Below, piece after piece: positions 1 through 64,000 of a stretch of 64,000 bases of DNA; position 1 is the stretch's first letter, and every line of letters begins with the position of its first letter. A program made the position numbers and the translations under genes. Below the pieces are notes generated by a model. It ran no database searches and was not told the DNA's origin. It saw only the letters and a list, made by a program, of their open reading frames with translations. The DNA comes from Yinghuangia soli (GTDB lineage: Bacteria > Actinomycetota > Actinomycetes > Streptomycetales > Streptomycetaceae), in the NCBI RefSeq assembly GCF_021502675.1, contig NZ_JAKFHA010000004.1, positions 1 to 64,000 of the forward strand. The letters run 5' to 3'.

Positions 1-3
1 CGT

Positions 4-71
4 GAGACACCGGGCGGCCAGGTGATCTGAACCATCGAGGGCAACCGACTGAAAGCCACACCCGGTGTCTC
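4..71. repeat. 11-bp perfect inverted repeat, 46-base spacer
   Basis: GAGACACCGGG at 4-14 is repeated in inverted orientation as CCCGGTGTCTC at 61-71. It lies just past the stop codon of the MMPL gene at 156 and could form the base of a stem-loop terminator for that gene. The 46-base spacer is long for a simple terminator. The rest of bases 1-155 shows no gene. Confidence 0.5.
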
Positions 72-155
72 TGGGCCCCATGACCATACGACTGGCCATG
101 ATCAACCCACACAACAACGTAGGACCGGCTGACCGCGGCGCCGCGGGGCGTCCGG

Positions 156-2360
156 TCAGTGCATGCCGGCGTGTTCTGCCTCGCCGGCCTGCTCGGTCGG
201 GTCGGGCGGGGTGGGGCGGGTCGCGCGGTCGGCGTGGCCGGGCCACCAGGCGGCGTGGCCGATCAGGGCGGTGACCGAGGGGACGAGGAACATCGACATG
301 ATGAACGCGGCGATGATGATGCCGACCGAGACCGCGAAGCCCATCTGCGTCATCATCGCGATGCCCGCGAACATCAGCGAGGCGAACGTGCCGGCCAGGA
401 TGACGCCGGCCGCGCCGATCGACGGGCCGGCGTGCTCGACCGCCAATGCGGCGGCCTCGCGGGGCTCGTGGCCCTGCTGCGCCTCCTCGCGCAGCCGGGC
501 GACCATCAGGATGTTGTAGTCCGTGCCGATCGCCACCACGAACATGTAGATCATGATGGGCAGTGAGAACATCACGCCCGGATCGCCCACCAGCCCCTGG
601 AAGACGTACACCGTCGCGCCCAGCGTGGCCAGGAAGCCCAGCACCACGGCGGCCATCAGGTACCACGGCGCCACGAGGCTGCGCAGCAGCAGCGCGAGGA
701 TCAGGATGATCAGCGCGCCGGCCACCGGGAAGATGACCTTCATGTCGTGGTTGGTGGCGTCCCGGATGTCCGCGAACTGCGCGGTGCCGCCGCTGACCAG
801 GACCTCCGTGCCCGGCGGCGCCTGCGCCTTCGCGGTCTCGCGCAGCGGGCCGATCGCGTCCAGCGCCTCGGTGGTGTACGGGCTTTCCTCGAGGACGACC
901 TGGATCATCGCGGCGGTGCGGTCCGCGCTGTACGTCACGTACTCGGGGACCGCCGCGCCCGGGTTGACCGGCTTGAGCGTGCCCACGTCGTCGTCGGTCT
1001 CCAGCGAGCGGGCGAACGCGCCGACCGCGACCGGGTCCAGCGGGGCGCCGCCGGTGGACGAGACGAACACCTGCGTCGGATTGAGCAGGCCGGCCGGGAA
1101 GCCCGTCTCCAGGTCCTTGGCGGCCTTCGCTGACTCGGTGTTGTCCGGCAGCTGGCCGAGCGCGTCGTAGTCGGCCTTGAAGCCGAGCACGCCCGCGGAC
1201 AGCGCCAGCATGATCAGCGCGGCGATGCCGCCGACCAGCACCGGGCGGCGGCCCACCTGGGCGCCGAGGCGCTGGAAGCCGTGGCCCTGCGGCACCTGCT
1301 GCCAGCTCTTGGACGGCCAGAACACCTTCGGGCCGAGCAGCGAGACCACCGCCGGGACCAGCGTCAGGGCGGCCAGCGCCATCACCACGACGGCGATCGC
1401 CAGGCCCGGGCCCATCGACCGGTAGCCCCCGAAGGTGGCCAGGATCATCGCGCCGAACGCCACCACGACCGCACCGGCCGCGGACGCGATCGCCTCGCCG
1501 ACCCGCTCGACCGCGACCACCATCGCGAGCTTCGCGTCGTCGCCCGCGCGCAGGCGCTCCCGGTACCGGAACAGCAGGAAGATGATGTAGTCGGTGCCGA
1601 TGCCGAACAGCACCACGATGAGGATCGTCATCAGCGACTGCTCGACATGCAGCCCGAACGCCTTGCCGAACAGCGCGATGACCGGCGGCGCGACCATCGC
1701 CACCAGGCCCACCATGACGATCGGCATGAGCGCGGCGACCGGGCTGCGGAAGATGACCAGCAGCAGGATGAGGATCAGCACGACGGTGGCGATGCCGACG
1801 ATCGCCTCGGCGCGCTTGAAGGCGTCCTCGTTGTCCAGCGACATCGCCGGGCCGCCCGCGTAGCCGACCACCAGCCCGGTGTTCGCCACCAGCGGCTTGG
1901 TCGCGTCGCGCAGATGTTTGACCGCTTCGTTGACCGCGGTGTCCTGGGCGCTGCCCTTGATGGTCGCGGTGGCCACCGCGATCTGCCGGTTCGGCGAGAC
2001 GAGCGCGGGGCTGACCGAGGTGACGTCGCCGACCTGCGGATCGGTCGGCACCACGGTCTGCGCGCCGACCTGCGTGAGGATCTCCTGCGTCCTGGCGACG
2101 TCGGCCTCGGTCAGCGGCGCGCCGTCCGCCCGCTTGACCACGATCTGCGCCAACTGGTCCTGGGACTGCGGGAACTGCGCCTCGGCGAGCTCGGCAGCCT
2201 GCGCCGACTCGTACTTGGAGGGCAGGAAGCTCGCGGTGTCCTGATCGGTGATGTCGGACAACTTCGGCGCGAACGCCACGAGGACGACGGCGGCGAGCAC
2301 CCAGAGCCCGATGACCTTCCACGGGTTGTGGACCACCAGCCGGCCGAGTCGTCCGAACAT
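156..2360 (-). CDS. MMPL/RND-family transporter
   Basis: A 734-residue integral membrane protein of the MMPL (actinobacterial RND) family, which uses the proton gradient to export lipids or hydrophobic compounds. It has the family layout: one N-terminal membrane helix, a large outside domain, a helix bundle, a second outside domain and a second bundle. The two halves carry the proton-relay motifs GTDYIIFLLFRYRE and GTDYNILMVARLREE. The length is close to the Streptomyces ActII-3-like average. ATG at 2360 is preceded by AGGAG. It is divergent from the MFS gene at 2571, with 210 bases between. The cargo cannot be deduced. A second MMPL protein lies at 20591-22894. Confidence 0.93.
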   Translation of the reverse strand: MFGRLGRLVVHNPWKVIGLWVLAAVVLVAFAPKLSDITDQDTASFLPSKYESAQAAELAEAQFPQSQDQLAQIVVKRADGAPLTEADVARTQEILTQVGAQTVVPTDPQVGDVTSVSPALVSPNRQIAVATATIKGSAQDTAVNEAVKHLRDATKPLVANTGLVVGYAGGPAMSLDNEDAFKRAEAIVGIATVVLILILLLVIFRSPVAALMPIVMVGLVAMVAPPVIALFGKAFGLHVEQSLMTILIVVLFGIGTDYIIFLLFRYRERLRAGDDAKLAMVVAVERVGEAIASAAGAVVVAFGAMILATFGGYRSMGPGLAIAVVVMALAALTLVPAVVSLLGPKVFWPSKSWQQVPQGHGFQRLGAQVGRRPVLVGGIAALIMLALSAGVLGFKADYDALGQLPDNTESAKAAKDLETGFPAGLLNPTQVFVSSTGGAPLDPVAVGAFARSLETDDDVGTLKPVNPGAAVPEYVTYSADRTAAMIQVVLEESPYTTEALDAIGPLRETAKAQAPPGTEVLVSGGTAQFADIRDATNHDMKVIFPVAGALIILILALLLRSLVAPWYLMAAVVLGFLATLGATVYVFQGLVGDPGVMFSLPIMIYMFVVAIGTDYNILMVARLREEAQQGHEPREAAALAVEHAGPSIGAAGVILAGTFASLMFAGIAMMTQMGFAVSVGIIIAAFIMSMFLVPSVTALIGHAAWWPGHADRATRPTPPDPTEQAGEAEHAGMH

Positions 2361-2570
2361 GGAGGGCTCCTGTCCTCGTGGTCCTCGGGGCGGCCGCCAC
2401 CGGGCCGCTGCCTTTTTGCGACATTAGGTGCATATGGCGCAGGGCGCGTCCGGAGCGGGGCACGCGCTGCGCCGAGTGGGGGACGGACCGTCGGAGGCGC
2501 CGCAGGACGGTAATTCGGTGGGCGGCGCTGCGGGCGCGGCGTAGCGTACGAACGCTTCCGAGGGGGTGGC

Positions 2571-3836
2571 ATGCCGTCGCGTGCGTTGTTCCGGAACCGG
2601 GTCTTCCGGCGGGTCTGGGCCGGAGAAGCCCTGTCGGGACTGGGCGACCTGGCCTTCGAGGTCGCCTTCCTGTGGCTGGTCCTCGAACACACCGGATCCC
2701 CGGCCCTGCTGGCCGCCGTACTGGTCGTGCAGGCCGTGCCGCGCGGCGTCCTGATGCTGCTCGGCGGCGCGGTCACCGACCGCGTGTCGCCGCGGACCGT
2801 GCTGCTCGCCTGCCATCTGGTCCGGGCCGCGGCAGTCCTCGCGCTGGGCGCCGCATCGGCCGCCGGACAGGTGCACACCTGGCAGTTCTTCGCGCTCGGC
2901 CTCGCGGCCGGCGCCGCCGAGGCGTTCTCGGTGCCGGCCGGCGGCAGCATCCTGCCGCAGCTCGTGCCGCACGACGACCTCGCCCGCGCGAACGCCTGGG
3001 TGGGCTTCGGCGAGCAGGGCGGACGCCTGGCCGGCCCGGTGCTGGGCGGCGCCCTGGTGGTGTGGGCCGGGACCGCCACCGCGGCCTGGTTCAACGCCGC
3101 GACGTTCCTGGCCGCCGCGGCGGCGATCGCGTCGGTGCCGCGGCGGCAGCCCGCGGCCGAGCGCCCGGCACCCGCTGCCGACGGCGGGCCCGGCGCCGCG
3201 GGCACCGGTTCGGCGCTGCGCCGCGACATCACCGCGGGGCTCGCGTACGCCCGGCGCAGCCGCGACGTGCGGACCGTGCTCCTGCTGGTCGGCGCCGCGA
3301 CGCTCAGCTACGCCGGGCTGTTCGCGGTCGGCCTGCCCGCCCTCGCCGCGACGTACCCGGACGGCCCGATGACGCTCGGCCTGCTGGTCTCGGCCTGGGG
3401 CCTCGGCCAGCTCCTGGGCTCCGCGGCCGCCGCGGCCACCGGGCTCCCGGAACGCTGGGGCCTGCTCATCGTCGGCATGACCCTGACCGAAGGCGCCGCC
3501 TTCGCGGTACTCGGCTTCGCCCCGACCGCCTGGGGAGCGGCCGCCCTGCTCGCCATGCTGGGCTTCGGCGTCGCCTACTCGAGCGACGTCGCCCTGCCGA
3601 CGTACGTGCAGACGCGCACCCCGCCGGAGTACCTCGGGCGCGTCAACAGCGTCATCTACCTGCCGCGGGTGGTCCTCGAACCGGTCTCCGTCGCCCTCAT
3701 GGGCGTCGTGGTCGCCGCCGGGGTGCGGTGGGGGTTCGCGGCCGCAGCCGTGCCGATGCTGGCGGTCGGCCTGCTGCTCGCCGCCGACCCCCGGGCCCGC
3801 GGCCTGCGCACGACGCCGACCGCCGAACCGGGCTGA
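2571..3836 (+). CDS. MFS transporter (MFS_3/enterobactin-exporter-like)
   Basis: A 421-residue major facilitator with about 12 predicted membrane helices. Features seen are RNRVFRRVWAGEALSGLGD near the N terminus and GGAVTDRVSPRTVLL, a motif-A-like loop, after helix 2; both are typical of the MFS_3 group of exporters. ATG at 2571 follows GAGGGGGTGGC, a good ribosome site. A TAGCGT hexamer about 25 bases upstream may be a -10 box. The divergent neighbour is the MMPL exporter, so both could answer to the same signal, but no regulator gene is adjacent. The substrate is unknown. Confidence 0.88.
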   Translation: MPSRALFRNRVFRRVWAGEALSGLGDLAFEVAFLWLVLEHTGSPALLAAVLVVQAVPRGVLMLLGGAVTDRVSPRTVLLACHLVRAAAVLALGAASAAGQVHTWQFFALGLAAGAAEAFSVPAGGSILPQLVPHDDLARANAWVGFGEQGGRLAGPVLGGALVVWAGTATAAWFNAATFLAAAAAIASVPRRQPAAERPAPAADGGPGAAGTGSALRRDITAGLAYARRSRDVRTVLLLVGAATLSYAGLFAVGLPALAATYPDGPMTLGLLVSAWGLGQLLGSAAAAATGLPERWGLLIVGMTLTEGAAFAVLGFAPTAWGAAALLAMLGFGVAYSSDVALPTYVQTRTPPEYLGRVNSVIYLPRVVLEPVSVALMGVVVAAGVRWGFAAAAVPMLAVGLLLAADPRARGLRTTPTAEPG

Positions 3837-3941
3837 GGCACGGCTGCCGCCTCCGGCTATCGGCACCCGGCTGTGGAACTTGCCCGCCTCGTGTGCCAGA
3901 GTCGGCGGCACTTGTGACCGGGGCGAGGGGAGAGGGGCGGC

Positions 3942-4709
3942 GTGAAACTGCGCACCCTGATACGGGGATTCGGCGAGCTGTTCATCACGCTCAGCATCGT
4001 GATGCTGCTGTTCGTGGTCTTCGAGCTGTATTGGACCGGTGTGCTCGCCCGCGAGGCGCAGGCCGACGAACTGTCCAAGCTGGAGAAGAAGACCGAGCAG
4101 GTCCAGGCCAAGGCGGCCGCCACCGGTACGCCCGCGCCGGTCGCACCGGTCGTCGGCCAGCCCGCCGTCGAGACCCCGGCCGTCCCGCCGCCGCCCCCGT
4201 ACGAGATCGGCGAGACCTTCGCGGTCATGTACATCCCGCGCTTCGGCAAGGACTGGGACTGGACCGTGCTGGCCGGCGCCCGCACCGAGATCCTCAAGAA
4301 GGGCCTGGGCTGGTACGAGGGTTCCGCGGCGCTCGGTGCCGACGGCAACTTCGCGGTGGCCGGCCACCGCAAGACGTACGGCGACCCGATGCTGGACTTC
4401 GACAAGCTCAAGGTCGGCGACAAGGTCATCCTGCGCGACACCATGAACTGGTACGTGTACACGCTCGACCAGCCGCTGGTGAACGCCGCGAACAACCCCG
4501 GCAAGGCGGTCTACAAGACCGTCCCGAGCGACGTCGGCGTGGTCGCCGCGCTGCCGGAGTCCGCGTACGACAAGCCCGGCAAGTACATCACCCTCACCAC
4601 CTGCGAGCCGAAGAACGGCAGCACGCACCGGCTGATCGTGTGGGGCCACCTGGAGTCCGTCCAGCCGCTGTCGGCGGGCGAGCCGGCGGCCCTCAAGGGC
4701 AAGAAGTAG
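3942..4709 (+). CDS. class E sortase
   Basis: A 255-residue membrane-anchored transpeptidase. One membrane helix lies near residues 12-32, followed by a Lys/Glu-rich and Pro/Ala-rich linker (to about residue 85) and a sortase domain. The catalytic triad is visible: His142 (AGHRK), Cys221 (TLTTCEP) and Arg230 (HRLIVWG). The TLTTC motif and overall layout fit class E (SrtE-type) enzymes, which in high-GC actinomycetes attach LAXTG proteins, such as chaplins in Streptomyces, to the wall. The GTG start at 3942 follows AGAGGGGCGGC. No LAXTG substrate gene is seen nearby. It converges with the NlpC/P60-like gene, leaving a seven-base gap. Confidence 0.93.
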   Translation: MKLRTLIRGFGELFITLSIVMLLFVVFELYWTGVLAREAQADELSKLEKKTEQVQAKAAATGTPAPVAPVVGQPAVETPAVPPPPPYEIGETFAVMYIPRFGKDWDWTVLAGARTEILKKGLGWYEGSAALGADGNFAVAGHRKTYGDPMLDFDKLKVGDKVILRDTMNWYVYTLDQPLVNAANNPGKAVYKTVPSDVGVVAALPESAYDKPGKYITLTTCEPKNGSTHRLIVWGHLESVQPLSAGEPAALKGKK

Positions 4710-4716
4710 CCGGATT

Positions 4717-5184
4717 TCAGGGCGAAACGGCCCTGTCGAGAGGCACCCCGCGGGCCCGCTTGGCGCCGAGCAGCCGGGCGTAGCGCGGCCGCGCGGCGAA
4801 CTCCGCGTACCGCCACACCACCGGGACGCCGACCTCCTGGCACAGATGCAGCACGTGGTCCGGCCCGACGTGGACCGCGACGTGCGCCGCATAGCCTTCT
4901 TCCAGCCCGGGCTTGGGCCCCGAGTCGAAGAGCAGCAGGTCGAGCGGCGCCGGATCCGCCACGGTCTGCACGGCGTCGTGCTCGGCCCACAACCCGGAAG
5001 AGTGCAGCGGCGGCACGTACCGCCCGAAGTGCGCGAGCACGGCGTACGCGTAGACCTGGCAGTTCGCCCCGCCCGACACGTCCCCGGGCTCGGTCGCCTC
5101 CGGATGCCGCGCGTAGACGTACGGAACGCCTCGCAGATGCTCGGGCAAGAACGCGAGCGAAGCCAAGTCGCCGGAAAACTCCAT
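4717..5184 (-). CDS. NlpC/P60-like small protein without signal peptide
   Basis: A 155-residue protein. The block GGANCQVYAYAVLAHFGR resembles the Asn-Cys-x-x-Tyr catalytic-cysteine helix of NlpC/P60 cysteine peptidases, and AAHVAVHVGPDHVLHLCQ supplies the likely catalytic His and the following beta strands. No signal peptide or membrane helix precedes it, so the product appears cytosolic, unlike most peptidoglycan hydrolases of the family. There is no clear ribosome site before ATG 5184. AATTCT six bases upstream could be a -10 box for a leaderless message. It lies tail-to-tail with the sortase gene. A cell-wall substrate is not proven. Confidence 0.72.
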   Translation of the reverse strand: MEFSGDLASLAFLPEHLRGVPYVYARHPEATEPGDVSGGANCQVYAYAVLAHFGRYVPPLHSSGLWAEHDAVQTVADPAPLDLLLFDSGPKPGLEEGYAAHVAVHVGPDHVLHLCQEVGVPVVWRYAEFAARPRYARLLGAKRARGVPLDRAVSP

Positions 5185-5436
5185 GGGTCAAGAATTCCGC
5201 ATGGCATGTACCCGACCTGCGCCGCCCCGGCTCGCCGCGCTGTTCGGTCCGGTGGCGCCTGTTCGCGCAGGGTGGTTCACCCGTTCGAATGAGTGCGGGC
5301 GTCCGCTGCCGCGGGGGTGGGCGACGATATGTCCTTGTGTCGGTTGCTGCGGCGGTGCGGTTGCTCGACGCCGGGCTGCGCGAAGGGCCCGCGGCCATGC
5401 GGGCCGCGGTGCTGCGCACCCAGGAGACCGCCGACC

Positions 5437-5763
5437 TCAGCAGTGGTCCTCGACGTACAGCATCCGCCAGCCGTCGTCGGACCGGAACTCGTGGCCCAAG
5501 TAGCGACCGTCCGGCTTTCCACCCGGGCCTGCGTACGCGTCCTTGAGCTGTGCCCAGACTTCACCCCGCTCCGCCTCCGACAACGCACGCGGGCTGATCC
5601 CGCCCATGTCTCCCCAGATGACGACCGCATCCCGGTCTTTGGCGAGCCGTCGGACCACGCGCAGGTCGAGGCGCTTGCGGTGCAGGCTCCACCGGCCCCC
5701 GCCGTCGTCGACGAGGACGACCGGACCGGCAAGGCTGTCAGGGTTCATGGGGAAGCTCTGCAT
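5437..5763 (-). CDS. hypothetical protein, about 108 residues
   Basis: A small protein with no family that I recognise. Its middle has alternating hydrophobic strands and charged loops (GPVVLVDDGGGRWSLHRKRLD, then DAVVIWGDMGG), ending in a Trp/Tyr-rich segment (DDGWRMLYVEDHC). The body has consistent actinomycete codon use. The frame extends upstream to 5997, but that part is low-complexity Arg/Pro/Gly, so the start is placed at ATG 5763; ATG 5748 is an alternative. Neither has a convincing ribosome site. It is divergent from the Clp ATPase gene, with 266 bases between. Confidence 0.55.
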   Translation of the reverse strand: MQSFPMNPDSLAGPVVLVDDGGGRWSLHRKRLDLRVVRRLAKDRDAVVIWGDMGGISPRALSEAERGEVWAQLKDAYAGPGGKPDGRYLGHEFRSDDGWRMLYVEDHC

Positions 5764-6029
5764 GGGCGGAATCGTGCCGTCCCTGGCCTCGCGAGGGAAA
5801 GCGGGATTTCGGAGTGGGAGCCACCGGGGTCGCGACCGCCCGGGGATCGGGCCGTCACCCGTTCGCGGCTGGGCCGAGCGGGTGACGGGCCGCAGAGAGC
5901 CCTGTTGCTGCGGCTCGGGCGCGCCCGTTGCGCTGCGTACGCCGGCAGGTTGCCCCTTTTGCGGGCCTTCTGGGCCTCTGTTTGAGTGGGAAGGCACGTG
6001 CCCCCGACGGTTTCTCGCGAGGACTCCCC

Positions 6030-8596
<2,567 letters not shown>

Positions 8597-8600
<4 letters not shown>

Positions 8601-9802
8601 GCGTTCCGCGCCGCGGCGTCGGCAATGCCGGCTGAACCGGCCGCATCAGCCGCATCCGCGGTGCCGCGGGTTGCCGTTTCCTCGTAGGCGAAGACCGCGG
8701 CCAGGACCAGGGCTGCGCCGGCGACCTGGGCCAGGGCGGAACCCTCGGTGCCCAGCGGTACGGTGGCGGCCACCGCGGCGGCGCCGATCAGCCTCGGGGT
8801 GTGCGGGGTCAGGCCCACCGAGCCGCGGATCGCCGCGTTCGCCAGGAGGAAGACCACGACGCCGCCGGCCAGTGCGGCGGCCGGTGCGGTGCCGATGGTG
8901 TCGGCCGGGTGGGCGACCACCGACTTCGCGCCGACCGCGGTCAGCAGCACGCCGAGCAGCAGGAAGTAGTGCGCGAGGTTGTAGAGGCGGACCGCCAGGC
9001 GGTTGCGGCGGGCGTCGTCGAGGGAGGCCAGGAAGTCCGCGCAGTGCTCGTCGTCCCCGTGGCCGAAGTACGCCCACCACAAGCCGACCAGGACGGCCAG
9101 CGACAGCAGCGCCGAGACCAGCAGCGGTGCGGTCAGCCGGGCGTCGCCCGCACCGATCCCGATGGCGAGGACCGTCTCGCCGAACGCCACGATCACCACC
9201 AGGCCGTGCCGCTCCACGAAGTGCGGGGCCTGCAGCCGGAACACCGGCAGGTCGACCAGCCGCGGGATCGCGAACTGGAGGGCGAACGCCAGTGCCCACA
9301 GGACCAGCTGCGGCCGGCCCTCGACGTAGCCGCCGAGCGTCACCAGGCCTCCGCCCAGCAGGTTGAGGCCGCCCATCCGCAGTACCGGGCCGGCCGGCAC
9401 GCCCGAGGCGGCGAACATGCCGGTGTGCAGCACCACGATCGCCAGGTACGCCCAGCCGAACGCCACGCCGCTGCCGTCGAACGCGTGCGGAATGGTCAGC
9501 GCGATGACCAGGAACGCGCCCATGCCCAGCAGGTGCAGGCCGCGCCGCCGGTGGTTGGACGGCGGCATGGCGTTGGACAGCCATATGAACGCGTCGTACA
9601 TCCACCAGATCACCGCCAGTATCACCAGCACGCGGGCCAGGCCGCCCGCGTCCAGGTGGTGCGCCAGGCTGTCGCCCAGCTGCATGACGGTGAAGACGAA
9701 GACGAGGTCGAAGAAGAGTTCCAGCGGGCTGACCCGCAGTTCGGAGCCGTGGTGCACGGCGTGCGGGCCGGCGGCTCCGGAGGCGGCGGCTTCGGGGATC
9801 AT
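8597..9802 (-). CDS. low temperature requirement protein A (LtrA) family membrane protein
   Basis: A 401-residue membrane protein with about 10-12 helices. The hallmark ELFFDLVFVF appears near residue 28, followed by WWMYDAFIWLSN and the conserved FVERHGLVVIVAFGETVLAIG; this set defines the LtrA family. LtrA was named for cold tolerance in Listeria, but its biochemical role is unknown. No ribosome site precedes ATG 9802. CATACT eight bases upstream may be a -10 box of a leaderless transcript. It runs convergently into the Clp gene with a four-base overlap. Confidence 0.9.
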
Positions 9803-9880
9803 GGGCGACGAGTATGGGGCAGAGCGAAGCCGTCCCGTCGGCCGGGTGGCCGCGGCGGGCGGTATTCCGCACCGCCGGGA

Positions 9881-9922
9881 CCCCGCGGCGGTGCGCCGCC
9901 GGAGCGCCGTACCGCCGCGGGG
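9881..9922 (-). terminator. 12-bp perfect GC hairpin after the amidohydrolase gene
   Basis: CCCCGCGGCGGT (9881-9892) pairs perfectly with ACCGCCGCGGGG (9911-9922), with an 18-base loop. It starts about 30 bases past the amidohydrolase stop codon and separates it from ltrA. There is no T tract, as is common for actinomycete terminators. Confidence 0.55.
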
Positions 9923-9953
9923 AAGCGGGGGAGTGGGGGAGCGGGAAAGAGCG

Positions 9954-11249
9954 TCAGGCTCCGGGCAGTTCTCCGGCCGCGACCTCGCCGCCCTTGAGCA
10001 CCGCCAGCGGCTTGCCCTCGGCGATGACGCCGATGTCGGTGGCCGGGTCGCCGTCCAGGACCAGCAGGTCGGCCAGCTTGCCGGGCTCCAGGGTGCCCAG
10101 GTCGTGTCCGCGGCGGGCGAGTTCGGCGCCGTTGCGGGTGGCCCAGCCGATCACTTCGAGCGGAGAGATCCCGGCCTGCTCGGTGTACAGGCGCAGTTCG
10201 CGCCCGTAGAGGCCGTGTGCGAAGCCGATCGCGCCGTAGTCGTCGCCCAGCACAAACCGCACGCCGGCCGCCTGCGCCTTGGGGATCGCCTCGTACATGT
10301 GCGCGAGGTCGGCGCGGATCGCCTCGGCACCGAAGCCGAACCCGTCGCCCATGAGTTCGAGGAAGTGCTTGGGGAAGTGCAGCGACGGGACGACGGATGC
10401 GCCCGTCTCCACCAGCGCGGCGATGATCTCGTCGTCCATCTCGTCGCAGTGGTCGACGATGTCGATGCCGAGTTCGAGCGCCATCATGATGGCGGGCTTG
10501 TTGACCAGGTGCGCGCGGATCAGCACATTGCGCGAGTGCGCGGCCTCGATCGCCGCGGCCAGTTCGTCCCGCGTCATCTCGATGCGGTCTTTGGGGGCGA
10601 GCGTGCCGTGCCCGCCGGTCACGAACAGCTTGATGACCTCGGCGCCGCGCTTGATCTCCTCGCGCACCCCGAACCGGAACTCGTCCGCGCCGTCGCAGAT
10701 CCGCACCGCGCCCGACTGCGGCATGCCCCAGTGCCACGGCACCGTGTCGTTGGCGTGCCCGGTCGTGGACAGTTCGCGGCCGCACGGCCAGAAGCGCGGG
10801 CCGGGGATCAGGCCGTCCTCGACGGCCCGCTTGACGCCGGGCTCGACCTCGTTCGCGCCGCCCGCGCCGACTACGCCGGTGTAGCCGTGTTCGAGCGCGG
10901 TCCGCAGGTTCTTCGCTGCGATCAGCGCCTGGTACGAGGGCGGGAAGTCGTTGCCGTACGGCACGTTCGGGCGCGAGCCGAGCTCGTGGTACGTGGAGTG
11001 GAAGTGGCAGCTCCACATGCCCGGCATCACGGTGCGCCCGGCGAGGTCCACCACGGTGTCGCCGGGGGCCGGGACCAGCGACGCGGCCGCCTCGGCGCCG
11101 TCGGCCGCGCTCGGACCCGGGCCGTCCGCGGGTGTCCCGATCGCGGCGATCCGGTCGCCGTCGATCACCACCGTGCGTCCCGCCGCGGGCCCGTCGATCC
11201 CGTTCAGCACCGTGGCGTTCGTCAGCAGCAATCGACCTTCTCGACCCAC
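9954..11249 (-). CDS. amidohydrolase (imidazolonepropionase-like)
   Basis: A 431-residue metal-dependent hydrolase. After a short N-terminal beta sandwich (LLLTNATVLNGIDGP), PGMWSCHFHSTYHE supplies the HxH metal pair of the first strand. VIKLFVTGGHG has the lysine that is usually carboxylated, RAHLVNK and DIVDHCDEM give two more His ligands, and VLGDDYGAIGFAHG the final Asp. This matches the broad cytosolic family of imidazolonepropionase and Xaa-Pro dipeptidase-like enzymes; the substrate cannot be assigned. The start is GTG 11249, after GAGG. An upstream in-frame GTG at 11369 has no ribosome site. It is on the same strand as the GMC oxidoreductase, 183 bases downstream of it. Confidence 0.88.
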   Translation of the reverse strand: MGREGRLLLTNATVLNGIDGPAAGRTVVIDGDRIAAIGTPADGPGPSAADGAEAAASLVPAPGDTVVDLAGRTVMPGMWSCHFHSTYHELGSRPNVPYGNDFPPSYQALIAAKNLRTALEHGYTGVVGAGGANEVEPGVKRAVEDGLIPGPRFWPCGRELSTTGHANDTVPWHWGMPQSGAVRICDGADEFRFGVREEIKRGAEVIKLFVTGGHGTLAPKDRIEMTRDELAAAIEAAHSRNVLIRAHLVNKPAIMMALELGIDIVDHCDEMDDEIIAALVETGASVVPSLHFPKHFLELMGDGFGFGAEAIRADLAHMYEAIPKAQAAGVRFVLGDDYGAIGFAHGLYGRELRLYTEQAGISPLEVIGWATRNGAELARRGHDLGTLEPGKLADLLVLDGDPATDIGVIAEGKPLAVLKGGEVAAGELPGA

Positions 11250-11267
11250 AACAGCCTCGTTTCCCCG

Positions 11268-11288
11268 GCGGAGCGGCTGCCGCTCCGC
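11268..11288. promoter_or_regulatory. 21-bp palindrome in the amidohydrolase leader
   Basis: GCGGAGCGGC, a single T, then GCCGCTCCGC: a perfect 10-bp inverted repeat lying just upstream of the ribosome site of the amidohydrolase gene. It could be an operator or a leader hairpin. Its half-site CGGAGCGG is the same as in the TetR operator at 37426-37442, but the central spacing differs (three bases here, one there). Confidence 0.45.
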
Positions 11289-11432
11289 GTCCGCGTGACG
11301 TGTCCGCGAGCCGGATGCCGCGTCGTCCCTGCATATATCGCACGGCCGAAGGCAAGGAACAAGACCCACAACAGCGCGACTTGATCAATGCGCGGGTGCG
11401 GGAGGCCATGCCCCCGGTGCGGCCCGCCGGGG

Positions 11433-12959
11433 TCAGGCGTCCGCTGCCACCAGTTCGGCGCCGAACTCGGCCAGCGCGGTGACCAGCAGATGCGTGTTGG
11501 CCCGAGGCACGGCCGGCACCACCGACGCGTCCACGATGCGCAGACCGGCCAAGCCGTGCACGCGCAGCCCCGCGTCCACGACGGACGAGGCCGGGCCGTC
11601 GCCGATCCGGCAGGTGCCGACGCCGTGGTAGAAGGCGTAGAAGCCGGAGGCGGGGGCGAGTACGTCGTCCGGCGCCTCGCGGGTCGCGTGCGCGGCGCGT
11701 AGGGCGGCGTGGTCGAGCAGCAGTCCCGATTCCGCCACGACGTGGGCGGCCAGCCGCATACCTGCCGCGAGCCGGGACAGATTCCCGGCGTCGTCCGTGA
11801 ACGGCCATGCGATCCGCGCCGGGTCCGCCGGCGCGGCTCCGCCGGGCGTCACCGATCCGCTGCCGTCCGGGAGTTGGAGGGCCACGCTGATCTCGATCTC
11901 GCGCGTGCCGTCCGCGTTGCGCCGGGCGATCGGCGTGAGTTGGAGGTCGTGCCGCCGGTCGGCGGCCGAACCCGGGGCGGTGGCGCGGGCGATGGTCTGC
12001 AATGTCGGACCGCCGTCCGGGACCGCCTCGGGGCGTACCGGGGCGCGGTACGACACCACCATATGGTCCGTCAGGTTCCGTCCCACCGCGGCCAGTTCGT
12101 GGACCGGGTCGATGCCGAGCGCGGCGATGCCGGCGGCCGGTCCTATGCCGGAGCGCCACAGCAGCAGCGGATTCTGCACGACCCCGGCGGCCAGCACGAC
12201 CTCGCCCGCGTACAGGCTTGCCCCGTCGGCCAGTTCGACGCCGATCGCACGGCCCGCGGCCGGGTCCAGCAGGATGCGGCGTACGTGGGCGTCGCCGCGT
12301 ACGGTCAGGTTGCGGCGCTCGCGGGCCGGCGCGAGGTACGCGGCCGCATTGGAGACCCGCTCGGTGCCGCGCCGGTTCATCGGGATCGGCCCGGCCCCGG
12401 TCGAGCCCGGGCGGCTGTGGTCGGCGCAGAACTCGAGGCCGGCACCCACGCATCCGGTCACGAAGCCGTGCTGCAGCGGCGACCAGTCGGCCTCCGGGTG
12501 CCGGACGATCGGGATCGGACCCGCGTCCCCGTGGTAGTCCGCGGCCCCGAAGTCCAGGTCGCGCTCGATGCGGTTGAGGTACGGCAGCATCCGGTCCCAG
12601 CCCAGCTCCGCGGGCCAGGCCGCGAAGTCCTCGGGCTCGGGCCGCATCGCGACCGCGCCGTTGGTCGCGGACGAGCCGCCGACGCCGCGGCCGCGGGCGT
12701 AGTTGAGGAGGCGCCCGTCGGCCGCGGCGACCTTGTCGCCCCAGTTGTACGGCCATGCCACCGGACGCGACAGGTACCTCAGCTCGTCCGGCACCGCGCC
12801 GTCCGCGGCATGGTCGGGCCCGGCCTCCAGGAGCAGGACCGTGCGGTCGGCCCGCTCGGACAGGCGGGCGGCGAGTACGCAGCCGGCGGATCCGGCGCCG
12901 ACCACGATCACGTCGAACTCCGCGGTGGCCTGCGGTTGCTGCGGCTGAGCCTGTGCCAT
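11433..12959 (-). CDS. GMC-family FAD oxidoreductase
   Basis: A 508-residue flavoprotein of the glucose-methanol-choline family. FDVIVVGAGSAGCVLAARLSE (residues 15-35) is the FAD Rossmann motif with LLLEAGP following. ARGRGVGGSSATNGAVAMRP is the first GMC signature, AAGVVQNPLLLWRSGIGP the second, and the C-terminal YHGVGTCRIGD plus VPRANTHLLV carries the usual His/Asn catalytic pair. The likely role is oxidation of an alcohol or an amino alcohol. ATG 12959 follows GGAGG by eight bases. A promoter with an overlapping 16-bp palindrome lies at 12992-13021. The adenylation-domain and amidohydrolase genes lie on either side on the same strand. Confidence 0.93.
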   Translation of the reverse strand: MAQAQPQQPQATAEFDVIVVGAGSAGCVLAARLSERADRTVLLLEAGPDHAADGAVPDELRYLSRPVAWPYNWGDKVAAADGRLLNYARGRGVGGSSATNGAVAMRPEPEDFAAWPAELGWDRMLPYLNRIERDLDFGAADYHGDAGPIPIVRHPEADWSPLQHGFVTGCVGAGLEFCADHSRPGSTGAGPIPMNRRGTERVSNAAAYLAPARERRNLTVRGDAHVRRILLDPAAGRAIGVELADGASLYAGEVVLAAGVVQNPLLLWRSGIGPAAGIAALGIDPVHELAAVGRNLTDHMVVSYRAPVRPEAVPDGGPTLQTIARATAPGSAADRRHDLQLTPIARRNADGTREIEISVALQLPDGSGSVTPGGAAPADPARIAWPFTDDAGNLSRLAAGMRLAAHVVAESGLLLDHAALRAAHATREAPDDVLAPASGFYAFYHGVGTCRIGDGPASSVVDAGLRVHGLAGLRIVDASVVPAVPRANTHLLVTALAEFGAELVAADA

Positions 12960-12991
12960 GGTGCGACGCCTCCAAGTCCGGGCAAGGCAGT

Positions 12992-13007
12992 CATCATAGC
13001 TATGATG
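12992..13007 (-). promoter_or_regulatory. perfect 16-bp palindrome over the -10 box of the GMC gene
   Basis: CATCATAGCTATGATG is its own reverse complement and sits in a rare AT-rich patch 33-48 bases before the GMC start codon. On the minus strand it contains TATGAT, a good -10 box, with TGTCTC 17 bases upstream as a possible -35 box. A GCTATG copy follows at once. This is where a dimeric repressor would bind. The cognate regulator is not evident. Confidence 0.6.
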
Positions 13008-13130
13008 GCTATGTTGAGACAGGGCGCGGCGCCGGTTTTCTGATGAATGGTCAGCAGTCCTGCACGGTGGGCCTTTCGGTTGCGGGGAGGGCTGCGCCTA
13101 CGCCGCGCCTACGCCGCGCCTGGCCTCGGA

Positions 13131-14780
13131 CTACGGCCCGGCGTCGGCGCCGGATGCGCGGCGGTCCAATTCGCCGTGGTCGACCTTGCCGTTCGGCAGC
13201 CGGGGCAGCGCGGGCACCACGACCACGCGCCCGGGCACGGCTGCGGCGGGGAGGCGCTCCGCGAGGTGGGCGCGCAGCGCGCGGCGGTCGAGCGGCGCGC
13301 CGGATCCCGCTGCGTCCGGGGCCGAGCCGAGCGCCGCGTCGACTGCAGTGCCGGGAGCGGTGTCGAGAGGGGCGTCGGGGGCGGTGTCGAGAGCGGTGAA
13401 GGCGACGACGCGCACCCGCTCGCCCGCGTAGGCGATGCCCGCACCCGCCTCGGCGACCCCGTCGAAGGATGCGACGGCGCTCTCGATCTCGGCCCGCTCG
13501 ACCCGCATGCCGCCCAGCTTCACCTGCAGGTCGGCGCGGCCGCGGAAGACCAGCGCGCCGTCCTCGCGCAGCGCCACCAGATCGCCGGTGGGATAGGCGC
13601 GGACCGGGGGTCCGTCCGCGTCCGGGAGGACTGTGACGCCGACATCGCCCTCGGCCAACCCCGGCCCGGAGACGATGAGTTCGGCGCTGCCGTCGTCGGC
13701 TTCTGCGGGCCGCAGATATACGGTCGCCCCCGGGATCGGCCGCCCGATCGGCACCGCGGGGCCGTCCGCGTCCTCCGGTACGCAGCGGTGCACCGTGCTC
13801 CAGACTGTGCACTCGGTGGGCCCGTACTCGTTGTACAGCGCCGTCTCCGGCAGTGCCGCGAAGTGCCGGCCCACCAGGTCCGGCGGGCACGCCTCGCCCG
13901 CCACGATCACCGCCGCCAGGCCGCCGAGCCGCGCGCCCAGCCCGCCGCGCAGCGCGATCGCGTACAGCGACGGGACCAGCAGCAGATGGGATGCGTCCGG
14001 GGATTCGGCCGCCCGCGCGAGAGCCAGCAGGTCGCCGGTGCGCGCGCCCGGCAGGATGAGCCGGCCGCCGGAGGCAAGCGTCCACCAGATGCCCGCCGCG
14101 GAACTGTCGAACGCGATCGACGACGCAAGGACGAAGCCGCGCACCGGGGCGCCGTAGTAGGCGAGCCGCGCGGCCGTCGAGTAGCCGAGGGCCTGCGCCG
14201 AGACCACCACCGGTTTGGGCACGCCTGTGGAACCGCTCGTGAAGCAGGTGTACGCGTACGGCCCCCGCGCGACCTCGACCTCGGTCCCGGCGTCGGCCTG
14301 ACCGCATGCGGCGATCACGGTCGTCTCCGCGCCGGGCCGCAACTCCGGCAGGCCGTCCTCGGCCAGCACGATCCGCGCGCCGGACGCCTCGGCTGTCTGC
14401 CGCTGCCGGGCGGCCGGGAACGCGGCGTCCACCGGCACGAACCTCGCGCCTGCGCACAGCACGCCGACCATCGCCGCCACCGACCACCGCGTCCCGCCGC
14501 CGTGCACCACCACCGGCTCGCCGGTCTGCACACCCGCCTTGCGCAGATGCTCGGCCACGCCGCCGGCCATCGCCGCCAACTCGGCGTACGACACGGTGCC
14601 TTCCGGATCCGCGACGGCCACCGCCGGCGATGCGAAATGCGGCTCCAGCAGATCGAGGATGTGCGGGACCGGCTCCGGGAAGTCCGGACCGCGCATGAGC
14701 GGCCAGGGCGCTCCGGGAGCCGCCGCGTCCCGTCCTCCTCGTCCGCCGGCCTGCCCCTGCGCCGCCTCTGCCACAGCCAC
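13131..14780 (-). CDS. free-standing adenylation domain (NRPS-like AMP-binding enzyme)
   Basis: A protein of about 549 residues from the acyl-/aminoacyl-adenylating superfamily. Core motifs are visible: YTCFTSGSTGVPKPVV (A3), FDSSAAGIWW with the Asp that grips the amino group in amino-acid-activating domains (A4), NEYGPTECTV (A5), YPTGDLVALREDG (A7), FRGRADLQVKLGGMRVE (A8) and LPNGKVDHGEL with the catalytic Lys (A10). No carrier or condensation domain follows, so the adenylate must go to a partner in trans. A low-complexity Asp/Ala/Pro linker with an in-frame 24-bp repeat is inserted between A8 and A10. GTG 14780 follows AGGGGG; the frame stays open upstream to 14990, so the start is uncertain. 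Confidence 0.85.
   Translation of the reverse strand: MAVAEAAQGQAGGRGGRDAAAPGAPWPLMRGPDFPEPVPHILDLLEPHFASPAVAVADPEGTVSYAELAAMAGGVAEHLRKAGVQTGEPVVVHGGGTRWSVAAMVGVLCAGARFVPVDAAFPAARQRQTAEASGARIVLAEDGLPELRPGAETTVIAACGQADAGTEVEVARGPYAYTCFTSGSTGVPKPVVVSAQALGYSTAARLAYYGAPVRGFVLASSIAFDSSAAGIWWTLASGGRLILPGARTGDLLALARAAESPDASHLLLVPSLYAIALRGGLGARLGGLAAVIVAGEACPPDLVGRHFAALPETALYNEYGPTECTVWSTVHRCVPEDADGPAVPIGRPIPGATVYLRPAEADDGSAELIVSGPGLAEGDVGVTVLPDADGPPVRAYPTGDLVALREDGALVFRGRADLQVKLGGMRVERAEIESAVASFDGVAEAGAGIAYAGERVRVVAFTALDTAPDAPLDTAPGTAVDAALGSAPDAAGSGAPLDRRALRAHLAERLPAAAVPGRVVVVPALPRLPNGKVDHGELDRRASGADAGP
13357..13393. repeat. in-frame direct repeat within the adenylation gene
   Basis: GCGGTGTCGAGAG occurs at 13357-13369 and again at 13381-13393, 24 bases (eight codons) apart. 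It encodes repeated Leu-Asp-Thr-Ala-Pro units in the linker before motif A10. Such repeats can expand or contract without breaking the frame. Confidence 0.7.
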
Positions 14781-15039
14781 GCCCCCTGTCCCGTCGCCCT
14801 GCCACCTGTGCCCCGCCGTGCCTTCGCGCCGTTGTCCCGTCTCCGCGGACGCGCATGATCGTGCCGGGACCGCGCCGCCGCCGGAACCCCCAATCAGGCC
14901 AATCGCCAAGGGCATCCGCCGTCTGCACGCCCCGTTCGTCTGCCCCGTCCGGGCACCCGGGTAGCCCGAACGGGCGGAATCGGCGGACACGCATCAGCCA
15001 GGTCCTCTTCCCCTCCCGGGTCCGTGATCGAGTGGCCGA

Positions 15040-16302
15040 GTGGGAGGACGACGATCAGGAAAATGCCGGCGCTGCTGCGCGGCACTGCTGCTCGGCGCGC
15101 TGACGCTCGGGCTGCCGGCCGCGGCGTACGCCGATCCGCTGCCCGTACCGCCGGCCGCCCCGGCGCCGGTGCCACCGGTCGCCGAACCGGCCTTGCAGAG
15201 CGGCAAGTTGCCGAGTTCCAGATCAGCAGTCGAGAACCTGCGCCCGGCGTCCGGCCCGCTCGCCGCCCTCACGCTGCCGTCCGCCCCGGCCACCGGCCCC
15301 GTCGGCCGCATCAGCCCCCGGACCCCCGCCGACCGCCTGCCGGGTATCGGCGAGACCCCGGCCGCGCAGATCCCGGCGGCCCCGCCCGACTTCGAACTCC
15401 TGCGCGTGGGACAGCGCATCGCCGTCCTCGCCAAGTCCATCGACGAAGCCGGAGCCCGCGCCGAGACCGCCCGCGCAGCCGCCGACCGCGAACGCACCCG
15501 CCTCGCCGAACTCCAAGGGCGGCAGGCGACCCTGCAAGCCCGGCTGGACGCGATGAAGGTCGAGATCGGCCAACTTGCCAGCCTGCAATACCGATCCGGC
15601 GGCGTCTCGCCGACCGCCGACCTCATCCTCAGCGGCGACGCGTTCGGCTACCTGCACATGGGCGCGGTCTACCGCCGCATCGCGGACGGCCAAGCGTCCC
15701 TGGAGAAGACCTACACCGAGCGCTACCACGATCTCGACGGCGTGGTAGCCGAAGCCGCCGCGGCAGCCCGCGCACTGGCCGTCGAGGAAGCCGCCGCGGC
15801 CCGCGAACTCACCACGCTGCGCGAGGCGTCCGCCGAGGCCACCCGGCTGCTCACCGGCCTCGACCTGGCCGGCCTGATGGCCGCTCCCGGCCACGACCCC
15901 GGTCCCGCGGCACGCACCGCGCTGCACTACGCGGTCTCCCAGATCGGCCGCCCCTACGTGTGGGGCGCCACCGGACCCGACTCGTTCGACTGCTCCGGAC
16001 TCACGTCCCGCGCTTGGCAGTCCGCAGGCGCCACCGTGCCGCGGACGTCCCAGGAGCAGTGGGCGCAACTGCCCCGCATCCCGCTGAACGAGATGCGTCC
16101 GGGCGACCTCGTCGTCTACTTCCCCGACGCCACCCACATCGGCATGTACCTCGGCGCCGGCATCATGGTCCACGCCCCGCGCCCGGGCCGCCACGTCACC
16201 ACGGCCAAGGTCGACTCCCTCCCCATCCTCGGAGTCGTCCGCCCCGCCGCCCCTGCCGCGCCCGCCGCCCCCGCAACGCCGCCACCCGCAGCGAGCAACT
16301 GA
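15040..16302 (+). CDS. secreted NlpC/P60 peptidoglycan hydrolase (RipA/CwlO-like layout)
   Basis: A 420-residue exported protein. The N terminus has basic residues, then ALLLGALTLGLPAAAYA, a Sec signal peptide with likely cleavage after AYA. A Pro/Ala-rich stretch follows to about residue 120, then a helical coiled-coil region (about 120-270), then a C-terminal NlpC/P60 domain with catalytic Cys318 (DSFDCSGL), His366 (THIGMYLG) and a polar His near 378 (MVHAPRPG). Members cut D-Glu-m-DAP bonds in wall peptides, and the coiled coil usually regulates them. GTG 15040 is the start; the upstream region is divergent from the adenylation gene. The tail PAAPAAPAAPATPPP is low complexity. Confidence 0.93.
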   Translation: MGGRRSGKCRRCCAALLLGALTLGLPAAAYADPLPVPPAAPAPVPPVAEPALQSGKLPSSRSAVENLRPASGPLAALTLPSAPATGPVGRISPRTPADRLPGIGETPAAQIPAAPPDFELLRVGQRIAVLAKSIDEAGARAETARAAADRERTRLAELQGRQATLQARLDAMKVEIGQLASLQYRSGGVSPTADLILSGDAFGYLHMGAVYRRIADGQASLEKTYTERYHDLDGVVAEAAAAARALAVEEAAAARELTTLREASAEATRLLTGLDLAGLMAAPGHDPGPAARTALHYAVSQIGRPYVWGATGPDSFDCSGLTSRAWQSAGATVPRTSQEQWAQLPRIPLNEMRPGDLVVYFPDATHIGMYLGAGIMVHAPRPGRHVTTAKVDSLPILGVVRPAAPAAPAAPATPPPAASN

Positions 16303-16326
16303 GGCTGTCGGCGGCCCGCGCGCGGG

Positions 16327-17214
16327 TCAGATGTACTCGGTCTCCTGGACGCCGCGGGACTGCGCGTAGGCGCACAGCGCGCGGGCCTCGGCGGAGAGGG
16401 GGCGGCGGGTCCAGGCGAGGGCCACAGTGCGGAGCAGCGGGGGAGAGAGCGACCGGATGGCCACCGTGGAGGCGAAGCGGGTGGCGAGGTCGCGGTACCA
16501 GAGGAGCGACCCGTGGCCGGCCGCGACGCACGAGACCCAGGCGCCGCGTTCGTCGGTCTCCATGACGATCTCGGGCTGGATCTCGTGGCGGCTGAACAAC
16601 TGGTCGAACTGTCTTCGGCGCACGCTGCCCGCAGCGGGCATGATCATCGGCAGACCCTGCATGTCCGGCCAGGCGACCGGGTCGGGCAGCTGGAGGCCGG
16701 GCGGCGAGACGAGCACGATCTCGTGGTGGGCGAACGGCTGGACGCGCAGGTCGGAGGGGACCGGCAGATCGATCATGACCATGTCGATCGCGTTCTCGCG
16801 CAGGGCCTCGACGGCCAGATCCGGGCTCTCGTACGGCTGGACGTCGATGCCGATGCGGGGGTGGCGGTTCCGGAACGGCGGCAGGATCGTGGTGATCAGC
16901 TCGATGGCCAGGCTCTGCGTCGAGCCCAGCACGAGGCGGCCGGTCGGCTCCGGGATGTCGGCGGGCGCGAAGGTGTCCTCGATGGCCCGCACCCCGGTGA
17001 GGATGCGTTTGGCCAGGTGCGCGATGCGGGCGCCCTCGGGAGTGGGCGCCACGCCGCGGCCCGAGCGGACGAACAACTCGGTGCGCAGCTCGCGTTCGAG
17101 GGCCTGCAGGGCGCGCGAGAGAGCCGATTGGTCGACGAAGAGCGCCTGTGCGGCGGCGGTCATGCCGCCGTGCTCGACGACCGCGAGCAGGTAGCGCAGT
17201 TGCTGGAGGGTCAC
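16327..17214 (-). CDS. LysR-family transcriptional regulator
   Basis: A 295-residue regulator. The winged HTH is in residues 1-60 (TLQQLRYLLAVVEHGGMTAAAQALFVDQSALSRALQ), followed by the linker helix and a LysR effector-binding domain beginning near GRLVLGSTQSLA. Its GTG start overlaps the stop codon of the TetR gene in a GTGA junction, so the two are almost certainly translated from one message. LysR members usually act on a divergent or neighbouring gene; here the nearest non-regulator is the SDR gene at 17958. The 3' end converges with the NlpC/P60 gene, with 24 bases between. Confidence 0.9.
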   Translation of the reverse strand: MTLQQLRYLLAVVEHGGMTAAAQALFVDQSALSRALQALERELRTELFVRSGRGVAPTPEGARIAHLAKRILTGVRAIEDTFAPADIPEPTGRLVLGSTQSLAIELITTILPPFRNRHPRIGIDVQPYESPDLAVEALRENAIDMVMIDLPVPSDLRVQPFAHHEIVLVSPPGLQLPDPVAWPDMQGLPMIMPAAGSVRRRQFDQLFSRHEIQPEIVMETDERGAWVSCVAAGHGSLLWYRDLATRFASTVAIRSLSPPLLRTVALAWTRRPLSAEARALCAYAQSRGVQETEYI

Positions 17215-17804
17215 TGATCCCCCGTCCCGGCGGCGGCATCCGCTCGGAGGATCGCGAGGAATGCGCCGCGGATCTGCTCGGGGGCCAGGGGTTCCGGCGA
17301 GACGAGGCCCAGCATGGAGAGCCCGTCCATCGCGGCGGTCAGCGCGAGCGCGGTGGCCGGCGAGGTCATGCGGGACAGCATGGCGACCGTCGCGGTGGTG
17401 TAGACGGTGGCGAGTTCGCGTAATTCCGGGTGCCGCATGGCGGCCACGCTCAGCTCGAAATCGACGACGACCTGGTGCCGGTGGTCGCGGTGCGCCATGA
17501 CGATCAAGTCGGTCAGCGCGGTGGCGAGTTCCTCGGGGGAGGGGCGGCCGAGCTCCTCGGCCCAGCCGTGCATCCAGCCGACGTAGCGCCGCACGACGCG
17601 CTGCAGCGCGGCGTGTCGCAGGTCGCCCAGGGTGGCGAAGTAGTACGTGGTGGAGCCCAGCGGCACGTCGGCCTGCTTGGCCACCGCCCGGTGGGTGAGG
17701 CCTTCCAGGCCGTGCGCCAGCAGGACTTCCTCGGTGGCCGCGATGACCCGCTCGCGGCGCTGCGGATCTGCCGGACCACGCCGGGCACGGTCGTGCGACA
17801 ACAT
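17211..17804 (-). CDS. TetR-family transcriptional regulator
   Basis: A 197-residue repressor. The N-terminal HTH is RERVIAATEEVLLAHGLEGLTHRAVAKQADVPLGSTTYYFATLGDL, the classic TetR three-helix unit ending in YYF. The C-terminal ligand domain is all-helical. ATG 17804 follows GGAGGGGG and is preferred to ATG 17834. It is followed by the coupled LysR gene. The upstream region contains overlapping palindromes (17851-17862) in a less GC-rich patch that may be its operator. Confidence 0.9.
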   Translation of the reverse strand: MLSHDRARRGPADPQRRERVIAATEEVLLAHGLEGLTHRAVAKQADVPLGSTTYYFATLGDLRHAALQRVVRRYVGWMHGWAEELGRPSPEELATALTDLIVMAHRDHRHQVVVDFELSVAAMRHPELRELATVYTTATVAMLSRMTSPATALALTAAMDGLSMLGLVSPEPLAPEQIRGAFLAILRADAAAGTGDQ

Positions 17805-17850
17805 CGGGTCCCCCTCCCACGGATGCCGTAACACCGTACAGAGAACCGGA

Positions 17851-17862
17851 ACACGTGTACAC
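17851..17862. promoter_or_regulatory. overlapping palindromes upstream of the TetR gene
   Basis: ACACGTGT (17851-17858) and GTGTACAC (17855-17862) overlap to form ACACGTGTACAC. GTACA occurs again at 17836-17840. The site lies about 50 bases before the TetR start in a locally AT-richer stretch, where an autoregulatory operator would be expected. Confidence 0.35.
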
Positions 17863-17957
17863 AGATTCGCGGCGAAGGCCCGGCGAAGGGCAGGGCCGCG
17901 ACAGGCGTCCGTGGCAGGAGGATGATCGGACGACGGATTCCGTCGTGGACCAGCGGG

Positions 17958-18899
17958 TCAGTTGACGGCTTCGGCTGCCGCGGAGGCGTCCGGCTGCGCG
18001 TCCGGCCGCGGCGCGGGCCAGCCCGGGACCAGCCCGAGGTCCTTGCAGACCTTCTGCGCGCGCACGATCTCGCCGCAGTACGCGTCGGCTTCGGGCGCCG
18101 ACGCCAGCCACCCGATCACCTCGCCCGGCACCTCGGCCGGCGCGCTGCGGAAGTGCGCGCTCAGGTGCGCCGCCGACCCGCGGGCCTTCTGCGCCTCGGT
18201 CACGATGTGCCCCGGGTCGACGTTGTACGCGCGCAGCCCGCGGTCGCGGTACTCGGCGTGCAGCACCCCGGCCACGCGCGCGAAGGCCGCCTTCGAGGCG
18301 GCGTACGCGACGCCCCAGCCGCCCGAACCGGCCGGGCCGGGCGGGTTGAGGGTGGCCGATCCGGAGGTCATGTTGATCACGTACGACCGCTCGTGCTCCA
18401 GCAGGTGCGGCACCAGGCGCTGGATCAGGACGAGTTGGTGGAGGTAGTTTCCGGTCAGCATGTTCTGCGCGGCGTCCAGCGGCAGGTCGAGCAGCCGGTC
18501 CATGGCGCCCGGGCCCTGGTAGATCGCGTTGTTGAACAGCACGTCGACCCGGCCCCACGCGTCCAGCGCGGCATCGCAGGCCGCGTCGAGCGAGGCCCGG
18601 TCCATGAGGTCCATGCGCAGCGGCAGCGCGCGGCGGCCCAGCGCGGTGATCTCGCGCGCGGTCGTCTCCAGGCTGCCGGGCACGGCCACCGCGGCCTGCC
18701 CGCTGCCCGAGGTGGTCGGGCCGGTGCGGCCCTCGCCCTCGTGCACGGTGCGCGCGGTCAGCACGATGTCGTAGCCCGCGCGGGCCAGCGCCAGCGCGCC
18801 GCAGCGGCCGATGCCGCGGCTCGCGCCGGTCACGAAGGCGACCGGCGCGCCTGCGGATCGGCGGCCGGGGGACTGGGGTTCGGTTGCCGGGGTGCCCAT
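17958..18899 (-). CDS. short-chain dehydrogenase/reductase (SDR)
   Basis: A 313-residue NAD(P)-dependent oxidoreductase. TGASRGIGRCGALALARAGY (from about residue 24) is the cofactor motif; LFNNAIYQGPG replaces the usual NNAG; INMTSGSAT gives the catalytic Ser; and YAASKAAFARV gives the Tyr-x-x-x-Lys pair. It is longer than the 250-residue norm because of an insert after TART and a C-terminal extension (WLASAPEADAYCGEIVRAQKVC), typical of SDRs that act on larger substrates. ATG 18899 follows AAGGG. It lies 35 bases downstream of the TTC38-like gene on the same strand. Confidence 0.9.
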   Translation of the reverse strand: MGTPATEPQSPGRRSAGAPVAFVTGASRGIGRCGALALARAGYDIVLTARTVHEGEGRTGPTTSGSGQAAVAVPGSLETTAREITALGRRALPLRMDLMDRASLDAACDAALDAWGRVDVLFNNAIYQGPGAMDRLLDLPLDAAQNMLTGNYLHQLVLIQRLVPHLLEHERSYVINMTSGSATLNPPGPAGSGGWGVAYAASKAAFARVAGVLHAEYRDRGLRAYNVDPGHIVTEAQKARGSAAHLSAHFRSAPAEVPGEVIGWLASAPEADAYCGEIVRAQKVCKDLGLVPGWPAPRPDAQPDASAAAEAVN

Positions 18900-18934
18900 G
18901 ATCGCACCCTTGCAGAATTAGTTGACCATGTCCA

Positions 18935-20338
18935 TCACTTGGTGGCGTCGACCAGCTCCCCGGCCCGGCGCCGGGCCGCGGCCGCCTCGGCCGCCCGGCC
19001 CAGCCGGTCGGCCAGCCGGGCCTGCGCCAGCCAGTTGTAGGGACTGCTGGGCCGGACCCCGATCCGCTCGCTCAGCAGCGTGCGCGCCACATCGTCCCGG
19101 CCGGCCCGCAGCGCCGCCTCCACCAGCGTCTTCTGCACCGCGTCCCGCTGCGCGTGGCTGCCGCCGTAGGTGTTGAGCCGGTGCCGCAGCGGCAGCAGCA
19201 GGTCGACGGTCTGGTCGTAGCGGCCCTGCGCATACGCGATCAGCGCCCGCCCGACCGGCACCCCGATCTCCTCGGTCATCGCGTGGTTGGCCACCCCCGG
19301 ATGCGGGGCGGCCAGCCAGACCTGCCGCTCCTTGACCAGCGCCTCGGCGTCCGCGATCCGCCCCGCGCCCAGGTACGCCATCAGCGCGTGCACGTCGTTG
19401 AACGCGTAGTACGGCCCGTCCCGCCGCGCCGCCCACGCGTCGGCCAGCCGCGCCCAGCGCTCCGACTCGTCCTCGCCGGCCAGCAGCAGCCGCCACAACA
19501 GCGCCGAGGCGTCGAGGAGTTCCATCGCCAGGCCCTCGGACTCCGGGGTGTGGATGGACGCGTCGTAGATCTCCAGCGCCTGCGCGGTGTTCCCGGACTC
19601 CAGCGCGTACAGCGCGTAGTGCCACCAGTTGTGCACGTTCAGGTAGTTGCCGCTCGACCAGTCGTCCGTCCGGGCGTCCAGGTACGCGATGCCCTCCGCG
19701 AACCGGCCCTGCATCTCGTACGTGTGCACCACCGCGTGGATGCCCCACACGTCCCGCGGATTCGCCTCGACCGCGGCCAGCCCGACCTGCTCGGACCGGT
19801 CGTAATGCCCGGCCTCCTCCAGGCCGAACGCGAACATCCCCAGCAGCAGGCCGTAATGCGGATCCGCGTCGTCCCACGCGGACAGCACCCCGCCCACCCG
19901 GTCGCGCAGCTGCACCGCGTTGCCGGTGAAGAAGTCGATCTGGTGCCCGACGGCCAGCGCGAGCAGGTCGCGCGGGTACGCCACGCTCACCTCGCCGAGC
20001 AGCCGCCCGGCCTTGTGGATGTCGCCCTCCAGCCAGGCCGACACCGCGTCCACATGGGCGAGTTCGCGCGGCGTCGCGGCCGCGCGGTCCAGCCCGGCAC
20101 GGAACCGGCCGAACCATTCGAGCGTCTGCGCGGCGTCCTTCTCCTCGGTGCCGAGGAGCCCCAGGTACGCGGCGAACACCTGGGCGGACGGCGAACCCGG
20201 GGCCGCCTCCACCGCGCCCGCCGCCGCCTCGGCCACCGCCGGACGCAGGAACAGCATGTCGTCCAGGCCCTGTTCGAGCAGGGCTGCGGCCTCCGCGCCG
20301 GTGTCCGTCAACGCGTGCCCATGCCGGTCGGCAGTCAT
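18935..20338 (-). CDS. tetratricopeptide repeat protein (TTC38-like)
   Basis: A 467-residue soluble helical-repeat protein. The start TGAEAAALLEQGLDDMLFLRP, the later YGLLLGMFAFGLEEAGHYDRSEQVGLAAVEANPRDVWGIHAVVHTYEMQGR and the motif NWWHYALYALESGNTAQALEIYD fit the TTC38 family of TPR-like proteins, usually about 470 residues long. The function is unknown in bacteria; repeats of this sort bind peptides or proteins. ATG 20338 follows GGGGAG. It is probably co-transcribed with the SDR at 17958 and is divergent from the MMPL gene at 20591. Confidence 0.87.
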   Translation of the reverse strand: MTADRHGHALTDTGAEAAALLEQGLDDMLFLRPAVAEAAAGAVEAAPGSPSAQVFAAYLGLLGTEEKDAAQTLEWFGRFRAGLDRAAATPRELAHVDAVSAWLEGDIHKAGRLLGEVSVAYPRDLLALAVGHQIDFFTGNAVQLRDRVGGVLSAWDDADPHYGLLLGMFAFGLEEAGHYDRSEQVGLAAVEANPRDVWGIHAVVHTYEMQGRFAEGIAYLDARTDDWSSGNYLNVHNWWHYALYALESGNTAQALEIYDASIHTPESEGLAMELLDASALLWRLLLAGEDESERWARLADAWAARRDGPYYAFNDVHALMAYLGAGRIADAEALVKERQVWLAAPHPGVANHAMTEEIGVPVGRALIAYAQGRYDQTVDLLLPLRHRLNTYGGSHAQRDAVQKTLVEAALRAGRDDVARTLLSERIGVRPSSPYNWLAQARLADRLGRAAEAAAARRRAGELVDATK

Positions 20339-20520
20339 GGCAACTCCCCATCCCGGGCGGACGGCCCGCCCGACGTTCCGGTCTCCATTGTCCGCCGCAG
20401 TTGCCGCCGGTGGGCTCAGGCAACGCCGAACAGTGGGTCTGGACCCACCCCTGCCGGGCGCCTGGGGCCAATGTCCGCACCCCGGCGGCCCAGAAGACTC
20501 GAACCCGTGAGCAGGACCGA

Positions 20521-20565
20521 CACACCGCACACACCGCAGACACCGGGAACACCGCACACCGGCAT
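20521..20565. repeat. imperfect 9-bp tandem repeat (about 5 units)
   Basis: Units CACACCGCA, CACACCGCA, GACACCGGG, AACACCGCA and CACCGGCAT run from 20521 to 20565, just upstream of the MMPL start at 20591. If translation began at GTG 20507 instead, they would encode a Thr-Pro-rich tail. Confidence 0.6.
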
Positions 20566-20590
20566 ACCGAATCGAGGGGACGGGACCGCC

Positions 20591-22894
20591 ATGGGAGCCG
20601 ACCGCACGCCGTACCAGCCGTACGAAGGGCACGAGGCGTATGCGCCGCAGCGGCCGGACGGCGCCGCACACCGGCCGCAGTACGCAACGCCGCGGCCCGG
20701 GCACGCACCGCCGCGCCGGACCGCCACCGTGCGCCTCGCCCGGTGGAGCGCCACCCACCCGTGGCGGGCCATCGGCATCTGGGTGGCCATGGTCATCGCG
20801 TGCCTCGTGGTCGGCGGCATCGCCGGCACCGAGAAGGCCACCAACGCCGACATGGGCGTCGGCCAGTCCGGCCGGGCCGGCGAGATCGCCCGCGAATACG
20901 GCCTGGTCGCCCCGGCCTCCGAGAACATCCTGATCACCGCCGAGCAGGGCACCCTCGACCAGGAGGCGGGCCGCCGGGCGGCCGCCGCGATCGCGGCGAG
21001 CGCCGCAGGGCTGCCGGACGTCGCGAAGGTCGGCGAGGTCGCCGCCGCCGCGGACGGCAGCGGCTTCCTCGTCCCGGTCGACCTCAAGGGCGACCCGGAC
21101 AAGGCCCAGGACCACGTCGGCGACCTCGAGAAGGCCGTCGCGCAGGCCGACAAGGACCATCCGGGCCTGCGCATCGAGCAGTTCGGCGACGGCTCCGCCG
21201 GCAAGGCCATCGAGAAGCAGATCGGCAGCGACCTCGCGCAGGCCGAGCTGTTCAGCCTCCCGGTCACCCTGCTCATCCTCATGGTCGCGTTCGGCGCGCT
21301 GATCGCCGCATCCGTGCCCGTGGTCCTCGCGATCACCGCGGTCGCCGCCTCGATCGGCCTGTACGGCCTCGCCTCCGCGGTCTTCCCCGACCCGGGCAGC
21401 GCGGCCAACGTGATCATGATGATGGGCATGGCGGTCGGCGTCGACTACTCGCTCTTCTATGTGCGCCGCGAACGCGAGGAGCGCGCCAAGGGCCGCACCC
21501 GCGTCGACGCCATCGAGATCGCCGCGGCCACCTCGGGCCACGCGGTCGTCGTCTCCGCCTTCGCCGTCGCGGTCGCGATGGCCGGCATGTACGTGGCCGG
21601 CGACGCGATCTTCTCCGGCCTGGCCACCGCGGGCATCATCGTCGTGGTCGTCGCCTGCGCCGGCTCGCTGACCGTGCTCCCCGCACTGCTCGCCAAGCTG
21701 GGCAACAAGATGGACCGGCCGCGCATCCCCGTGCTGTGGCGGCTCAGCAGCCGCCCGGAGAGCGAGCCGCGCATCTGGAAGGCCATGCTGCGCCCCGCCC
21801 TGAACCACCCGCGCGCGACGCTCGGCATCTCGGTCGCGGCCCTGATCGCGCTCGCGCTGCCGGCCTTCGGGATGAAGCTGCAGAACACCGCGGTCGACGA
21901 CTTCCCGCGCGAGATGCCGGCCATGCAGACCTACGACCGGCTGACCGCCGCGTTCCCGAACGAGCACTCGCCCAGCGGCATCGTCGTCCTCGCCGCGCAG
22001 GGCCGGGAGGCCGCGACGCGTGCCGCACTCGACCAGGCGGTGGCCCGGACCGCCGCCGACCCGCTGTTCACCAAGGACCCGGCGGAGATCCGCGTCTCGG
22101 CGGACGGCCGCGCCTTCGCCGTGCAGGTCACCTCGCCGTACGGCAGCAGCAGCGACGAGGCGAAGGACGCGCTCGCCGCGCTGCGCGGCGACATCCTGCC
22201 CGGCACGGTCGGCAAGGTGCCCGGCGCGGAGTTCGCGGTGGAAGGCGAGACCGCCGAGAACGTCGACTACGCGGCGCACGTCAAGGACAAGCTGCCGCTG
22301 GTCATCGCCTTCGTGCTGCTGCTGACCTTCGTGATGATGGCGTTCACGTTCCGGTCGGTGGTCATCGCGCTCAGCGCGATCGCCATCAACCTGCTCTCCG
22401 CGCTCGCCGCGTTCGGCCTGCTCGTGGTGGTGTTCCAGTACGGCTGGGGCGAAGGCCTGCTGGACTTCACCTCGAACGGCGCGGTGATCTCCTGGCTGCC
22501 GCTCTTCCTGTTCGTGGTGCTCTTCGGCCTCTCGATGGACTACCACGTCTTCGTGGTCAGCCGGATCCGCGAGGCCGCCGAGACCGGGCTCGACACCAAG
22601 CGCGCGGTCGAGAAGGGCATCACCGGCTCGGCCGGCGTCATCACCAGTGCCGCCGTCGTGATGGTCTCGGTGTTCGCGGTCTTCGCCACGCTGAGCATGA
22701 TCGACATGAAGCAGATGGGGTTCGGCCTCGCGGCCGCGGTCCTCATCGACGCGGTCGTGGTCCGCATCGTGGTGCTGCCCTCGCTGATGGTCCTGCTGGG
22801 CGACCGCAACTGGTGGCCGGGCAAGGTCCCGGGCGCCCGGGCGCAGCGGCAGGTGTCCGACCAGGCGTATGAACCGGCCCGCTCGGTGGGCTGA
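20591..22894 (+). CDS. MMPL/RND-family transporter
   Basis: A 767-residue MMPL transporter. A Pro/Gln/Arg-rich cytosolic N terminus of about 50 residues precedes the first helix (WRAIGIWVAMVIACLVVGGIAG). The two helix bundles carry GVDYSLFYVRREREE and LSMDYHVFVVSRIREA, the proton-relay motifs. The domain order matches the exporter at 156-2360, but the sequences are clearly different paralogues. ATG 20591 follows GAGGGGA by ten bases; an in-frame GTG at 20507 has no ribosome site. It is divergent from the TTC38-like gene. The cargo is unknown. Confidence 0.92.
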   Translation: MGADRTPYQPYEGHEAYAPQRPDGAAHRPQYATPRPGHAPPRRTATVRLARWSATHPWRAIGIWVAMVIACLVVGGIAGTEKATNADMGVGQSGRAGEIAREYGLVAPASENILITAEQGTLDQEAGRRAAAAIAASAAGLPDVAKVGEVAAAADGSGFLVPVDLKGDPDKAQDHVGDLEKAVAQADKDHPGLRIEQFGDGSAGKAIEKQIGSDLAQAELFSLPVTLLILMVAFGALIAASVPVVLAITAVAASIGLYGLASAVFPDPGSAANVIMMMGMAVGVDYSLFYVRREREERAKGRTRVDAIEIAAATSGHAVVVSAFAVAVAMAGMYVAGDAIFSGLATAGIIVVVVACAGSLTVLPALLAKLGNKMDRPRIPVLWRLSSRPESEPRIWKAMLRPALNHPRATLGISVAALIALALPAFGMKLQNTAVDDFPREMPAMQTYDRLTAAFPNEHSPSGIVVLAAQGREAATRAALDQAVARTAADPLFTKDPAEIRVSADGRAFAVQVTSPYGSSSDEAKDALAALRGDILPGTVGKVPGAEFAVEGETAENVDYAAHVKDKLPLVIAFVLLLTFVMMAFTFRSVVIALSAIAINLLSALAAFGLLVVVFQYGWGEGLLDFTSNGAVISWLPLFLFVVLFGLSMDYHVFVVSRIREAAETGLDTKRAVEKGITGSAGVITSAAVVMVSVFAVFATLSMIDMKQMGFGLAAAVLIDAVVVRIVVLPSLMVLLGDRNWWPGKVPGARAQRQVSDQAYEPARSVG

Positions 22895-22961
22895 GCCGGT
22901 ACGGCAAGACCGGCGGGGCACGGACCACCGCACAGGACGAAACGCCGTGCCGCAGGGAAAT

Positions 22962-23000
22962 GCCGCGAGGCGCGGGAGGAGACCTCCCGCGCCTCGCGGC
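22962..23000. terminator. 18-bp perfect hairpin, bidirectional terminator
   Basis: An 18-base left arm (22962-22979, starting GCCGCGAGG) pairs perfectly with the right arm at 22983-23000, with the three-base loop AGA. It sits between the convergent MMPL (stop 22894) and saccharopine-dehydrogenase-like (stop 23028) genes. The flanks AAAT and GTT extend the stem with a wobble pair and give weak T runs on both strands. Confidence 0.85.
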
Positions 23001-23027
23001 GTTCTGCCTGCCCGCCCTACTGCCCGC

Positions 23028-24242
23028 CTACTGCTCCCGCATGCCCCACGGGGAGCCGTACGCGGTGAGCAGGTCCAGGAACGGGCGCGGCGGCAGCGCC
23101 TCCGGGCCCAGCACCCCGGCACCCGACCAGGTGCCCGCCGCCATCAGCTCCAGCGCGACCACCGGGTTGATCGCGGTCTGCCACACCACGGCCTGCGAGC
23201 CGTACTCCGCCATCGACCACTGGTTGTCGACCACGTGGTAGAGGTACACCTCGCGCGCGGCGCCGTCCTTGACGCCCTTGACCCAGGTGCCCGCGCAGGT
23301 CTTGCCGTGCATGCGCTCGCCGAGCCCGGCCGGGTCCGGCAGGCACGCGGCGACCACGTCGCGCGGGGACACCTGCACGCGGCCCTGGTCCGAGGCGACC
23401 CCGACCGGCTCGGTGCGGTCCAGGCCGAGCTTGTGCAGCGTCTTGAGGACCTCGATGAACTCGTCGCCGAGCCCGTACTTGAAGGTCACGCGCTTGGCGT
23501 CGACCCAGCGCGGCATGAGGAGGACCTCCTCGTGCTCGACGTTGACGCACTCCACCGGGCCGATGCCCTCGGGGAAGTCGAAGACCTCCGGCTCGCTGAA
23601 CGGCGGCGTGGTGAACCAGCCGCGCCCGGCCTCGTAGACCACCGGCGGGTTGAGGCACTCCTCGATGGTGGTCCAGATCGAGAACGACGGCGCGAAGTCG
23701 TAGCCGTCCACGGTCAGGTTGGCGCCGTCGCGCACCCCGATCTCCTCGATCTCGTCGAAGAGTTCGTCGGCGGCGTAGCGGGCGAAGACGTCCGAGAGAC
23801 CGGGCTCGACGCCCATGCCGCACAGCGCCAGCCGGCCGGCCTGCTCCCATTCGCCGGACATCGCGAACTGCTCGTCGCCCAGCTTGACGCCGGTCAGCGC
23901 ATGCGGCTGCTCGGGGTGCGGGTACGACAGCGACATCGCCATGTCCAGGTAGTTCGCACCGGCCGCCAGCGCGGCCCGGAACAGCGGCATCACGAAGCGC
24001 GGGTCGGTGGCGTTGAGCAGCACGTCGCAGCCGGTCTCGGCGAGCAGCGCGGTGACCGCGGCGGTGTCCGAGGCATCGACCCGGGCGGCCGAGAAGCGGT
24101 CGTCGGCGACCGCGGCGACCGCCTTGGCGGCGCGCTCGGGGTCGTAGTCGGCGACGACCATGTGGGCGAAGAAGTCCCGGCGGGCCGCGATCCGGACGAC
24201 CGCCGAACCGACGCCGCCCGCTCCTACCAGCAGGATCCGCAT
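23028..24242 (-). CDS. saccharopine dehydrogenase-like oxidoreductase
   Basis: A 404-residue NAD(P)-dependent enzyme. MRILLVGAGGVGSAVVRIAARR is the Rossmann start, VVADYDPERA its second strand, and LLNATDPRFVMPLFRAALAAGANYLDMA matches the saccharopine dehydrogenase / lysine dehydrogenase / carboxynorspermidine dehydrogenase fold. The exact reaction cannot be told apart by eye. ATG 24242 follows AAGGAAG. It is divergent from an XRE-cupin regulator of the PuuR type and near an APC permease, which suggests lysine or polyamine metabolism. The paired operators between the two start codons probably control it. Confidence 0.88.
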   Translation of the reverse strand: MRILLVGAGGVGSAVVRIAARRDFFAHMVVADYDPERAAKAVAAVADDRFSAARVDASDTAAVTALLAETGCDVLLNATDPRFVMPLFRAALAAGANYLDMAMSLSYPHPEQPHALTGVKLGDEQFAMSGEWEQAGRLALCGMGVEPGLSDVFARYAADELFDEIEEIGVRDGANLTVDGYDFAPSFSIWTTIEECLNPPVVYEAGRGWFTTPPFSEPEVFDFPEGIGPVECVNVEHEEVLLMPRWVDAKRVTFKYGLGDEFIEVLKTLHKLGLDRTEPVGVASDQGRVQVSPRDVVAACLPDPAGLGERMHGKTCAGTWVKGVKDGAAREVYLYHVVDNQWSMAEYGSQAVVWQTAINPVVALELMAAGTWSGAGVLGPEALPPRPFLDLLTAYGSPWGMREQ

Positions 24243-24291
24243 GCTGAACGCACTTCCTTAACCGGCGCGGGGGCCGCGCCGTACCGCCGAA

Positions 24292-24306
24292 TGAACGGGT
24301 CGTTCA
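24292..24306. promoter_or_regulatory. operator site 1 (TGAAC-N5-GTTCA)
   Basis: TGAACGGGTCGTTCA is a perfect inverted repeat (half-site TGAAC, five-base spacer), flanked by A/T to give ATGAAC/GTTCAT. It lies 50 bases upstream of the saccharopine-dehydrogenase-like gene and 88 bases upstream of the XRE-cupin gene. Confidence 0.7.
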
Positions 24307-24313
24307 TCCGGAC

Positions 24314-24328
24314 TGAACAATTTGTTAA
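24314..24328. promoter_or_regulatory. operator site 2 (TGAAC-N5-GTTAA)
   Basis: TGAACAATTTGTTAA repeats the same half-sites and spacing with one mismatch. Flanking bases extend it to CTGAACAA-T-TTGTTAAG. Its centre is 22 bases, about two helical turns, from that of site 1, so dimers would bind on the same face of the DNA. Confidence 0.68.
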
Positions 24329-24357
24329 GTGGACGCTAGCACGTCCGGCGCGGCGGT

Positions 24358-24387
24358 TTGCCCGGTTGTCGCCGTGCTCGCTAGGTT
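24358..24387 (+). promoter_or_regulatory. promoter of the XRE-cupin gene, leaderless start
   Basis: TTGCCC (24358-24363) and TAGGTT (24382-24387) are 18 bases apart. The -10 box ends six bases before GTG 24394, so the transcript would begin at the start codon itself. Confidence 0.62.
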
Positions 24388-24393
24388 GCGCCG

Positions 24394-24978
24394 GTGCACA
24401 TCGGAGAACGGGTCCGCGAATACCGCCTCATGCGCAGACTGACTCTCCGTCAGCTCGGTGCTGCGGCGGGTGTCAGCGCGAGCTTCCTCAGCCAGCTGGA
24501 GAACGGCCGCACCGACGCCAGCGTCGGCTCGCTGCGCAAGCTCGCCACCGCGCTCGGCGTGTCGGTCGCCGACCTCATCGAGGCGGGCCCGCCGGCCGGC
24601 CACCGCGTGCTGCGCCGCGCCGACCGCCCCGAGCTCGGACTCGGCGCGGGGGCCCGCAAGTTCATGCTGACCCGGCCGCCGCTGCGGCACCTCGAGGTGT
24701 ACGCCACCGAATTCGAGCCCGGCGGGTCCACCGGCGACGACCAGTACGTGCACGGCGACGCGCAGGAGATCGTCCTGGTGCTGCGCGGCCGCGCCCGGCT
24801 GCTGCTCGGCGACGAGGAGCACGACCTGGCCGAGGGCGACAGCGTCGAGTACGCCACCTCGGTCCCGCACCGGCTGGTCAACCCGGGCCCGGAGACGGCC
24901 GAGGTGCTGTGGATCATCAGTCCGCCAACGCCGGACGCCGAGGTGCACAGGCCGCAGACTCCCGATGAATCCCCTTGA
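24394..24978 (+). CDS. XRE-cupin transcriptional regulator (PuuR-like)
   Basis: A 194-residue regulator. The N-terminal XRE-type HTH (residues 1-65; RRLTLRQLGAAAGVSASFLSQLENGRTDASVGSLRKLATALG) is followed by a C-terminal cupin (about 105-180; EIVLVLRGRARLLLGDEEHDLAEGDSVEYATSVPHRLVNPG) that probably senses a small ligand. This layout is that of PuuR and related regulators of amino-acid and polyamine use. The GTG start has no ribosome site but a -10 box six bases upstream, indicating a leaderless message. It probably binds the two TGAAC-N5-GTTCA sites between it and the divergent saccharopine-dehydrogenase-like gene. Confidence 0.9.
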   Translation: MHIGERVREYRLMRRLTLRQLGAAAGVSASFLSQLENGRTDASVGSLRKLATALGVSVADLIEAGPPAGHRVLRRADRPELGLGAGARKFMLTRPPLRHLEVYATEFEPGGSTGDDQYVHGDAQEIVLVLRGRARLLLGDEEHDLAEGDSVEYATSVPHRLVNPGPETAEVLWIISPPTPDAEVHRPQTPDESP

Positions 24979-24996
24979 ATACCAACGAATACCAAC
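24977..24996. repeat. 10-bp direct repeat in an A-rich gap
   Basis: GAATACCAAC occurs twice in a row (24977-24986, 24987-24996), followed by AAAAGAAAAATAG. The repeat starts inside the last codon of the XRE-cupin gene. The patch is strikingly A-rich for this genome and lies upstream of the APC permease promoter. Confidence 0.6.
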
Positions 24997-25080
24997 GAAA
25001 AGAAAAATAGCCCGCAAGGGTCGTGAACTGCGTCACCCCGCGTGCCGACGCGTGTCGGAAAGGGGCTAAGGTCCCCCCTT

Positions 25081-26667
25081 GTGTACGACACGAACGTCCA
25101 AGGCGCAGGAGCTGCGCCGCCTCGCATTCCCAGCCAGATGGGCTCCGGCGACGGCAACGCCAAAGGCAAAGGGCTCGGAAAAGGCTCCATAGGCCTGCTC
25201 GGCAGCACCGTCCTCGGCCTCTCCTCGGTGGCCCCGGTCTACGCCCTGACCTCCACGCTCGGCCCCACGGCCGGCGAAGTCGGCGTACACCTCCCGGCGA
25301 TCTTCCTGGCCGGCTTCCTGCCGATGCTGCTGGTGGCGTTCGCGTACCGCGAGCTGAACCGCCGCATACCGGACTGCGGTACGTCCTTCACCTGGACGGT
25401 CAAGGCGTTCGGTCCCTGGGTCGGCTGGATGTGCGGCTGGGGCATGATGCTCTCCACCATCATCGTGCTGGCCAGCCAGGCGGGCGTGGCGACGTCGTTC
25501 CTGTACCTGACCGCGGGCGAGGCGTTCAACAGCGACTGGATCGCCGGCCTCGACGACAACAAGCCGGTGCACGTCGCCACGTGCCTGGTCGTCATCGCCG
25601 TCGCCACGGTGCTCAGCTGCCGCAAGATGACCGACGGCAAGGTCCTCCAGTACACGCTGGTGTTCTTCCAGATGGCCGTGCTGACCGTCTTCACCGTGGT
25701 GCTCTTCCTGCGCGTCGCCGAGGGCGGGACCCCCGGCTCGCTCGACTTCTCGTGGTCCTGGCTGAACCCGGCCAGCGGCTTCTCGGTCGCCGCGTTCACC
25801 GCCGGTCTGTCGCTGTCGATCTTCATGTACTGGGGCTGGGACACCTCGCTGTCCGCCAACGAGGAAACCGTCGGCAGCACCCGCACGCCCGGCCGCGCCG
25901 CGCTGCTGGCCATGGTCATCCTGGTGCTCTCGTACTGCCTGTGCGGCATCGCCGCCCTCATGTACGCCGGCACCGGCACCGAGGGCCTGGGCCTGAACAA
26001 CCCGGACACCCAGGACAACGTCTTCGCCGCCCTCGCCGACCCGGTCCTCGGCTCCTGGCTCGGCCTCGCACTCTTCCTCGCCGTGCTGGCCAGCTCCGCG
26101 GGCAGCCTGCAGACCACCTTCATCCCCGGCGCCCGCACGCTCCTGGCGATGAGCGCCTACAAGGCCCTCCCGGCGAAGTTCGCCGCCGTGCACCCCCGCA
26201 TGAAGACCCCCGTCTTCGCCACCGTCGTGCAGGGCGTGGCGACCGGTGTCTTCTACGCGGTGATGACCTTCCTCAGCGAGAACGTCCTCGTGGACGCCAT
26301 CTACGCGCTCGGCCTCATGATCTGCTTCTACTACTCGCTCACCGCCTTCGCGTGCGCGTGGTACTTCCGGCACGAGGCGATGCGCTCGGTCCGCGACTTC
26401 GCGGTCAAGTCGGCCATCCCGATCGTCGGCGGCATCATGCTCTCCGCGGTCTTCCTCAAGACCCTGTACGACATCTGGGACCCGGCCTACGGCAGCGGCT
26501 CGCAGATCTTCGGCATGGGCAGCGTCTTCCTCATCGGCGTCGGCCTGCTGGTCCTCGGCGTGTTCGTGATGCTGGCGGTCAACGTCTTCCAGCCCGCGTT
26601 CTTCCGCGGCGAGACGCTGAACGCGAAGACCGCCGTGCACACCGAGGACGACCTGCTCAGCGACTGA
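25081..26667 (+). CDS. APC-family amino acid/polyamine permease
   Basis: A permease of about 528 residues with 12 or so membrane helices. KGKGLGKGSIGLLGSTVLGLSSVAPVYALTSTLG is the usual APC N terminus, with a Gly/Ser-rich first helix. FTWTVKAFGPWVGWMCGW and SANEETVGSTRTPGRAA match conserved APC loops. The start is taken as GTG 25081 because TAAGGT sits eight bases upstream and no ribosome site exists, as in leaderless genes; ATG 25138 is an alternative. It follows the XRE-cupin regulator and may be part of the same regulon, importing the substrate of the saccharopine-dehydrogenase-like enzyme. Confidence 0.9.
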   Translation: MYDTNVQGAGAAPPRIPSQMGSGDGNAKGKGLGKGSIGLLGSTVLGLSSVAPVYALTSTLGPTAGEVGVHLPAIFLAGFLPMLLVAFAYRELNRRIPDCGTSFTWTVKAFGPWVGWMCGWGMMLSTIIVLASQAGVATSFLYLTAGEAFNSDWIAGLDDNKPVHVATCLVVIAVATVLSCRKMTDGKVLQYTLVFFQMAVLTVFTVVLFLRVAEGGTPGSLDFSWSWLNPASGFSVAAFTAGLSLSIFMYWGWDTSLSANEETVGSTRTPGRAALLAMVILVLSYCLCGIAALMYAGTGTEGLGLNNPDTQDNVFAALADPVLGSWLGLALFLAVLASSAGSLQTTFIPGARTLLAMSAYKALPAKFAAVHPRMKTPVFATVVQGVATGVFYAVMTFLSENVLVDAIYALGLMICFYYSLTAFACAWYFRHEAMRSVRDFAVKSAIPIVGGIMLSAVFLKTLYDIWDPAYGSGSQIFGMGSVFLIGVGLLVLGVFVMLAVNVFQPAFFRGETLNAKTAVHTEDDLLSD

Positions 26668-28720
26668 CCCGTCCGTCGCCGTTGGCGGCGCGGTCCGCCC
26701 CCGCCGGGCGGGCCGCACCGTCCTTGTCCCCCTTGCTCCCCTTGCCGTCCGCGTACTGCGCGGCCTGCATCGTGTACATCTCCGCGTACCCGCCCCCGCT
26801 CGCCATCAGCTCCGGGTGGCTGCCCTGCTCGGTCAGCCGCCCGTGGTCCAGCACGAAGATGCGGTCCGCCAGCCGGGTGCTGGCCAGCCGGTGGGTGATC
26901 AGGATGACCGTCTGCCCCCGGTCGGCCAGTTCGCGGATCTTGGCGAACGCGGCGATCTCCGAACGGGCGTCCAGCGCGGACGTCGGCTCGTCCGCGATCA
27001 CCAGCGCGGCATCGCGGAACCGCGCCCGGGCCAGCACCATGCGCTGCCACTGGCCGCCCGACAGCGCCACCCCGCCGACGTAGGAGCGGTCCAGCAACGT
27101 ACGCCAGCCCTTGGGCAGTTCGTCGATCACCGCATCGGCCTCGGCGTACTCCGCGGCGGACACCAGTGCGGGCTGCGGCGCCGCGGCCGGACCGGGGAGG
27201 TCGGCCGGACCGGGGGAGTCGGCCGGTCCGCGCGGCCGGCCGATCGCGATGTTCGCCGCCGCGGTGAACGGCCACTCGGTGAACGACTGCGACACCAGCG
27301 CCACATGCCGGAACAAGTCGTCGCGGTCCAGCCGCCCGTCGTCGGTGCCGTCCCACAGGATCCGCCCCGCCTGCGGCCGGTACAGCCCGGCGATCAACTT
27401 GGCCAGCGTGGTCTTGCCCGAACCGTTCTCGCCGACCAGCGCCACGATCTGGCCGCGCCGGATGGTCAGCGACACGGCGTCGACCGCGGGCTTCTCGCGG
27501 TCCGCATACGTGTACGACACCTCCTCGAGGGCGATCTCGTCCGGGAACCGCTCCACCGGCACGCCCCCTTCCGGGATCGCATGCTCGTCGGCCAGCACGC
27601 ACGCCCGCTCGTAGTCCGCCAGGTACAGCGACTGCCGGTACGTCATCTGCACCTGCGTGACCAGCCGGCCGAGCCCGCCGGTCCCCGTCCGGATCGCCAG
27701 CACCGCGGTCCCGGACGCGGCCAGCCCGGTATGCCCGTTCAGCACCAGCCAGCCCAGCACCAGATACGTGAGCAGCGACGCCAGTCCGGACAGCGCCGAC
27801 GACCCCAGGTCCGTCACCGCCTCGGCCCGGGCCAGCCGGCCCGCCTCGGCCTCGCCCGCGGCCGCCATACGGCGGTAGTGGTGCAGCAGATACCGCCCCA
27901 CGCCGTGCACCCGGACCTCCTGCGCCGACTCGCGGTCCCGCAAGTGCCAGGCCAGCTCGGCCTGCTGCCGGTTGTGGTCGATCCACGCCTGGGTGGACCG
28001 GTAGCGGCGCCGCGCGTCGCGCACCGCACCCCACGCCTGGGGGAGGGTGATGAGGAACAGCAGCGGCAGCAGCACCGGGTGCAGCACGGTCAGCACCACG
28101 CTTGCCGCGGCCAGCGAGATCAGCGCGTTCACGATCCCGACGCTGTAGCCGACCATCTGCCGCGACGCATCGGTGCCCCACGAGGCGGACTGCAGCAGCC
28201 GCTTGAAGTCGCCGTCCTCCAGCTTCTCCATCTCCACCCGGGCCACCTTGGTCATCAGGGTGACCTCCGCGGCGCGCTCGACCTTCGGTTCGAGCCGGCC
28301 CGCGGCAATGGTGGACAGCGCCCGCAGCAGTGCGGTCAGCGTCCCGGACACCGCCACCGCGATCAGCGCGGGCAGCGCGTTGCGCACCCGGTCCGGCGTC
28401 GGGCCCTGCGCGAACAGCCCGACCAGCACCTCGTTCGTGGCCAGCAGGCTGAACGCGCCGGTCAGCCCCTGACCGAGCTCGGCGGCCGCGACCACCAGCG
28501 TGGCATTGCGGTCGGTACGCGCCGCCAGCCGCACGGACCGCGCCACCAGGCGCGGGAGTTGGCGGAACGTGTCCACCAGCGACAGTTCCAGATGCGCCTC
28601 GATATGCCTGCGGTAGCCGTGGTCGTACTCCAGCGATCCGCCGAACAGCTCCTCGCCGGAGGCGATCCCGGCCGCGATCGTCTCCGCCGCCTGGTCGCGG
28701 CGCCGCTTCCTGCTCCCCAC
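26657..28720 (-). CDS. ABC half-transporter (fused membrane and ATPase domains)
   Basis: A 687-residue exporter-type half-transporter. The N-terminal part (about 70-400) holds six helices of an ABC exporter membrane domain; the C-terminal ATPase has Walker A VGENGSGKTT, Q-loop VSQSFTEW, signature ALSGGQWQRM, Walker B LVIADEPTSALD and switch His LITHRLAST. Between the Q-loop and signature there is an unusual Pro/Ala insert with repeated PGPAD units. The C terminus is a charged Lys/Gly/Asp tail. GTG 28720 follows GGGGGG. Its 3' end overlaps the convergent permease gene by 11 bases. It probably works as a homodimer; the substrate is unknown. Confidence 0.9.
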   Translation of the reverse strand: MGSRKRRRDQAAETIAAGIASGEELFGGSLEYDHGYRRHIEAHLELSLVDTFRQLPRLVARSVRLAARTDRNATLVVAAAELGQGLTGAFSLLATNEVLVGLFAQGPTPDRVRNALPALIAVAVSGTLTALLRALSTIAAGRLEPKVERAAEVTLMTKVARVEMEKLEDGDFKRLLQSASWGTDASRQMVGYSVGIVNALISLAAASVVLTVLHPVLLPLLFLITLPQAWGAVRDARRRYRSTQAWIDHNRQQAELAWHLRDRESAQEVRVHGVGRYLLHHYRRMAAAGEAEAGRLARAEAVTDLGSSALSGLASLLTYLVLGWLVLNGHTGLAASGTAVLAIRTGTGGLGRLVTQVQMTYRQSLYLADYERACVLADEHAIPEGGVPVERFPDEIALEEVSYTYADREKPAVDAVSLTIRRGQIVALVGENGSGKTTLAKLIAGLYRPQAGRILWDGTDDGRLDRDDLFRHVALVSQSFTEWPFTAAANIAIGRPRGPADSPGPADLPGPAAAPQPALVSAAEYAEADAVIDELPKGWRTLLDRSYVGGVALSGGQWQRMVLARARFRDAALVIADEPTSALDARSEIAAFAKIRELADRGQTVILITHRLASTRLADRIFVLDHGRLTEQGSHPELMASGGGYAEMYTMQAAQYADGKGSKGDKDGAARPAGADRAANGDGRVSR

Positions 28721-28863
28721 CCGATCCCCCCGTGCCCTGCCGTCGCCGCGCGGACGCGAACGAACAATCGAGTTGTCGAGTGTCGCGCGCCGCGCCGCCC
28801 GGGCCAAGGACCGAACCGGGGGCGCGCGAAGCACCGGGAGCGAAGGGGCTCCGGTACGCGCCC

Positions 28864-29670
28864 CTACATGTGGGTGCCGCCGTCGATGCGGATCTCCGTC
28901 CCGGTCACGAACGCCCCGTCGTCCGAGGCCAGCATCGCCACCACGCCCGCGACCGCCTCGGGCCCGGCGAAGCCGAACGGCGAATCGCCGGGCTTCAGGG
29001 CAGGCATGAGCTTGGCGAACAGCGCCATGTCGGCGTCCTCGGGGATGCCCGGCCCGCGGTTCTCCCCGCTGGCCCCGGATGCGTCCGTCATGCCGCTGCT
29101 GATCGACCCCGGCGCCACGGCCACCGCGCGCAGCCCGCGCCCGGCGTACTCCAGCGCGATCGCATGCGTGAACGACTGCACGCCGCCCTTGCTCGCCGCG
29201 TAGGCCGCCATGTACGGATGTGCGAACGACGCCGACGTGGAACTGAAGTTGACCACCACACCGCGCCCGCTCGCGAGCAGCGCGGGCAGCGCCTCGCGGG
29301 TCACCAGGAACGTCCCGGTCAGGTTGACCCGCAGCACCTGGTCCCACAGGTCCAGCGACATCGACTCGGTGTGCGCCGAGCGCAGGATGCCCGCGGCGTT
29401 GACCAGCACGTCCAGCCCGCCCAGGTCGGCGATCGCGGCCGGGACCACGGCCCGTACCGACTCCTCCGCGCCGATGTCCACCACGATCGTGGTCAACCGC
29501 TCCAGATTGCCGTCCAGTTCGGCGCGGGCCGCGGTGTCGTCCAGGCCGGTCCGCGCGATGTCCGCGGCGGCCACCGTGGCGCCCTCGTCGAGCAGCCGCA
29601 GCACGGTGGCCTGGCCGATGCCCGAGCCGCCTCCGGTGACGAGGGCGTGCCGGCCGGTGAAGCGCTCCAT
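28864..29670 (-). CDS. short-chain dehydrogenase/reductase (SDR)
   Basis: A classical SDR of 268 residues. ALVTGGGSGIGQATVLRL binds the cofactor; AADIARTG suggests NAD(H) preference because of the Asp after the second strand; LDVLVNAAGIL is the NNAG-like motif; VNFSSTSASFAHPYMAAYAASKGG has the catalytic Ser and Tyr-x-x-x-Lys. The C-terminal GTEIRIDGGTHM is typical. ATG 29670 is chosen because the frame upstream is low complexity and falls in a tandem repeat. It is downstream of the SpoIIE-type gene on the same strand. Confidence 0.9.
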   Translation of the reverse strand: MERFTGRHALVTGGGSGIGQATVLRLLDEGATVAAADIARTGLDDTAARAELDGNLERLTTIVVDIGAEESVRAVVPAAIADLGGLDVLVNAAGILRSAHTESMSLDLWDQVLRVNLTGTFLVTREALPALLASGRGVVVNFSSTSASFAHPYMAAYAASKGGVQSFTHAIALEYAGRGLRAVAVAPGSISSGMTDASGASGENRGPGIPEDADMALFAKLMPALKPGDSPFGFAGPEAVAGVVAMLASDDGAFVTGTEIRIDGGTHM

Positions 29671-29717
29671 GGTCCTTGGCCTTTCGGTGTCCCGGGTCCG
29701 GTGCCCGGTAGTTCGGA

Positions 29718-29787
29718 TGCAGTGCGGGTGCAGTGTGGGTGCAGTGCGGGTTTCAGTGCCGGCTTCGGTGCCGGCTTCAGTGCGGGC
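29718..29787. repeat. tandem repeat of 11-13-bp units between the SpoIIE-type and SDR genes
   Basis: Six units: TGCAGTGCGGG, TGCAGTGTGGG, TGCAGTGCGGG, then TTTCAGTGCCGGC, TTCGGTGCCGGC and TTCAGTGCGGGC. The last unit overlaps the stop codon of the SpoIIE-type gene (29777-29779). Confidence 0.75.
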
Positions 29788-31453
29788 GGATCCGCGAGGC
29801 GAGCAGCGCGATGTCGTCCTCGGCACCTCCGCCCAGCGCCTCGAGGACGGTGTCGAGCAGCTCGTCGAGGCTGCCGTCGACCGGGAGTTCGAGTGCGGTG
29901 AGGCGGCGCAGCGAGGCGTCGATGTCCTCGCCGCGGCGCTCCACCAGCCCGTCGGTGTACAGCAGCAGCACCGGACCGGGCCAGGACGGCACGTCCACCG
30001 CCTCGTAGCCGCCCACCCCGGTGCCCAGCGGCGGCCCGCCCGGCACGTCGAGCAGGCGCACCCCGCGGCGGCCCACCACGGCCGGCGGCATGTGGCCCGC
30101 GTTCGCCATCGTGCACACCCCGGAGGCCGGGTCGACGACCACCAGCAGGCAGGTCGCGGCCCGTTCGAAGCCGGCCGCGGCGATCATCGTGTCCAACCGG
30201 TCGAGCATCGCCTCGGGCCCGAGGTCCTCGGTGGCCAGCGCGCGCAGCATGGACCGGTAGTGGCTCATCGCCACCGCCGCCTCCACGCCGTGCCCCATCA
30301 CGTCGCCCATCACCTGGAGCGTGCGCCCGCCGGACAGCGCGATGGCATCGAACCAGTCGCCGCCGACCAGCACCGTCGCCCCGGCGGGCCGGTAGCGCGA
30401 GGCGATCTCGACGTCCGGGTGCGGGCCGCGGGGCTCGTTGAGCAGCGCCTGCTGGAGTTCCAGGGCGATACCGTGCTCGTGCGTGTAGTGCACCGCGTTG
30501 TCCAGCGTCACCGCGGCCCGCCGGGCCAGTTCCTGCGCGGCCGCCACGTCCGCGGCCTCGAAGCCGGGGGAGTCGCCGGCCCGCAGCACGGTCATCGCGC
30601 CGATCGCGTGGTCGCGCGCGGTCAGCGGCACCACCATGCCCGAATGCACCCCGGCGGCCAGGTAATTCGCGACCCGCGCGATGTTGGGCGCGGCCTGCCG
30701 CATGGCCGCCACCGAGGCGAAGTTGTCGACCACCGGCGTGCCCGCGGCCAGGCACTGGTGGATGGCCGAGCCCTCCTGGAGGTCCACCGGGCCGCCCGGA
30801 TGCTCGACGGCGTCCGCGACGGTCCGCAGCGCCGGGACGTACGCCAACCCGGCCCGGTGCATCCGCAGCACCCCGTGCACCGGGCCGCGCCCCAGGTCGG
30901 CGTGCCCGTGCGGGAAGATGTCGACGGCGACCATGTCGCCCAGCAGCGGCACCGCGAAGTCGGCCAGTTCGGTGCATGTGGTGTCCATGTCGAGCGTGGT
31001 GCCGATGTGCTGCATCGCCGCGTCGAACAGCGCCAGGCGCTTGTGCGCCAGTTCGGCTTCGAGGTGCGCGTGCTCCGCCTCGCTGACCTCCACCACGATC
31101 CCGGCCAGGCCGAGCACCCGGCCGTCCCGCTCGATGCGGTGGTAGACGCCGTGCCAGAAGCGCAGCGGATGCGGGGAGTCGGCCCGGGTCTGGCCGCTCG
31201 TGGTGATCTCGCGCGGCTGCCCGTCGGCGAGCAGCGCGCGCAGTTCCGCCTCGTTGGCGTCCAGGCCGGGCAGCACGTCGGCGATGGTGCGGCCCAGGTG
31301 CTCCTCGGCCGGGACCCCGTTCATCCGGGCCAGCGCCGGGTTGACGTACGCGTAGCGCAGCTCGGCGTCCAGGATCCCGACGCCCGCCGAAGTGCCGTCG
31401 AGCAGCAGCGCCAGCATCGGCTGGTCGACCCACGGCAGCGCACCCGATGACAC
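29777..31453 (-). CDS. PAS-GAF-SpoIIE protein phosphatase
   Basis: A signalling phosphatase of about 558 residues. A PAS domain (about 12-115; GVGILDAELRYAYVNPALARMNG) is followed by a GAF domain (about 150-310) and a PP2C-type SpoIIE domain (about 340-555) with the metal-binding VGGDWFDAI, MGDVMGHGVEAA and ANAGHMPP motifs and the final AEDDIALLASR. Such proteins dephosphorylate anti-anti-sigma factors in actinomycetes. No anti-sigma kinase or STAS gene is adjacent. GTG 31453 is chosen because AAAGGA lies five bases before it; ATG 31510 or 31537 would add 19 or 28 residues without a ribosome site. Confidence 0.92.
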   Translation of the reverse strand: MSSGALPWVDQPMLALLLDGTSAGVGILDAELRYAYVNPALARMNGVPAEEHLGRTIADVLPGLDANEAELRALLADGQPREITTSGQTRADSPHPLRFWHGVYHRIERDGRVLGLAGIVVEVSEAEHAHLEAELAHKRLALFDAAMQHIGTTLDMDTTCTELADFAVPLLGDMVAVDIFPHGHADLGRGPVHGVLRMHRAGLAYVPALRTVADAVEHPGGPVDLQEGSAIHQCLAAGTPVVDNFASVAAMRQAAPNIARVANYLAAGVHSGMVVPLTARDHAIGAMTVLRAGDSPGFEAADVAAAQELARRAAVTLDNAVHYTHEHGIALELQQALLNEPRGPHPDVEIASRYRPAGATVLVGGDWFDAIALSGGRTLQVMGDVMGHGVEAAVAMSHYRSMLRALATEDLGPEAMLDRLDTMIAAAGFERAATCLLVVVDPASGVCTMANAGHMPPAVVGRRGVRLLDVPGGPPLGTGVGGYEAVDVPSWPGPVLLLYTDGLVERRGEDIDASLRRLTALELPVDGSLDELLDTVLEALGGGAEDDIALLASRIRPH

Positions 31454-31570
31454 CGGCGTCCTTTCCCGGGCGTTGTCCGATGTCGGCCGGTCCGACCGCC
31501 CGGAATCCATCGTCCGCCCGCGATCGGCGGGCCGCACGTCGTCCAGGGCCGCACGGGTGGTGCCGCGGAC

Positions 31571-31588
31571 CGGAAACCAACGGCTTGG
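31571..31588. repeat. shared 18-mer, copy 1
   Basis: CGGAAACCAACGGCTTGG lies 74 bases before the membrane-protein gene at 31662. It matches 15 of 18 bases of a copy at 32901-32918 in the same orientation, upstream of the DHA2 gene. CCAACGG within it can also pair with CCGTTGG about 25 bases on. Confidence 0.5.
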
Positions 31589-31661
31589 GAACTACGGTGG
31601 GCCGATCACCGTTGGCTCTCCGTAGCCAGTCCGCCGGCACCGACGATTCGAGGTCGCACCC

Positions 31662-32867
31662 GTGTCCCAGGCTCTCGGCGAGGTACGCGCGGGCCCGAAG
31701 GCGACCGGCGCGGCCGCGGCGCCGGCCGAGGCAGCGCCCGGCCTGTCGAAGCGGGGGCGGCGGGCGGTCCTGGCCGCGGCGCTCGGCTGCGTCCTGGTCG
31801 CGGTGTACACCGGCAGCCGCATGCCGAGCGCCTGGGCCGCGACCCTGCAGACGGTCGGCCTCCAGGACGGCTTCCGGCGGCGCTTCGCAGTCGGCACGCT
31901 GACCGGGCCGGTGCTCGACGTGACCGGGCACCGGTACGAGCTGCTGGCCGTGCTGTCGTACCTGGTCCTCGCCGCGCTGCTGGCGGTCCTGGTCCGGGAG
32001 GCCGTGACCACCGCGCAGCCTGCGCGGCGGCTGCTGGTCTTCGCGTTCCTGCTGCTCCCGACCGGCGGCTACCTCGTCCACGAGGTCGGCTACTTCGACC
32101 AAGTGCTCTACCTGCTGCTGTTCGGCGCGCTGCGGCTGCTCGGCAAAGGCCGGTGGACGGCGGCCGCACTGCTGATGGCGGCCGCGATGTGCGTGCACGA
32201 GATCGCCGCGCTGACCGTGCTGCCGGTGTTCGTGCTGGCCTGCGCCCGCTGCCTGCCCCCGGTCCGCGCGCTCGCCGCCGCCCTGCCCGCGGCGGCGGCC
32301 GGGCTGTTCGTGCTCGCCGCCCCGCCGACCCCGCCGGCCGCCTCGGCGGACCTGCAGCGCAGCCTCGCCGCCGAGGGCTTCCCGGTACGGCCGGACGCCC
32401 TGGACCTGTTCGCCCGTACGCAGATGGACAGCTGGCGGCTGTACTCGCCGGCCGACGTCCTGCTCTTCCTGCTGCCGCTGGCCCTGTTCGCCGCGGCAGC
32501 GCTGATCCTGGCCGCCCGGTGCGGGCCGCGGCGGGACCGCCCGCTGCTCCTGGGCCTCTCGCTCGGCGCGGCACTCGCGCCCGTACTGGCCGCGTTCGCG
32601 GGCTGGGACAAGGAGCGCTGGGCGTTCCTGCTGATCGCCAATTTCTTCCTGGTGCTCTGGCTCCGAACGGGTGATCTGCGCATCGGCGCCGGGCTCGGCA
32701 TCGGCAGCCCGCAGGTCGCCGTCGTGGCGGTCGCGCTGCTGCTCACCGTGCACGTGCCGCTGAAGTACTTCGACGACTTCAAGCCGCGGCCGCTGACCGG
32801 CCCGGGCATCGGGAAATTCTGGGTGGACGTCTCATCGGGCCACTTCTTCGCCACGCCCCGCCGCTGA
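31662..32867 (+). CDS. polytopic membrane protein of unknown function
   Basis: A 401-residue protein with about nine predicted membrane helices after a 30-residue Ala-rich cytosolic tail. Notable charged motifs sit at helix ends: GYLVHEVGYFDQVLYLLLFGALRLLG and MCVHEIAALTVLPVFVLACAR, each with a His-Glu pair, and AGWDKERWAFLLIANFFLVLWLR. The His/Glu/Asp placement recalls membrane glycosyltransferase- or polymerase-like folds such as EpsG, but I cannot assign a family. GTG 31662 follows GAGGT by eight bases. It is divergent from the SpoIIE-type phosphatase gene and upstream of the DHA2 exporter, with which it shares an upstream 18-mer. Confidence 0.8.
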   Translation: MSQALGEVRAGPKATGAAAAPAEAAPGLSKRGRRAVLAAALGCVLVAVYTGSRMPSAWAATLQTVGLQDGFRRRFAVGTLTGPVLDVTGHRYELLAVLSYLVLAALLAVLVREAVTTAQPARRLLVFAFLLLPTGGYLVHEVGYFDQVLYLLLFGALRLLGKGRWTAAALLMAAAMCVHEIAALTVLPVFVLACARCLPPVRALAAALPAAAAGLFVLAAPPTPPAASADLQRSLAAEGFPVRPDALDLFARTQMDSWRLYSPADVLLFLLPLALFAAAALILAARCGPRRDRPLLLGLSLGAALAPVLAAFAGWDKERWAFLLIANFFLVLWLRTGDLRIGAGLGIGSPQVAVVAVALLLTVHVPLKYFDDFKPRPLTGPGIGKFWVDVSSGHFFATPRR

Positions 32868-32900
32868 TCCGGACGGGGGCGCGCGTTCCCCGGGCGTGGC

Positions 32901-32918
32901 CGGAAACCATCGGTTCGG
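32901..32918. repeat. shared 18-mer, copy 2
   Basis: CGGAAACCATCGGTTCGG, 156 bases before the DHA2 exporter start, matches the 18-mer at 31571-31588 at 15 positions. It contains AACC-N3-GGTT, a small inverted repeat. Confidence 0.5.
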
Positions 32919-32978
32919 TGGGCTCCGGAGGACAAAAACGCCTCTTCCCATTGCACGGCTCTTGCTGTTAGGTCCCGC

Positions 32979-33006
32979 TGCGGAATCCGCAAGATCCGGT
33001 TCCGCA
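32979..33006 (+). promoter_or_regulatory. operator-like inverted repeats upstream of the DHA2 gene
   Basis: TGCGGAATCCGCA (32979-32991) is a perfect inverted repeat around one base, and TGCGGAA (32979-32985) is repeated inverted as TTCCGCA (33000-33006). TTAGGT at 32968-32973 is a likely -10 box, which would place these repeats over the transcription start. Confidence 0.5.
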
Positions 33007-33073
33007 CCCGGCCGCCTCCGTCCGTCGGCCTGCTCCGCCATGCCCACCCACCCGCCCCCACGGGAGTCCACGC

Positions 33074-34687
33074 ATGTCCGAGAACCTGGAAGAGTCCCCC
33101 GCACCACCCGGCCCCGCGGCCGGCGACGACGTCACCGGACGCCTCGAAGGCGCCTCCAAGGCCCGCGTGTTCAGCGTCCTCGCGGTGATCGTGCTGTTCT
33201 CCGAGGTCGTGCCGCTGCAGTACTCGATGGTGTCCACCGCGGTCCAGAAAGTCGGCATGGACTTCCCGTCGGCCGGCGACAACATCAGCTGGATGATCAT
33301 CATCCTGGGCCTGGTGGGCGGCGCCACCACGCCCATCCTGGGCAAACTCGCCGACCTGGTGGGCAAGAAGCTCGTGCTGTTCGGCTGCAGCATCGCCTTC
33401 CTGGCCGGCTCGCTGCTGTGCGCGCTCACCGAGAGCTGGGCGATGTTCCTGGTCGGCCGCGGCCTGCAGGCCGTCGCGTTCGCGATGGCGGCCATCGCGG
33501 CCGGCCTGATCCGCGACCTGATGCCGCGCAAGTACGTGCCGCTGTCCATCGGCGTCATCGCCACCGGCTTCGGCGTCTCCGCGCTGGTCTCGCCGTTCCT
33601 CACCGGCTGGCTGACCGACCACTGGAGCTGGCGCTCGATCTTCTGGTTCCTGACGATCTACATCCTGGTGCTGATCCCGGTCTTCTGGATCGTGGTGCCG
33701 GAGACCAAGCTCAAGGTCAGCCAGAAGCTCGACTGGCTCGGGTCGGTCCTGGTCGGCGCGGGCGCCGCGCTCGCCCTGGTCTACATCTCCAACGGCCAGC
33801 AGTGGGGCTGGGGGCGCTTCTCCGCGTACATCTACCTCATCGGCGGCATCGCCCTGCTGATCGCGTTCTACCTGTGGGAACTCCGCGCCCCCGAACCGAT
33901 CATGGACCCGAAGCTGCTGCGCACCCCGCGCGTCTCGATCGTCCTGGCGGTCGGCCTCTTCGCCAACATGATCATCGGCGTGCAGGCCTACGCGATCGCC
34001 TACATGGCCCAGATCGACAAAGAGTTCGTGGACGGCAATGTCATCGCCGGATTCGCCGAGAAGTCCGGCTTCCCCGCCGAAATGCTGAGCCAAGTCCTCG
34101 TCTTCGACGGCGACTTGAGCTACGCCCTCGGGTTCACCCTGATGGCGCTCGCGCTGCACATCACGGCCTGGCAGGCCATCCCGGGCATGTTCACCGGCCC
34201 GGCGGCCGGCGAATGGGGCAAGCGCACCGGACTGCGGCAGCCGTACCTGGCCTCGATGGTCATCATGACGCTCACCATGGTCATGTACGCGCTGTGGCAC
34301 GGCAGCTGGGTGCAGTTGCTGCTGATCAGCATCCTGTTCGGCATCGCCTTCGGCATGTACTACGGCGCCGCCAACAACCTCATCGTCGAGGCCGTGCCGC
34401 AGGAGCAGCAGGGCATCGGGGCCAGCATGCTGGGCCTGACCCAGTCGTTCGGCAGCGCGGTGGGCACCGCCATCCTCACCGCGATCGTGTCCGCCCACCC
34501 GTACCAGGTGATCACCCCGGACGCGCCCGGCAACCCGTCGCAGACCATCGACATCCCGCAGGTCTACACCGACGAGGGCTGGACGCTGGTCTTCTGGGCG
34601 ATGGCCGCGGCCGGCCTGGTGTGCGTGGTCCTGGTGTACGTCATGCGCGCCGGGCGCACCCCGGCGACCGGCGGCACCCTGCACTGA
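33074..34687 (+). CDS. DHA2-family MFS exporter (EmrB/QacA-like)
   Basis: A 537-residue drug:proton antiporter with about 14 helices. GGATTPILGKLADLVGKKLVLFG is the motif A loop after helix 2, GRGLQAVAFAMAAIAAGLIRDLMP is motif B, and GFGVSALVSPFLTGWLTDHWSWRSIFW is motif C of DHA2 proteins. Members export antibiotics and other amphipathic compounds. An unusually long loop (about residues 310-350; DKEFVDGNVIAGFAEKSG) lies in the second half. ATG 33074 follows GGGAG. Possible operators lie at 32979-33006, yet no regulator gene is adjacent. A G15/C23 hairpin follows the stop codon. Confidence 0.92.
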   Translation: MSENLEESPAPPGPAAGDDVTGRLEGASKARVFSVLAVIVLFSEVVPLQYSMVSTAVQKVGMDFPSAGDNISWMIIILGLVGGATTPILGKLADLVGKKLVLFGCSIAFLAGSLLCALTESWAMFLVGRGLQAVAFAMAAIAAGLIRDLMPRKYVPLSIGVIATGFGVSALVSPFLTGWLTDHWSWRSIFWFLTIYILVLIPVFWIVVPETKLKVSQKLDWLGSVLVGAGAALALVYISNGQQWGWGRFSAYIYLIGGIALLIAFYLWELRAPEPIMDPKLLRTPRVSIVLAVGLFANMIIGVQAYAIAYMAQIDKEFVDGNVIAGFAEKSGFPAEMLSQVLVFDGDLSYALGFTLMALALHITAWQAIPGMFTGPAAGEWGKRTGLRQPYLASMVIMTLTMVMYALWHGSWVQLLLISILFGIAFGMYYGAANNLIVEAVPQEQQGIGASMLGLTQSFGSAVGTAILTAIVSAHPYQVITPDAPGNPSQTIDIPQVYTDEGWTLVFWAMAAAGLVCVVLVYVMRAGRTPATGGTLH

Positions 34688-34690
34688 ACC

Positions 34691-34735
34691 GGCGGGGGGG
34701 GGGGGGGGCCCGCCCCCCCCCCCCCCCCCCCCCCC
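34691..34735. terminator. G15-CCCG-C23 homopolymer hairpin
   Basis: After GGC comes a run of 15 G (34694-34708), then CCCG (34709-34712), then 23 C (34713-34735). The runs can pair to give a stem of 15 or more G:C pairs. It begins four bases past the DHA2 stop codon and lies before the convergent HAD gene stop, where a bidirectional terminator would be expected. Homopolymers of this length are prone to sequencing and assembly error, so the exact lengths are uncertain. Confidence 0.6.
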
Positions 34736-34788
34736 GACTCCGCTCACCCGCCGGCCCGTTCGCGGGTGCGGCGCGGCGTATGCCCCGC

Positions 34789-35412
34789 TCAGGGCGCGGC
34801 GCGGTACGCGTCCAGCCAGGCCGGGAAGCCGGTCAGATCGGCGAGCACCGCGTCCGCGCCTGCGGCGGCCAGGTCCGACGCGCTGATCGGACCGGTGGCC
34901 ACCGCCACCGACACCGCACCCGCGGCCCGCGCACCCCGGATGTCGCCCAAGTGGTCGCCCACGTACACCGAGGCGCCGTGCTCGCGCAGCGCCGCCCCCT
35001 TGCCGTCGCTCCACAGCCCGCCGACCACGTCGTCCACCGCCAGGCCCAGGTGCTCGACGTGCAACTCGGCGTTGCGCTGGGCCTTCGCGGTCACCAGGAC
35101 CACCCGGCCGCCGTGCCGGTGCACGGCCGCGAGCGCTTCGTGCGCGCCGGGCATCGCGTCGGTGCCGGAGACCGCGAGGGCCGGGTAGATCGCCCGGTAG
35201 CGGTCCGCCGCCGCGGGGACCTGCTCCGCGGGGAACCACTGCGCCAGTTCCTGTTCCAGCGGCGGGCCGAGGCGCGACACCACCAGATCGACGTCCACCG
35301 GCACACCGGTCTCGTCGGAGAGCAGCTGCATGGCAGCTCCGATGCCCTTGCGGCCGTCGATCAGCGTCATGTCCAGGTCGAAGCCCACCACCAGTTTGTC
35401 CACGTCGAGCAC
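34789..35412 (-). CDS. HAD-family hydrolase (phosphatase-like)
   Basis: A 207-residue HAD-superfamily protein. GFDLDMTLID holds the nucleophile Asp and acid/base Asp (motif I), VLVTAKAQRN motif II, the Lys of WSDGKG motif III, and VYVGDHLGDIRGA motif IV. A helical cap of the phosphoglycolate phosphatase type lies between motifs I and II. Several in-frame GTG codons are possible starts (35412, 35403); 35412 is used. The gene runs convergently to the DHA2 exporter across the G/C hairpin. Confidence 0.87.
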   Translation of the reverse strand: MLDVDKLVVGFDLDMTLIDGRKGIGAAMQLLSDETGVPVDVDLVVSRLGPPLEQELAQWFPAEQVPAAADRYRAIYPALAVSGTDAMPGAHEALAAVHRHGGRVVLVTAKAQRNAELHVEHLGLAVDDVVGGLWSDGKGAALREHGASVYVGDHLGDIRGARAAGAVSVAVATGPISASDLAAAGADAVLADLTGFPAWLDAYRAAP

Positions 35413-35464
35413 AGTAACCCGCGCTCCTCGCCCGCCCGGTACGCCCCGGCCGTCCCCTCGCCGG

Positions 35465-36505
35465 TCAGGCGTGCGGGTGGTTTTCCCATGGCGGCCGCTG
35501 CTCGGCCTGCGGCGCGCCCGCGCCGCCGCCGTACATGCCGGGGCCGGTCGGCCCCTGGCCGGGAATCGCACCGGCGCCCGGTGCAGCGCCGGGTGCGGCG
35601 GGCTCGTTGGCGGCCCGGTAGGCGTCCGCGTACGTGGTGCCGCCCAGCCGGCCCTTCGACTCGACCGCGTCCTTCCACTGCTCCTCGGTCCAGCCGTCGC
35701 TGACCACGCGCCCCGCGGTGACGCGCGCGGCCTGCAGGAACACCTCGCGCAGCAGCGGGTCGTGAATGCGTGTCAGGCCGTAGAGCGCCACTTCGCCCAG
35801 TCCCTTGCCACCGGGCACCGCATCGCCGAGCCGCTGGACCACGGCCGGGTCCCGGACCAGGTTCCACAGGTGGAACAGCGCCATGTCGTTGAGCGGCGCG
35901 CGCAGCTTGTCGTAGCTGGTGAAGAGGAAGTAGTGCAGGGCCAGGCACAGCAGCGTGCCGAAGATCGCGACCACCAGATTGGCCACCCACAGGCCGGTGT
36001 CCTCGGACGGCGAACCGGCCAGCGGCTCCGCGAACAGCCCGGCGATCACCACCAGGGGGATCACGGAAAGCGTGACGCGTACCGGGCGCAGCTTGCTGTT
36101 GCGGGCCGACGGGTTGAGCAGGCCGGCCGCGAAGACCCGGTCGCGGACCGCGGTCACCGCAGGGTTCGCGGCGACCGCGAGCCGGGACCCGGCGACCGTG
36201 GCGCTGTCGCCCGCGGCCTGGGCCGCGGCGTCCACCGCGGCGGCGAAGGGGTCGGTCGGCGGGCCCTGCGGGCGCAGCACGAGGCGGCCGTTCTCCGCGA
36301 CCGAGACCGCGCCGCGCCCGGCCGCGGCGAGCAGCGCGATGTCCGCGGTGCGCCCCGGGCCGCCGGCCAGGAAGGCGAGTTGGTAGAGGTCGAGCGCGTC
36401 CGGCGCCGGCGACGCCGCCCGCGCCGAGCGGGCCGCCTTCAGTGCGGGCGCGGTGACGGCCGCGGCCGCCACGAACAGAACCAGGCTCAGGATGAGCCAC
36501 ACCAT
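35465..36505 (-). CDS. TIGR04222-type membrane protein
   Basis: A 346-residue protein. One N-terminal helix (VWLILSLVLFVAAAAV), then a cytosolic segment with DLYQLAFLAGGPGRTADIALLAAAGRGAVSV, the hallmark of the TIGR04222 domain, then two helices (VTLSVIPLVVIAGLFAEP and LVVAIFGTLLCLALHYFLF) and a second cytosolic part, ending in a Gly/Pro/Ala-rich tail. The family is widespread in Streptomyces with no known role. ATG 36505 follows GAGGGGG by eight bases. It lies 52 bases upstream of the HAD gene and may be co-transcribed with it. Confidence 0.85.
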   Translation of the reverse strand: MVWLILSLVLFVAAAAVTAPALKAARSARAASPAPDALDLYQLAFLAGGPGRTADIALLAAAGRGAVSVAENGRLVLRPQGPPTDPFAAAVDAAAQAAGDSATVAGSRLAVAANPAVTAVRDRVFAAGLLNPSARNSKLRPVRVTLSVIPLVVIAGLFAEPLAGSPSEDTGLWVANLVVAIFGTLLCLALHYFLFTSYDKLRAPLNDMALFHLWNLVRDPAVVQRLGDAVPGGKGLGEVALYGLTRIHDPLLREVFLQAARVTAGRVVSDGWTEEQWKDAVESKGRLGGTTYADAYRAANEPAAPGAAPGAGAIPGQGPTGPGMYGGGAGAPQAEQRPPWENHPHA

Positions 36506-36547
36506 GACCGATTCCCCCTCGTCTCTCTCGTCGCGCGTCGTGCTCGT

Positions 36548-36583
36548 TGTGCCTACTGTGCCTACTGTGCCTGCTGTGCCGGT
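36548..36583. repeat. 9-bp tandem repeat, four units
   Basis: TGTGCCTAC, TGTGCCTAC, TGTGCCTGC, TGTGCCGGT from 36548 to 36583, in the gap upstream of the TIGR04222 gene. The 247-base gap otherwise shows nothing clear. Confidence 0.75.
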
Positions 36584-36752
36584 GATGCGGGCCGGTCCCG
36601 GCGCGCGCCACCCGGTCCGGACGGGGACCACCCTTGCACGGCCGTGCGGGCTGCCGCCGAGGTGTTTGGCCCCCGGCGTCCGGCGAAAGCGATTCGTGAG
36701 GACCTGTTCAACCGTCGTTCGCCTGGGGCGGCCGGACCGCCGCGACCGGACT

Positions 36753-37406
36753 TCACGCCTCGGGGCTGCGCCACAGCTCCGCGTACCGGGCCATCGTCGG
36801 CGCATGGCCCGGCAGCGGCGGGTCCGGCTCCCCGGCCCGGGACCTCAGCCCGTCGAGCAGCAGCGCGACCAGGCGGGCCCGTACGTTGGGGTCCTCGCCG
36901 GTGGGGACCGGCGGGCGGCGCGCGAACTGCTCGATCACCGCGAAGACGTCGATGGTGGTGGCGTCCGGGCGGAGCACGCCGGCCCGGTGTGCGCGGGCGA
37001 CGACCTCGTCGGCGAGCCGGTCGGCACGGTCCCCGGCCGCGGCCATCTCCGCGGTGAAGGCGACCGTCCCGGCGACCGGTGCCAGCGAGGCCGGCCCGAA
37101 GTCGACGCAGGCGCGGACGTAGTGCGCGAATCCGTCCCAGGGGTCCGGCACTTCGAGTGCGGCGCGGGCCGCCTCGGCGTACTGGTCGGCAGCCAGCACG
37201 CAGAGGCGCTGCAGCAGCTCTTCCTTGGTGCCGTAGCGCCGGTACAGCGAGGCGATGCCGACGCCGGCGCGTTCGGCCACCGCCGAGACCGGGGCGTCGG
37301 CGCCCAGCGTGCTGAACACCTCGCGGGCCGCGGCGAGGACGCGAAGGTCGTTTCGCGCGGCCTCGGCCTGCCGACCGCGTTTGCGCGGGCTTTCGCCGGT
37401 AGTCAT
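36753..37406 (-). CDS. TetR-family repressor of the MDR/MFS operon
   Basis: A 217-residue repressor. The HTH is ARNDLRVLAAAREVFSTLGADAPVSAVAERAGVGIASLYRRYGTKEELL, and the C-terminal domain (AADQYAEAARAALEVPDPWDGFAHYVRACVDFG) resembles the SbtR/TetR_C type. ATG 37406 has only a weak GGGG ribosome site. It is divergent from an MDR oxidoreductase and MFS pair, and two matching palindromes (37426-37442 and 37454-37470) fill the 154-base gap, so it very probably represses itself and that operon. Confidence 0.92.
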   Translation of the reverse strand: MTTGESPRKRGRQAEAARNDLRVLAAAREVFSTLGADAPVSAVAERAGVGIASLYRRYGTKEELLQRLCVLAADQYAEAARAALEVPDPWDGFAHYVRACVDFGPASLAPVAGTVAFTAEMAAAGDRADRLADEVVARAHRAGVLRPDATTIDVFAVIEQFARRPPVPTGEDPNVRARLVALLLDGLRSRAGEPDPPLPGHAPTMARYAELWRSPEA

Positions 37407-37425
37407 GACCCCAGAATAAGCATTG

Positions 37426-37442
37426 CGGAGCGGACCGCTCCG
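37426..37442. promoter_or_regulatory. TetR operator, site 1
   Basis: CGGAGCGGACCGCTCCG is a perfect 8-bp inverted repeat around a central A, 20 bases upstream of the TetR start. Confidence 0.75.
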
Positions 37443-37453
37443 ATATAGATTGC

Positions 37454-37470
37454 CGGAGCGGTTCACTCCG
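37454..37470. promoter_or_regulatory. TetR operator, site 2
   Basis: CGGAGCGGTTCACTCCG repeats site 1 with two mismatches in the right arm; the centres are 28 bases apart. TATAGAT, a probable -10 element, lies between the two sites at 37444-37450. Confidence 0.7.
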
Positions 37471-37560
37471 TTATTCATCCGCCGGTCCACCCCGACCGGA
37501 TACCCGGCGGACTTCCAGGGATCCGCACCGGGATCCGCACCGAGAGAGGCAGGGACTCCC

Positions 37561-38493
37561 ATGCGCGCAGCGGTCGTCACCACGTTCGGCGGACCCGGGA
37601 ACCTGCACCTCGCGGAGATCCCCGCGCCGCGGCCCGCGGCCGGCGAGGTCCTGGTCCGCATCCGCGCGGCAGGCATCCTGCCCTTCGACACCGGGCTGCG
37701 CGCCGGACACATGCCGCCCGCCATGACGCCCGGATACCCGGAGCATCCCGTGGTGCCGGGCAACGAATTCGCCGGGACGGTCGCCGAAGCCGGCGCCGGC
37801 GTCACCGCCTTCGCACCGGGCGACGACGTCCTCGGCTTCACCACCACCGGCGCGTACGCCGAGTACATCGCGGTCCCGGCCGGCAACCTCGCCGCGAAGC
37901 CCGCCGGCATGCCGTGGGACGTGGCCGCCGCCCTCTCCGGCAACGGCCAGGGCGCGCACATGGCCCTGCGGCAGCTCGGCGTCGGCCCCGGCGACGTCCT
38001 CGTCGTGCACGCGGCCGCGGGCGGACTGGGCACCATCGCGGTCCAGCTCGCCCGGCACTTCGGCGCCGCCAAGGTGATCGGCACCGCGAGCGAGGCCAAC
38101 CACGACTATCTGCGCTCGCTCGGCGCCACGCCGGTCACCTACGGACCCGGGCTCGTCGACCGGATCCGCGCGGCCGCCCCCGAGGGCGTCGACGCCGCGC
38201 TGGACGCCGCCGGACCGGAGGCGCTGCACGCCTCGGTCGAACTGGTCGAGGACCGCAAGCGCATCGTCACGATGATCTCCGACGCCGAGGCCCGCGAACT
38301 GGGCCTGCCCGAATGGTCCGGCGTCCGCACCGGCGAACGCCTCGCCGAACTCGCCGACCTGTGGACGCAGGGCGCGTTCACGCTGCACATCCGCGCCGCC
38401 TACCCGCTCGCCGAAGCCGCCGACGCGCACCGCGCGATCGAGACCGGGCACGGCCGCGGGAAGCTCGTCCTCACCGTCGGGGAGGACGCATGA
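37561..38493 (+). CDS. zinc-free MDR oxidoreductase (quinone reductase-like)
   Basis: A 310-residue medium-chain dehydrogenase/reductase. An N-terminal GroES-like domain (MRAAVVTTFGGPGNLHLAEIPAPRPAAGEVLVRIRAAGI) is followed by a Rossmann domain with VHAAAGGLGTIAVQLARHFGAAKVIGTAS. The Cys and His zinc ligands of alcohol dehydrogenases are missing, as in NADPH:quinone reductases. ATG 37561 follows GAGGCAGGGA. The stop overlaps the MFS start in an ATGA junction, so the two are translationally coupled. The TetR protein divergent from it probably responds to a compound that this pair reduces and exports. Confidence 0.92.
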   Translation: MRAAVVTTFGGPGNLHLAEIPAPRPAAGEVLVRIRAAGILPFDTGLRAGHMPPAMTPGYPEHPVVPGNEFAGTVAEAGAGVTAFAPGDDVLGFTTTGAYAEYIAVPAGNLAAKPAGMPWDVAAALSGNGQGAHMALRQLGVGPGDVLVVHAAAGGLGTIAVQLARHFGAAKVIGTASEANHDYLRSLGATPVTYGPGLVDRIRAAAPEGVDAALDAAGPEALHASVELVEDRKRIVTMISDAEARELGLPEWSGVRTGERLAELADLWTQGAFTLHIRAAYPLAEAADAHRAIETGHGRGKLVLTVGEDA

Positions 38494-39839
38494 CCGCCGC
38501 GGAGCCCGGTCTCGATCGCGCGGTGCGCGGCCGCGACCTCTTCGCCGACCGGCGCTTCCTGATCCTCTTCGCGGCCCGCACGATCTCGGTGCTCGGCGCG
38601 TCCTTCGGGCCGGTGGCCCTCGCCTTCGGCGTACTGGACCTGCCCGGTGCGGACGCCACCACCCTGACCATCGTGCTGACCGCCCAGACCGTGCCGCAGG
38701 TCGCCGGGATGCTGTTCGGCGGCGTCATCGCCGACCGCATGCCGCGGTTCCGGCTCATGATGGCGGCCGAACTCCTGTCCGCGGCCGCCTCCGCGGCGCT
38801 GGCCGTGATGTTCGTGACCGGACACGCCCCGGTCCCGGCGATCGCCGGGTTCGCCGCCCTCACCGGACTCGCGCTCGCCTTGTACTATCCGGCGCTGACC
38901 GGCGTGGTGCCCGACGTGGTCGCCGCCGACCGGCTGCAGACCGCCAACGGCGTGCTGCGGCTCGGCGTCAACAGCGCCCGCCTGCTCGGCATGGCGCTGG
39001 CCGGCGTCACCGTGGCGGTGGTCGGCGCGGGCTGGGCACTCGCGGTCAACGCGGCCGGATTCCTGCTCTCCGTCGGGCTGATCGCCACCCTGCGCGTGCC
39101 GCCCCGGACCGACCGGGCACGCACTTCCGTGCTCACCGACCTGCGCGAAGGCTGGCAGGAGTTCTCCGCCCGGCAGTGGCTGTGGGCGATCGTCCTGCAG
39201 TTCGCGTTCGTGGTGGCCGCCATGCAGGCCGCCTTCGGCGTGCTCGGGCCCGTCGTCGCCAAGGCCGAACTCGGGGGCGCCCCGGCCTGGTCCGCGATCC
39301 TGGCCGCGCAGGGCGCGGGCACGATGATCGGCGTGGTCTTCGCGATCCGCATCCGCCCGCGCCGCCCGCTGGCCGTGGCCACCGTGTCGACGTTCGCGAT
39401 GGCCGTGCCGATCACCCTGCTCGGCCTCGGGGCACCGGTGTACGTGGTCGCCGCCGGCGCGTTCGTCATGGGCGTCTCGCACGACGTGTTCGGCGTGCTC
39501 TGGGAGACCACGATGCAGCGCGAGATACCGCGCGAGGCGCTCTCCCGGGTCAGCGCCTACGACGCCCTCGGCTCGTTCATGTTCGGACCGCTCGGCCTCA
39601 TCGCCGCCGCACCCCTCGCGGACGCGGTCGGGGCGCGGCACGCGCTGCTGCTGTGCGCGGGCCTGATCGTGCTGGCGACCGCCGCTGCGCTGTGCGCCCC
39701 CGAGGTCCGCAACCTGCGGGCACCCGCGAACGCCGCCCGGCCCGAGGAGGGCACCGGTTCCGCGGCCGCCGCGCTGCCGGTGCCGGACGGGACGCCCGAC
39801 GCGGTCCCCGGCCCCCGCGGCTCGGCCCCGGTGCGCTGA
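38490..39839 (+). CDS. MFS transporter coupled to the MDR oxidoreductase
   Basis: A 449-residue MFS_3-type exporter with about 11-12 helices. RFLILFAARTISVLGASFGPVALAFGVLD is helix 1, and GGVIADRMPRFRLMM the motif A loop; NGVLRLGVNSARLLGMALAG resembles motif C of the group. It ends in an Ala/Pro/Gly-rich cytosolic tail. The ATG overlaps the preceding stop by four bases and follows GGAGG. Likely product: export of the compound sensed by the divergent TetR. It converges with the CMD-like gene with 11 bases between. Confidence 0.92.
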   Translation: MTAAEPGLDRAVRGRDLFADRRFLILFAARTISVLGASFGPVALAFGVLDLPGADATTLTIVLTAQTVPQVAGMLFGGVIADRMPRFRLMMAAELLSAAASAALAVMFVTGHAPVPAIAGFAALTGLALALYYPALTGVVPDVVAADRLQTANGVLRLGVNSARLLGMALAGVTVAVVGAGWALAVNAAGFLLSVGLIATLRVPPRTDRARTSVLTDLREGWQEFSARQWLWAIVLQFAFVVAAMQAAFGVLGPVVAKAELGGAPAWSAILAAQGAGTMIGVVFAIRIRPRRPLAVATVSTFAMAVPITLLGLGAPVYVVAAGAFVMGVSHDVFGVLWETTMQREIPREALSRVSAYDALGSFMFGPLGLIAAAPLADAVGARHALLLCAGLIVLATAAALCAPEVRNLRAPANAARPEEGTGSAAAALPVPDGTPDAVPGPRGSAPVR

Positions 39840-39850
39840 CCGGCGCGCCG

Positions 39851-40333
39851 TCAGTCCGGCGGCTCCTCGGCCCGCGGCACGGGTGCCTGCAGGCGGGCGG
39901 TCACCGCTATCCGGTTCAGCGCATTGGTGACCGCCACGGTCAGGATCAGATTGCCCAACTGCTGCGGCCCGAAGTGGCGTTCGGCGGCCGCGTAGACGTC
40001 GTCCGAAACGCCCTCGGGCCCCAGTCGGGTGACCGCCTCGGCCAGCGCCAGCGCGGCACGCTGCGAGGCGGAGAACAGCGACGACTCGCGCCACCCGGCC
40101 AACTGGTGCAGCCGCTGCGGCGATTCGCCGAGCCGCAGCGCCTCGCGGGAATGCCGCTCCAGATGCAGTGCGCAGCCGTTCAGCTGCGAGGTGCGCAGTT
40201 TGACCAGCTCGCGCAGCCGGTCGTCGACCAGGCCGTCCCGCCGGATCAGGGTGTCCAGCCGGGCGAGCGCCTGGTAGCCGCCGGACGCCGCGGCGGGCAG
40301 GTCGATGCGCTGACGGTACACAAAGGACTCCAT
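39851..40333 (-). CDS. carboxymuconolactone decarboxylase / AhpD-like protein with CxxH motif
   Basis: A 160-residue all-helical protein of the CMD/AhpD family. LREL[VK]KLRTSQLNGCALHLERHSREALRLGES is the family core. The usual redox pair Cys-x-x-Cys is changed: Cys54 is present but the second Cys is His57 (CALH), with His61 following. Peroxidase activity by the AhpD mechanism is therefore doubtful. ATG 40333 is the start. It is upstream of nothing on its own strand and converges with the MFS gene; the FMN reductase gene lies 116 bases upstream on the same strand. Confidence 0.87.
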   Translation of the reverse strand: MESFVYRQRIDLPAAASGGYQALARLDTLIRRDGLVDDRLRELVKLRTSQLNGCALHLERHSREALRLGESPQRLHQLAGWRESSLFSASQRAALALAEAVTRLGPEGVSDDVYAAAERHFGPQQLGNLILTVAVTNALNRIAVTARLQAPVPRAEEPPD

Positions 40334-40449
40334 GTTCAAGGGTGTTCCGGCCGGCGGCCGGGGGGCGGCCGCCGGCCGGACGTACGCGAAGCCCGCGGCG
40401 CAGCCGCCGCGCGGCCCGAGCCGCTCGGCTCCGCACGTGCTCCGGTGGT

Positions 40450-41100
40450 TCAGGCGGCGAACGGGCGCGCCTCGCGGCCACGCCGCAGCGTCACCGCCCA
40501 CCACGCCAATTGGTCGAGCAACGCCTGTGCCGCCGCCGCGCATTCGGCCGGCCGCCGCGGGGCGCCCTGCTCGTCGAAGAGCTCCCAGGCGTACGGCAAG
40601 GCCACGTGCCCGCGGACCGGCACCGCATGCATGTCGGCGAACAGCGGGCGTACTTCCTCGACCGCGCGCCGGCCGCCGATCGCGCCGCCGTACGACACGA
40701 ACCCGACCGGCTTGGCCCGCCATGCCTCGCAGTGCCCGGCGATCAGCTCGCGCAGCGCACCGAGATTGCCGTGGTGGTACTCGGACGTCACCACCACATA
40801 GGCATCGGCCGCGTCGAGCCGGCGCCGCACCGTGAACGCCGAGGAGAACGGCACCGCCGGGTCGGTCGGATCGGTATCCGGCGGAAGGCGTTCGCCGACG
40901 TCGAACGGCAGATCGACCTCGGCCAGGTCGATCACGTCGATGTCCAGTTCGTCGCGCTGCTCGACCTGGCGGATGAACCAGTCGGCGACCACGGTCCCGT
41001 GGCGCCCGGCCCGCACGCTTCCGATGATCACGGCCAGCCGGAACGTCTCGACGCCCATGTCGCGGGGGTAGTCGTCCTCCGGTGTCGTGCTCGTGCCCAT
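40450..41100 (-). CDS. NADPH-dependent FMN reductase
   Basis: A 216-residue flavodoxin-like protein. LAVIIGSVRAGRHGTVVADWF is the phosphate-binding loop for FMN, VVVTSEYHHGNLGALRELI matches the conserved PEYN[HG] FMN loop (here SEYHHGN), and FVSYGGAIGGRRAVEEVRP the GG-x-x-GG-x-R block. Members reduce FMN, quinones or azo dyes. ATG 41100 follows AGAGGA. It is probably transcribed together with the CMD-like gene. Confidence 0.92.
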   Translation of the reverse strand: MGTSTTPEDDYPRDMGVETFRLAVIIGSVRAGRHGTVVADWFIRQVEQRDELDIDVIDLAEVDLPFDVGERLPPDTDPTDPAVPFSSAFTVRRRLDAADAYVVVTSEYHHGNLGALRELIAGHCEAWRAKPVGFVSYGGAIGGRRAVEEVRPLFADMHAVPVRGHVALPYAWELFDEQGAPRRPAECAAAAQALLDQLAWWAVTLRRGREARPFAA

Positions 41101-41259
41101 CCGGTCCTCTCTCGGCAGTGGCGATGGATCTCCGCCACTCCACGATCGGGCACCGCACGCGGGCGAACAACGACCAACCTCGTAATGAGCGTTAAGCCCC
41201 GCTAACCGATCGAACGCGCAGGTCGCAGCCCCGTCGGGACAGCCGGTCCCGGGTAGTTC

Positions 41260-41299
41260 GGGGCAGGCCGGGGCAGGCGGGGGCAGGCGGGGGCAGGTC
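41260..41299. repeat. 10-bp tandem repeat, four units
   Basis: GGGGCAGGCC, GGGGCAGGCG, GGGGCAGGCG and GGGGCAGGTC run from 41260 to 41299, immediately after the stop of the Asp-box gene at 41303 on the minus strand. Confidence 0.8.
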
Positions 41300-41302
41300 A
41301 AG

Positions 41303-42400
41303 TCAGGCCGGTACAGTCGCGGCCCGCACGCACAGCACGTCGGGCAGGTGCTCGGCGATCCGCTGCCAGCTGCGGCCGCCGTCCTTCCCGACGTACACCT
41401 CGCCGGAACGGGTGCCGAAGTACACGGCCGGCTCGGGTGCGTCGTCCAGGCACAGCGCATCGCGCATCACCCCGGTCCAGAAGCCCTCCGGAGGCAGCCC
41501 GTCGCCCACCGCGGTCCAGCTGCGGCCCGCGTCGTCGCTGCGGTGGACCAGGCAGCGGCCGTCCGGCGGGAACCGCATCGCGTCCGCGGTGAGCGGGAAC
41601 ACGTACACGGTCTCGGGCCGGTGCGGGTGGACCGCGACCGGGAAGCCGAAGTCGCTCGGCAGGCCGTCGGCGATCGAGGTCCAGGTGCCCCCGCCGTCGT
41701 CGCTGCGGTAGACGCCGTGGTGGTTCTGCAGGAACAGCCGCTCCGGGTGGTCCGGATGCCGGGCGACCTTGTGCACGCACTGCCCGAACTCCGGGTACTC
41801 GTCGGGCAGGAAGTACGCCCGGATCCCGGTGTTGGAGGCCGCCCAGGTCGCCCCGCCGTCGCGGGTGCGGTAGACGCCGCCGGTGGACATCGCCACCGTG
41901 ACGTCGCCCGGCTCGGTCGGATGCGGCAGCACGGTGTGCACCGCCATGCCGCCGAACCCCGGCGTCCAGTGCGGCCGGTGCGGGTGCTCCCACAGGCCGC
42001 GGACCAGCGCGAAGCTGCGGCCGCCGTCCTCGGAGCGGAACAGCGCGGACGGCTCGATCCCGGCGTACACGGTGTCCGGCTCGGCGGGCGGCCCGGGCTG
42101 GAGCTGCCAGACGCGCTCCACCGAGGCGTCGGTGTCCTTGGGGAACGCGACCACCGCTCCCTCCGGGCCGTCCCAGGTGGCCCCCAGGTCGTCGCTGGCC
42201 GCCACCAGGGGCCCGAAGTGCTCGCTGGTCACCCCGGCCAGCAGCCGCGGAGCCGCGCGGCGTTTGTCGATCAGCACCGAATACACCCCGGTCATCGGGT
42301 GGTGCGGTCCGCTGAACTCCCACGCGTCGCTGCCGACTTCCGTACGGCCGAGCCACAGCCCCTTGCGGGTGCCGACGGCGAGCAGGATGGAGTCGGTCAT
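41303..42400 (-). CDS. Asp-box (BNR) beta-propeller protein
   Basis: A 365-residue protein built of repeated propeller blades. Six Asp-box motifs of the S-x-D-x-G-x-[ST]-[WF] type are visible: SDDLGATW, SEDGGRSF, TRDGGATW, SDDGGGTW, SDDAGRSW and GKDGGRSW. There is no signal peptide. Databases often name such proteins exo-alpha-sialidase or glycosyl hydrolase, but Asp boxes are structural and the Arg triad of sialidases cannot be seen, so the enzymatic role is open. ATG 42400 follows GGGAGG. It is divergent from the small gene at 42673. Confidence 0.85.
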   Translation of the reverse strand: MTDSILLAVGTRKGLWLGRTEVGSDAWEFSGPHHPMTGVYSVLIDKRRAAPRLLAGVTSEHFGPLVAASDDLGATWDGPEGAVVAFPKDTDASVERVWQLQPGPPAEPDTVYAGIEPSALFRSEDGGRSFALVRGLWEHPHRPHWTPGFGGMAVHTVLPHPTEPGDVTVAMSTGGVYRTRDGGATWAASNTGIRAYFLPDEYPEFGQCVHKVARHPDHPERLFLQNHHGVYRSDDGGGTWTSIADGLPSDFGFPVAVHPHRPETVYVFPLTADAMRFPPDGRCLVHRSDDAGRSWTAVGDGLPPEGFWTGVMRDALCLDDAPEPAVYFGTRSGEVYVGKDGGRSWQRIAEHLPDVLCVRAATVPA

Positions 42401-42507
42401 GGCAGCCTCCCGGAGGCGCGGGTCGTCGGCCGGCGTGTCAACGCCCGGCCCGAACCCTCTGCACGCTACGCCGCACCGCCGACGCGGTCCTGCGGAACCG
42501 CCGGGAA

Positions 42508-42519
42508 TCGTTCGAACGA
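42508..42519. promoter_or_regulatory. 12-bp palindrome in the divergent gap
   Basis: TCGTTCGAACGA is a perfect palindrome and is followed at once by GTGAACGA, another copy of the half-site GAACGA. It lies between the Asp-box gene and the gene at 42673 and could be an operator. Confidence 0.4.
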
Positions 42520-42623
42520 GTGAACGAAATCGGCCGCGGGCGGGCTTGGCCGCGGCCATTGTGGAACGCCGTTCCGCATCAATACCATGAGCCGGTCCGC
42601 CCGGCCGGGCGGCGGGGGCGTCC

Positions 42624-42659
42624 GGGCAGTCTGGGCAGTCTGGGCAGTCTGGGCAGTCT
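42624..42659. repeat. 9-bp perfect tandem repeat, four units
   Basis: GGGCAGTCT occurs four times without a mismatch (42624-42659) and ends next to the GGGGGG ribosome site of the gene at 42673. The copy number would change the promoter-to-start distance by nine bases per unit. Confidence 0.85.
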
Positions 42660-42672
42660 GGGGGGATTCCGG

Positions 42673-43020
42673 GTGATCTACCTCGTGTACCGCATGCGGC
42701 TGACCGAGCGTTCGCGCCGCGACCAGAAGGCGTTCTGGTCCTGGCTGGAGGAGCGCGAGCGCTGGTTCTACCGCGACCTGCCGATGGTCCGTGAAGTGCG
42801 CTGGTTCTACAGCGTGGTCGGCGACGTGTACGTCCTGGAGAACTGGGCCGCGTTCGAGGACGAGGCGGCCTGGGGCGCCTACCGCGCGGCGCTGGCCGGC
42901 CTCAAGGCGGACGGCGGCTGGGAGGCCGAGCGCGTCACCCAGGACGACTGGTGGGAGTTCCTCGACACCCGCATCGTCACCGACCCTCCGGTGCCGGTGG
43001 GGTTCCGCGCGGCCACGTGA
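42673..43020 (+). CDS. small protein of 115 residues, possible dimeric alpha-beta barrel
   Basis: A soluble protein rich in Trp, Tyr, Arg and Glu. VIYLVYRMRLTERSRRDQKAFWSWLEERE, then VREVRWFYSVVGDVYVLENWAAFEDEAAWGAYRAAL, suggests a beta-alpha-beta-beta-alpha unit like the small dimeric alpha-beta barrel (ABM/NIPSNAP-like) families, but I cannot assign it. GTG 42673 follows GGGGGG by seven bases. The frame remains open upstream through the tandem repeat to 42520, which I treat as non-coding. Confidence 0.75.
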   Translation: MIYLVYRMRLTERSRRDQKAFWSWLEERERWFYRDLPMVREVRWFYSVVGDVYVLENWAAFEDEAAWGAYRAALAGLKADGGWEAERVTQDDWWEFLDTRIVTDPPVPVGFRAAT

Positions 43021-43028
43021 ACCCCGCG

Positions 43029-43061
43029 CGCGGGTCGGCCCGGCCCCGGCGCCGACCCGCG
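43029..43061 (+). terminator. hairpin terminator of the gene at 42673
   Basis: CGCGGGTCGGC (43029-43039) pairs perfectly with GCCGACCCGCG (43051-43061), with an 11-base loop, starting eight bases past the stop codon. Confidence 0.75.
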
Positions 43062-43078
43062 TCCGGCCCCGGAAAAGA

Positions 43079-43120
43079 GCGGAGCCGGCCGGGTCAGGGG
43101 GAGTGACCGGCCGGCTCCGC
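43079..43120 (-). terminator. Rho-independent terminator of gtrA
   Basis: GCGGAGCCGGCCGG (43079-43092) pairs perfectly with CCGGCCGGCTCCGC (43107-43120). On the minus strand it is followed by GCTCTTTTCC, a T tract. Together with the hairpin at 43029 it forms a back-to-back pair between convergent genes. Confidence 0.85.
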
Positions 43121-43135
43121 GGGGGAGGGAATGGC

Positions 43136-43666
43136 TCAGGCGGCGACGGCGACCGCGGTGCGGTCGAAGGCCGGGATGCGCGGCGCGAGCACCGGGGCGA
43201 CCGCCGGGCGGGTCTGGGGGGCCTTGGCGGCCCCGCCGCGCGCGGCGGCGAAGACGAACACCCGCAGCACCGCGAACCGGCCTATGCCCGCCAGACCCGA
43301 CGCGGTCAGGTAGACCGCCTGGTCCAGCAGCACGCTCGGCGACGCCACCACCGCGTGCAGCACCAGCATCGCGGTGGTGGTGAACAGGTAGCTCACCGCC
43401 ACGGTGCCGGTCGACTTCAGGTGCATCCGCCAGCCGCGCTCCGCGCTGCGGAAGGTCAGCCGGCTGTGCAGCTCGTTCGCGACGATCGTCGACGCGACCG
43501 TCACCAGCGCGTTCGCGAGCACGAGCGACATGTAGCCGGACAGGAACAGCAGGACACCGCTGGCCGCGAGGCCGGTGCCGCCGCCGAACGCCACGAAGCG
43601 GACGAACGAAGCCAGCGGGCCGTTGCTCTTGGCGGCTGCCGCTGCGGTGCTCGCGCTGCTGTTCAC
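43136..43666 (-). CDS. GtrA-family membrane protein
   Basis: A 176-residue protein with four membrane helices. FVRFVAFGGGTGLAASGVLLFLSG, ANALVTVASTIVANELHSRLTF and FTTTAMLVLHAVV match the GtrA family; the N-x-x-x-[HN]-R-x-[WL]-TF motif appears as NELHSRLTF. GtrA proteins are thought to flip undecaprenyl- or polyprenyl-phosphate-linked sugars. GTG 43666 follows AAGGAG by seven bases. The C-terminal Ala/Pro-rich tail is cytosolic. It is flanked by terminators on both sides, so it is a single-gene unit. Confidence 0.9.
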   Translation of the reverse strand: MNSSASTAAAAAKSNGPLASFVRFVAFGGGTGLAASGVLLFLSGYMSLVLANALVTVASTIVANELHSRLTFRSAERGWRMHLKSTGTVAVSYLFTTTAMLVLHAVVASPSVLLDQAVYLTASGLAGIGRFAVLRVFVFAAARGGAAKAPQTRPAVAPVLAPRIPAFDRTAVAVAA

Positions 43667-43839
43667 AAGTGGCTCCTTCGTCCCCCGCGGACCGGTCGGT
43701 TCCGCCGTCTTCCTGCACTTACGACTCTAGGATTCAAATAGGAAGGGTCGGTTCCTGAATGCTTCCTGGATGTCGTGCTGGCCTTCCCTTTTTCAGACCG
43801 GTCCGCTGTGCCGAACTCATCGGTGGTGACAACAAGAAA

Positions 43840-43865
43840 CCCCGGCCGGGAACTCCCGGCCGGGG
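43840..43865 (-). terminator. Rho-independent terminator of the glu operon
   Basis: CCCCGGCCGGG (43840-43850), loop AACT, CCCGGCCGGGG (43855-43865): a perfect 11-bp stem. On the minus strand it is followed by TTTCTTGTTG, a T-rich tail, about 65 bases past the gluD stop codon. Confidence 0.9.
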
Positions 43866-43928
43866 TGTGGTCCGCAGCACACTCGACGGTGGCGGACCTG
43901 TCGATCTTGTGACGTTCTCGTGAACTCC

Positions 43929-44741
43929 TCAGGCCGCCGTGCGCCGCGACCGCCGGCCCCGCTGCTCCAGCCACTTGGCCAGTCCGGAGAGCAGCATGCA
44001 CAGCCCGATGTAGATCGGCGCGATGACGATGACGACCGGGATGAACGGCAGGCTGTAGTCCAGGTTCGTGGCGATCTGCTTGCCCGCGTACAGGAACTCC
44101 TCGTACGAGATCAGGTAGCCCAGCGAGGTGTCCTTCAGCGCCACCACCAACTGGCTGATGATGGCCGGCAGCATCGTGCGCACCCCCTGCGGGATCAGCA
44201 CGTGCGCCATGACCTGCGTCTTGCGCATGCCCAGCGCGTACGCCGCCTCGCTCTGGCCGCGCGGCACCGCGTGCACGCCGGCCCGGAACACCTCGGCCAG
44301 CACCGACCCGTTGTAGAGCGTCAGTCCGGCGATCAGCGCGATCCGCGGCTCGACCTTCATGGCGATGAAGATGAAGAAGATCATCACCAGCACCGGCATG
44401 GCCCGGAAGAACTCCACGACCAGCGTCGAGACCCAGCGGACCAGCCGGTGGTCGGACAGCCGCCCGGCCGCGAAGACCGCGCCGAAGACCAGCGAGAGGA
44501 CCGCCGCCCATGCGAACGCGCGCAGCGTGTTGCCCAGGCCGCGCAGCAGCAGTTCCTGGATGCCGGCGTATGTGAACGCGTTCCACTTCTCGGCGGTGAA
44601 CTGCCCCGTGTCGAACATCTTGTACACGAACCACGCCACGATGCCGGCCAGGACCAGCGTCGCCGCGATGCCGTACAAGCGGTGCCGGGCCAGCGCCTTC
44701 GGGCCCGGCTGATCGTAGAGCGCGGTGCCGTCCGTGCTCAC
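43929..44741 (-). CDS. gluD: glutamate ABC transporter permease GluD
   Basis: A 270-residue inner-membrane permease of the polar-amino-acid (HisMQ) type. LRGLGNTLRAFAWAAVLSLVFGAVFAAGRLS is the first core helix region, and EAAYALGMRKTQVMAHVLIPQGVRTMLPAI is the EAA loop that contacts the ATPase. A long cytosolic N terminus and one extra helix (GIAATLVLAGIVAWFVYKMF) precede the core, as in GluD of corynebacteria and streptomycetes. GTG 44741 overlaps the gluC stop (GTGA), so translation is coupled. It is the last gene of the operon, with a terminator at 43840-43865. Confidence 0.93.
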   Translation of the reverse strand: MSTDGTALYDQPGPKALARHRLYGIAATLVLAGIVAWFVYKMFDTGQFTAEKWNAFTYAGIQELLLRGLGNTLRAFAWAAVLSLVFGAVFAAGRLSDHRLVRWVSTLVVEFFRAMPVLVMIFFIFIAMKVEPRIALIAGLTLYNGSVLAEVFRAGVHAVPRGQSEAAYALGMRKTQVMAHVLIPQGVRTMLPAIISQLVVALKDTSLGYLISYEEFLYAGKQIATNLDYSLPFIPVVIVIAPIYIGLCMLLSGLAKWLEQRGRRSRRTAA

Positions 44742-45382
44742 CGGGCCACCTCCCAGTGCTTCTCCAGGTACGCGAACACCGCGCTGATCGACAACGTGAT
44801 GATCAGGTAGCCCACGGCGATCCAGACGAAGGTCCACACGATGTTGAAGCCGAGTTCACTCAGCGTGCGGTAGGTGCCGAGCAGTTCGACCACGCTGAAC
44901 GACCCGGCGATCGCCGAGTTCTTCGCCAGCGCGATCAGCGTGCTGCCGATCGGCGGGATCACCGACCGGAACGCCTGCGGCAGCACGATCAGCCCGAGCG
45001 TCTGACCGAACGTCATGCCCAGGCTGCGGGCCGCCTCGCCCTGCCCGGTCGGCACCGTGTTGATGCCGGCGCGCACCGCCTCGCAGATGAACGCGGAGGT
45101 GTAGCAGCCCAGCGCCAGCACCGCGAACACGAAGAACGGCAGCACGATGCCGAACCGCGGCAGCCCCAGCACCACCGCGAAGAACAGCAGCGTGAGCGGG
45201 GTGTTGCGCAGCACGTTCACCCACACCGCGCCGAACATCCGCATCGGAGCGACGGGGGAGACCCGGCAGGCCGCCACCAGCACGCCCAGGACGAGGGCCA
45301 GCGCGGCCGACACCCCGGTCAGCTTCAGCGTGCCGAGGAACCCCTCCCAATACGTGTCCCAGTTGTCGAAGAGGACGTTCAA
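44738..45382 (-). CDS. gluC: glutamate ABC transporter permease GluC
   Basis: A 214-residue HisMQ-type permease. FLGTLKLTGVSAALALVLGVLVAACRVSP is the start of the core; TGQGEAARSLGMTFGQTLGLIVLPQAFRSVIPPI is the EAA loop; FSVVELLGTYRTLSELGFNIVWTF follows. It pairs with GluD to form the membrane channel. It is 57 bases downstream of gluB and shares four bases with gluD. ATG at 45382. Confidence 0.93.
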   Translation of the reverse strand: MNVLFDNWDTYWEGFLGTLKLTGVSAALALVLGVLVAACRVSPVAPMRMFGAVWVNVLRNTPLTLLFFAVVLGLPRFGIVLPFFVFAVLALGCYTSAFICEAVRAGINTVPTGQGEAARSLGMTFGQTLGLIVLPQAFRSVIPPIGSTLIALAKNSAIAGSFSVVELLGTYRTLSELGFNIVWTFVWIAVGYLIITLSISAVFAYLEKHWEVAR

Positions 45383-45439
45383 CGTCGGATCCCTGCCCTA
45401 GTACGTCGTGCGCCGTGCGGCATGCGTGGGCCCGGCCGC

Positions 45440-46354
45440 TCAGTAGCGGTCGATCGGCGGCGGGGCCGGCGCGGGCACGCCGGACAGGCCGAGCGTCGCG
45501 TCGTACGCCCGCTTCCAGTCCCCGTTGGCCTCGTGCCGGGCGATCGCGTCGTCCAGCGCGAGCCGGAACGCCCGGTCCCCGCGCGGCACCCCGATGCCGT
45601 ACGGCTCCTGCGAGAACGGCTGCCCGGCCAGCTTCAACTGGTCCGGCACCTTGGCCGCGTAGCCCATGAGGATCGTGTCGTCGGTGCTCACCGCGTCGAC
45701 CTGGAAACTGATCAGGTTGTCGACGCACACCGAGTAGCTGTCGTAGCCGATCAGCTTGACCTTCGGATAGTCCTTCTGCAGCCGCTGGTACGGCGTCGAA
45801 CCGGCCACCGAGCAGACCTTCTTGCCGTTCAGGTCCTGCGGCCCGTTGATGTCCTTCTCGTCCGCCCGCACCAGCAGCGACTGCCCCGCCATGTAGTACG
45901 GCCCGGCGAACCCGACCGACTTCTTGCGGTTGTCGTTGATCGTGTAGGTGCCCGCGTAGTAGTCGACCTGGCCGTTCTGCAGCGCGGTCTCGCGGTTCGC
46001 CGAGGTGATCGTCTTGAACTCGATGCGGTCCACCCCGAACCCGAGGTCGGCCGCGATCATTTTGGCGATCTCGACGTCGAAGCCCGAGTAGTAGCCGGTC
46101 GCCGGATCCTGCTGGGCCACGTACGGCTGGTCCGCCTTGGTGCCGACGACGAGCCTCCCGCGCTCCTTGGCGTTGCGCCAGGTCGGCGAATCCGGGACGT
46201 CCGCCGCCGCGTTCACCTCGTACGTCGGCAACTCGCCCTGGTCCGGGCCCTTCGGCGGCGGCGTCCCCTCCTTGCCGCACGCGGCCGCGGCGAGCAGCAG
46301 CGCGGCGCAGGCGAGAGCGAGGAGCCGCGGGCGGGCTCGTGGAGTGCTGCGCAT
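45440..46354 (-). CDS. gluB: glutamate ABC transporter substrate-binding lipoprotein GluB
   Basis: A 304-residue lipoprotein of the SBP_bac_3 family. ALACAALLLAAAACG ends in a lipobox with the acylated Cys at about residue 26. The mature part begins near a linker (PDQGELPTYEVNAAADVP) and holds the two-lobed binding fold; RGRLVVGTKADQPYVAQQDPATGYYSGFDVEIAKMIA and NGKKVCSVAGSTPYQRLQ are typical for GluB. Two Cys residues (VCSVAG and SVCVDN) may form a disulfide. ATG 46354 follows GAGGG. It lies ten bases downstream of gluA. Confidence 0.93.
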   Translation of the reverse strand: MRSTPRARPRLLALACAALLLAAAACGKEGTPPPKGPDQGELPTYEVNAAADVPDSPTWRNAKERGRLVVGTKADQPYVAQQDPATGYYSGFDVEIAKMIAADLGFGVDRIEFKTITSANRETALQNGQVDYYAGTYTINDNRKKSVGFAGPYYMAGQSLLVRADEKDINGPQDLNGKKVCSVAGSTPYQRLQKDYPKVKLIGYDSYSVCVDNLISFQVDAVSTDDTILMGYAAKVPDQLKLAGQPFSQEPYGIGVPRGDRAFRLALDDAIARHEANGDWKRAYDATLGLSGVPAPAPPPIDRY

Positions 46355-46365
46355 GGTGCCCGCCC

Positions 46366-47154
46366 TCAGTGGTGGAGGATCTTGGAGAGGAAGTCGCGGG
46401 CGCGGGCGCTCTGCGGGGAGTCGAAGAACTCCGCGGGCGGGCGCGACTCCACGATCTGCCCGTCGGCCATGAAGACCACGCGGTTCGCCGCCGAGCGGGC
46501 GAAGCCCATCTCGTGGGTCACCACGATCATCGTCATGCCCTCCGCGGCCAGCGACCGCATCACCTCGAGCACCTCGTTGATCATCTCGGGGTCGAGGGCC
46601 GAGGTCGGCTCGTCGAACAGCATCAGCTTCGGGTCCATCGCCAGCGACCGGGCGATCGCCACCCGCTGCTGCTGCCCGCCGGACAGCTGCGCCGGGAACT
46701 TGTTCGCCTGGTCCGCCAGTCCGACCCGGTCCAGCAGCTCGCGGGCGCGCTTCTCGGCCTCCGCCTTGCCGCGCTTGCGGACCTTGATCGGGGCCAGCGT
46801 GACGTTGTCCAGCACGGTCTTGTGGGCGAACAGGTTGAACGACTGGAAGACCATGCCGACCTCGGCCCGCAGCCTGGCCAGCGCCTTGCCCTCCTCGGGC
46901 AGCGGCTGCCCGTCGAGCGTGATGCTGCCCGACTCGATGGTCTCCAGCCGGTTGATGGTGCGGCACAGCGTCGACTTGCCCGACCCGGACGGGCCGATCA
47001 GCACGACGACTTCGCGCTCGTCCACGGTCAGGTCGATGTCGCGCAGCACGTGCAGCGACCCGTAGTGCTTGTTGACGCCCTGGAGGACGACCAGCGGGCG
47101 GCCCGTGGCGGGCCCGGGGCCCGGGGGCGTCGGGGCGGTTGGCGCGTCGGTCAC
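46366..47154 (-). CDS. gluA: glutamate ABC transporter ATPase GluA
   Basis: A 262-residue ATPase of the polar amino-acid uptake group. After a Pro-rich N terminus come Walker A LIGPSGSGKSTLCRTINRLE, Q-loop MVFQSFNLFAHKTVLDN, signature LSGGQQQRVAIARSLAM, Walker B LMLFDEPTSALDPE and switch His VVTHEMGFAR. The motif set is typical of HisP/GlnQ/GluA. GTG 47154 is the likely start; its ribosome site is weak. It is the first gene of gluABCD, the usual actinobacterial order for glutamate uptake. Confidence 0.93.
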   Translation of the reverse strand: MTDAPTAPTPPGPGPATGRPLVVLQGVNKHYGSLHVLRDIDLTVDEREVVVLIGPSGSGKSTLCRTINRLETIESGSITLDGQPLPEEGKALARLRAEVGMVFQSFNLFAHKTVLDNVTLAPIKVRKRGKAEAEKRARELLDRVGLADQANKFPAQLSGGQQQRVAIARSLAMDPKLMLFDEPTSALDPEMINEVLEVMRSLAAEGMTMIVVTHEMGFARSAANRVVFMADGQIVESRPPAEFFDSPQSARARDFLSKILHH

Positions 47155-47219
47155 ACCGGCAACCCTGCCGCGGACCGGTCGTGCGGGGCGGTGCGGCGCC
47201 GGGCGTGCACCCGTACGGC

Positions 47220-47277
47220 GGACGCCCCTCACCCGTACGGCCGGGCGTGCGCGCGGCCGTACGGGTGAGGGGCGTCC
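47220..47277. terminator. 23-bp perfect inverted repeat between gluA and the ABC-2 permease gene
   Basis: The left arm 47220-47242 (starting GGACGCCCC) is the exact reverse complement of 47255-47277, with the 12-base loop GGGCGTGCGCGC. CACCCGTACGGC inside the left arm occurs again just before it (47209-47220). It begins about 40 bases past the ABC-2 permease stop codon and is probably its terminator, insulating it from the glu operon. Confidence 0.8.
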
Positions 47278-47317
47278 CGGAGTCGGAGCCCGGCTGCCCT
47301 CGGTCGGGCGTCCGGCG

Positions 47318-48160
47318 TCAGGCGTCCTTGCGGTTGAAGCGCCACCAGCCGAAGAACAGCAGCACCGCGACCTCGAGGCAGAACACCCCGAAACCCACCC
47401 ACGGGCTCAGCGCCGACGAGTCGAACTGCCGGGCGGTGGTGATCTGCGCACCCGCGTTGCCGGGCATGAGCTTGGCGACCCACTCGCCCCACTCGCCGGG
47501 CAGCAGGCCGACCACCGAGCCGATCACGAAGATCATCGCCAGGCCGACGGTGATCGCGCCCGCGGTGTGCCGCAGCAGCAGCGCCAGGGCGAAGCCGAAC
47601 AGCGCCAGCACCGCCAGGTACAGCCCGACGCCGAACAGCGCCCGCGTGATGCCCGGCGAGTCCAGCGGCACGCCGATGTCCTTGTTCTCGAAGAACGGAT
47701 TCGCCGCGAAGTACCCGACGAACGCGACGATCGTGCCGACCACGAACACGAGCAGCAGCAGGATGAGCGCCTTGGCGACCAACACCGACGTACGCCGCGG
47801 CATCGCGGTCAGCGTCGAGCGGATCATGCCGGTCGCGTACTCCGACGACATCACCAGGACGCCCAGCACGAGCGCGGCGACCTGCCCGAACGCGGCGCCC
47901 ACGGTCAGGAACTGGTCGGGGTGCTCGTCGTTGCCCACCCGGCCCTCGGCGACGTCCTTGGCCAGCGAGTCCGCGGACAGCGAGCAGATCAGCACGGTGA
48001 TGCCGATGCTCACCACGGCCAGCGCGATCAGCGTCCAGAACGTGGAACGCACGGTCCGGATCTTGATCCACTCGGCGACCAGGAACGCGCCGAACCCGAC
48101 GCGGCCTTCGGGCGCCGCATCGCCCTCGGGCAGCCGCACCGTCTGCGCGGGCGCGCTCAT
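47318..48160 (-). CDS. ABC-2 type transporter permease
   Basis: A 280-residue membrane protein with six helices. LVAEWIKIRTVRSTFWTLIALAVVSIGITV is the usual ABC-2 first helix, followed by EYATGMIRSTLTAMPRRTSVLVAKALILLLLVFVVG, a conserved segment in Streptomyces ABC-2 permeases. ATG 48160 overlaps the ATPase stop codon (ATGA). It forms an efflux system with the ATPase upstream; the substrate is unknown but such pairs often give resistance to peptides or drugs. Confidence 0.92.
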   Translation of the reverse strand: MSAPAQTVRLPEGDAAPEGRVGFGAFLVAEWIKIRTVRSTFWTLIALAVVSIGITVLICSLSADSLAKDVAEGRVGNDEHPDQFLTVGAAFGQVAALVLGVLVMSSEYATGMIRSTLTAMPRRTSVLVAKALILLLLVFVVGTIVAFVGYFAANPFFENKDIGVPLDSPGITRALFGVGLYLAVLALFGFALALLLRHTAGAITVGLAMIFVIGSVVGLLPGEWGEWVAKLMPGNAGAQITTARQFDSSALSPWVGFGVFCLEVAVLLFFGWWRFNRKDA

Positions 48161-49182
48161 CGGCCCGCCTCCGAACCGCTCGGGTCCTGCGGGGGACCCC
48201 AGCCGCCGGCCGCCTGCGGCGGCCCCCAGCCGGGCGCGGCGCCGGTCTGCGGCGGATGCGCGGGCTCGTGCAGCCCCGGCACCCCGGCGTGGTACTCCAC
48301 GCTGTCCGCGGTCAGCTTCATGAACGCCTCCTCCAGCGACGACTGCACCAGCGTCAGCTCGTGCAGCCAGATGCCGGCCTGCCCGGCCGCGTTGCCGATC
48401 CGCACGGTGTCGGCGCCCTCCACCCGCAGCGACCCGTCGGACTCCGCAGCGGCCTTCAGGCCCTCGGCGTTCAGCAGGTCGCGCAGCGCCTCGTGCTGCG
48501 GCGACCGCACCCGCACGTGGTTCGTCGAGTTCTGGTCGATGAAGGTGCGCATGTCGGTGTCCGCGAGGATCCGGCCGCGCCCGATCACCACCAGATGCTC
48601 GGCGGTCAGCGCCATCTCGCTCATCAGATGGCTCGACACGAAGACCGTGCGCCCCTCGGCGGCCAGCTGCTTCATGAGGTTGCGGATCCACAGGATGCCC
48701 TCGGGGTCGAGCCCGTTGACCGGCTCGTCGAACATCAGCACCCCGGGGTCGCCGAGCAGCGCCGACGCGATGCCCAGGCGCTGCCCCATGCCCAGCGAGA
48801 AGCCCTTGGCCGGCTTCTTCGCCACCTGCGCGAGGCCGACCAGGTCCAGTACTTCGTCCACGCGCCGCTTCGGGAGCCGGTTCGACGCGGCCATCCAGCG
48901 CAGGTGGTTGTAGGCGGTGCGGCCGCCGTGCATCGCCTTCGCGTCCAGCAGCGCACCCACCTCGCGCAGCGGCGCGGCCAGCTTCGCGTACTGCTTCCCG
49001 TTCACCGTCACCTGGCCCGCGGTGGGCCGGTCCAGTCCCAGGATCATCCGCATCGTGGTCGACTTGCCGGCTCCGTTCGGCCCCAGGAAGCCGGTCACCG
49101 TGCCGGACGGGACGGTGAAGTCCACGCTGTCGACCGCGGTCTTGTCGCCGTATCTCTTCGTCAACCCCTGCGCCACGATCAT
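48157..49182 (-). CDS. ABC transporter ATPase (DrrA/CcmA type)
   Basis: A 341-residue ATPase. Walker A FLGPNGAGKSTTMRMILGLD, signature FSLGMGQRLGIASALLGDP, Walker B VLMFDEPVNGLDPEGI and switch His VSSHLMSEM are present, as in DrrA-like exporters. A C-terminal domain of about 110 residues ends in a Gly/Pro/Trp-rich tail with repeated GWGPPQ. ATG 49182 has no ribosome site. CACCGT six bases upstream may be a -10 box of a leaderless message. It is translationally coupled to the ABC-2 permease and divergent from the DprE2-like gene. Confidence 0.92.
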   Translation of the reverse strand: MIVAQGLTKRYGDKTAVDSVDFTVPSGTVTGFLGPNGAGKSTTMRMILGLDRPTAGQVTVNGKQYAKLAAPLREVGALLDAKAMHGGRTAYNHLRWMAASNRLPKRRVDEVLDLVGLAQVAKKPAKGFSLGMGQRLGIASALLGDPGVLMFDEPVNGLDPEGILWIRNLMKQLAAEGRTVFVSSHLMSEMALTAEHLVVIGRGRILADTDMRTFIDQNSTNHVRVRSPQHEALRDLLNAEGLKAAAESDGSLRVEGADTVRIGNAAGQAGIWLHELTLVQSSLEEAFMKLTADSVEYHAGVPGLHEPAHPPQTGAAPGWGPPQAAGGWGPPQDPSGSEAGR

Positions 49183-49358
49183 GGAACCACGGTGCGGCCA
49201 ACCGGCCGGTCCCGCCACCAGGCGGGACCGCGGAACGTCCGAACGGATGAGCCGGAGCGCCCATTTGAGCACCCGTCAGGCGACCGGGCGAGACCGCGCC
49301 GCAGCCGGCGCGCGCAGCCGCCCCACGCGGCAGGCCCCGCGTCCGGCAGACTGTCCCC

Positions 49359-50102
49359 GTGAACGGAACAGTGCTGGTCCTCGGGGGCCGCAGCGAGATC
49401 GGTACGGCCGTCGCGGTGCGCCTCGCCCGGCGCGGCGCGCAGCGCATCATCCTCGCCGCCCGCCGCAGCGGCGACCTCGACGCCCAGGAAGCCGAGATCC
49501 GCGAGGCCGGCGCCCTCGATGTCGTCCGCGCGGAGTTCGACGCCGACGACATCGCCGCCCACCAGGACTTCCTCGACGGCATCACGGCCAAGTACGGCCC
49601 GCTCGACGTCGTCGTCACCGCCTTCGGCATCCTGGGCGACCAGCAGCGCGCCGAGTCCGACGCCGACCACGCCATCGCCGTCGTGCACACCGACTACGTC
49701 GCCCACGTCGGCATCCTGACCCGCCTCGCGACCCTGCTCCGCGCCCAGGGCCGCGGCAGCCTCGTGGTCTTCTCCTCCGTCGCCGGCGTGCGCGTCCGCC
49801 GTGCGAACTACGTCTACGGCTCCGCGAAGGCCGGACTGGACGGATTCGCGAGCGGCCTCGCCGACGCCCTCGCCGGCAGCGGCGTCCACCTGCTCCTGGT
49901 CCGGCCCGGCTTCGTCATCGGCCGGATGACCGAGGGCATGACCCCTGCACCCCTCTCCAGCACCCCCGACCAGGTCGCCGACGCCACGGTCAAGGCCCTG
50001 GTGCGCGGAAAGGGCGAAGTATGGGTGCCCGGCACGCTGCGTCCCGTCTTCGCGGGAATGCGGCTGATGCCCCGTTCGTTGTGGCGACGGTTGCCGCGCT
50101 GA
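49359..50102 (+). CDS. DprE2-like short-chain reductase
   Basis: A 247-residue SDR. VLVLGGRSEIGTAVAVRLARRG has the GGxSEIG cofactor motif typical of decaprenyl-phosphoryl-2-keto-ribose reductase (DprE2), which makes the arabinose donor of cell-wall polymers. VFSSVAGVRVRRANYVYGSAKAGLDGF holds the Ser and Tyr-x-x-x-Lys catalytic residues. The partner oxidase DprE1 is not in the window. GTG 49359 lacks a ribosome site and has CAGACT six bases upstream, suggesting a leaderless message. The role is inferred from family only. Confidence 0.87.
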   Translation: MNGTVLVLGGRSEIGTAVAVRLARRGAQRIILAARRSGDLDAQEAEIREAGALDVVRAEFDADDIAAHQDFLDGITAKYGPLDVVVTAFGILGDQQRAESDADHAIAVVHTDYVAHVGILTRLATLLRAQGRGSLVVFSSVAGVRVRRANYVYGSAKAGLDGFASGLADALAGSGVHLLLVRPGFVIGRMTEGMTPAPLSSTPDQVADATVKALVRGKGEVWVPGTLRPVFAGMRLMPRSLWRRLPR

Positions 50103-50210
50103 CCTCCGACTCCCGACCGGATCGTCCCAGCAGGTCCGGACCCGGGTGCACGGTGACCGGACCGTGATGCTGGGATGGCTTGAGGAACCGAGCGAGAGGG
50201 GAATCCGCGC

Positions 50211-51617
50211 ATGGCCGACGGACATTTCGACGTGGTGGTCCTGGGGGCGGGACCGGGCGGCTACGTCGCCGCGATCCGTGCGGCGCAGCTGGGGCTGCGC
50301 ACCGCGATCGTGGAGGAGAAGTACTGGGGCGGCGTCTGCCTCAACGTCGGCTGCATCCCCTCCAAGGCGCTCCTGCGCAGCGCCGAGCTCGCGCACATCG
50401 TCACGCACGAGGCCAAGGGCTTCGGCATCGACATCGAGGGCCCGGTCAAGCTCAACTACGCCGAGGCGCACGCGCGCAGCCGCCGCGTCGCGGACGGCCG
50501 CGTCAAGGGCGTGCACTTCCTCATGAAGAAGAACGCCATCACGCAGTACGCGGGCCGCGGCACCTTCCTCGACGCCAACACCCTCCAGGTCGCCGGCAGC
50601 GACGGCACCTCGTCGCGCGTGACGTTCGACAACTGCATCATCGCGGCGGGCGCCACCACCCGGCTCCTGCCCGGCACGCAGCTGAGCTCGCGGGTGCGCA
50701 CCTACGAGGAGCAGATCCTCGCCGACCAGCTGCCCGCGAGCATCGTCATCGTCGGCGCGGGCGCCATCGGCGTCGAGTTCGCCTACGTCATGAACAGCTT
50801 CGGCGTGCAGGTCACCATCGTCGAGTTCCTCGACCGCGTGGTGCCGCTGGAGGACCAGGACGTCTCCGCGGAGCTCTCCCGCCGCTACCGCAAGCTCGGC
50901 ATCGACATCCTCACCTCGACCCGCGTCGAGGGCATCGCCGAGGACGCCGACGGCGTCACCGTCACGGTCACCGGCAAGGACGGTCAGCGCAAGGACCTGC
51001 GCGCCGACCAGGTCCTGCAGGCGGTCGGCTTCCAGCCGCGCGTCACCGGCTACGGCCTGGAGAACACCGGCGTACAGCTCACCGAGCGCGGCGCGATCGA
51101 CATCGACCCGTACTGCCGCACGAGCGTCCCGCACATCTACGCCATCGGCGACGTCACCGCGAAGCTCATGCTCGCGCACACCGCCGAGTCGATGGGCGTC
51201 GTCGCGGCCGAGACCATCGGCGGCGCCGAGACCATGCCGGTCGAGTACGTCATGGTGCCGCGCGCCACGTACTGCCAGCCGCAGATCGCCAGCTTCGGCC
51301 TCACCGAGGCCCAGGCCCGCGAGCAGGGCTACGACGTCAAGGTCGCCAAGTTCCCCTTCACCGCCAACGGCAAGGCCCACGGCCTCGGCGAGGCGGTCGG
51401 CTTCGTCAAGATCCTCAGCGACGCCAAGTACGGCGAACTCCTCGGCGCCCACCTCATCGGCCCCGAGGCCACCGAGCTCCTCCCCGAGCTCACGCTGGCC
51501 CAGCAGTGGGACCTCACCGTCCACGAGATCGCCCGCAACGTGCACGCCCACCCGACCCTCGGCGAAGCCGTCAAGGAAGCCATCCACGGCCTGGCCGGCC
51601 ACATGATCAACATGTGA
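50211..51617 (+). CDS. lpdA: dihydrolipoyl dehydrogenase
   Basis: A 468-residue FAD disulfide oxidoreductase. [23 protein letters not shown] binds [16 protein letters not shown] has the redox pair Cys43/Cys48; [21 protein letters not shown] binds NAD; and the C-terminal [13 protein letters not shown] gives the catalytic His447-Glu452 pair. This is the E3 component of pyruvate, 2-oxoglutarate or branched-chain dehydrogenase complexes or the glycine cleavage system. ATG 50211 follows GAGAGGGGA. No E1 or E2 gene is adjacent, so it probably serves several complexes. A strong terminator follows. Confidence 0.95.
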
Positions 51618-51630
51618 CGCCCGCACCCCC

Positions 51631-51677
51631 GAACGCCGCGGCGCCCACCCCGAAGCGGGGCGGGCGCCGCGGCGTTC
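51631..51677. terminator. 16-bp perfect hairpin, bidirectional terminator
   Basis: GAACGCCGCGGCGCCC (51631-51646) pairs perfectly with GGGCGCCGCGGCGTTC (51662-51677); the loop itself has a CCCC/GGGG stem. It lies between the convergent lpdA and isomerase genes. Confidence 0.88.
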
Positions 51678-51686
51678 TGCCGGAGG

Positions 51687-52853
51687 TCACATCTTGCGGG
51701 CGACGGTGACGTCCTTCAGGACGATGAGGTCCTTGGGGATGCCGTCCTCGGAGCCGTCCCAGACGCCGTCGGCGGCGATCGCGCGGACGATGTCCAGGCC
51801 GGCGGTCACGGTGCCGAAGGGCGTGTAGTTCGGCGGCAGCGGGGTGTCCTGGTAGACGATGAAGAACTGGCTGCCGTTGGTGTTCGGCCCCGAGTTCGCC
51901 ATCGCGACGGTGCCTGCGGGGTAGGTGGCGCCCGCGAGGTTCTCGTCGGCGAATTTGTAGCCCGGCGTGCCGGTGCCCCGGCCCGTGGGGTCGCCGCACT
52001 GCAGGACGAAGATGCCCTGCGTGGTGAGCCGGTGGCACGGGCTGTTGTCGAAGTAGTCCTTGCCGGCCAGGAACGCGAACGAGTTGACCGTGACGGGCGC
52101 CTTCGCGGTGTTCAACTGGACCTTGACCGTGCCGCAGCTGGTCACCAGGGTCATCTCGTAGGCGGCGGCCGGGTCGATGACCTGCTCCGCTGCGGAGAAC
52201 GTCAGCTTGTTCGGCGGCTTGTCGGACGGCACGCACTTCGCGGCGCCGGCCGAGATGCCGCCGGGCGCGGCGATCGTGGTGGGGGCTCCGGGCTTGGTGG
52301 CGGCGGCCGAGGACGGCTGCTTCGAGGAGCCTGCGGACGAGGGGGTCCCGGCTCCGGTCGGGGACGGGGCGCCCGCGCCGCCGGTCGCGGCGACCGGGGT
52401 CTGGGGGTCGTCCTTATCGTCGCCGTCCGCAGCGGCGTACCAGATGCCGCCGCCGATCAGCGCGGCCGCGACGACGCCGGCCACCGAGCCGAGGACCAGC
52501 TTGCGGCGCCCGGCCGGGCCCTGGCCGCCCGCGGGCGGGGTGCCATAAGGGGTGGGCGGCTGCGGCGGGCCGAGCGGTCCCGGCTGCCCGAACTGGCCGG
52601 GCTGCCCGAACTGCCCGGCGGGCGGGGCGCCGTACGGGCCCGGGGCCTGCGCGTACCCGGGGCCGCCGGGAGCGTACGACGGCGGCGCGGGCGGGTTCTG
52701 CGGGGTGCCCTGCGGGGCCTGCGGCACGCCGTACTGCGGGGGACCGGCGGGCGGCTGCGGCGGGCCGGATCCGTACGGCTGCCCGGGGCCCGGCGCTGCG
52801 CCCTGCCCGGGTCCCCAATCCGGCTGCCCCGCCCATCGCTGCTGGTCGTCCAC
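51687..52853 (-). CDS. membrane-anchored cyclophilin-type peptidyl-prolyl isomerase
   Basis: A 388-residue protein. The N-terminal 130 or so residues are Gly/Pro/Gln/Tyr-rich and probably cytosolic. One membrane helix (LVLGSVAGVVAAALIGGGIWYAA) follows, then a Ser/Thr/Pro-rich linker and an external cyclophilin domain (about 240-385) with NSFAFLAGKDYFDNSPCHRL, GRGTGTPGYKFADEN and MANSGPNTNGSQFFI. The catalytic Arg position of cyclophilins (FHR) is PCHRL here. Likely role: folding of exported proteins. GTG 52853 follows GGGGAG by seven bases and is preferred to ATG 52874. Confidence 0.88.
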   Translation of the reverse strand: MDDQQRWAGQPDWGPGQGAAPGPGQPYGSGPPQPPAGPPQYGVPQAPQGTPQNPPAPPSYAPGGPGYAQAPGPYGAPPAGQFGQPGQFGQPGPLGPPQPPTPYGTPPAGGQGPAGRRKLVLGSVAGVVAAALIGGGIWYAAADGDDKDDPQTPVAATGGAGAPSPTGAGTPSSAGSSKQPSSAAATKPGAPTTIAAPGGISAGAAKCVPSDKPPNKLTFSAAEQVIDPAAAYEMTLVTSCGTVKVQLNTAKAPVTVNSFAFLAGKDYFDNSPCHRLTTQGIFVLQCGDPTGRGTGTPGYKFADENLAGATYPAGTVAMANSGPNTNGSQFFIVYQDTPLPPNYTPFGTVTAGLDIVRAIAADGVWDGSEDGIPKDLIVLKDVTVARKM

Positions 52854-53052
52854 GCGCCCGCTCCCCAAAGTCATGGGCGGCCCTGCTGCGCCGCCGCCCT
52901 CGGCCGATGCCGGAGCGAGCCTACGGCGTGCCGGCGGCCGGGCGGGCCGCGGCAGCCGCTGGGCGCGCCGGGGCTCCGCGCGCGCCGCTTCGCGGACCGA
53001 CGTAGGTTTTGAGGAGGTATGCCGCATCTGTCATCGAGGCAGGGAGACCAGG

Positions 53053-53628
53053 ATGCGCGGGCGCTCGCTGGCGGACGAAGTCCTCAAACGGCTCGGGGAC
53101 GAACGGCTCGGCAAGATCGCCGGTGCCCTCGGGGTCGACCAGGCGCAGGCCCGCAAGATCGTCCAGGACTCGGTCCCGCCCATCGCCGGCGCCCTCGCCG
53201 ACGACGCGGTGCGCAACAAGACCGAGGCCACCCGCGTCGCGGGCGCCATCAACGAGGCCATGCCGCCCGGCCCCGCGCACGGATTCGCCGCCGGGGGAGC
53301 GGGCCGCGGCCGGAGCCGCATCCCGCTGGCCGGCATCAAGGGCGGCATCCTCGCCCTGGTCATCCGCAAGGTCGCCGGCCCCGCGGCACGCCGCATCGCC
53401 AAGAAGACCGGCCTGCCCGCGCACGTCGCCATCTCCCTGGCCGAGACGCTGCTGCCGGTGGTCATCGCGGTCCTCGCCAAGCGCCTCAAGGCCCGCAACT
53501 CCGGAAAGGGCATCGGCGCGGTGGACGTGGGCGGCGCCATCGCCACCGAGGCCGCGCTGCCGCCGCGCGCACCCCGCCGGGGCCTGGCCGGGCTCGCGGA
53601 CCGCATCACGGCGGCCCTGCGCCGCTGA
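53053..53628 (+). CDS. DUF937-domain protein
   Basis: A 191-residue protein. LADEVLKRLGDERLGKIAGALGVDQAQARKIVQDSVPPIAGALADDA matches the DUF937 helical repeat found in actinobacterial proteins of unknown function. A Gly/Arg linker and a second helical part with a hydrophobic stretch (VAISLAETLLPVVIAVLAKRL) follow. ATG 53053 follows AGGGAG. It is divergent from the isomerase gene. No enzymatic motif is visible. Confidence 0.82.
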   Translation: MRGRSLADEVLKRLGDERLGKIAGALGVDQAQARKIVQDSVPPIAGALADDAVRNKTEATRVAGAINEAMPPGPAHGFAAGGAGRGRSRIPLAGIKGGILALVIRKVAGPAARRIAKKTGLPAHVAISLAETLLPVVIAVLAKRLKARNSGKGIGAVDVGGAIATEAALPPRAPRRGLAGLADRITAALRR

Positions 53629-53653
53629 CGCTGCGCCGCCGATCCCGGCGCAG

Positions 53654-53710
53654 CCCCTCGGACCGCCCCGCCGGCCCCGGAACCGGCGGGGCTTTCGCAT
53701 GCCCGAGGGG
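53654..53710. terminator. nested hairpins between DUF937 and flavoprotein genes
   Basis: The inner stem CCCCGCCGG (53666-53674) / CCGGCGGGG (53683-53691) is followed by CTTTCGC. The outer arms CCCCTCGG (53654-53661) and CCGAGGGG (53703-53710) can close it. It lies between two convergent genes. Confidence 0.78.
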
Positions 53711-53724
53711 GTGCGGACCGGGGC

Positions 53725-54774
53725 TCAGCCCGAGTCGGACGAGTGCCCCGGGAACACCTTCGCCGACGGGTCGATCACCGTCATCGCGTTGTTGACCGCG
53801 GTGGCCGCCTCGCCGAACCCGGTCGCGATCAGCTTGACCTTGCCGTCGTAGTCCGCGATGTCGCCCGCCGCGAACACGCGCGGCAGGTTGGTCCGCATCG
53901 TCGAGTCGACCAGGATGTGCCGCTTGCGCTGCTCCAGGCCCCAGCGGCTCATCGGTCCCAGGTCGGCGACGAAGCCCAGCGCGGCCACCACCGCCTGGGC
54001 GGGTACGGTCCGCTGCGCGCCGTCCTCCTTCGCGGTGATCACCGCGGACTCGACGCGCCCGTTGCCCTGCAGTGCGGTCACCTCGGCCGAGGTGATCACC
54101 TCCACCGACGAGGCCAGGACCCGCTGCACGGTGTGCTCGTGCGCCCGGAACTTGTCGCGCCGGTGCACCAGCGTGATCGACTTCGCGAGCGGCTCCAGGC
54201 TCATCGCCCAGTCGAACGCGGAGTCCCCGCCGCCCACGATCAGCACGTCGAGGTCCGCGAGTTCGGCCAGGCGCGGGACGAAGAAGACGACGCCCTCGCC
54301 GTCGAACGCGTCCGCGGCGGGCAGCGGGCGCGGGCTGAAGGTGCCGATGCCCCCGCTGATCAGCACCACCTTCGCGGTGACCACCAGGCCGGTGTGGCAG
54401 GTCACCACCACCGCGTCGTCGCCGTGCACCAACTGCTCGGCGCGGTGCCCGAGCAGGTACACCGGCTCGAACGGAGCCGCCTGCTCGCCGAGCGCGTCCA
54501 CGAGGTCCTGGCCCTTGACCGCCGGGAACCCCGCCACGTCGTAGATCATCTTTTCCGGGTACATCGCGGTGATCTGGCCGCCGATCTCCGGCAGCGAGTC
54601 GAGGACCGCGACCTTCAGTCCCCGGAACCCCGCGTAGTACGCGGCGTACAGGCCGGTCGGGCCGGCCCCGACGATCAGCAGATCGGCCTCGACCGGATCG
54701 GGGACGTCCGCCGGGACCGCCTGGGCCGATACCTCGGCTTCGTCCGGCTGAGCAGGCTGAACAGGCTGGGACAC
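53725..54774 (-). CDS. thioredoxin-reductase-like ferredoxin/flavodoxin-NADP oxidoreductase
   Basis: A 349-residue FAD/NAD(P) enzyme. LLIVGAGPTGLYAAYYAGFRGL binds FAD, VLIVGGGDSAFDWAMSL binds NAD(P)H, and VFAAGDIADYDGKVKLIATGFGEAATAVNNA closes the FAD site. The Cys-x-x-Cys pair of thioredoxin reductase is replaced in the NAD domain (GGGDSAFDWA), as in the YumC-type ferredoxin-NADP reductases. A 27-residue acidic, Pro-rich tail precedes the core. GTG 54774 follows GGAGGGAG. Confidence 0.9.
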   Translation of the reverse strand: MSQPVQPAQPDEAEVSAQAVPADVPDPVEADLLIVGAGPTGLYAAYYAGFRGLKVAVLDSLPEIGGQITAMYPEKMIYDVAGFPAVKGQDLVDALGEQAAPFEPVYLLGHRAEQLVHGDDAVVVTCHTGLVVTAKVVLISGGIGTFSPRPLPAADAFDGEGVVFFVPRLAELADLDVLIVGGGDSAFDWAMSLEPLAKSITLVHRRDKFRAHEHTVQRVLASSVEVITSAEVTALQGNGRVESAVITAKEDGAQRTVPAQAVVAALGFVADLGPMSRWGLEQRKRHILVDSTMRTNLPRVFAAGDIADYDGKVKLIATGFGEAATAVNNAMTVIDPSAKVFPGHSSDSG

Positions 54775-55132
54775 GCGAGCTCCCTCCGCTAAGGGTGTGC
54801 GTGGAGACGGTCGAGGGCCGTGCCCGTGCCGACCGGATTCCTGACGGCTGGTCAGCCCTGAATGTGATCAGCCGCAGAAGCCGCGACGACCATACCGACG
54901 GCGGTCGTGCACTACCTGCATACGTGCCCGGCGTCACAACCCGGAAAGCCCGAAGTCCCCGCAAAGCACCATCGAGGGGCCGCATACGGCAACGCCCGCA
55001 CGGAGCAACGGCGATAGGCCGTACGGGGGAGCCCGCACACCGCCGCCCGGCCCCCGCGCAGGTGCGGCCCGGACGGCGCGACGCAAGGAAGAACCTGTTC
55101 TCATTTCCGTCACGTGTCACTAGGGTCGCGCC
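54775..55132. other. 358-base gap between divergent genes
   Basis: No gene is supported here. CTGAC-N5-GTCAG (54841-54855) is a small inverted repeat of operator form, and ACGACC (54886-54891) is repeated inverted at 54903-54908. The right end carries the leaderless promoter of the LLM gene. Confidence 0.5.
55121..55126 (+). promoter_or_regulatory. -10 box of the leaderless LLM gene
   Basis: TAGGGT ends six bases before ATG 55133, and no ribosome site lies between. TTCTCA, 16 bases upstream, is a weak -35 candidate. Confidence 0.6.
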
Positions 55133-56134
55133 ATGCAAATATCGTGCGCCCTGCCGCCCTCGGCGGAAGCCCCCGCCCTGATCGCCGAGGCCGAGCGCCT
55201 CGGCTACACCCGCGCCTGGTGCTACGACTCGCCGGTCCTCTACGGCGACGTGTGGATGACCCTCGCGCTGGCCGCCGAGCGCACCAGCACCATCGGCCTC
55301 GGCCCCGCGGTGCTCGTCCCCAGCCTGCGGCACCCTATGGTCAACGCCGCCGCCATCGCGCACCTGGCCGAACTCGCCCCCGGGCGTGTCGCGGTCACCC
55401 TCGGCGCCGGCTTCACCGGCCGCATGATGCTCGGCCAGCGGCCCATGCCCTGGTCCCAGGTCGAGCCGTACGTCGCGGCCGTGCGCGCGCTGCTGCGCGG
55501 CGACGAAGTCCTGTGGGAGGGCAAGATCCTGCGCATGCTGCAGCCGCCCGGCCACGGCGCCCCGCGCCCCCTGGCCGACGTGCCCATCCTGCTCGGCGCC
55601 GAAGGCCCCAAGGGCATCGCCGCCGCCGAACGCCTTGCCGACGGCGTCTTCTCGGTCGGCTCGGTCCAGAAGGCCGGCGGCTTCGGCTGGCGTGCCACCC
55701 TGCAGTTCGGCACCGTCCTCGAAGACGGCGAACACCCCACGTCGGACCGGGTCCGCGAGGCCGCCGGACCCGCCGTCGCGGTGATCTACCACGCCGTCTA
55801 CGAGCGCGCCGGGGCCGGCGTCGACGGGTTCCCGGGCGGCGAGACCTGGCGCGAGTCCGTCGAACTGGCCGCCGAGGACTCCCGCCACCTCTCCGTCCAC
55901 GACGGACACCTCGTCGCCCTCAACCGGCACGACCGGCTCATCTGGGAGCAGTCCCGGGACCTCGCCACCCAGCTCACCATGACCGGCACGCCCGCGCAGG
56001 TCCGCGAGCGCATCGCCGAGATGGAGAAGAACGGCGTCACCGAACTCGCGTACCAGCCGGTCGGACCCGACAAGGTCCGCGAGCTGCGCGCCTTCGCCGC
56101 GGCGGCCGGTCTGACCGGAGAAGCAACCGAATAG
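55133..56134 (+). CDS. LLM-class flavin-dependent oxidoreductase
   Basis: A 333-residue luciferase-like monooxygenase. EAERLGYTRAWCYDSPVLYGDVWMTLALAAERTSTIGLGPAV and HLAELAPGRVAVTLGAGFTGRMMLGQRP are the conserved N-terminal beta-barrel blocks; VPILLGAEGPKGIAAAERLADGVFSVGS is the C-terminal cofactor loop. The cofactor may be FMN or F420, which this family uses widely in actinomycetes. The ATG has a -10 box six bases upstream and is probably leaderless. Confidence 0.9.
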   Translation: MQISCALPPSAEAPALIAEAERLGYTRAWCYDSPVLYGDVWMTLALAAERTSTIGLGPAVLVPSLRHPMVNAAAIAHLAELAPGRVAVTLGAGFTGRMMLGQRPMPWSQVEPYVAAVRALLRGDEVLWEGKILRMLQPPGHGAPRPLADVPILLGAEGPKGIAAAERLADGVFSVGSVQKAGGFGWRATLQFGTVLEDGEHPTSDRVREAAGPAVAVIYHAVYERAGAGVDGFPGGETWRESVELAAEDSRHLSVHDGHLVALNRHDRLIWEQSRDLATQLTMTGTPAQVRERIAEMEKNGVTELAYQPVGPDKVRELRAFAAAAGLTGEATE

Positions 56135-56220
56135 GCGGGTTCGCTTCGCCGGCCGGGCAACCAACTCGTCCCCGGCCATGGCCGAGCGGCGTACCCGGCC
56201 GCTATGTTCTCCCTCCCACA

Positions 56221-56251
56221 GCCTCCGCCGGACCTCGTGACCGGCGGAGGC
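56221..56251 (+). promoter_or_regulatory. 11-bp hairpin in the RDD gene leader
   Basis: GCCTCCGCCGG (56221-56231), loop ACCTCGTGA, CCGGCGGAGGC (56241-56251). A TATGTT hexamer at 56203-56208 may be the -10 box, so the hairpin would lie at the 5' end of the message. It contains GGAGG, which could otherwise serve an upstream GTG at 56261. Confidence 0.5.
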
Positions 56252-56275
56252 GACGACCATGTGATGGAGAATCAG

Positions 56276-56770
56276 ATGTCCTACCCGCCGTCCCCCGGCT
56301 ACCCCCAGGACCCGAACGCCGGCTACGGCTACGGCCAGTACCCGCAGCAGGGCATGCCCGGCTACGGCTATGGCGCGCCCGCCCAGTTCGCGAGTTGGGG
56401 GGCACGCGTCGGGGCGACGCTCATCGACTCCCTCATCGGCCTGGCGATATCCCTGCCATTCCTGGTCGCGGGAATGGCCACCGAGAGTCCGGCTCTGGTG
56501 TACGTCGGCTACATCCCGTCCATCGGCTTCTACCTCTGGCAGTTGCACAGGCAGGGCACGACCGGCGCCACCATCGGCAAGAAGTACGTCGGCATCCGCG
56601 TGGTACGCGAGGCCGACGGCCAGTACACCGGGTTCGGCATGGCGTTCGTCCGCATGCTCGCGCACATCCTGGACGCGCTCCCGTGCTACCTCGGCTACCT
56701 GTGGCCGCTGTGGGACGAGAAGAAGCAGACCTTCGCCGACAAGATCTGCGGCACGCTCGTCATCCGCTAA
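56276..56770 (+). CDS. RDD-family membrane protein
   Basis: A 164-residue protein. A Pro/Tyr/Gly/Gln-rich cytosolic N terminus (about 40 residues, MSYPPSPGYPQ start as common in Streptomyces) precedes an RDD domain: WGARVGATLIDSLIGLAISLPFLVAG (with the Arg and Asp of the name), VGYIPSIGFYLWQLHRQGTTGATIGKKYVGIRVV, and a third helix. The role of RDD proteins is not settled; some act as ion antiporters. ATG 56276 follows GGAGA by five to eight bases. Confidence 0.88.
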   Translation: MSYPPSPGYPQDPNAGYGYGQYPQQGMPGYGYGAPAQFASWGARVGATLIDSLIGLAISLPFLVAGMATESPALVYVGYIPSIGFYLWQLHRQGTTGATIGKKYVGIRVVREADGQYTGFGMAFVRMLAHILDALPCYLGYLWPLWDEKKQTFADKICGTLVIR

Positions 56771-56795
56771 GCGCCAAGAGCTAAGCGCCAAGAGC
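56768..56795. repeat. 14-bp perfect tandem duplication over the RDD stop codon
   Basis: TAAGCGCCAAGAGC occurs at 56768-56781 and 56782-56795. The first copy begins with the RDD stop codon TAA; a partial third copy (CAAGCC) follows. It looks like a recent slippage duplication. Confidence 0.85.
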
Positions 56796-56822
56796 CAAGC
56801 CCAGGCAGGCCGGGCCGGGGAG

Positions 56823-57683
56823 CTACTGCCCCGAGCCCGGCTCGCCGCCGCCCTTGCGGCGCAGATACCGCTCGAACTCCAGCGCGATCGCCTCGCCGGA
56901 CGCCTCCGGCAGATCCTCCGCATCGCGCGCCGCCTCCAGGGCCTGCACGTACTCGGCGACCTCGGTGTCCTCCGACGCCAACTGGTCCACGCCCAACTGC
57001 CAGGCGCGGGCGTCCTCGGTCAGGTCGCCCATCGGGATCGACACGTCGAGGAAGTCCTCCAGCTTGCGCAGCAGCGCCAGCGTCGCCTTCGGGGACGGCG
57101 CCTGCGACACGTAGTGCGGCACCGCAGCCCAGAAGGTCAGCGCCGGCATGCCCGCGTGCGCACACGCCTCCTGCAGCACGCCCACGATCCCGGTCGGCCC
57201 CTCGTACCGGGTCTGCTCCAGACCCAGCCCGCGCGCCACCACCGGATCCGACGTCGTCCCGGTCACCGGCACCGGACGCGTGTGCGGCGTGTCGCCGAGC
57301 AGCGCGCCCAGCGTCACCACGGTCTCCACGCCCAGCTCGTGCGCGAACGCCAGCAGCTCGTTGCAGAACGACCGCCAGCGCATGTTCGGCTCGATGCCGT
57401 GCACCAGCACGATGTCGCGCCGCGGCTCCGGCACCCGCAGCACCGAAAGGCGCGTGGTCGGCCACGTGATGCGGCGCGTGTCGCCGTCCATCCACACCGT
57501 GGGCCGGTTGACCTGGAAGTCGTAGTAGTCCTCGGCGTCCAGCGCCGCGAAGACCTCGCCACCCCAGACCTGGTCGAGGTGCGCGACGGCGGCCGACGCG
57601 GCATCGCCCGCGTCGTTCCACCCCTCGAACGCGGCCACCATGACCGGGTCCACCAGCTCGGGGATGTCGTCCAGCTCGATCAA
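56823..57683 (-). CDS. PAC2-family protein
   Basis: A 286-residue protein. IELDDIPELVDPVMVAAFEGWNDAGDAASAAVAHLDQVW is the strongly conserved N terminus of actinobacterial PAC2 proteins, related to proteasome-assembly chaperone 2. The C terminus is helical and acidic (EVAEYVQALEAARDAEDLPEASGEAIALEFERYLRRK). The start is TTG 57683, supported by GAGGAGG seven bases upstream and by the family N terminus. The gene is divergent from metH, an arrangement common in Streptomyces. Its molecular role is unknown. Confidence 0.9.
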   Translation of the reverse strand: MIELDDIPELVDPVMVAAFEGWNDAGDAASAAVAHLDQVWGGEVFAALDAEDYYDFQVNRPTVWMDGDTRRITWPTTRLSVLRVPEPRRDIVLVHGIEPNMRWRSFCNELLAFAHELGVETVVTLGALLGDTPHTRPVPVTGTTSDPVVARGLGLEQTRYEGPTGIVGVLQEACAHAGMPALTFWAAVPHYVSQAPSPKATLALLRKLEDFLDVSIPMGDLTEDARAWQLGVDQLASEDTEVAEYVQALEAARDAEDLPEASGEAIALEFERYLRRKGGGEPGSGQ

Positions 57684-58015
57684 GCCGGTGCCTCCTCGCC
57701 GGCCATAAGCCGGTCCAATCGTCGATCCGTACGGTCGTTCCTACCCAGGTCCGCCGCGTCCACCCTACGGGTTTCGGCCGCGGCACCACCCGCGCACCGG
57801 GTCGCAACACCGCCCGGCCCCCGGGTATGCCCGGTCCCGCAGCCGGACCGGATCGGGCCGCACACGCCGCCCTGTGACGGTGCGCCCATCTGGTGGGACG
57901 GAACGCAAGATCGCCGCGGCCCGCCGTTAGGCTGTTCGCCCGGCCGCGCGCGTGCGGCCCAGGCCCGTCCCCGGGCCGCCAAGCCGACAGCCGTCGCACC
58001 CCAGGGAGAATCCTG
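57684..58015. other. 332-base gap upstream of metH
   Basis: No gene is seen. CCGGTCC-N7-GGACCGG (57831-57851) is a small inverted repeat, and TAGGCT (57928-57933) may be the -10 box of metH, giving a leader of about 80 bases. I looked for a cobalamin riboswitch (B12 box) and did not find one. Confidence 0.5.
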
Positions 58016-61498
<3,483 letters not shown>

Positions 61499-61533
61499 GC
61501 CGCCGCCACCGCATCGTCCAGGAAGGCCCCGCA

Positions 61534-62397
61534 GTGCTGCACGACGTCGTCGGATATCTGCGCTGTCCGCACTGCGGCGCCGGCCTCGACCTGGCGCCCG
61601 ACGGGCGCAGCCTGCGGTGCTCCGCCGGGCGGCACACCTTCGACGTCGCCCGGCAGGGGTACGCCAACCTGCTGGGCGGCGACGCGAAGGCCGGTACGGC
61701 CGACACCGCGGAGATGGTCGCCGCCCGCGACGCCTTCCTCGGCGCCGGGCACTACAAGCCCATCGCCGAAGCCCTGGCCGCCGATGCCCTGGCCGCCGAA
61801 GCAGGCGCAGCCGCAGGGGAGGGGGCCGTCGTCGACGTCGGCGCCGGCACCGGGTACTACCTGGCACACGTCCTCGACGCCCTGCCGGAGCGGGCCGGGC
61901 TGGCCCTCGACATCTCGAAGTACGCGCTGCGCCGCGCCGCCAAGGCGCATCCCCGGGCCGGGGCCGTCGTCTGCGACGCCTGGAAGCCCCTCCCGCTGCG
62001 CGACGCGAGCGCGGCCTTCGCCCTCAACGTCTTCGCCCCGCGCAACCCCGCCGAACTGCACCGCATCCTCGCGCCGCACGGCACCCTCGCGGTCGTCACC
62101 CCGACCGCCCGGCACCTGCGCGAACTCGTCGGCGCCCTCGGCCTCCTGCGGGTCGACGAGGACAAGAAGACCCGCCTCGACACCGCCCTCGCCGGCCACT
62201 TCACGTCCGTCCGCGACCACCAGGTCGCCTTCACCCTCGGGCTCGCGCACCACGACGTGGCCACCGTCGTCGGCATGGGCCCCAGCGCCTGGCACACCGA
62301 CCCCGCCCGGCTGCGCGACGCCATCGCGGGCCTGCCCGACCCGTTCGGCGTCACTGCCGAGGTCACCTTGTCCGTCTACGCGCCCAACCCCCGCTGA
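61534..62397 (+). CDS. rlmA: RlmA-family 23S rRNA (guanine-N1) methyltransferase-like protein
   Basis: A 287-residue SAM-dependent methyltransferase. The N-terminal zinc ribbon LRCPHCGAGLDL...LRCSAGRHTFDVARQGYANLL has the Cys-x-x-Cys and Cys/His ligands typical of RlmA(I)/(II) and TlrB. The Rossmann domain starts with VVDVGAGTGYYLAHVLDALP; ALDISKYALRRAAK and FALNVFAPRNPAELHRIL match the family. RlmA enzymes modify G745 or G748 in the peptide tunnel, and TlrB gives tylosin resistance; which base this one targets is not known. GTG 61534 follows AGGAAGG. Confidence 0.88.
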   Translation: MLHDVVGYLRCPHCGAGLDLAPDGRSLRCSAGRHTFDVARQGYANLLGGDAKAGTADTAEMVAARDAFLGAGHYKPIAEALAADALAAEAGAAAGEGAVVDVGAGTGYYLAHVLDALPERAGLALDISKYALRRAAKAHPRAGAVVCDAWKPLPLRDASAAFALNVFAPRNPAELHRILAPHGTLAVVTPTARHLRELVGALGLLRVDEDKKTRLDTALAGHFTSVRDHQVAFTLGLAHHDVATVVGMGPSAWHTDPARLRDAIAGLPDPFGVTAEVTLSVYAPNPR

Positions 62398-62437
62398 TGA
62401 CCGGGTGAACACCTCGCGACGCGCGTAGCTATCCGCT

Positions 62438-62465
62438 TGCCTCCAACCGCACGGTCACGGACAAT
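62438..62465 (+). promoter_or_regulatory. possible promoter of the HAD gene
   Basis: TTGCCT (about 62437-62442) and GACAAT (about 62460-62465) are 17 bases apart, in a 227-base gap between the rlmA-like and HAD genes. This would give a leader of about 150 bases. Confidence 0.4.
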
Positions 62466-62624
62466 CGAGTGCCCATCACCGGTGCGTGAGGCAGCGAAGC
62501 CGGGCAGCAGCCGAAAGCAGACCGAGGAGGGCGCGCGAGCGCAGCAGCACGCCGGTCGGGGCCCATACGCCGCGCAGTCCGGCCGTACCACCGCCGGGCC
62601 GCCCGACACGAGAGGCAGGTGGCC

Positions 62625-63332
62625 ATGACGGCACTCGACGCCCGCGCCTACCCCGGCCCGGCCGACGCAGACCTCCAGGCAGTCCTGTGCGACATGGACG
62701 GCACCCTGGTCGACACCGAGCGCAGCTGGTTCGCCACCGAGGTGTCCGTGATGGCCGACCTCGGCTTCCACCTCGGCCCCGAGCATGCCGAACGCCTGCT
62801 CGGCAGCCCGATGGAACCGGCCGTCGCCTACCTGCTCGGCGTCTCCGGCGTGCCGATCGACCCCGCCGCGCTGGAGCACCGCATCAACGAGCGCATGGTC
62901 GAGATCCTGAGCAGCGGCGTGGACCTGCGCCCCGGCGCCAAGCGGCTGCTCGCCGAACTGGACGCCGCCGGCGTGCCCATGGCCCTGGTCACCGCATCCA
63001 GCCGGGCCATCGTGAACGCGGTGCTGCCCTCGCTCGGCGCGCACCACTTCCGGATCACCGTGGCCGGCGACGAAGTGGCCCGGTCCAAGCCCGCCCCCGA
63101 GCCCTACCTGGCCGCGGCCGCCGCACTCGGCGCCGACCCGGGCCGCTGCATCGTGCTGGAGGACTCGCCCACCGGGGTCGCGTCCGGCGAAGCGGCCGGC
63201 TGCGTCGTCGTCGCGGTGCCCAGCATGACCGACATCCCGGCCGGGCCCCGGCGTACCGTCCTGCCCAGCCTGGAGGGCGTGGACCTGGGCGTCCTGGCCC
63301 GCCTGGTACGCCGCCGCGCCGGAGTCCGCTGA
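62625..63332 (+). CDS. HAD-family hydrolase (beta-phosphoglucomutase-like)
   Basis: A 235-residue HAD protein with a helical cap. VLCDMDGTLVDTERSWF is motif I, ALVTASSRAIVNAVLPSLG motif II, the Lys of ARSKPAPEPYL motif III and CIVLEDSPTGVASGEAAG motif IV. The set fits the subfamily that contains beta-phosphoglucomutase and sugar-phosphate phosphatases. ATG 62625 is taken as start; GTG 62619 is also possible. In Streptomyces, a HAD gene of this kind lies near metH. Confidence 0.92.
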   Translation: MTALDARAYPGPADADLQAVLCDMDGTLVDTERSWFATEVSVMADLGFHLGPEHAERLLGSPMEPAVAYLLGVSGVPIDPAALEHRINERMVEILSSGVDLRPGAKRLLAELDAAGVPMALVTASSRAIVNAVLPSLGAHHFRITVAGDEVARSKPAPEPYLAAAAALGADPGRCIVLEDSPTGVASGEAAGCVVVAVPSMTDIPAGPRRTVLPSLEGVDLGVLARLVRRRAGVR

Positions 63333-63404
63333 CCCGGCCGCCCGGAACCGCACTGACCGCCGGACCTACGGGACCTACTGGACCTGCCGGACCGGTCCGG
63401 ACAT

Positions 63405-63441
63405 GCGGAAGCGGACGGACCCTGAAGTCCGTCCGCTCCGC
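63405..63441 (+). terminator. hairpin terminator of the HAD gene
   Basis: AGCGGACGGAC (63410-63420), loop CCTGAA, GTCCGTCCGCT (63427-63437): a perfect 11-bp stem, extended by GCGG/CCGC past a bulged A. It lies about 75 bases past the HAD stop codon. Confidence 0.75.
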
Positions 63442-63626
63442 TCCCCGTGCCGTTCCCCCGACGACGTCCCCCGAGCCTGTTCCTCCCGGCGGCTGCCCCC
63501 GCAGCCGCCTTCCCGTCCAGGCCGTCGGGCCCGGTCCTCGGCGATCTCCCCATCGCCGACGACCGGTCCCTGCACGCTCCGCCCGCTCCCCGTATCCCCG
63601 TAGAGCGCGGAACCCGTCCCCGTGGC

Positions 63627-63650
63627 TCTCGTCCGCCCCCGCGGACGAGA
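63627..63650. other. 10-bp perfect hairpin in the gap after the HAD gene
   Basis: TCTCGTCCGC (63627-63636), loop CCCC, GCGGACGAGA (63641-63650). It is followed by the GATCCCCCGTG direct repeats. The role is unknown. Confidence 0.5.
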
Positions 63651-63947
63651 TGTCCCCACAAGATCCCCCGTGGATCCTGTGAGCACATGGACCGCGGCCG
63701 AACCGCCGTCCCGGATACCGAAACCGCCCTTTTGCGGGCTGGATCCCCCGTGCACTCAGAGTGTCGCGGCAACGCGGGTAGACCGTCGTCAGGGAAATCC
63801 CTCGACATCACCGGCCCCGCCGAGGGCCCGGGGAGCAGAACGCGGCTCCTCCGCAAGTCGCAGACCCGCCCCGGCCCCGTCCTCCGTGCGGACGAGACCG
63901 CCCGGGGGAGGGCGAAATCTCCAGGTCACAGCCTCTACGGTGGACCT

Positions 63948-64000
63948 GTGACCCCCGCCCCCGACGATGCCGCGCAGCTCGCCGCCGCGCCGGCCGACCG
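63948..64000 (+). CDS. 5' end of a gene cut by the window edge
   Basis: GTG 63948 opens a frame reading VTPAPDDAAQLAAAPAD to the edge. TACGGT ends six bases before it, the same leaderless layout as several other genes here. Too little is present to name the product. Confidence 0.5.
   Translation, partial: MTPAPDDAAQLAAAPAD

Follow-up and report, generated by a model that had tools for sequence, protein, structure and literature searches.

The 64-kb window, by which we mean the whole stretch of DNA analysed, exhibits a block of long G and C runs between two convergent genes, an MFS transporter gene and a HAD-family hydrolase gene. The gap separating these genes is 101 bp long (34688-34788), and the block is near both stop codons. 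Up to position 34754 the window reads CACTGAACCGGC-G15-CCCG-C23-GACTCCGCTCACCCGCCGG (Table 1). An earlier note on this DNA had reported these letters and their convergent setting, and both are found in the assembly exactly as claimed, its start at 34691 taking in the GGC ahead of G15. It had also called the runs exceptional even in GC-rich DNA, and rightly so: the second-longest G or C run within the window is 6, and a first-order Markov model trained on the remaining letters of the window predicts only 3e-4 G runs of at least 15 and 2e-7 C runs of at least 23. The block is therefore not a product of chance composition. This confirms the assembly text, but the evidence given below says that the underlying DNA does not read G15/C23.

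Table 1. Positions of the genes, the block and the possible terminator remains in the window.
Feature	Position	Strand	Remarks
MFS transporter gene	33074-34687	+	ORF and Pfam PF07690 (E-value 1.9e-41); ends 6 bp ahead of the G run
CCGGCGGG	34689-34696	+	Possible surviving left-arm base of the true terminator; extends into the G run by three letters
G15 run	34694-34708	none	Left half of the artefact block; sequence, and class shown artefactual
CCCG	34709-34712	none	Separates G15 from C23; sequence
C23 run	34713-34735	none	Right half of the artefact block; sequence, and same class evidence
GACTCCGCTCACCCGCCGG	34736-34754	+	Candidate remnant of the true terminator's right arm, as suggested by the sequence
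HAD-family hydrolase gene	34789 to about 35418	-	ORF and Pfam PF13419/PF12710; convergent with the MFS gene

Folding of the block and possible remains of a terminator

If the runs were real, they would form an extreme homopolymer stem lengthened by replication slippage, serving both genes and capable of adopting a G-quadruplex or i-motif. Two observations agree with this: the block follows shortly after a stop codon between convergent genes, a fitting position for a terminator, and a very stable hairpin is predicted for the RNA (-50 to -59 kcal/mol). However, this fold is no better than those of shuffled sequences (z only -1.0 and -1.4), because the same composition alone folds. A scan of the 64-kb window against Rfam gave no match, a terminator scan gave no terminator-like site at the block, and the T run of a U-tract terminator is found on neither side of it.

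The site is similar to an ordinary convergent actinobacterial terminator in its 101-bp gap, in its place just past the stop codon, and in the hairpins present at matched gene ends of relatives. It differs in that the stems observed in the finished genomes compared are of mixed sequence with G/C runs of at most 5, and G15/C23 is found at no matched end. Some flanking letters may be remains of such a mixed stem. CCGGCGGG pairs with positions 34747-34754, only 5 bp of this pairing lying outside the run, while the inner part of GACTCCGCTCACCCGCCGG is left with no partner on the left side. A nested-stem truncation CCGGCGGG..CCCGCCGG, reaching 5 bp beyond the run, is suggestive only. Since GACTCCGCTCACCCGCCGG extends inward past its left partner, the missing left arm is predicted to be complementary to it; the true left arm may mirror this right flank. 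The object beneath the block is probably an ordinary mixed-sequence bidirectional terminator.

Similar blocks across the draft genome

The assembly containing the window is a 9.7-Mb draft of 91 contigs, with 216 G/C runs of at least 12 (99 of G and 117 of C). We surveyed it by searches and sampled stretches; reading 60 stretches around long G/C runs yielded 59 blocks. With 3.7% A+T, these blocks contrast with the window's 27.5%. In 24 of the 59, a scaffold gap of exactly 10 N is located in the block or at most 150 bp away from it, and five of the six such gaps in a systematic 464-kb sample adjoin G/C runs of at least 8. Classified by their outermost long runs, left then right, 31 blocks are G..C, 15 are C..C, 9 are G..G and 4 are C..G; the bias for G on the left and C on the right (31 versus 4 reversed) is shared by the block of the window. 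Slippage predicts neither this order, nor the lack of A and T, nor the adjacency to N gaps, which argues against real runs. The blocks are found preferentially at gene ends: a crude codon-phase caller assigned strands confidently at 31 sites, of which 16 lie between convergent genes, 14 between tandem genes and one between divergent genes.

The flanks of the blocks carry exact repeats of at least 12 nt far more frequently than when flanks are shuffled among sites, both direct (10% versus 0.1%) and inverted (8% versus 0.2%). The longest inverted flank, of 20 nt at L064, resembles the outer portion of a hairpin with a replaced interior. The longest direct one, an exact repeat of 61 nt at L098:1471-1653 (draft contig C12, near 286.1 kb), surrounds a G17CG14C17-type block, as though the same contig end had been written twice around junk. 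Similar duplications of 17-26 nt are present at L062, L067, L069 and L096. Collapsing the duplications at these five loci to restore reading frames revealed no clear interrupted gene. The G15/C23 block of the window has itself neither an N gap nor a flanking duplication.

An artefact of another kind could also be considered, in which the assembler or a gap filler over-lengthened a natural, shorter G/C-rich stem without any dark-base calling. The frequent contact of the blocks with scaffold gaps and the flanking duplications of some of them, such as the 61-nt repeat, are in its favour, but by itself it explains neither the G/C-only filler nor the G-first/C-last order. As the matched places in finished relatives are also free of long G or C runs (see below), we regard this origin as very unlikely.

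Matched places and assembly type in relatives

Several blocks of the draft could be matched with gene ends of a single-contig congener (G002). In place of the L082 block (G28, N10 and more runs), the congener has a perfect 17-bp stem of mixed sequence (-47.4 kcal/mol, z -7.3); in place of the L114 block (G20..C20), the outer stem is perfect over 14 bp, with a fold of -54.9 kcal/mol (z -7.3). An inverted-repeat region is likewise present at the gene end corresponding to L097, whereas L079, L087 and L089 correspond to ends with no perfect 8-bp stem and no run longer than 5. When L224:1352-1555 (G002) is compared with L087:1120-1620 (draft), the congener exhibits a very short gap and no hairpin between the orthologous convergent genes; accordingly, a conserved terminator need not lie beneath each G/C block.

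For the site of the window, the MFS side could be compared on a complete Embleya replicon. The MFS homologue there (81% DNA identity) is directly followed by a hairpin of the ordinary kind (-38.2 kcal/mol, z -4.5), in a region with no G/C run longer than 5; at the window's site, such a hairpin is either hidden or absent. The HAD gene has a 78% match in the draft congener G001, a record named Yinghuangia seranimata, in which its neighbours are different, and no match in G002; no two-sided orthologue of the MFS/HAD junction was found in the genus. Ordinary sequence thus occupies the matched places in good assemblies, for other blocks as well as for the MFS side of the site.

We also sampled 392 Streptomycetales genomes for the pattern G15-N(0-20)-C15, dividing them at 10 contigs (contig counts are rounded, except for the window's genome). 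The pattern is present in 34 of the 246 assemblies with more than 10 contigs, against 2 of the 146 with at most 10 contigs (Fisher p=7.5e-6). Its reverse, C15..G15, is rarer, with 11 and 0 assemblies, respectively. Within genera, the presence of G15..C15 switches with assembly type, which is evidence against real runs. In the genus of the window, overlapping matches number in the hundreds in each of the two drafts, and there are none in the single-contig genome. The signature tracks fragmented assemblies, not phylogeny. Most fragmented drafts also lack it, and we infer that it depends on the instrument or the processing, not on fragmentation alone. The drafts G001, G035, G046 and G354 resemble the window's genome in that their overlapping G(n)..C(n) matches also run into the hundreds, with none in members of the same genera; these four drafts probably need the same masking.

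It might be supposed that a few actinobacterial lineages truly use long G/C stems as convergent terminators, and that near-finished assemblies lose them through consensus calling. We give this extremely little credence. Shortening of homopolymers in long reads was rejected as the cause of the absence, because even G7..C7 stems are nearly absent from near-finished genomes: the single-contig congener has none, and 15 other genomes of at most 8 contigs have 0 or 1 each. This near-absence also tells against real runs in the window, since it leaves little natural seed for slippage to lengthen.

Among single-contig genomes there are two exceptions, both of Streptomyces (G254 and G139), each with one block of the form GGAA-G(21-24)-C(17-18)-TTCC. 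One is of G21/C18 type and the other of G24/C17 type (L221:1501-1540 in G254, L222:1501-1541 in G139); they lie at unrelated gene ends, in genomes otherwise devoid of such runs. These blocks, which may be either leftovers of hybrid assembly or real, lend some support to real runs, but the relatives at the G254 locus exhibit ordinary hairpins. In eleven relatives, the stretches compared contain no G/C run longer than 6 anywhere, and most readable ones have a mixed hairpin, for example GAAGGGGCGTATCC...GGATACGCCCCTTG. The edge of the G254 block therefore resembles a normal terminator, the inside of which has been replaced. Taking all these observations into account, we find it extremely improbable that the runs of the window are real.

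Proposed origin and significance

We conclude with high confidence that G15/C23 is a sequencing-and-assembly artefact, which replaces an ordinary strong terminator hairpin between the convergent genes. For this particular site, the verdict rests on its membership in a clearly artefactual class and on the Embleya comparison. The G15/C23 sequence as written is almost certainly not a real biological feature, and we infer that its G and C runs are absent from the DNA of the cell. The earlier note had itself raised an artefact as one possibility, and this is now strongly supported by the genome-wide, cross-genome and orthologue comparisons; its other suggestions, an extreme terminator stem, a G-quadruplex or a slippage hotspot, find no support at a site where an ordinary mixed-sequence terminator probably stands.

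The following origin may be proposed. Signal would be lost as short reads run into the hairpin, whichever side they come from, and on a two-colour Illumina instrument, presumably the chemistry used for the window's genome, absent signal would be called G. Reads arriving from the left would then finish as polyG; so would those from the right, which would appear as polyC on the forward strand. An assembler welding the two junk tails together would produce 5'-G(n)...C(n)-3'. Some blocks start with C or finish with G, so the two-tail model in this simple form does not account for everything.

The proposal has parallels in known sequencing errors. On MiniSeq, NextSeq and NovaSeq instruments guanine corresponds to the absence of signal, and signal dropout is reported to cause overcalling of G and polyG stretches (PMC8002175). 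The filler at the site is similarly G from the left and C, the G of the other strand, from the right. In contrast, such overcalling has been described for reads, whereas here the junk is inside contigs as G(n)..C(n). Illumina miscalls have also been linked to inverted repeats (backfolding) and to the motifs CGGCGGG and GGCGGGT (PMC3622629). In a comparable manner, the G run of the site begins immediately after CCGGCGGG, within a possible inverted repeat; the errors in that study, however, were base miscalls of four-colour chemistry, not whole lost stems. In the literature searched, we found no paper on exactly such an assembly artefact in Streptomyces.

As written, the block carries no biological weight, and its value is that of a data-quality warning. 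G(n)..C(n) blocks are present in 36 of the 392 sampled Streptomycetales assemblies, and surveys of motifs, G-quadruplexes, slippage or terminators on draft actinobacterial genomes should mask them. Many of these blocks probably hide real terminators, and a G-then-C block may point to places of strong hairpins.
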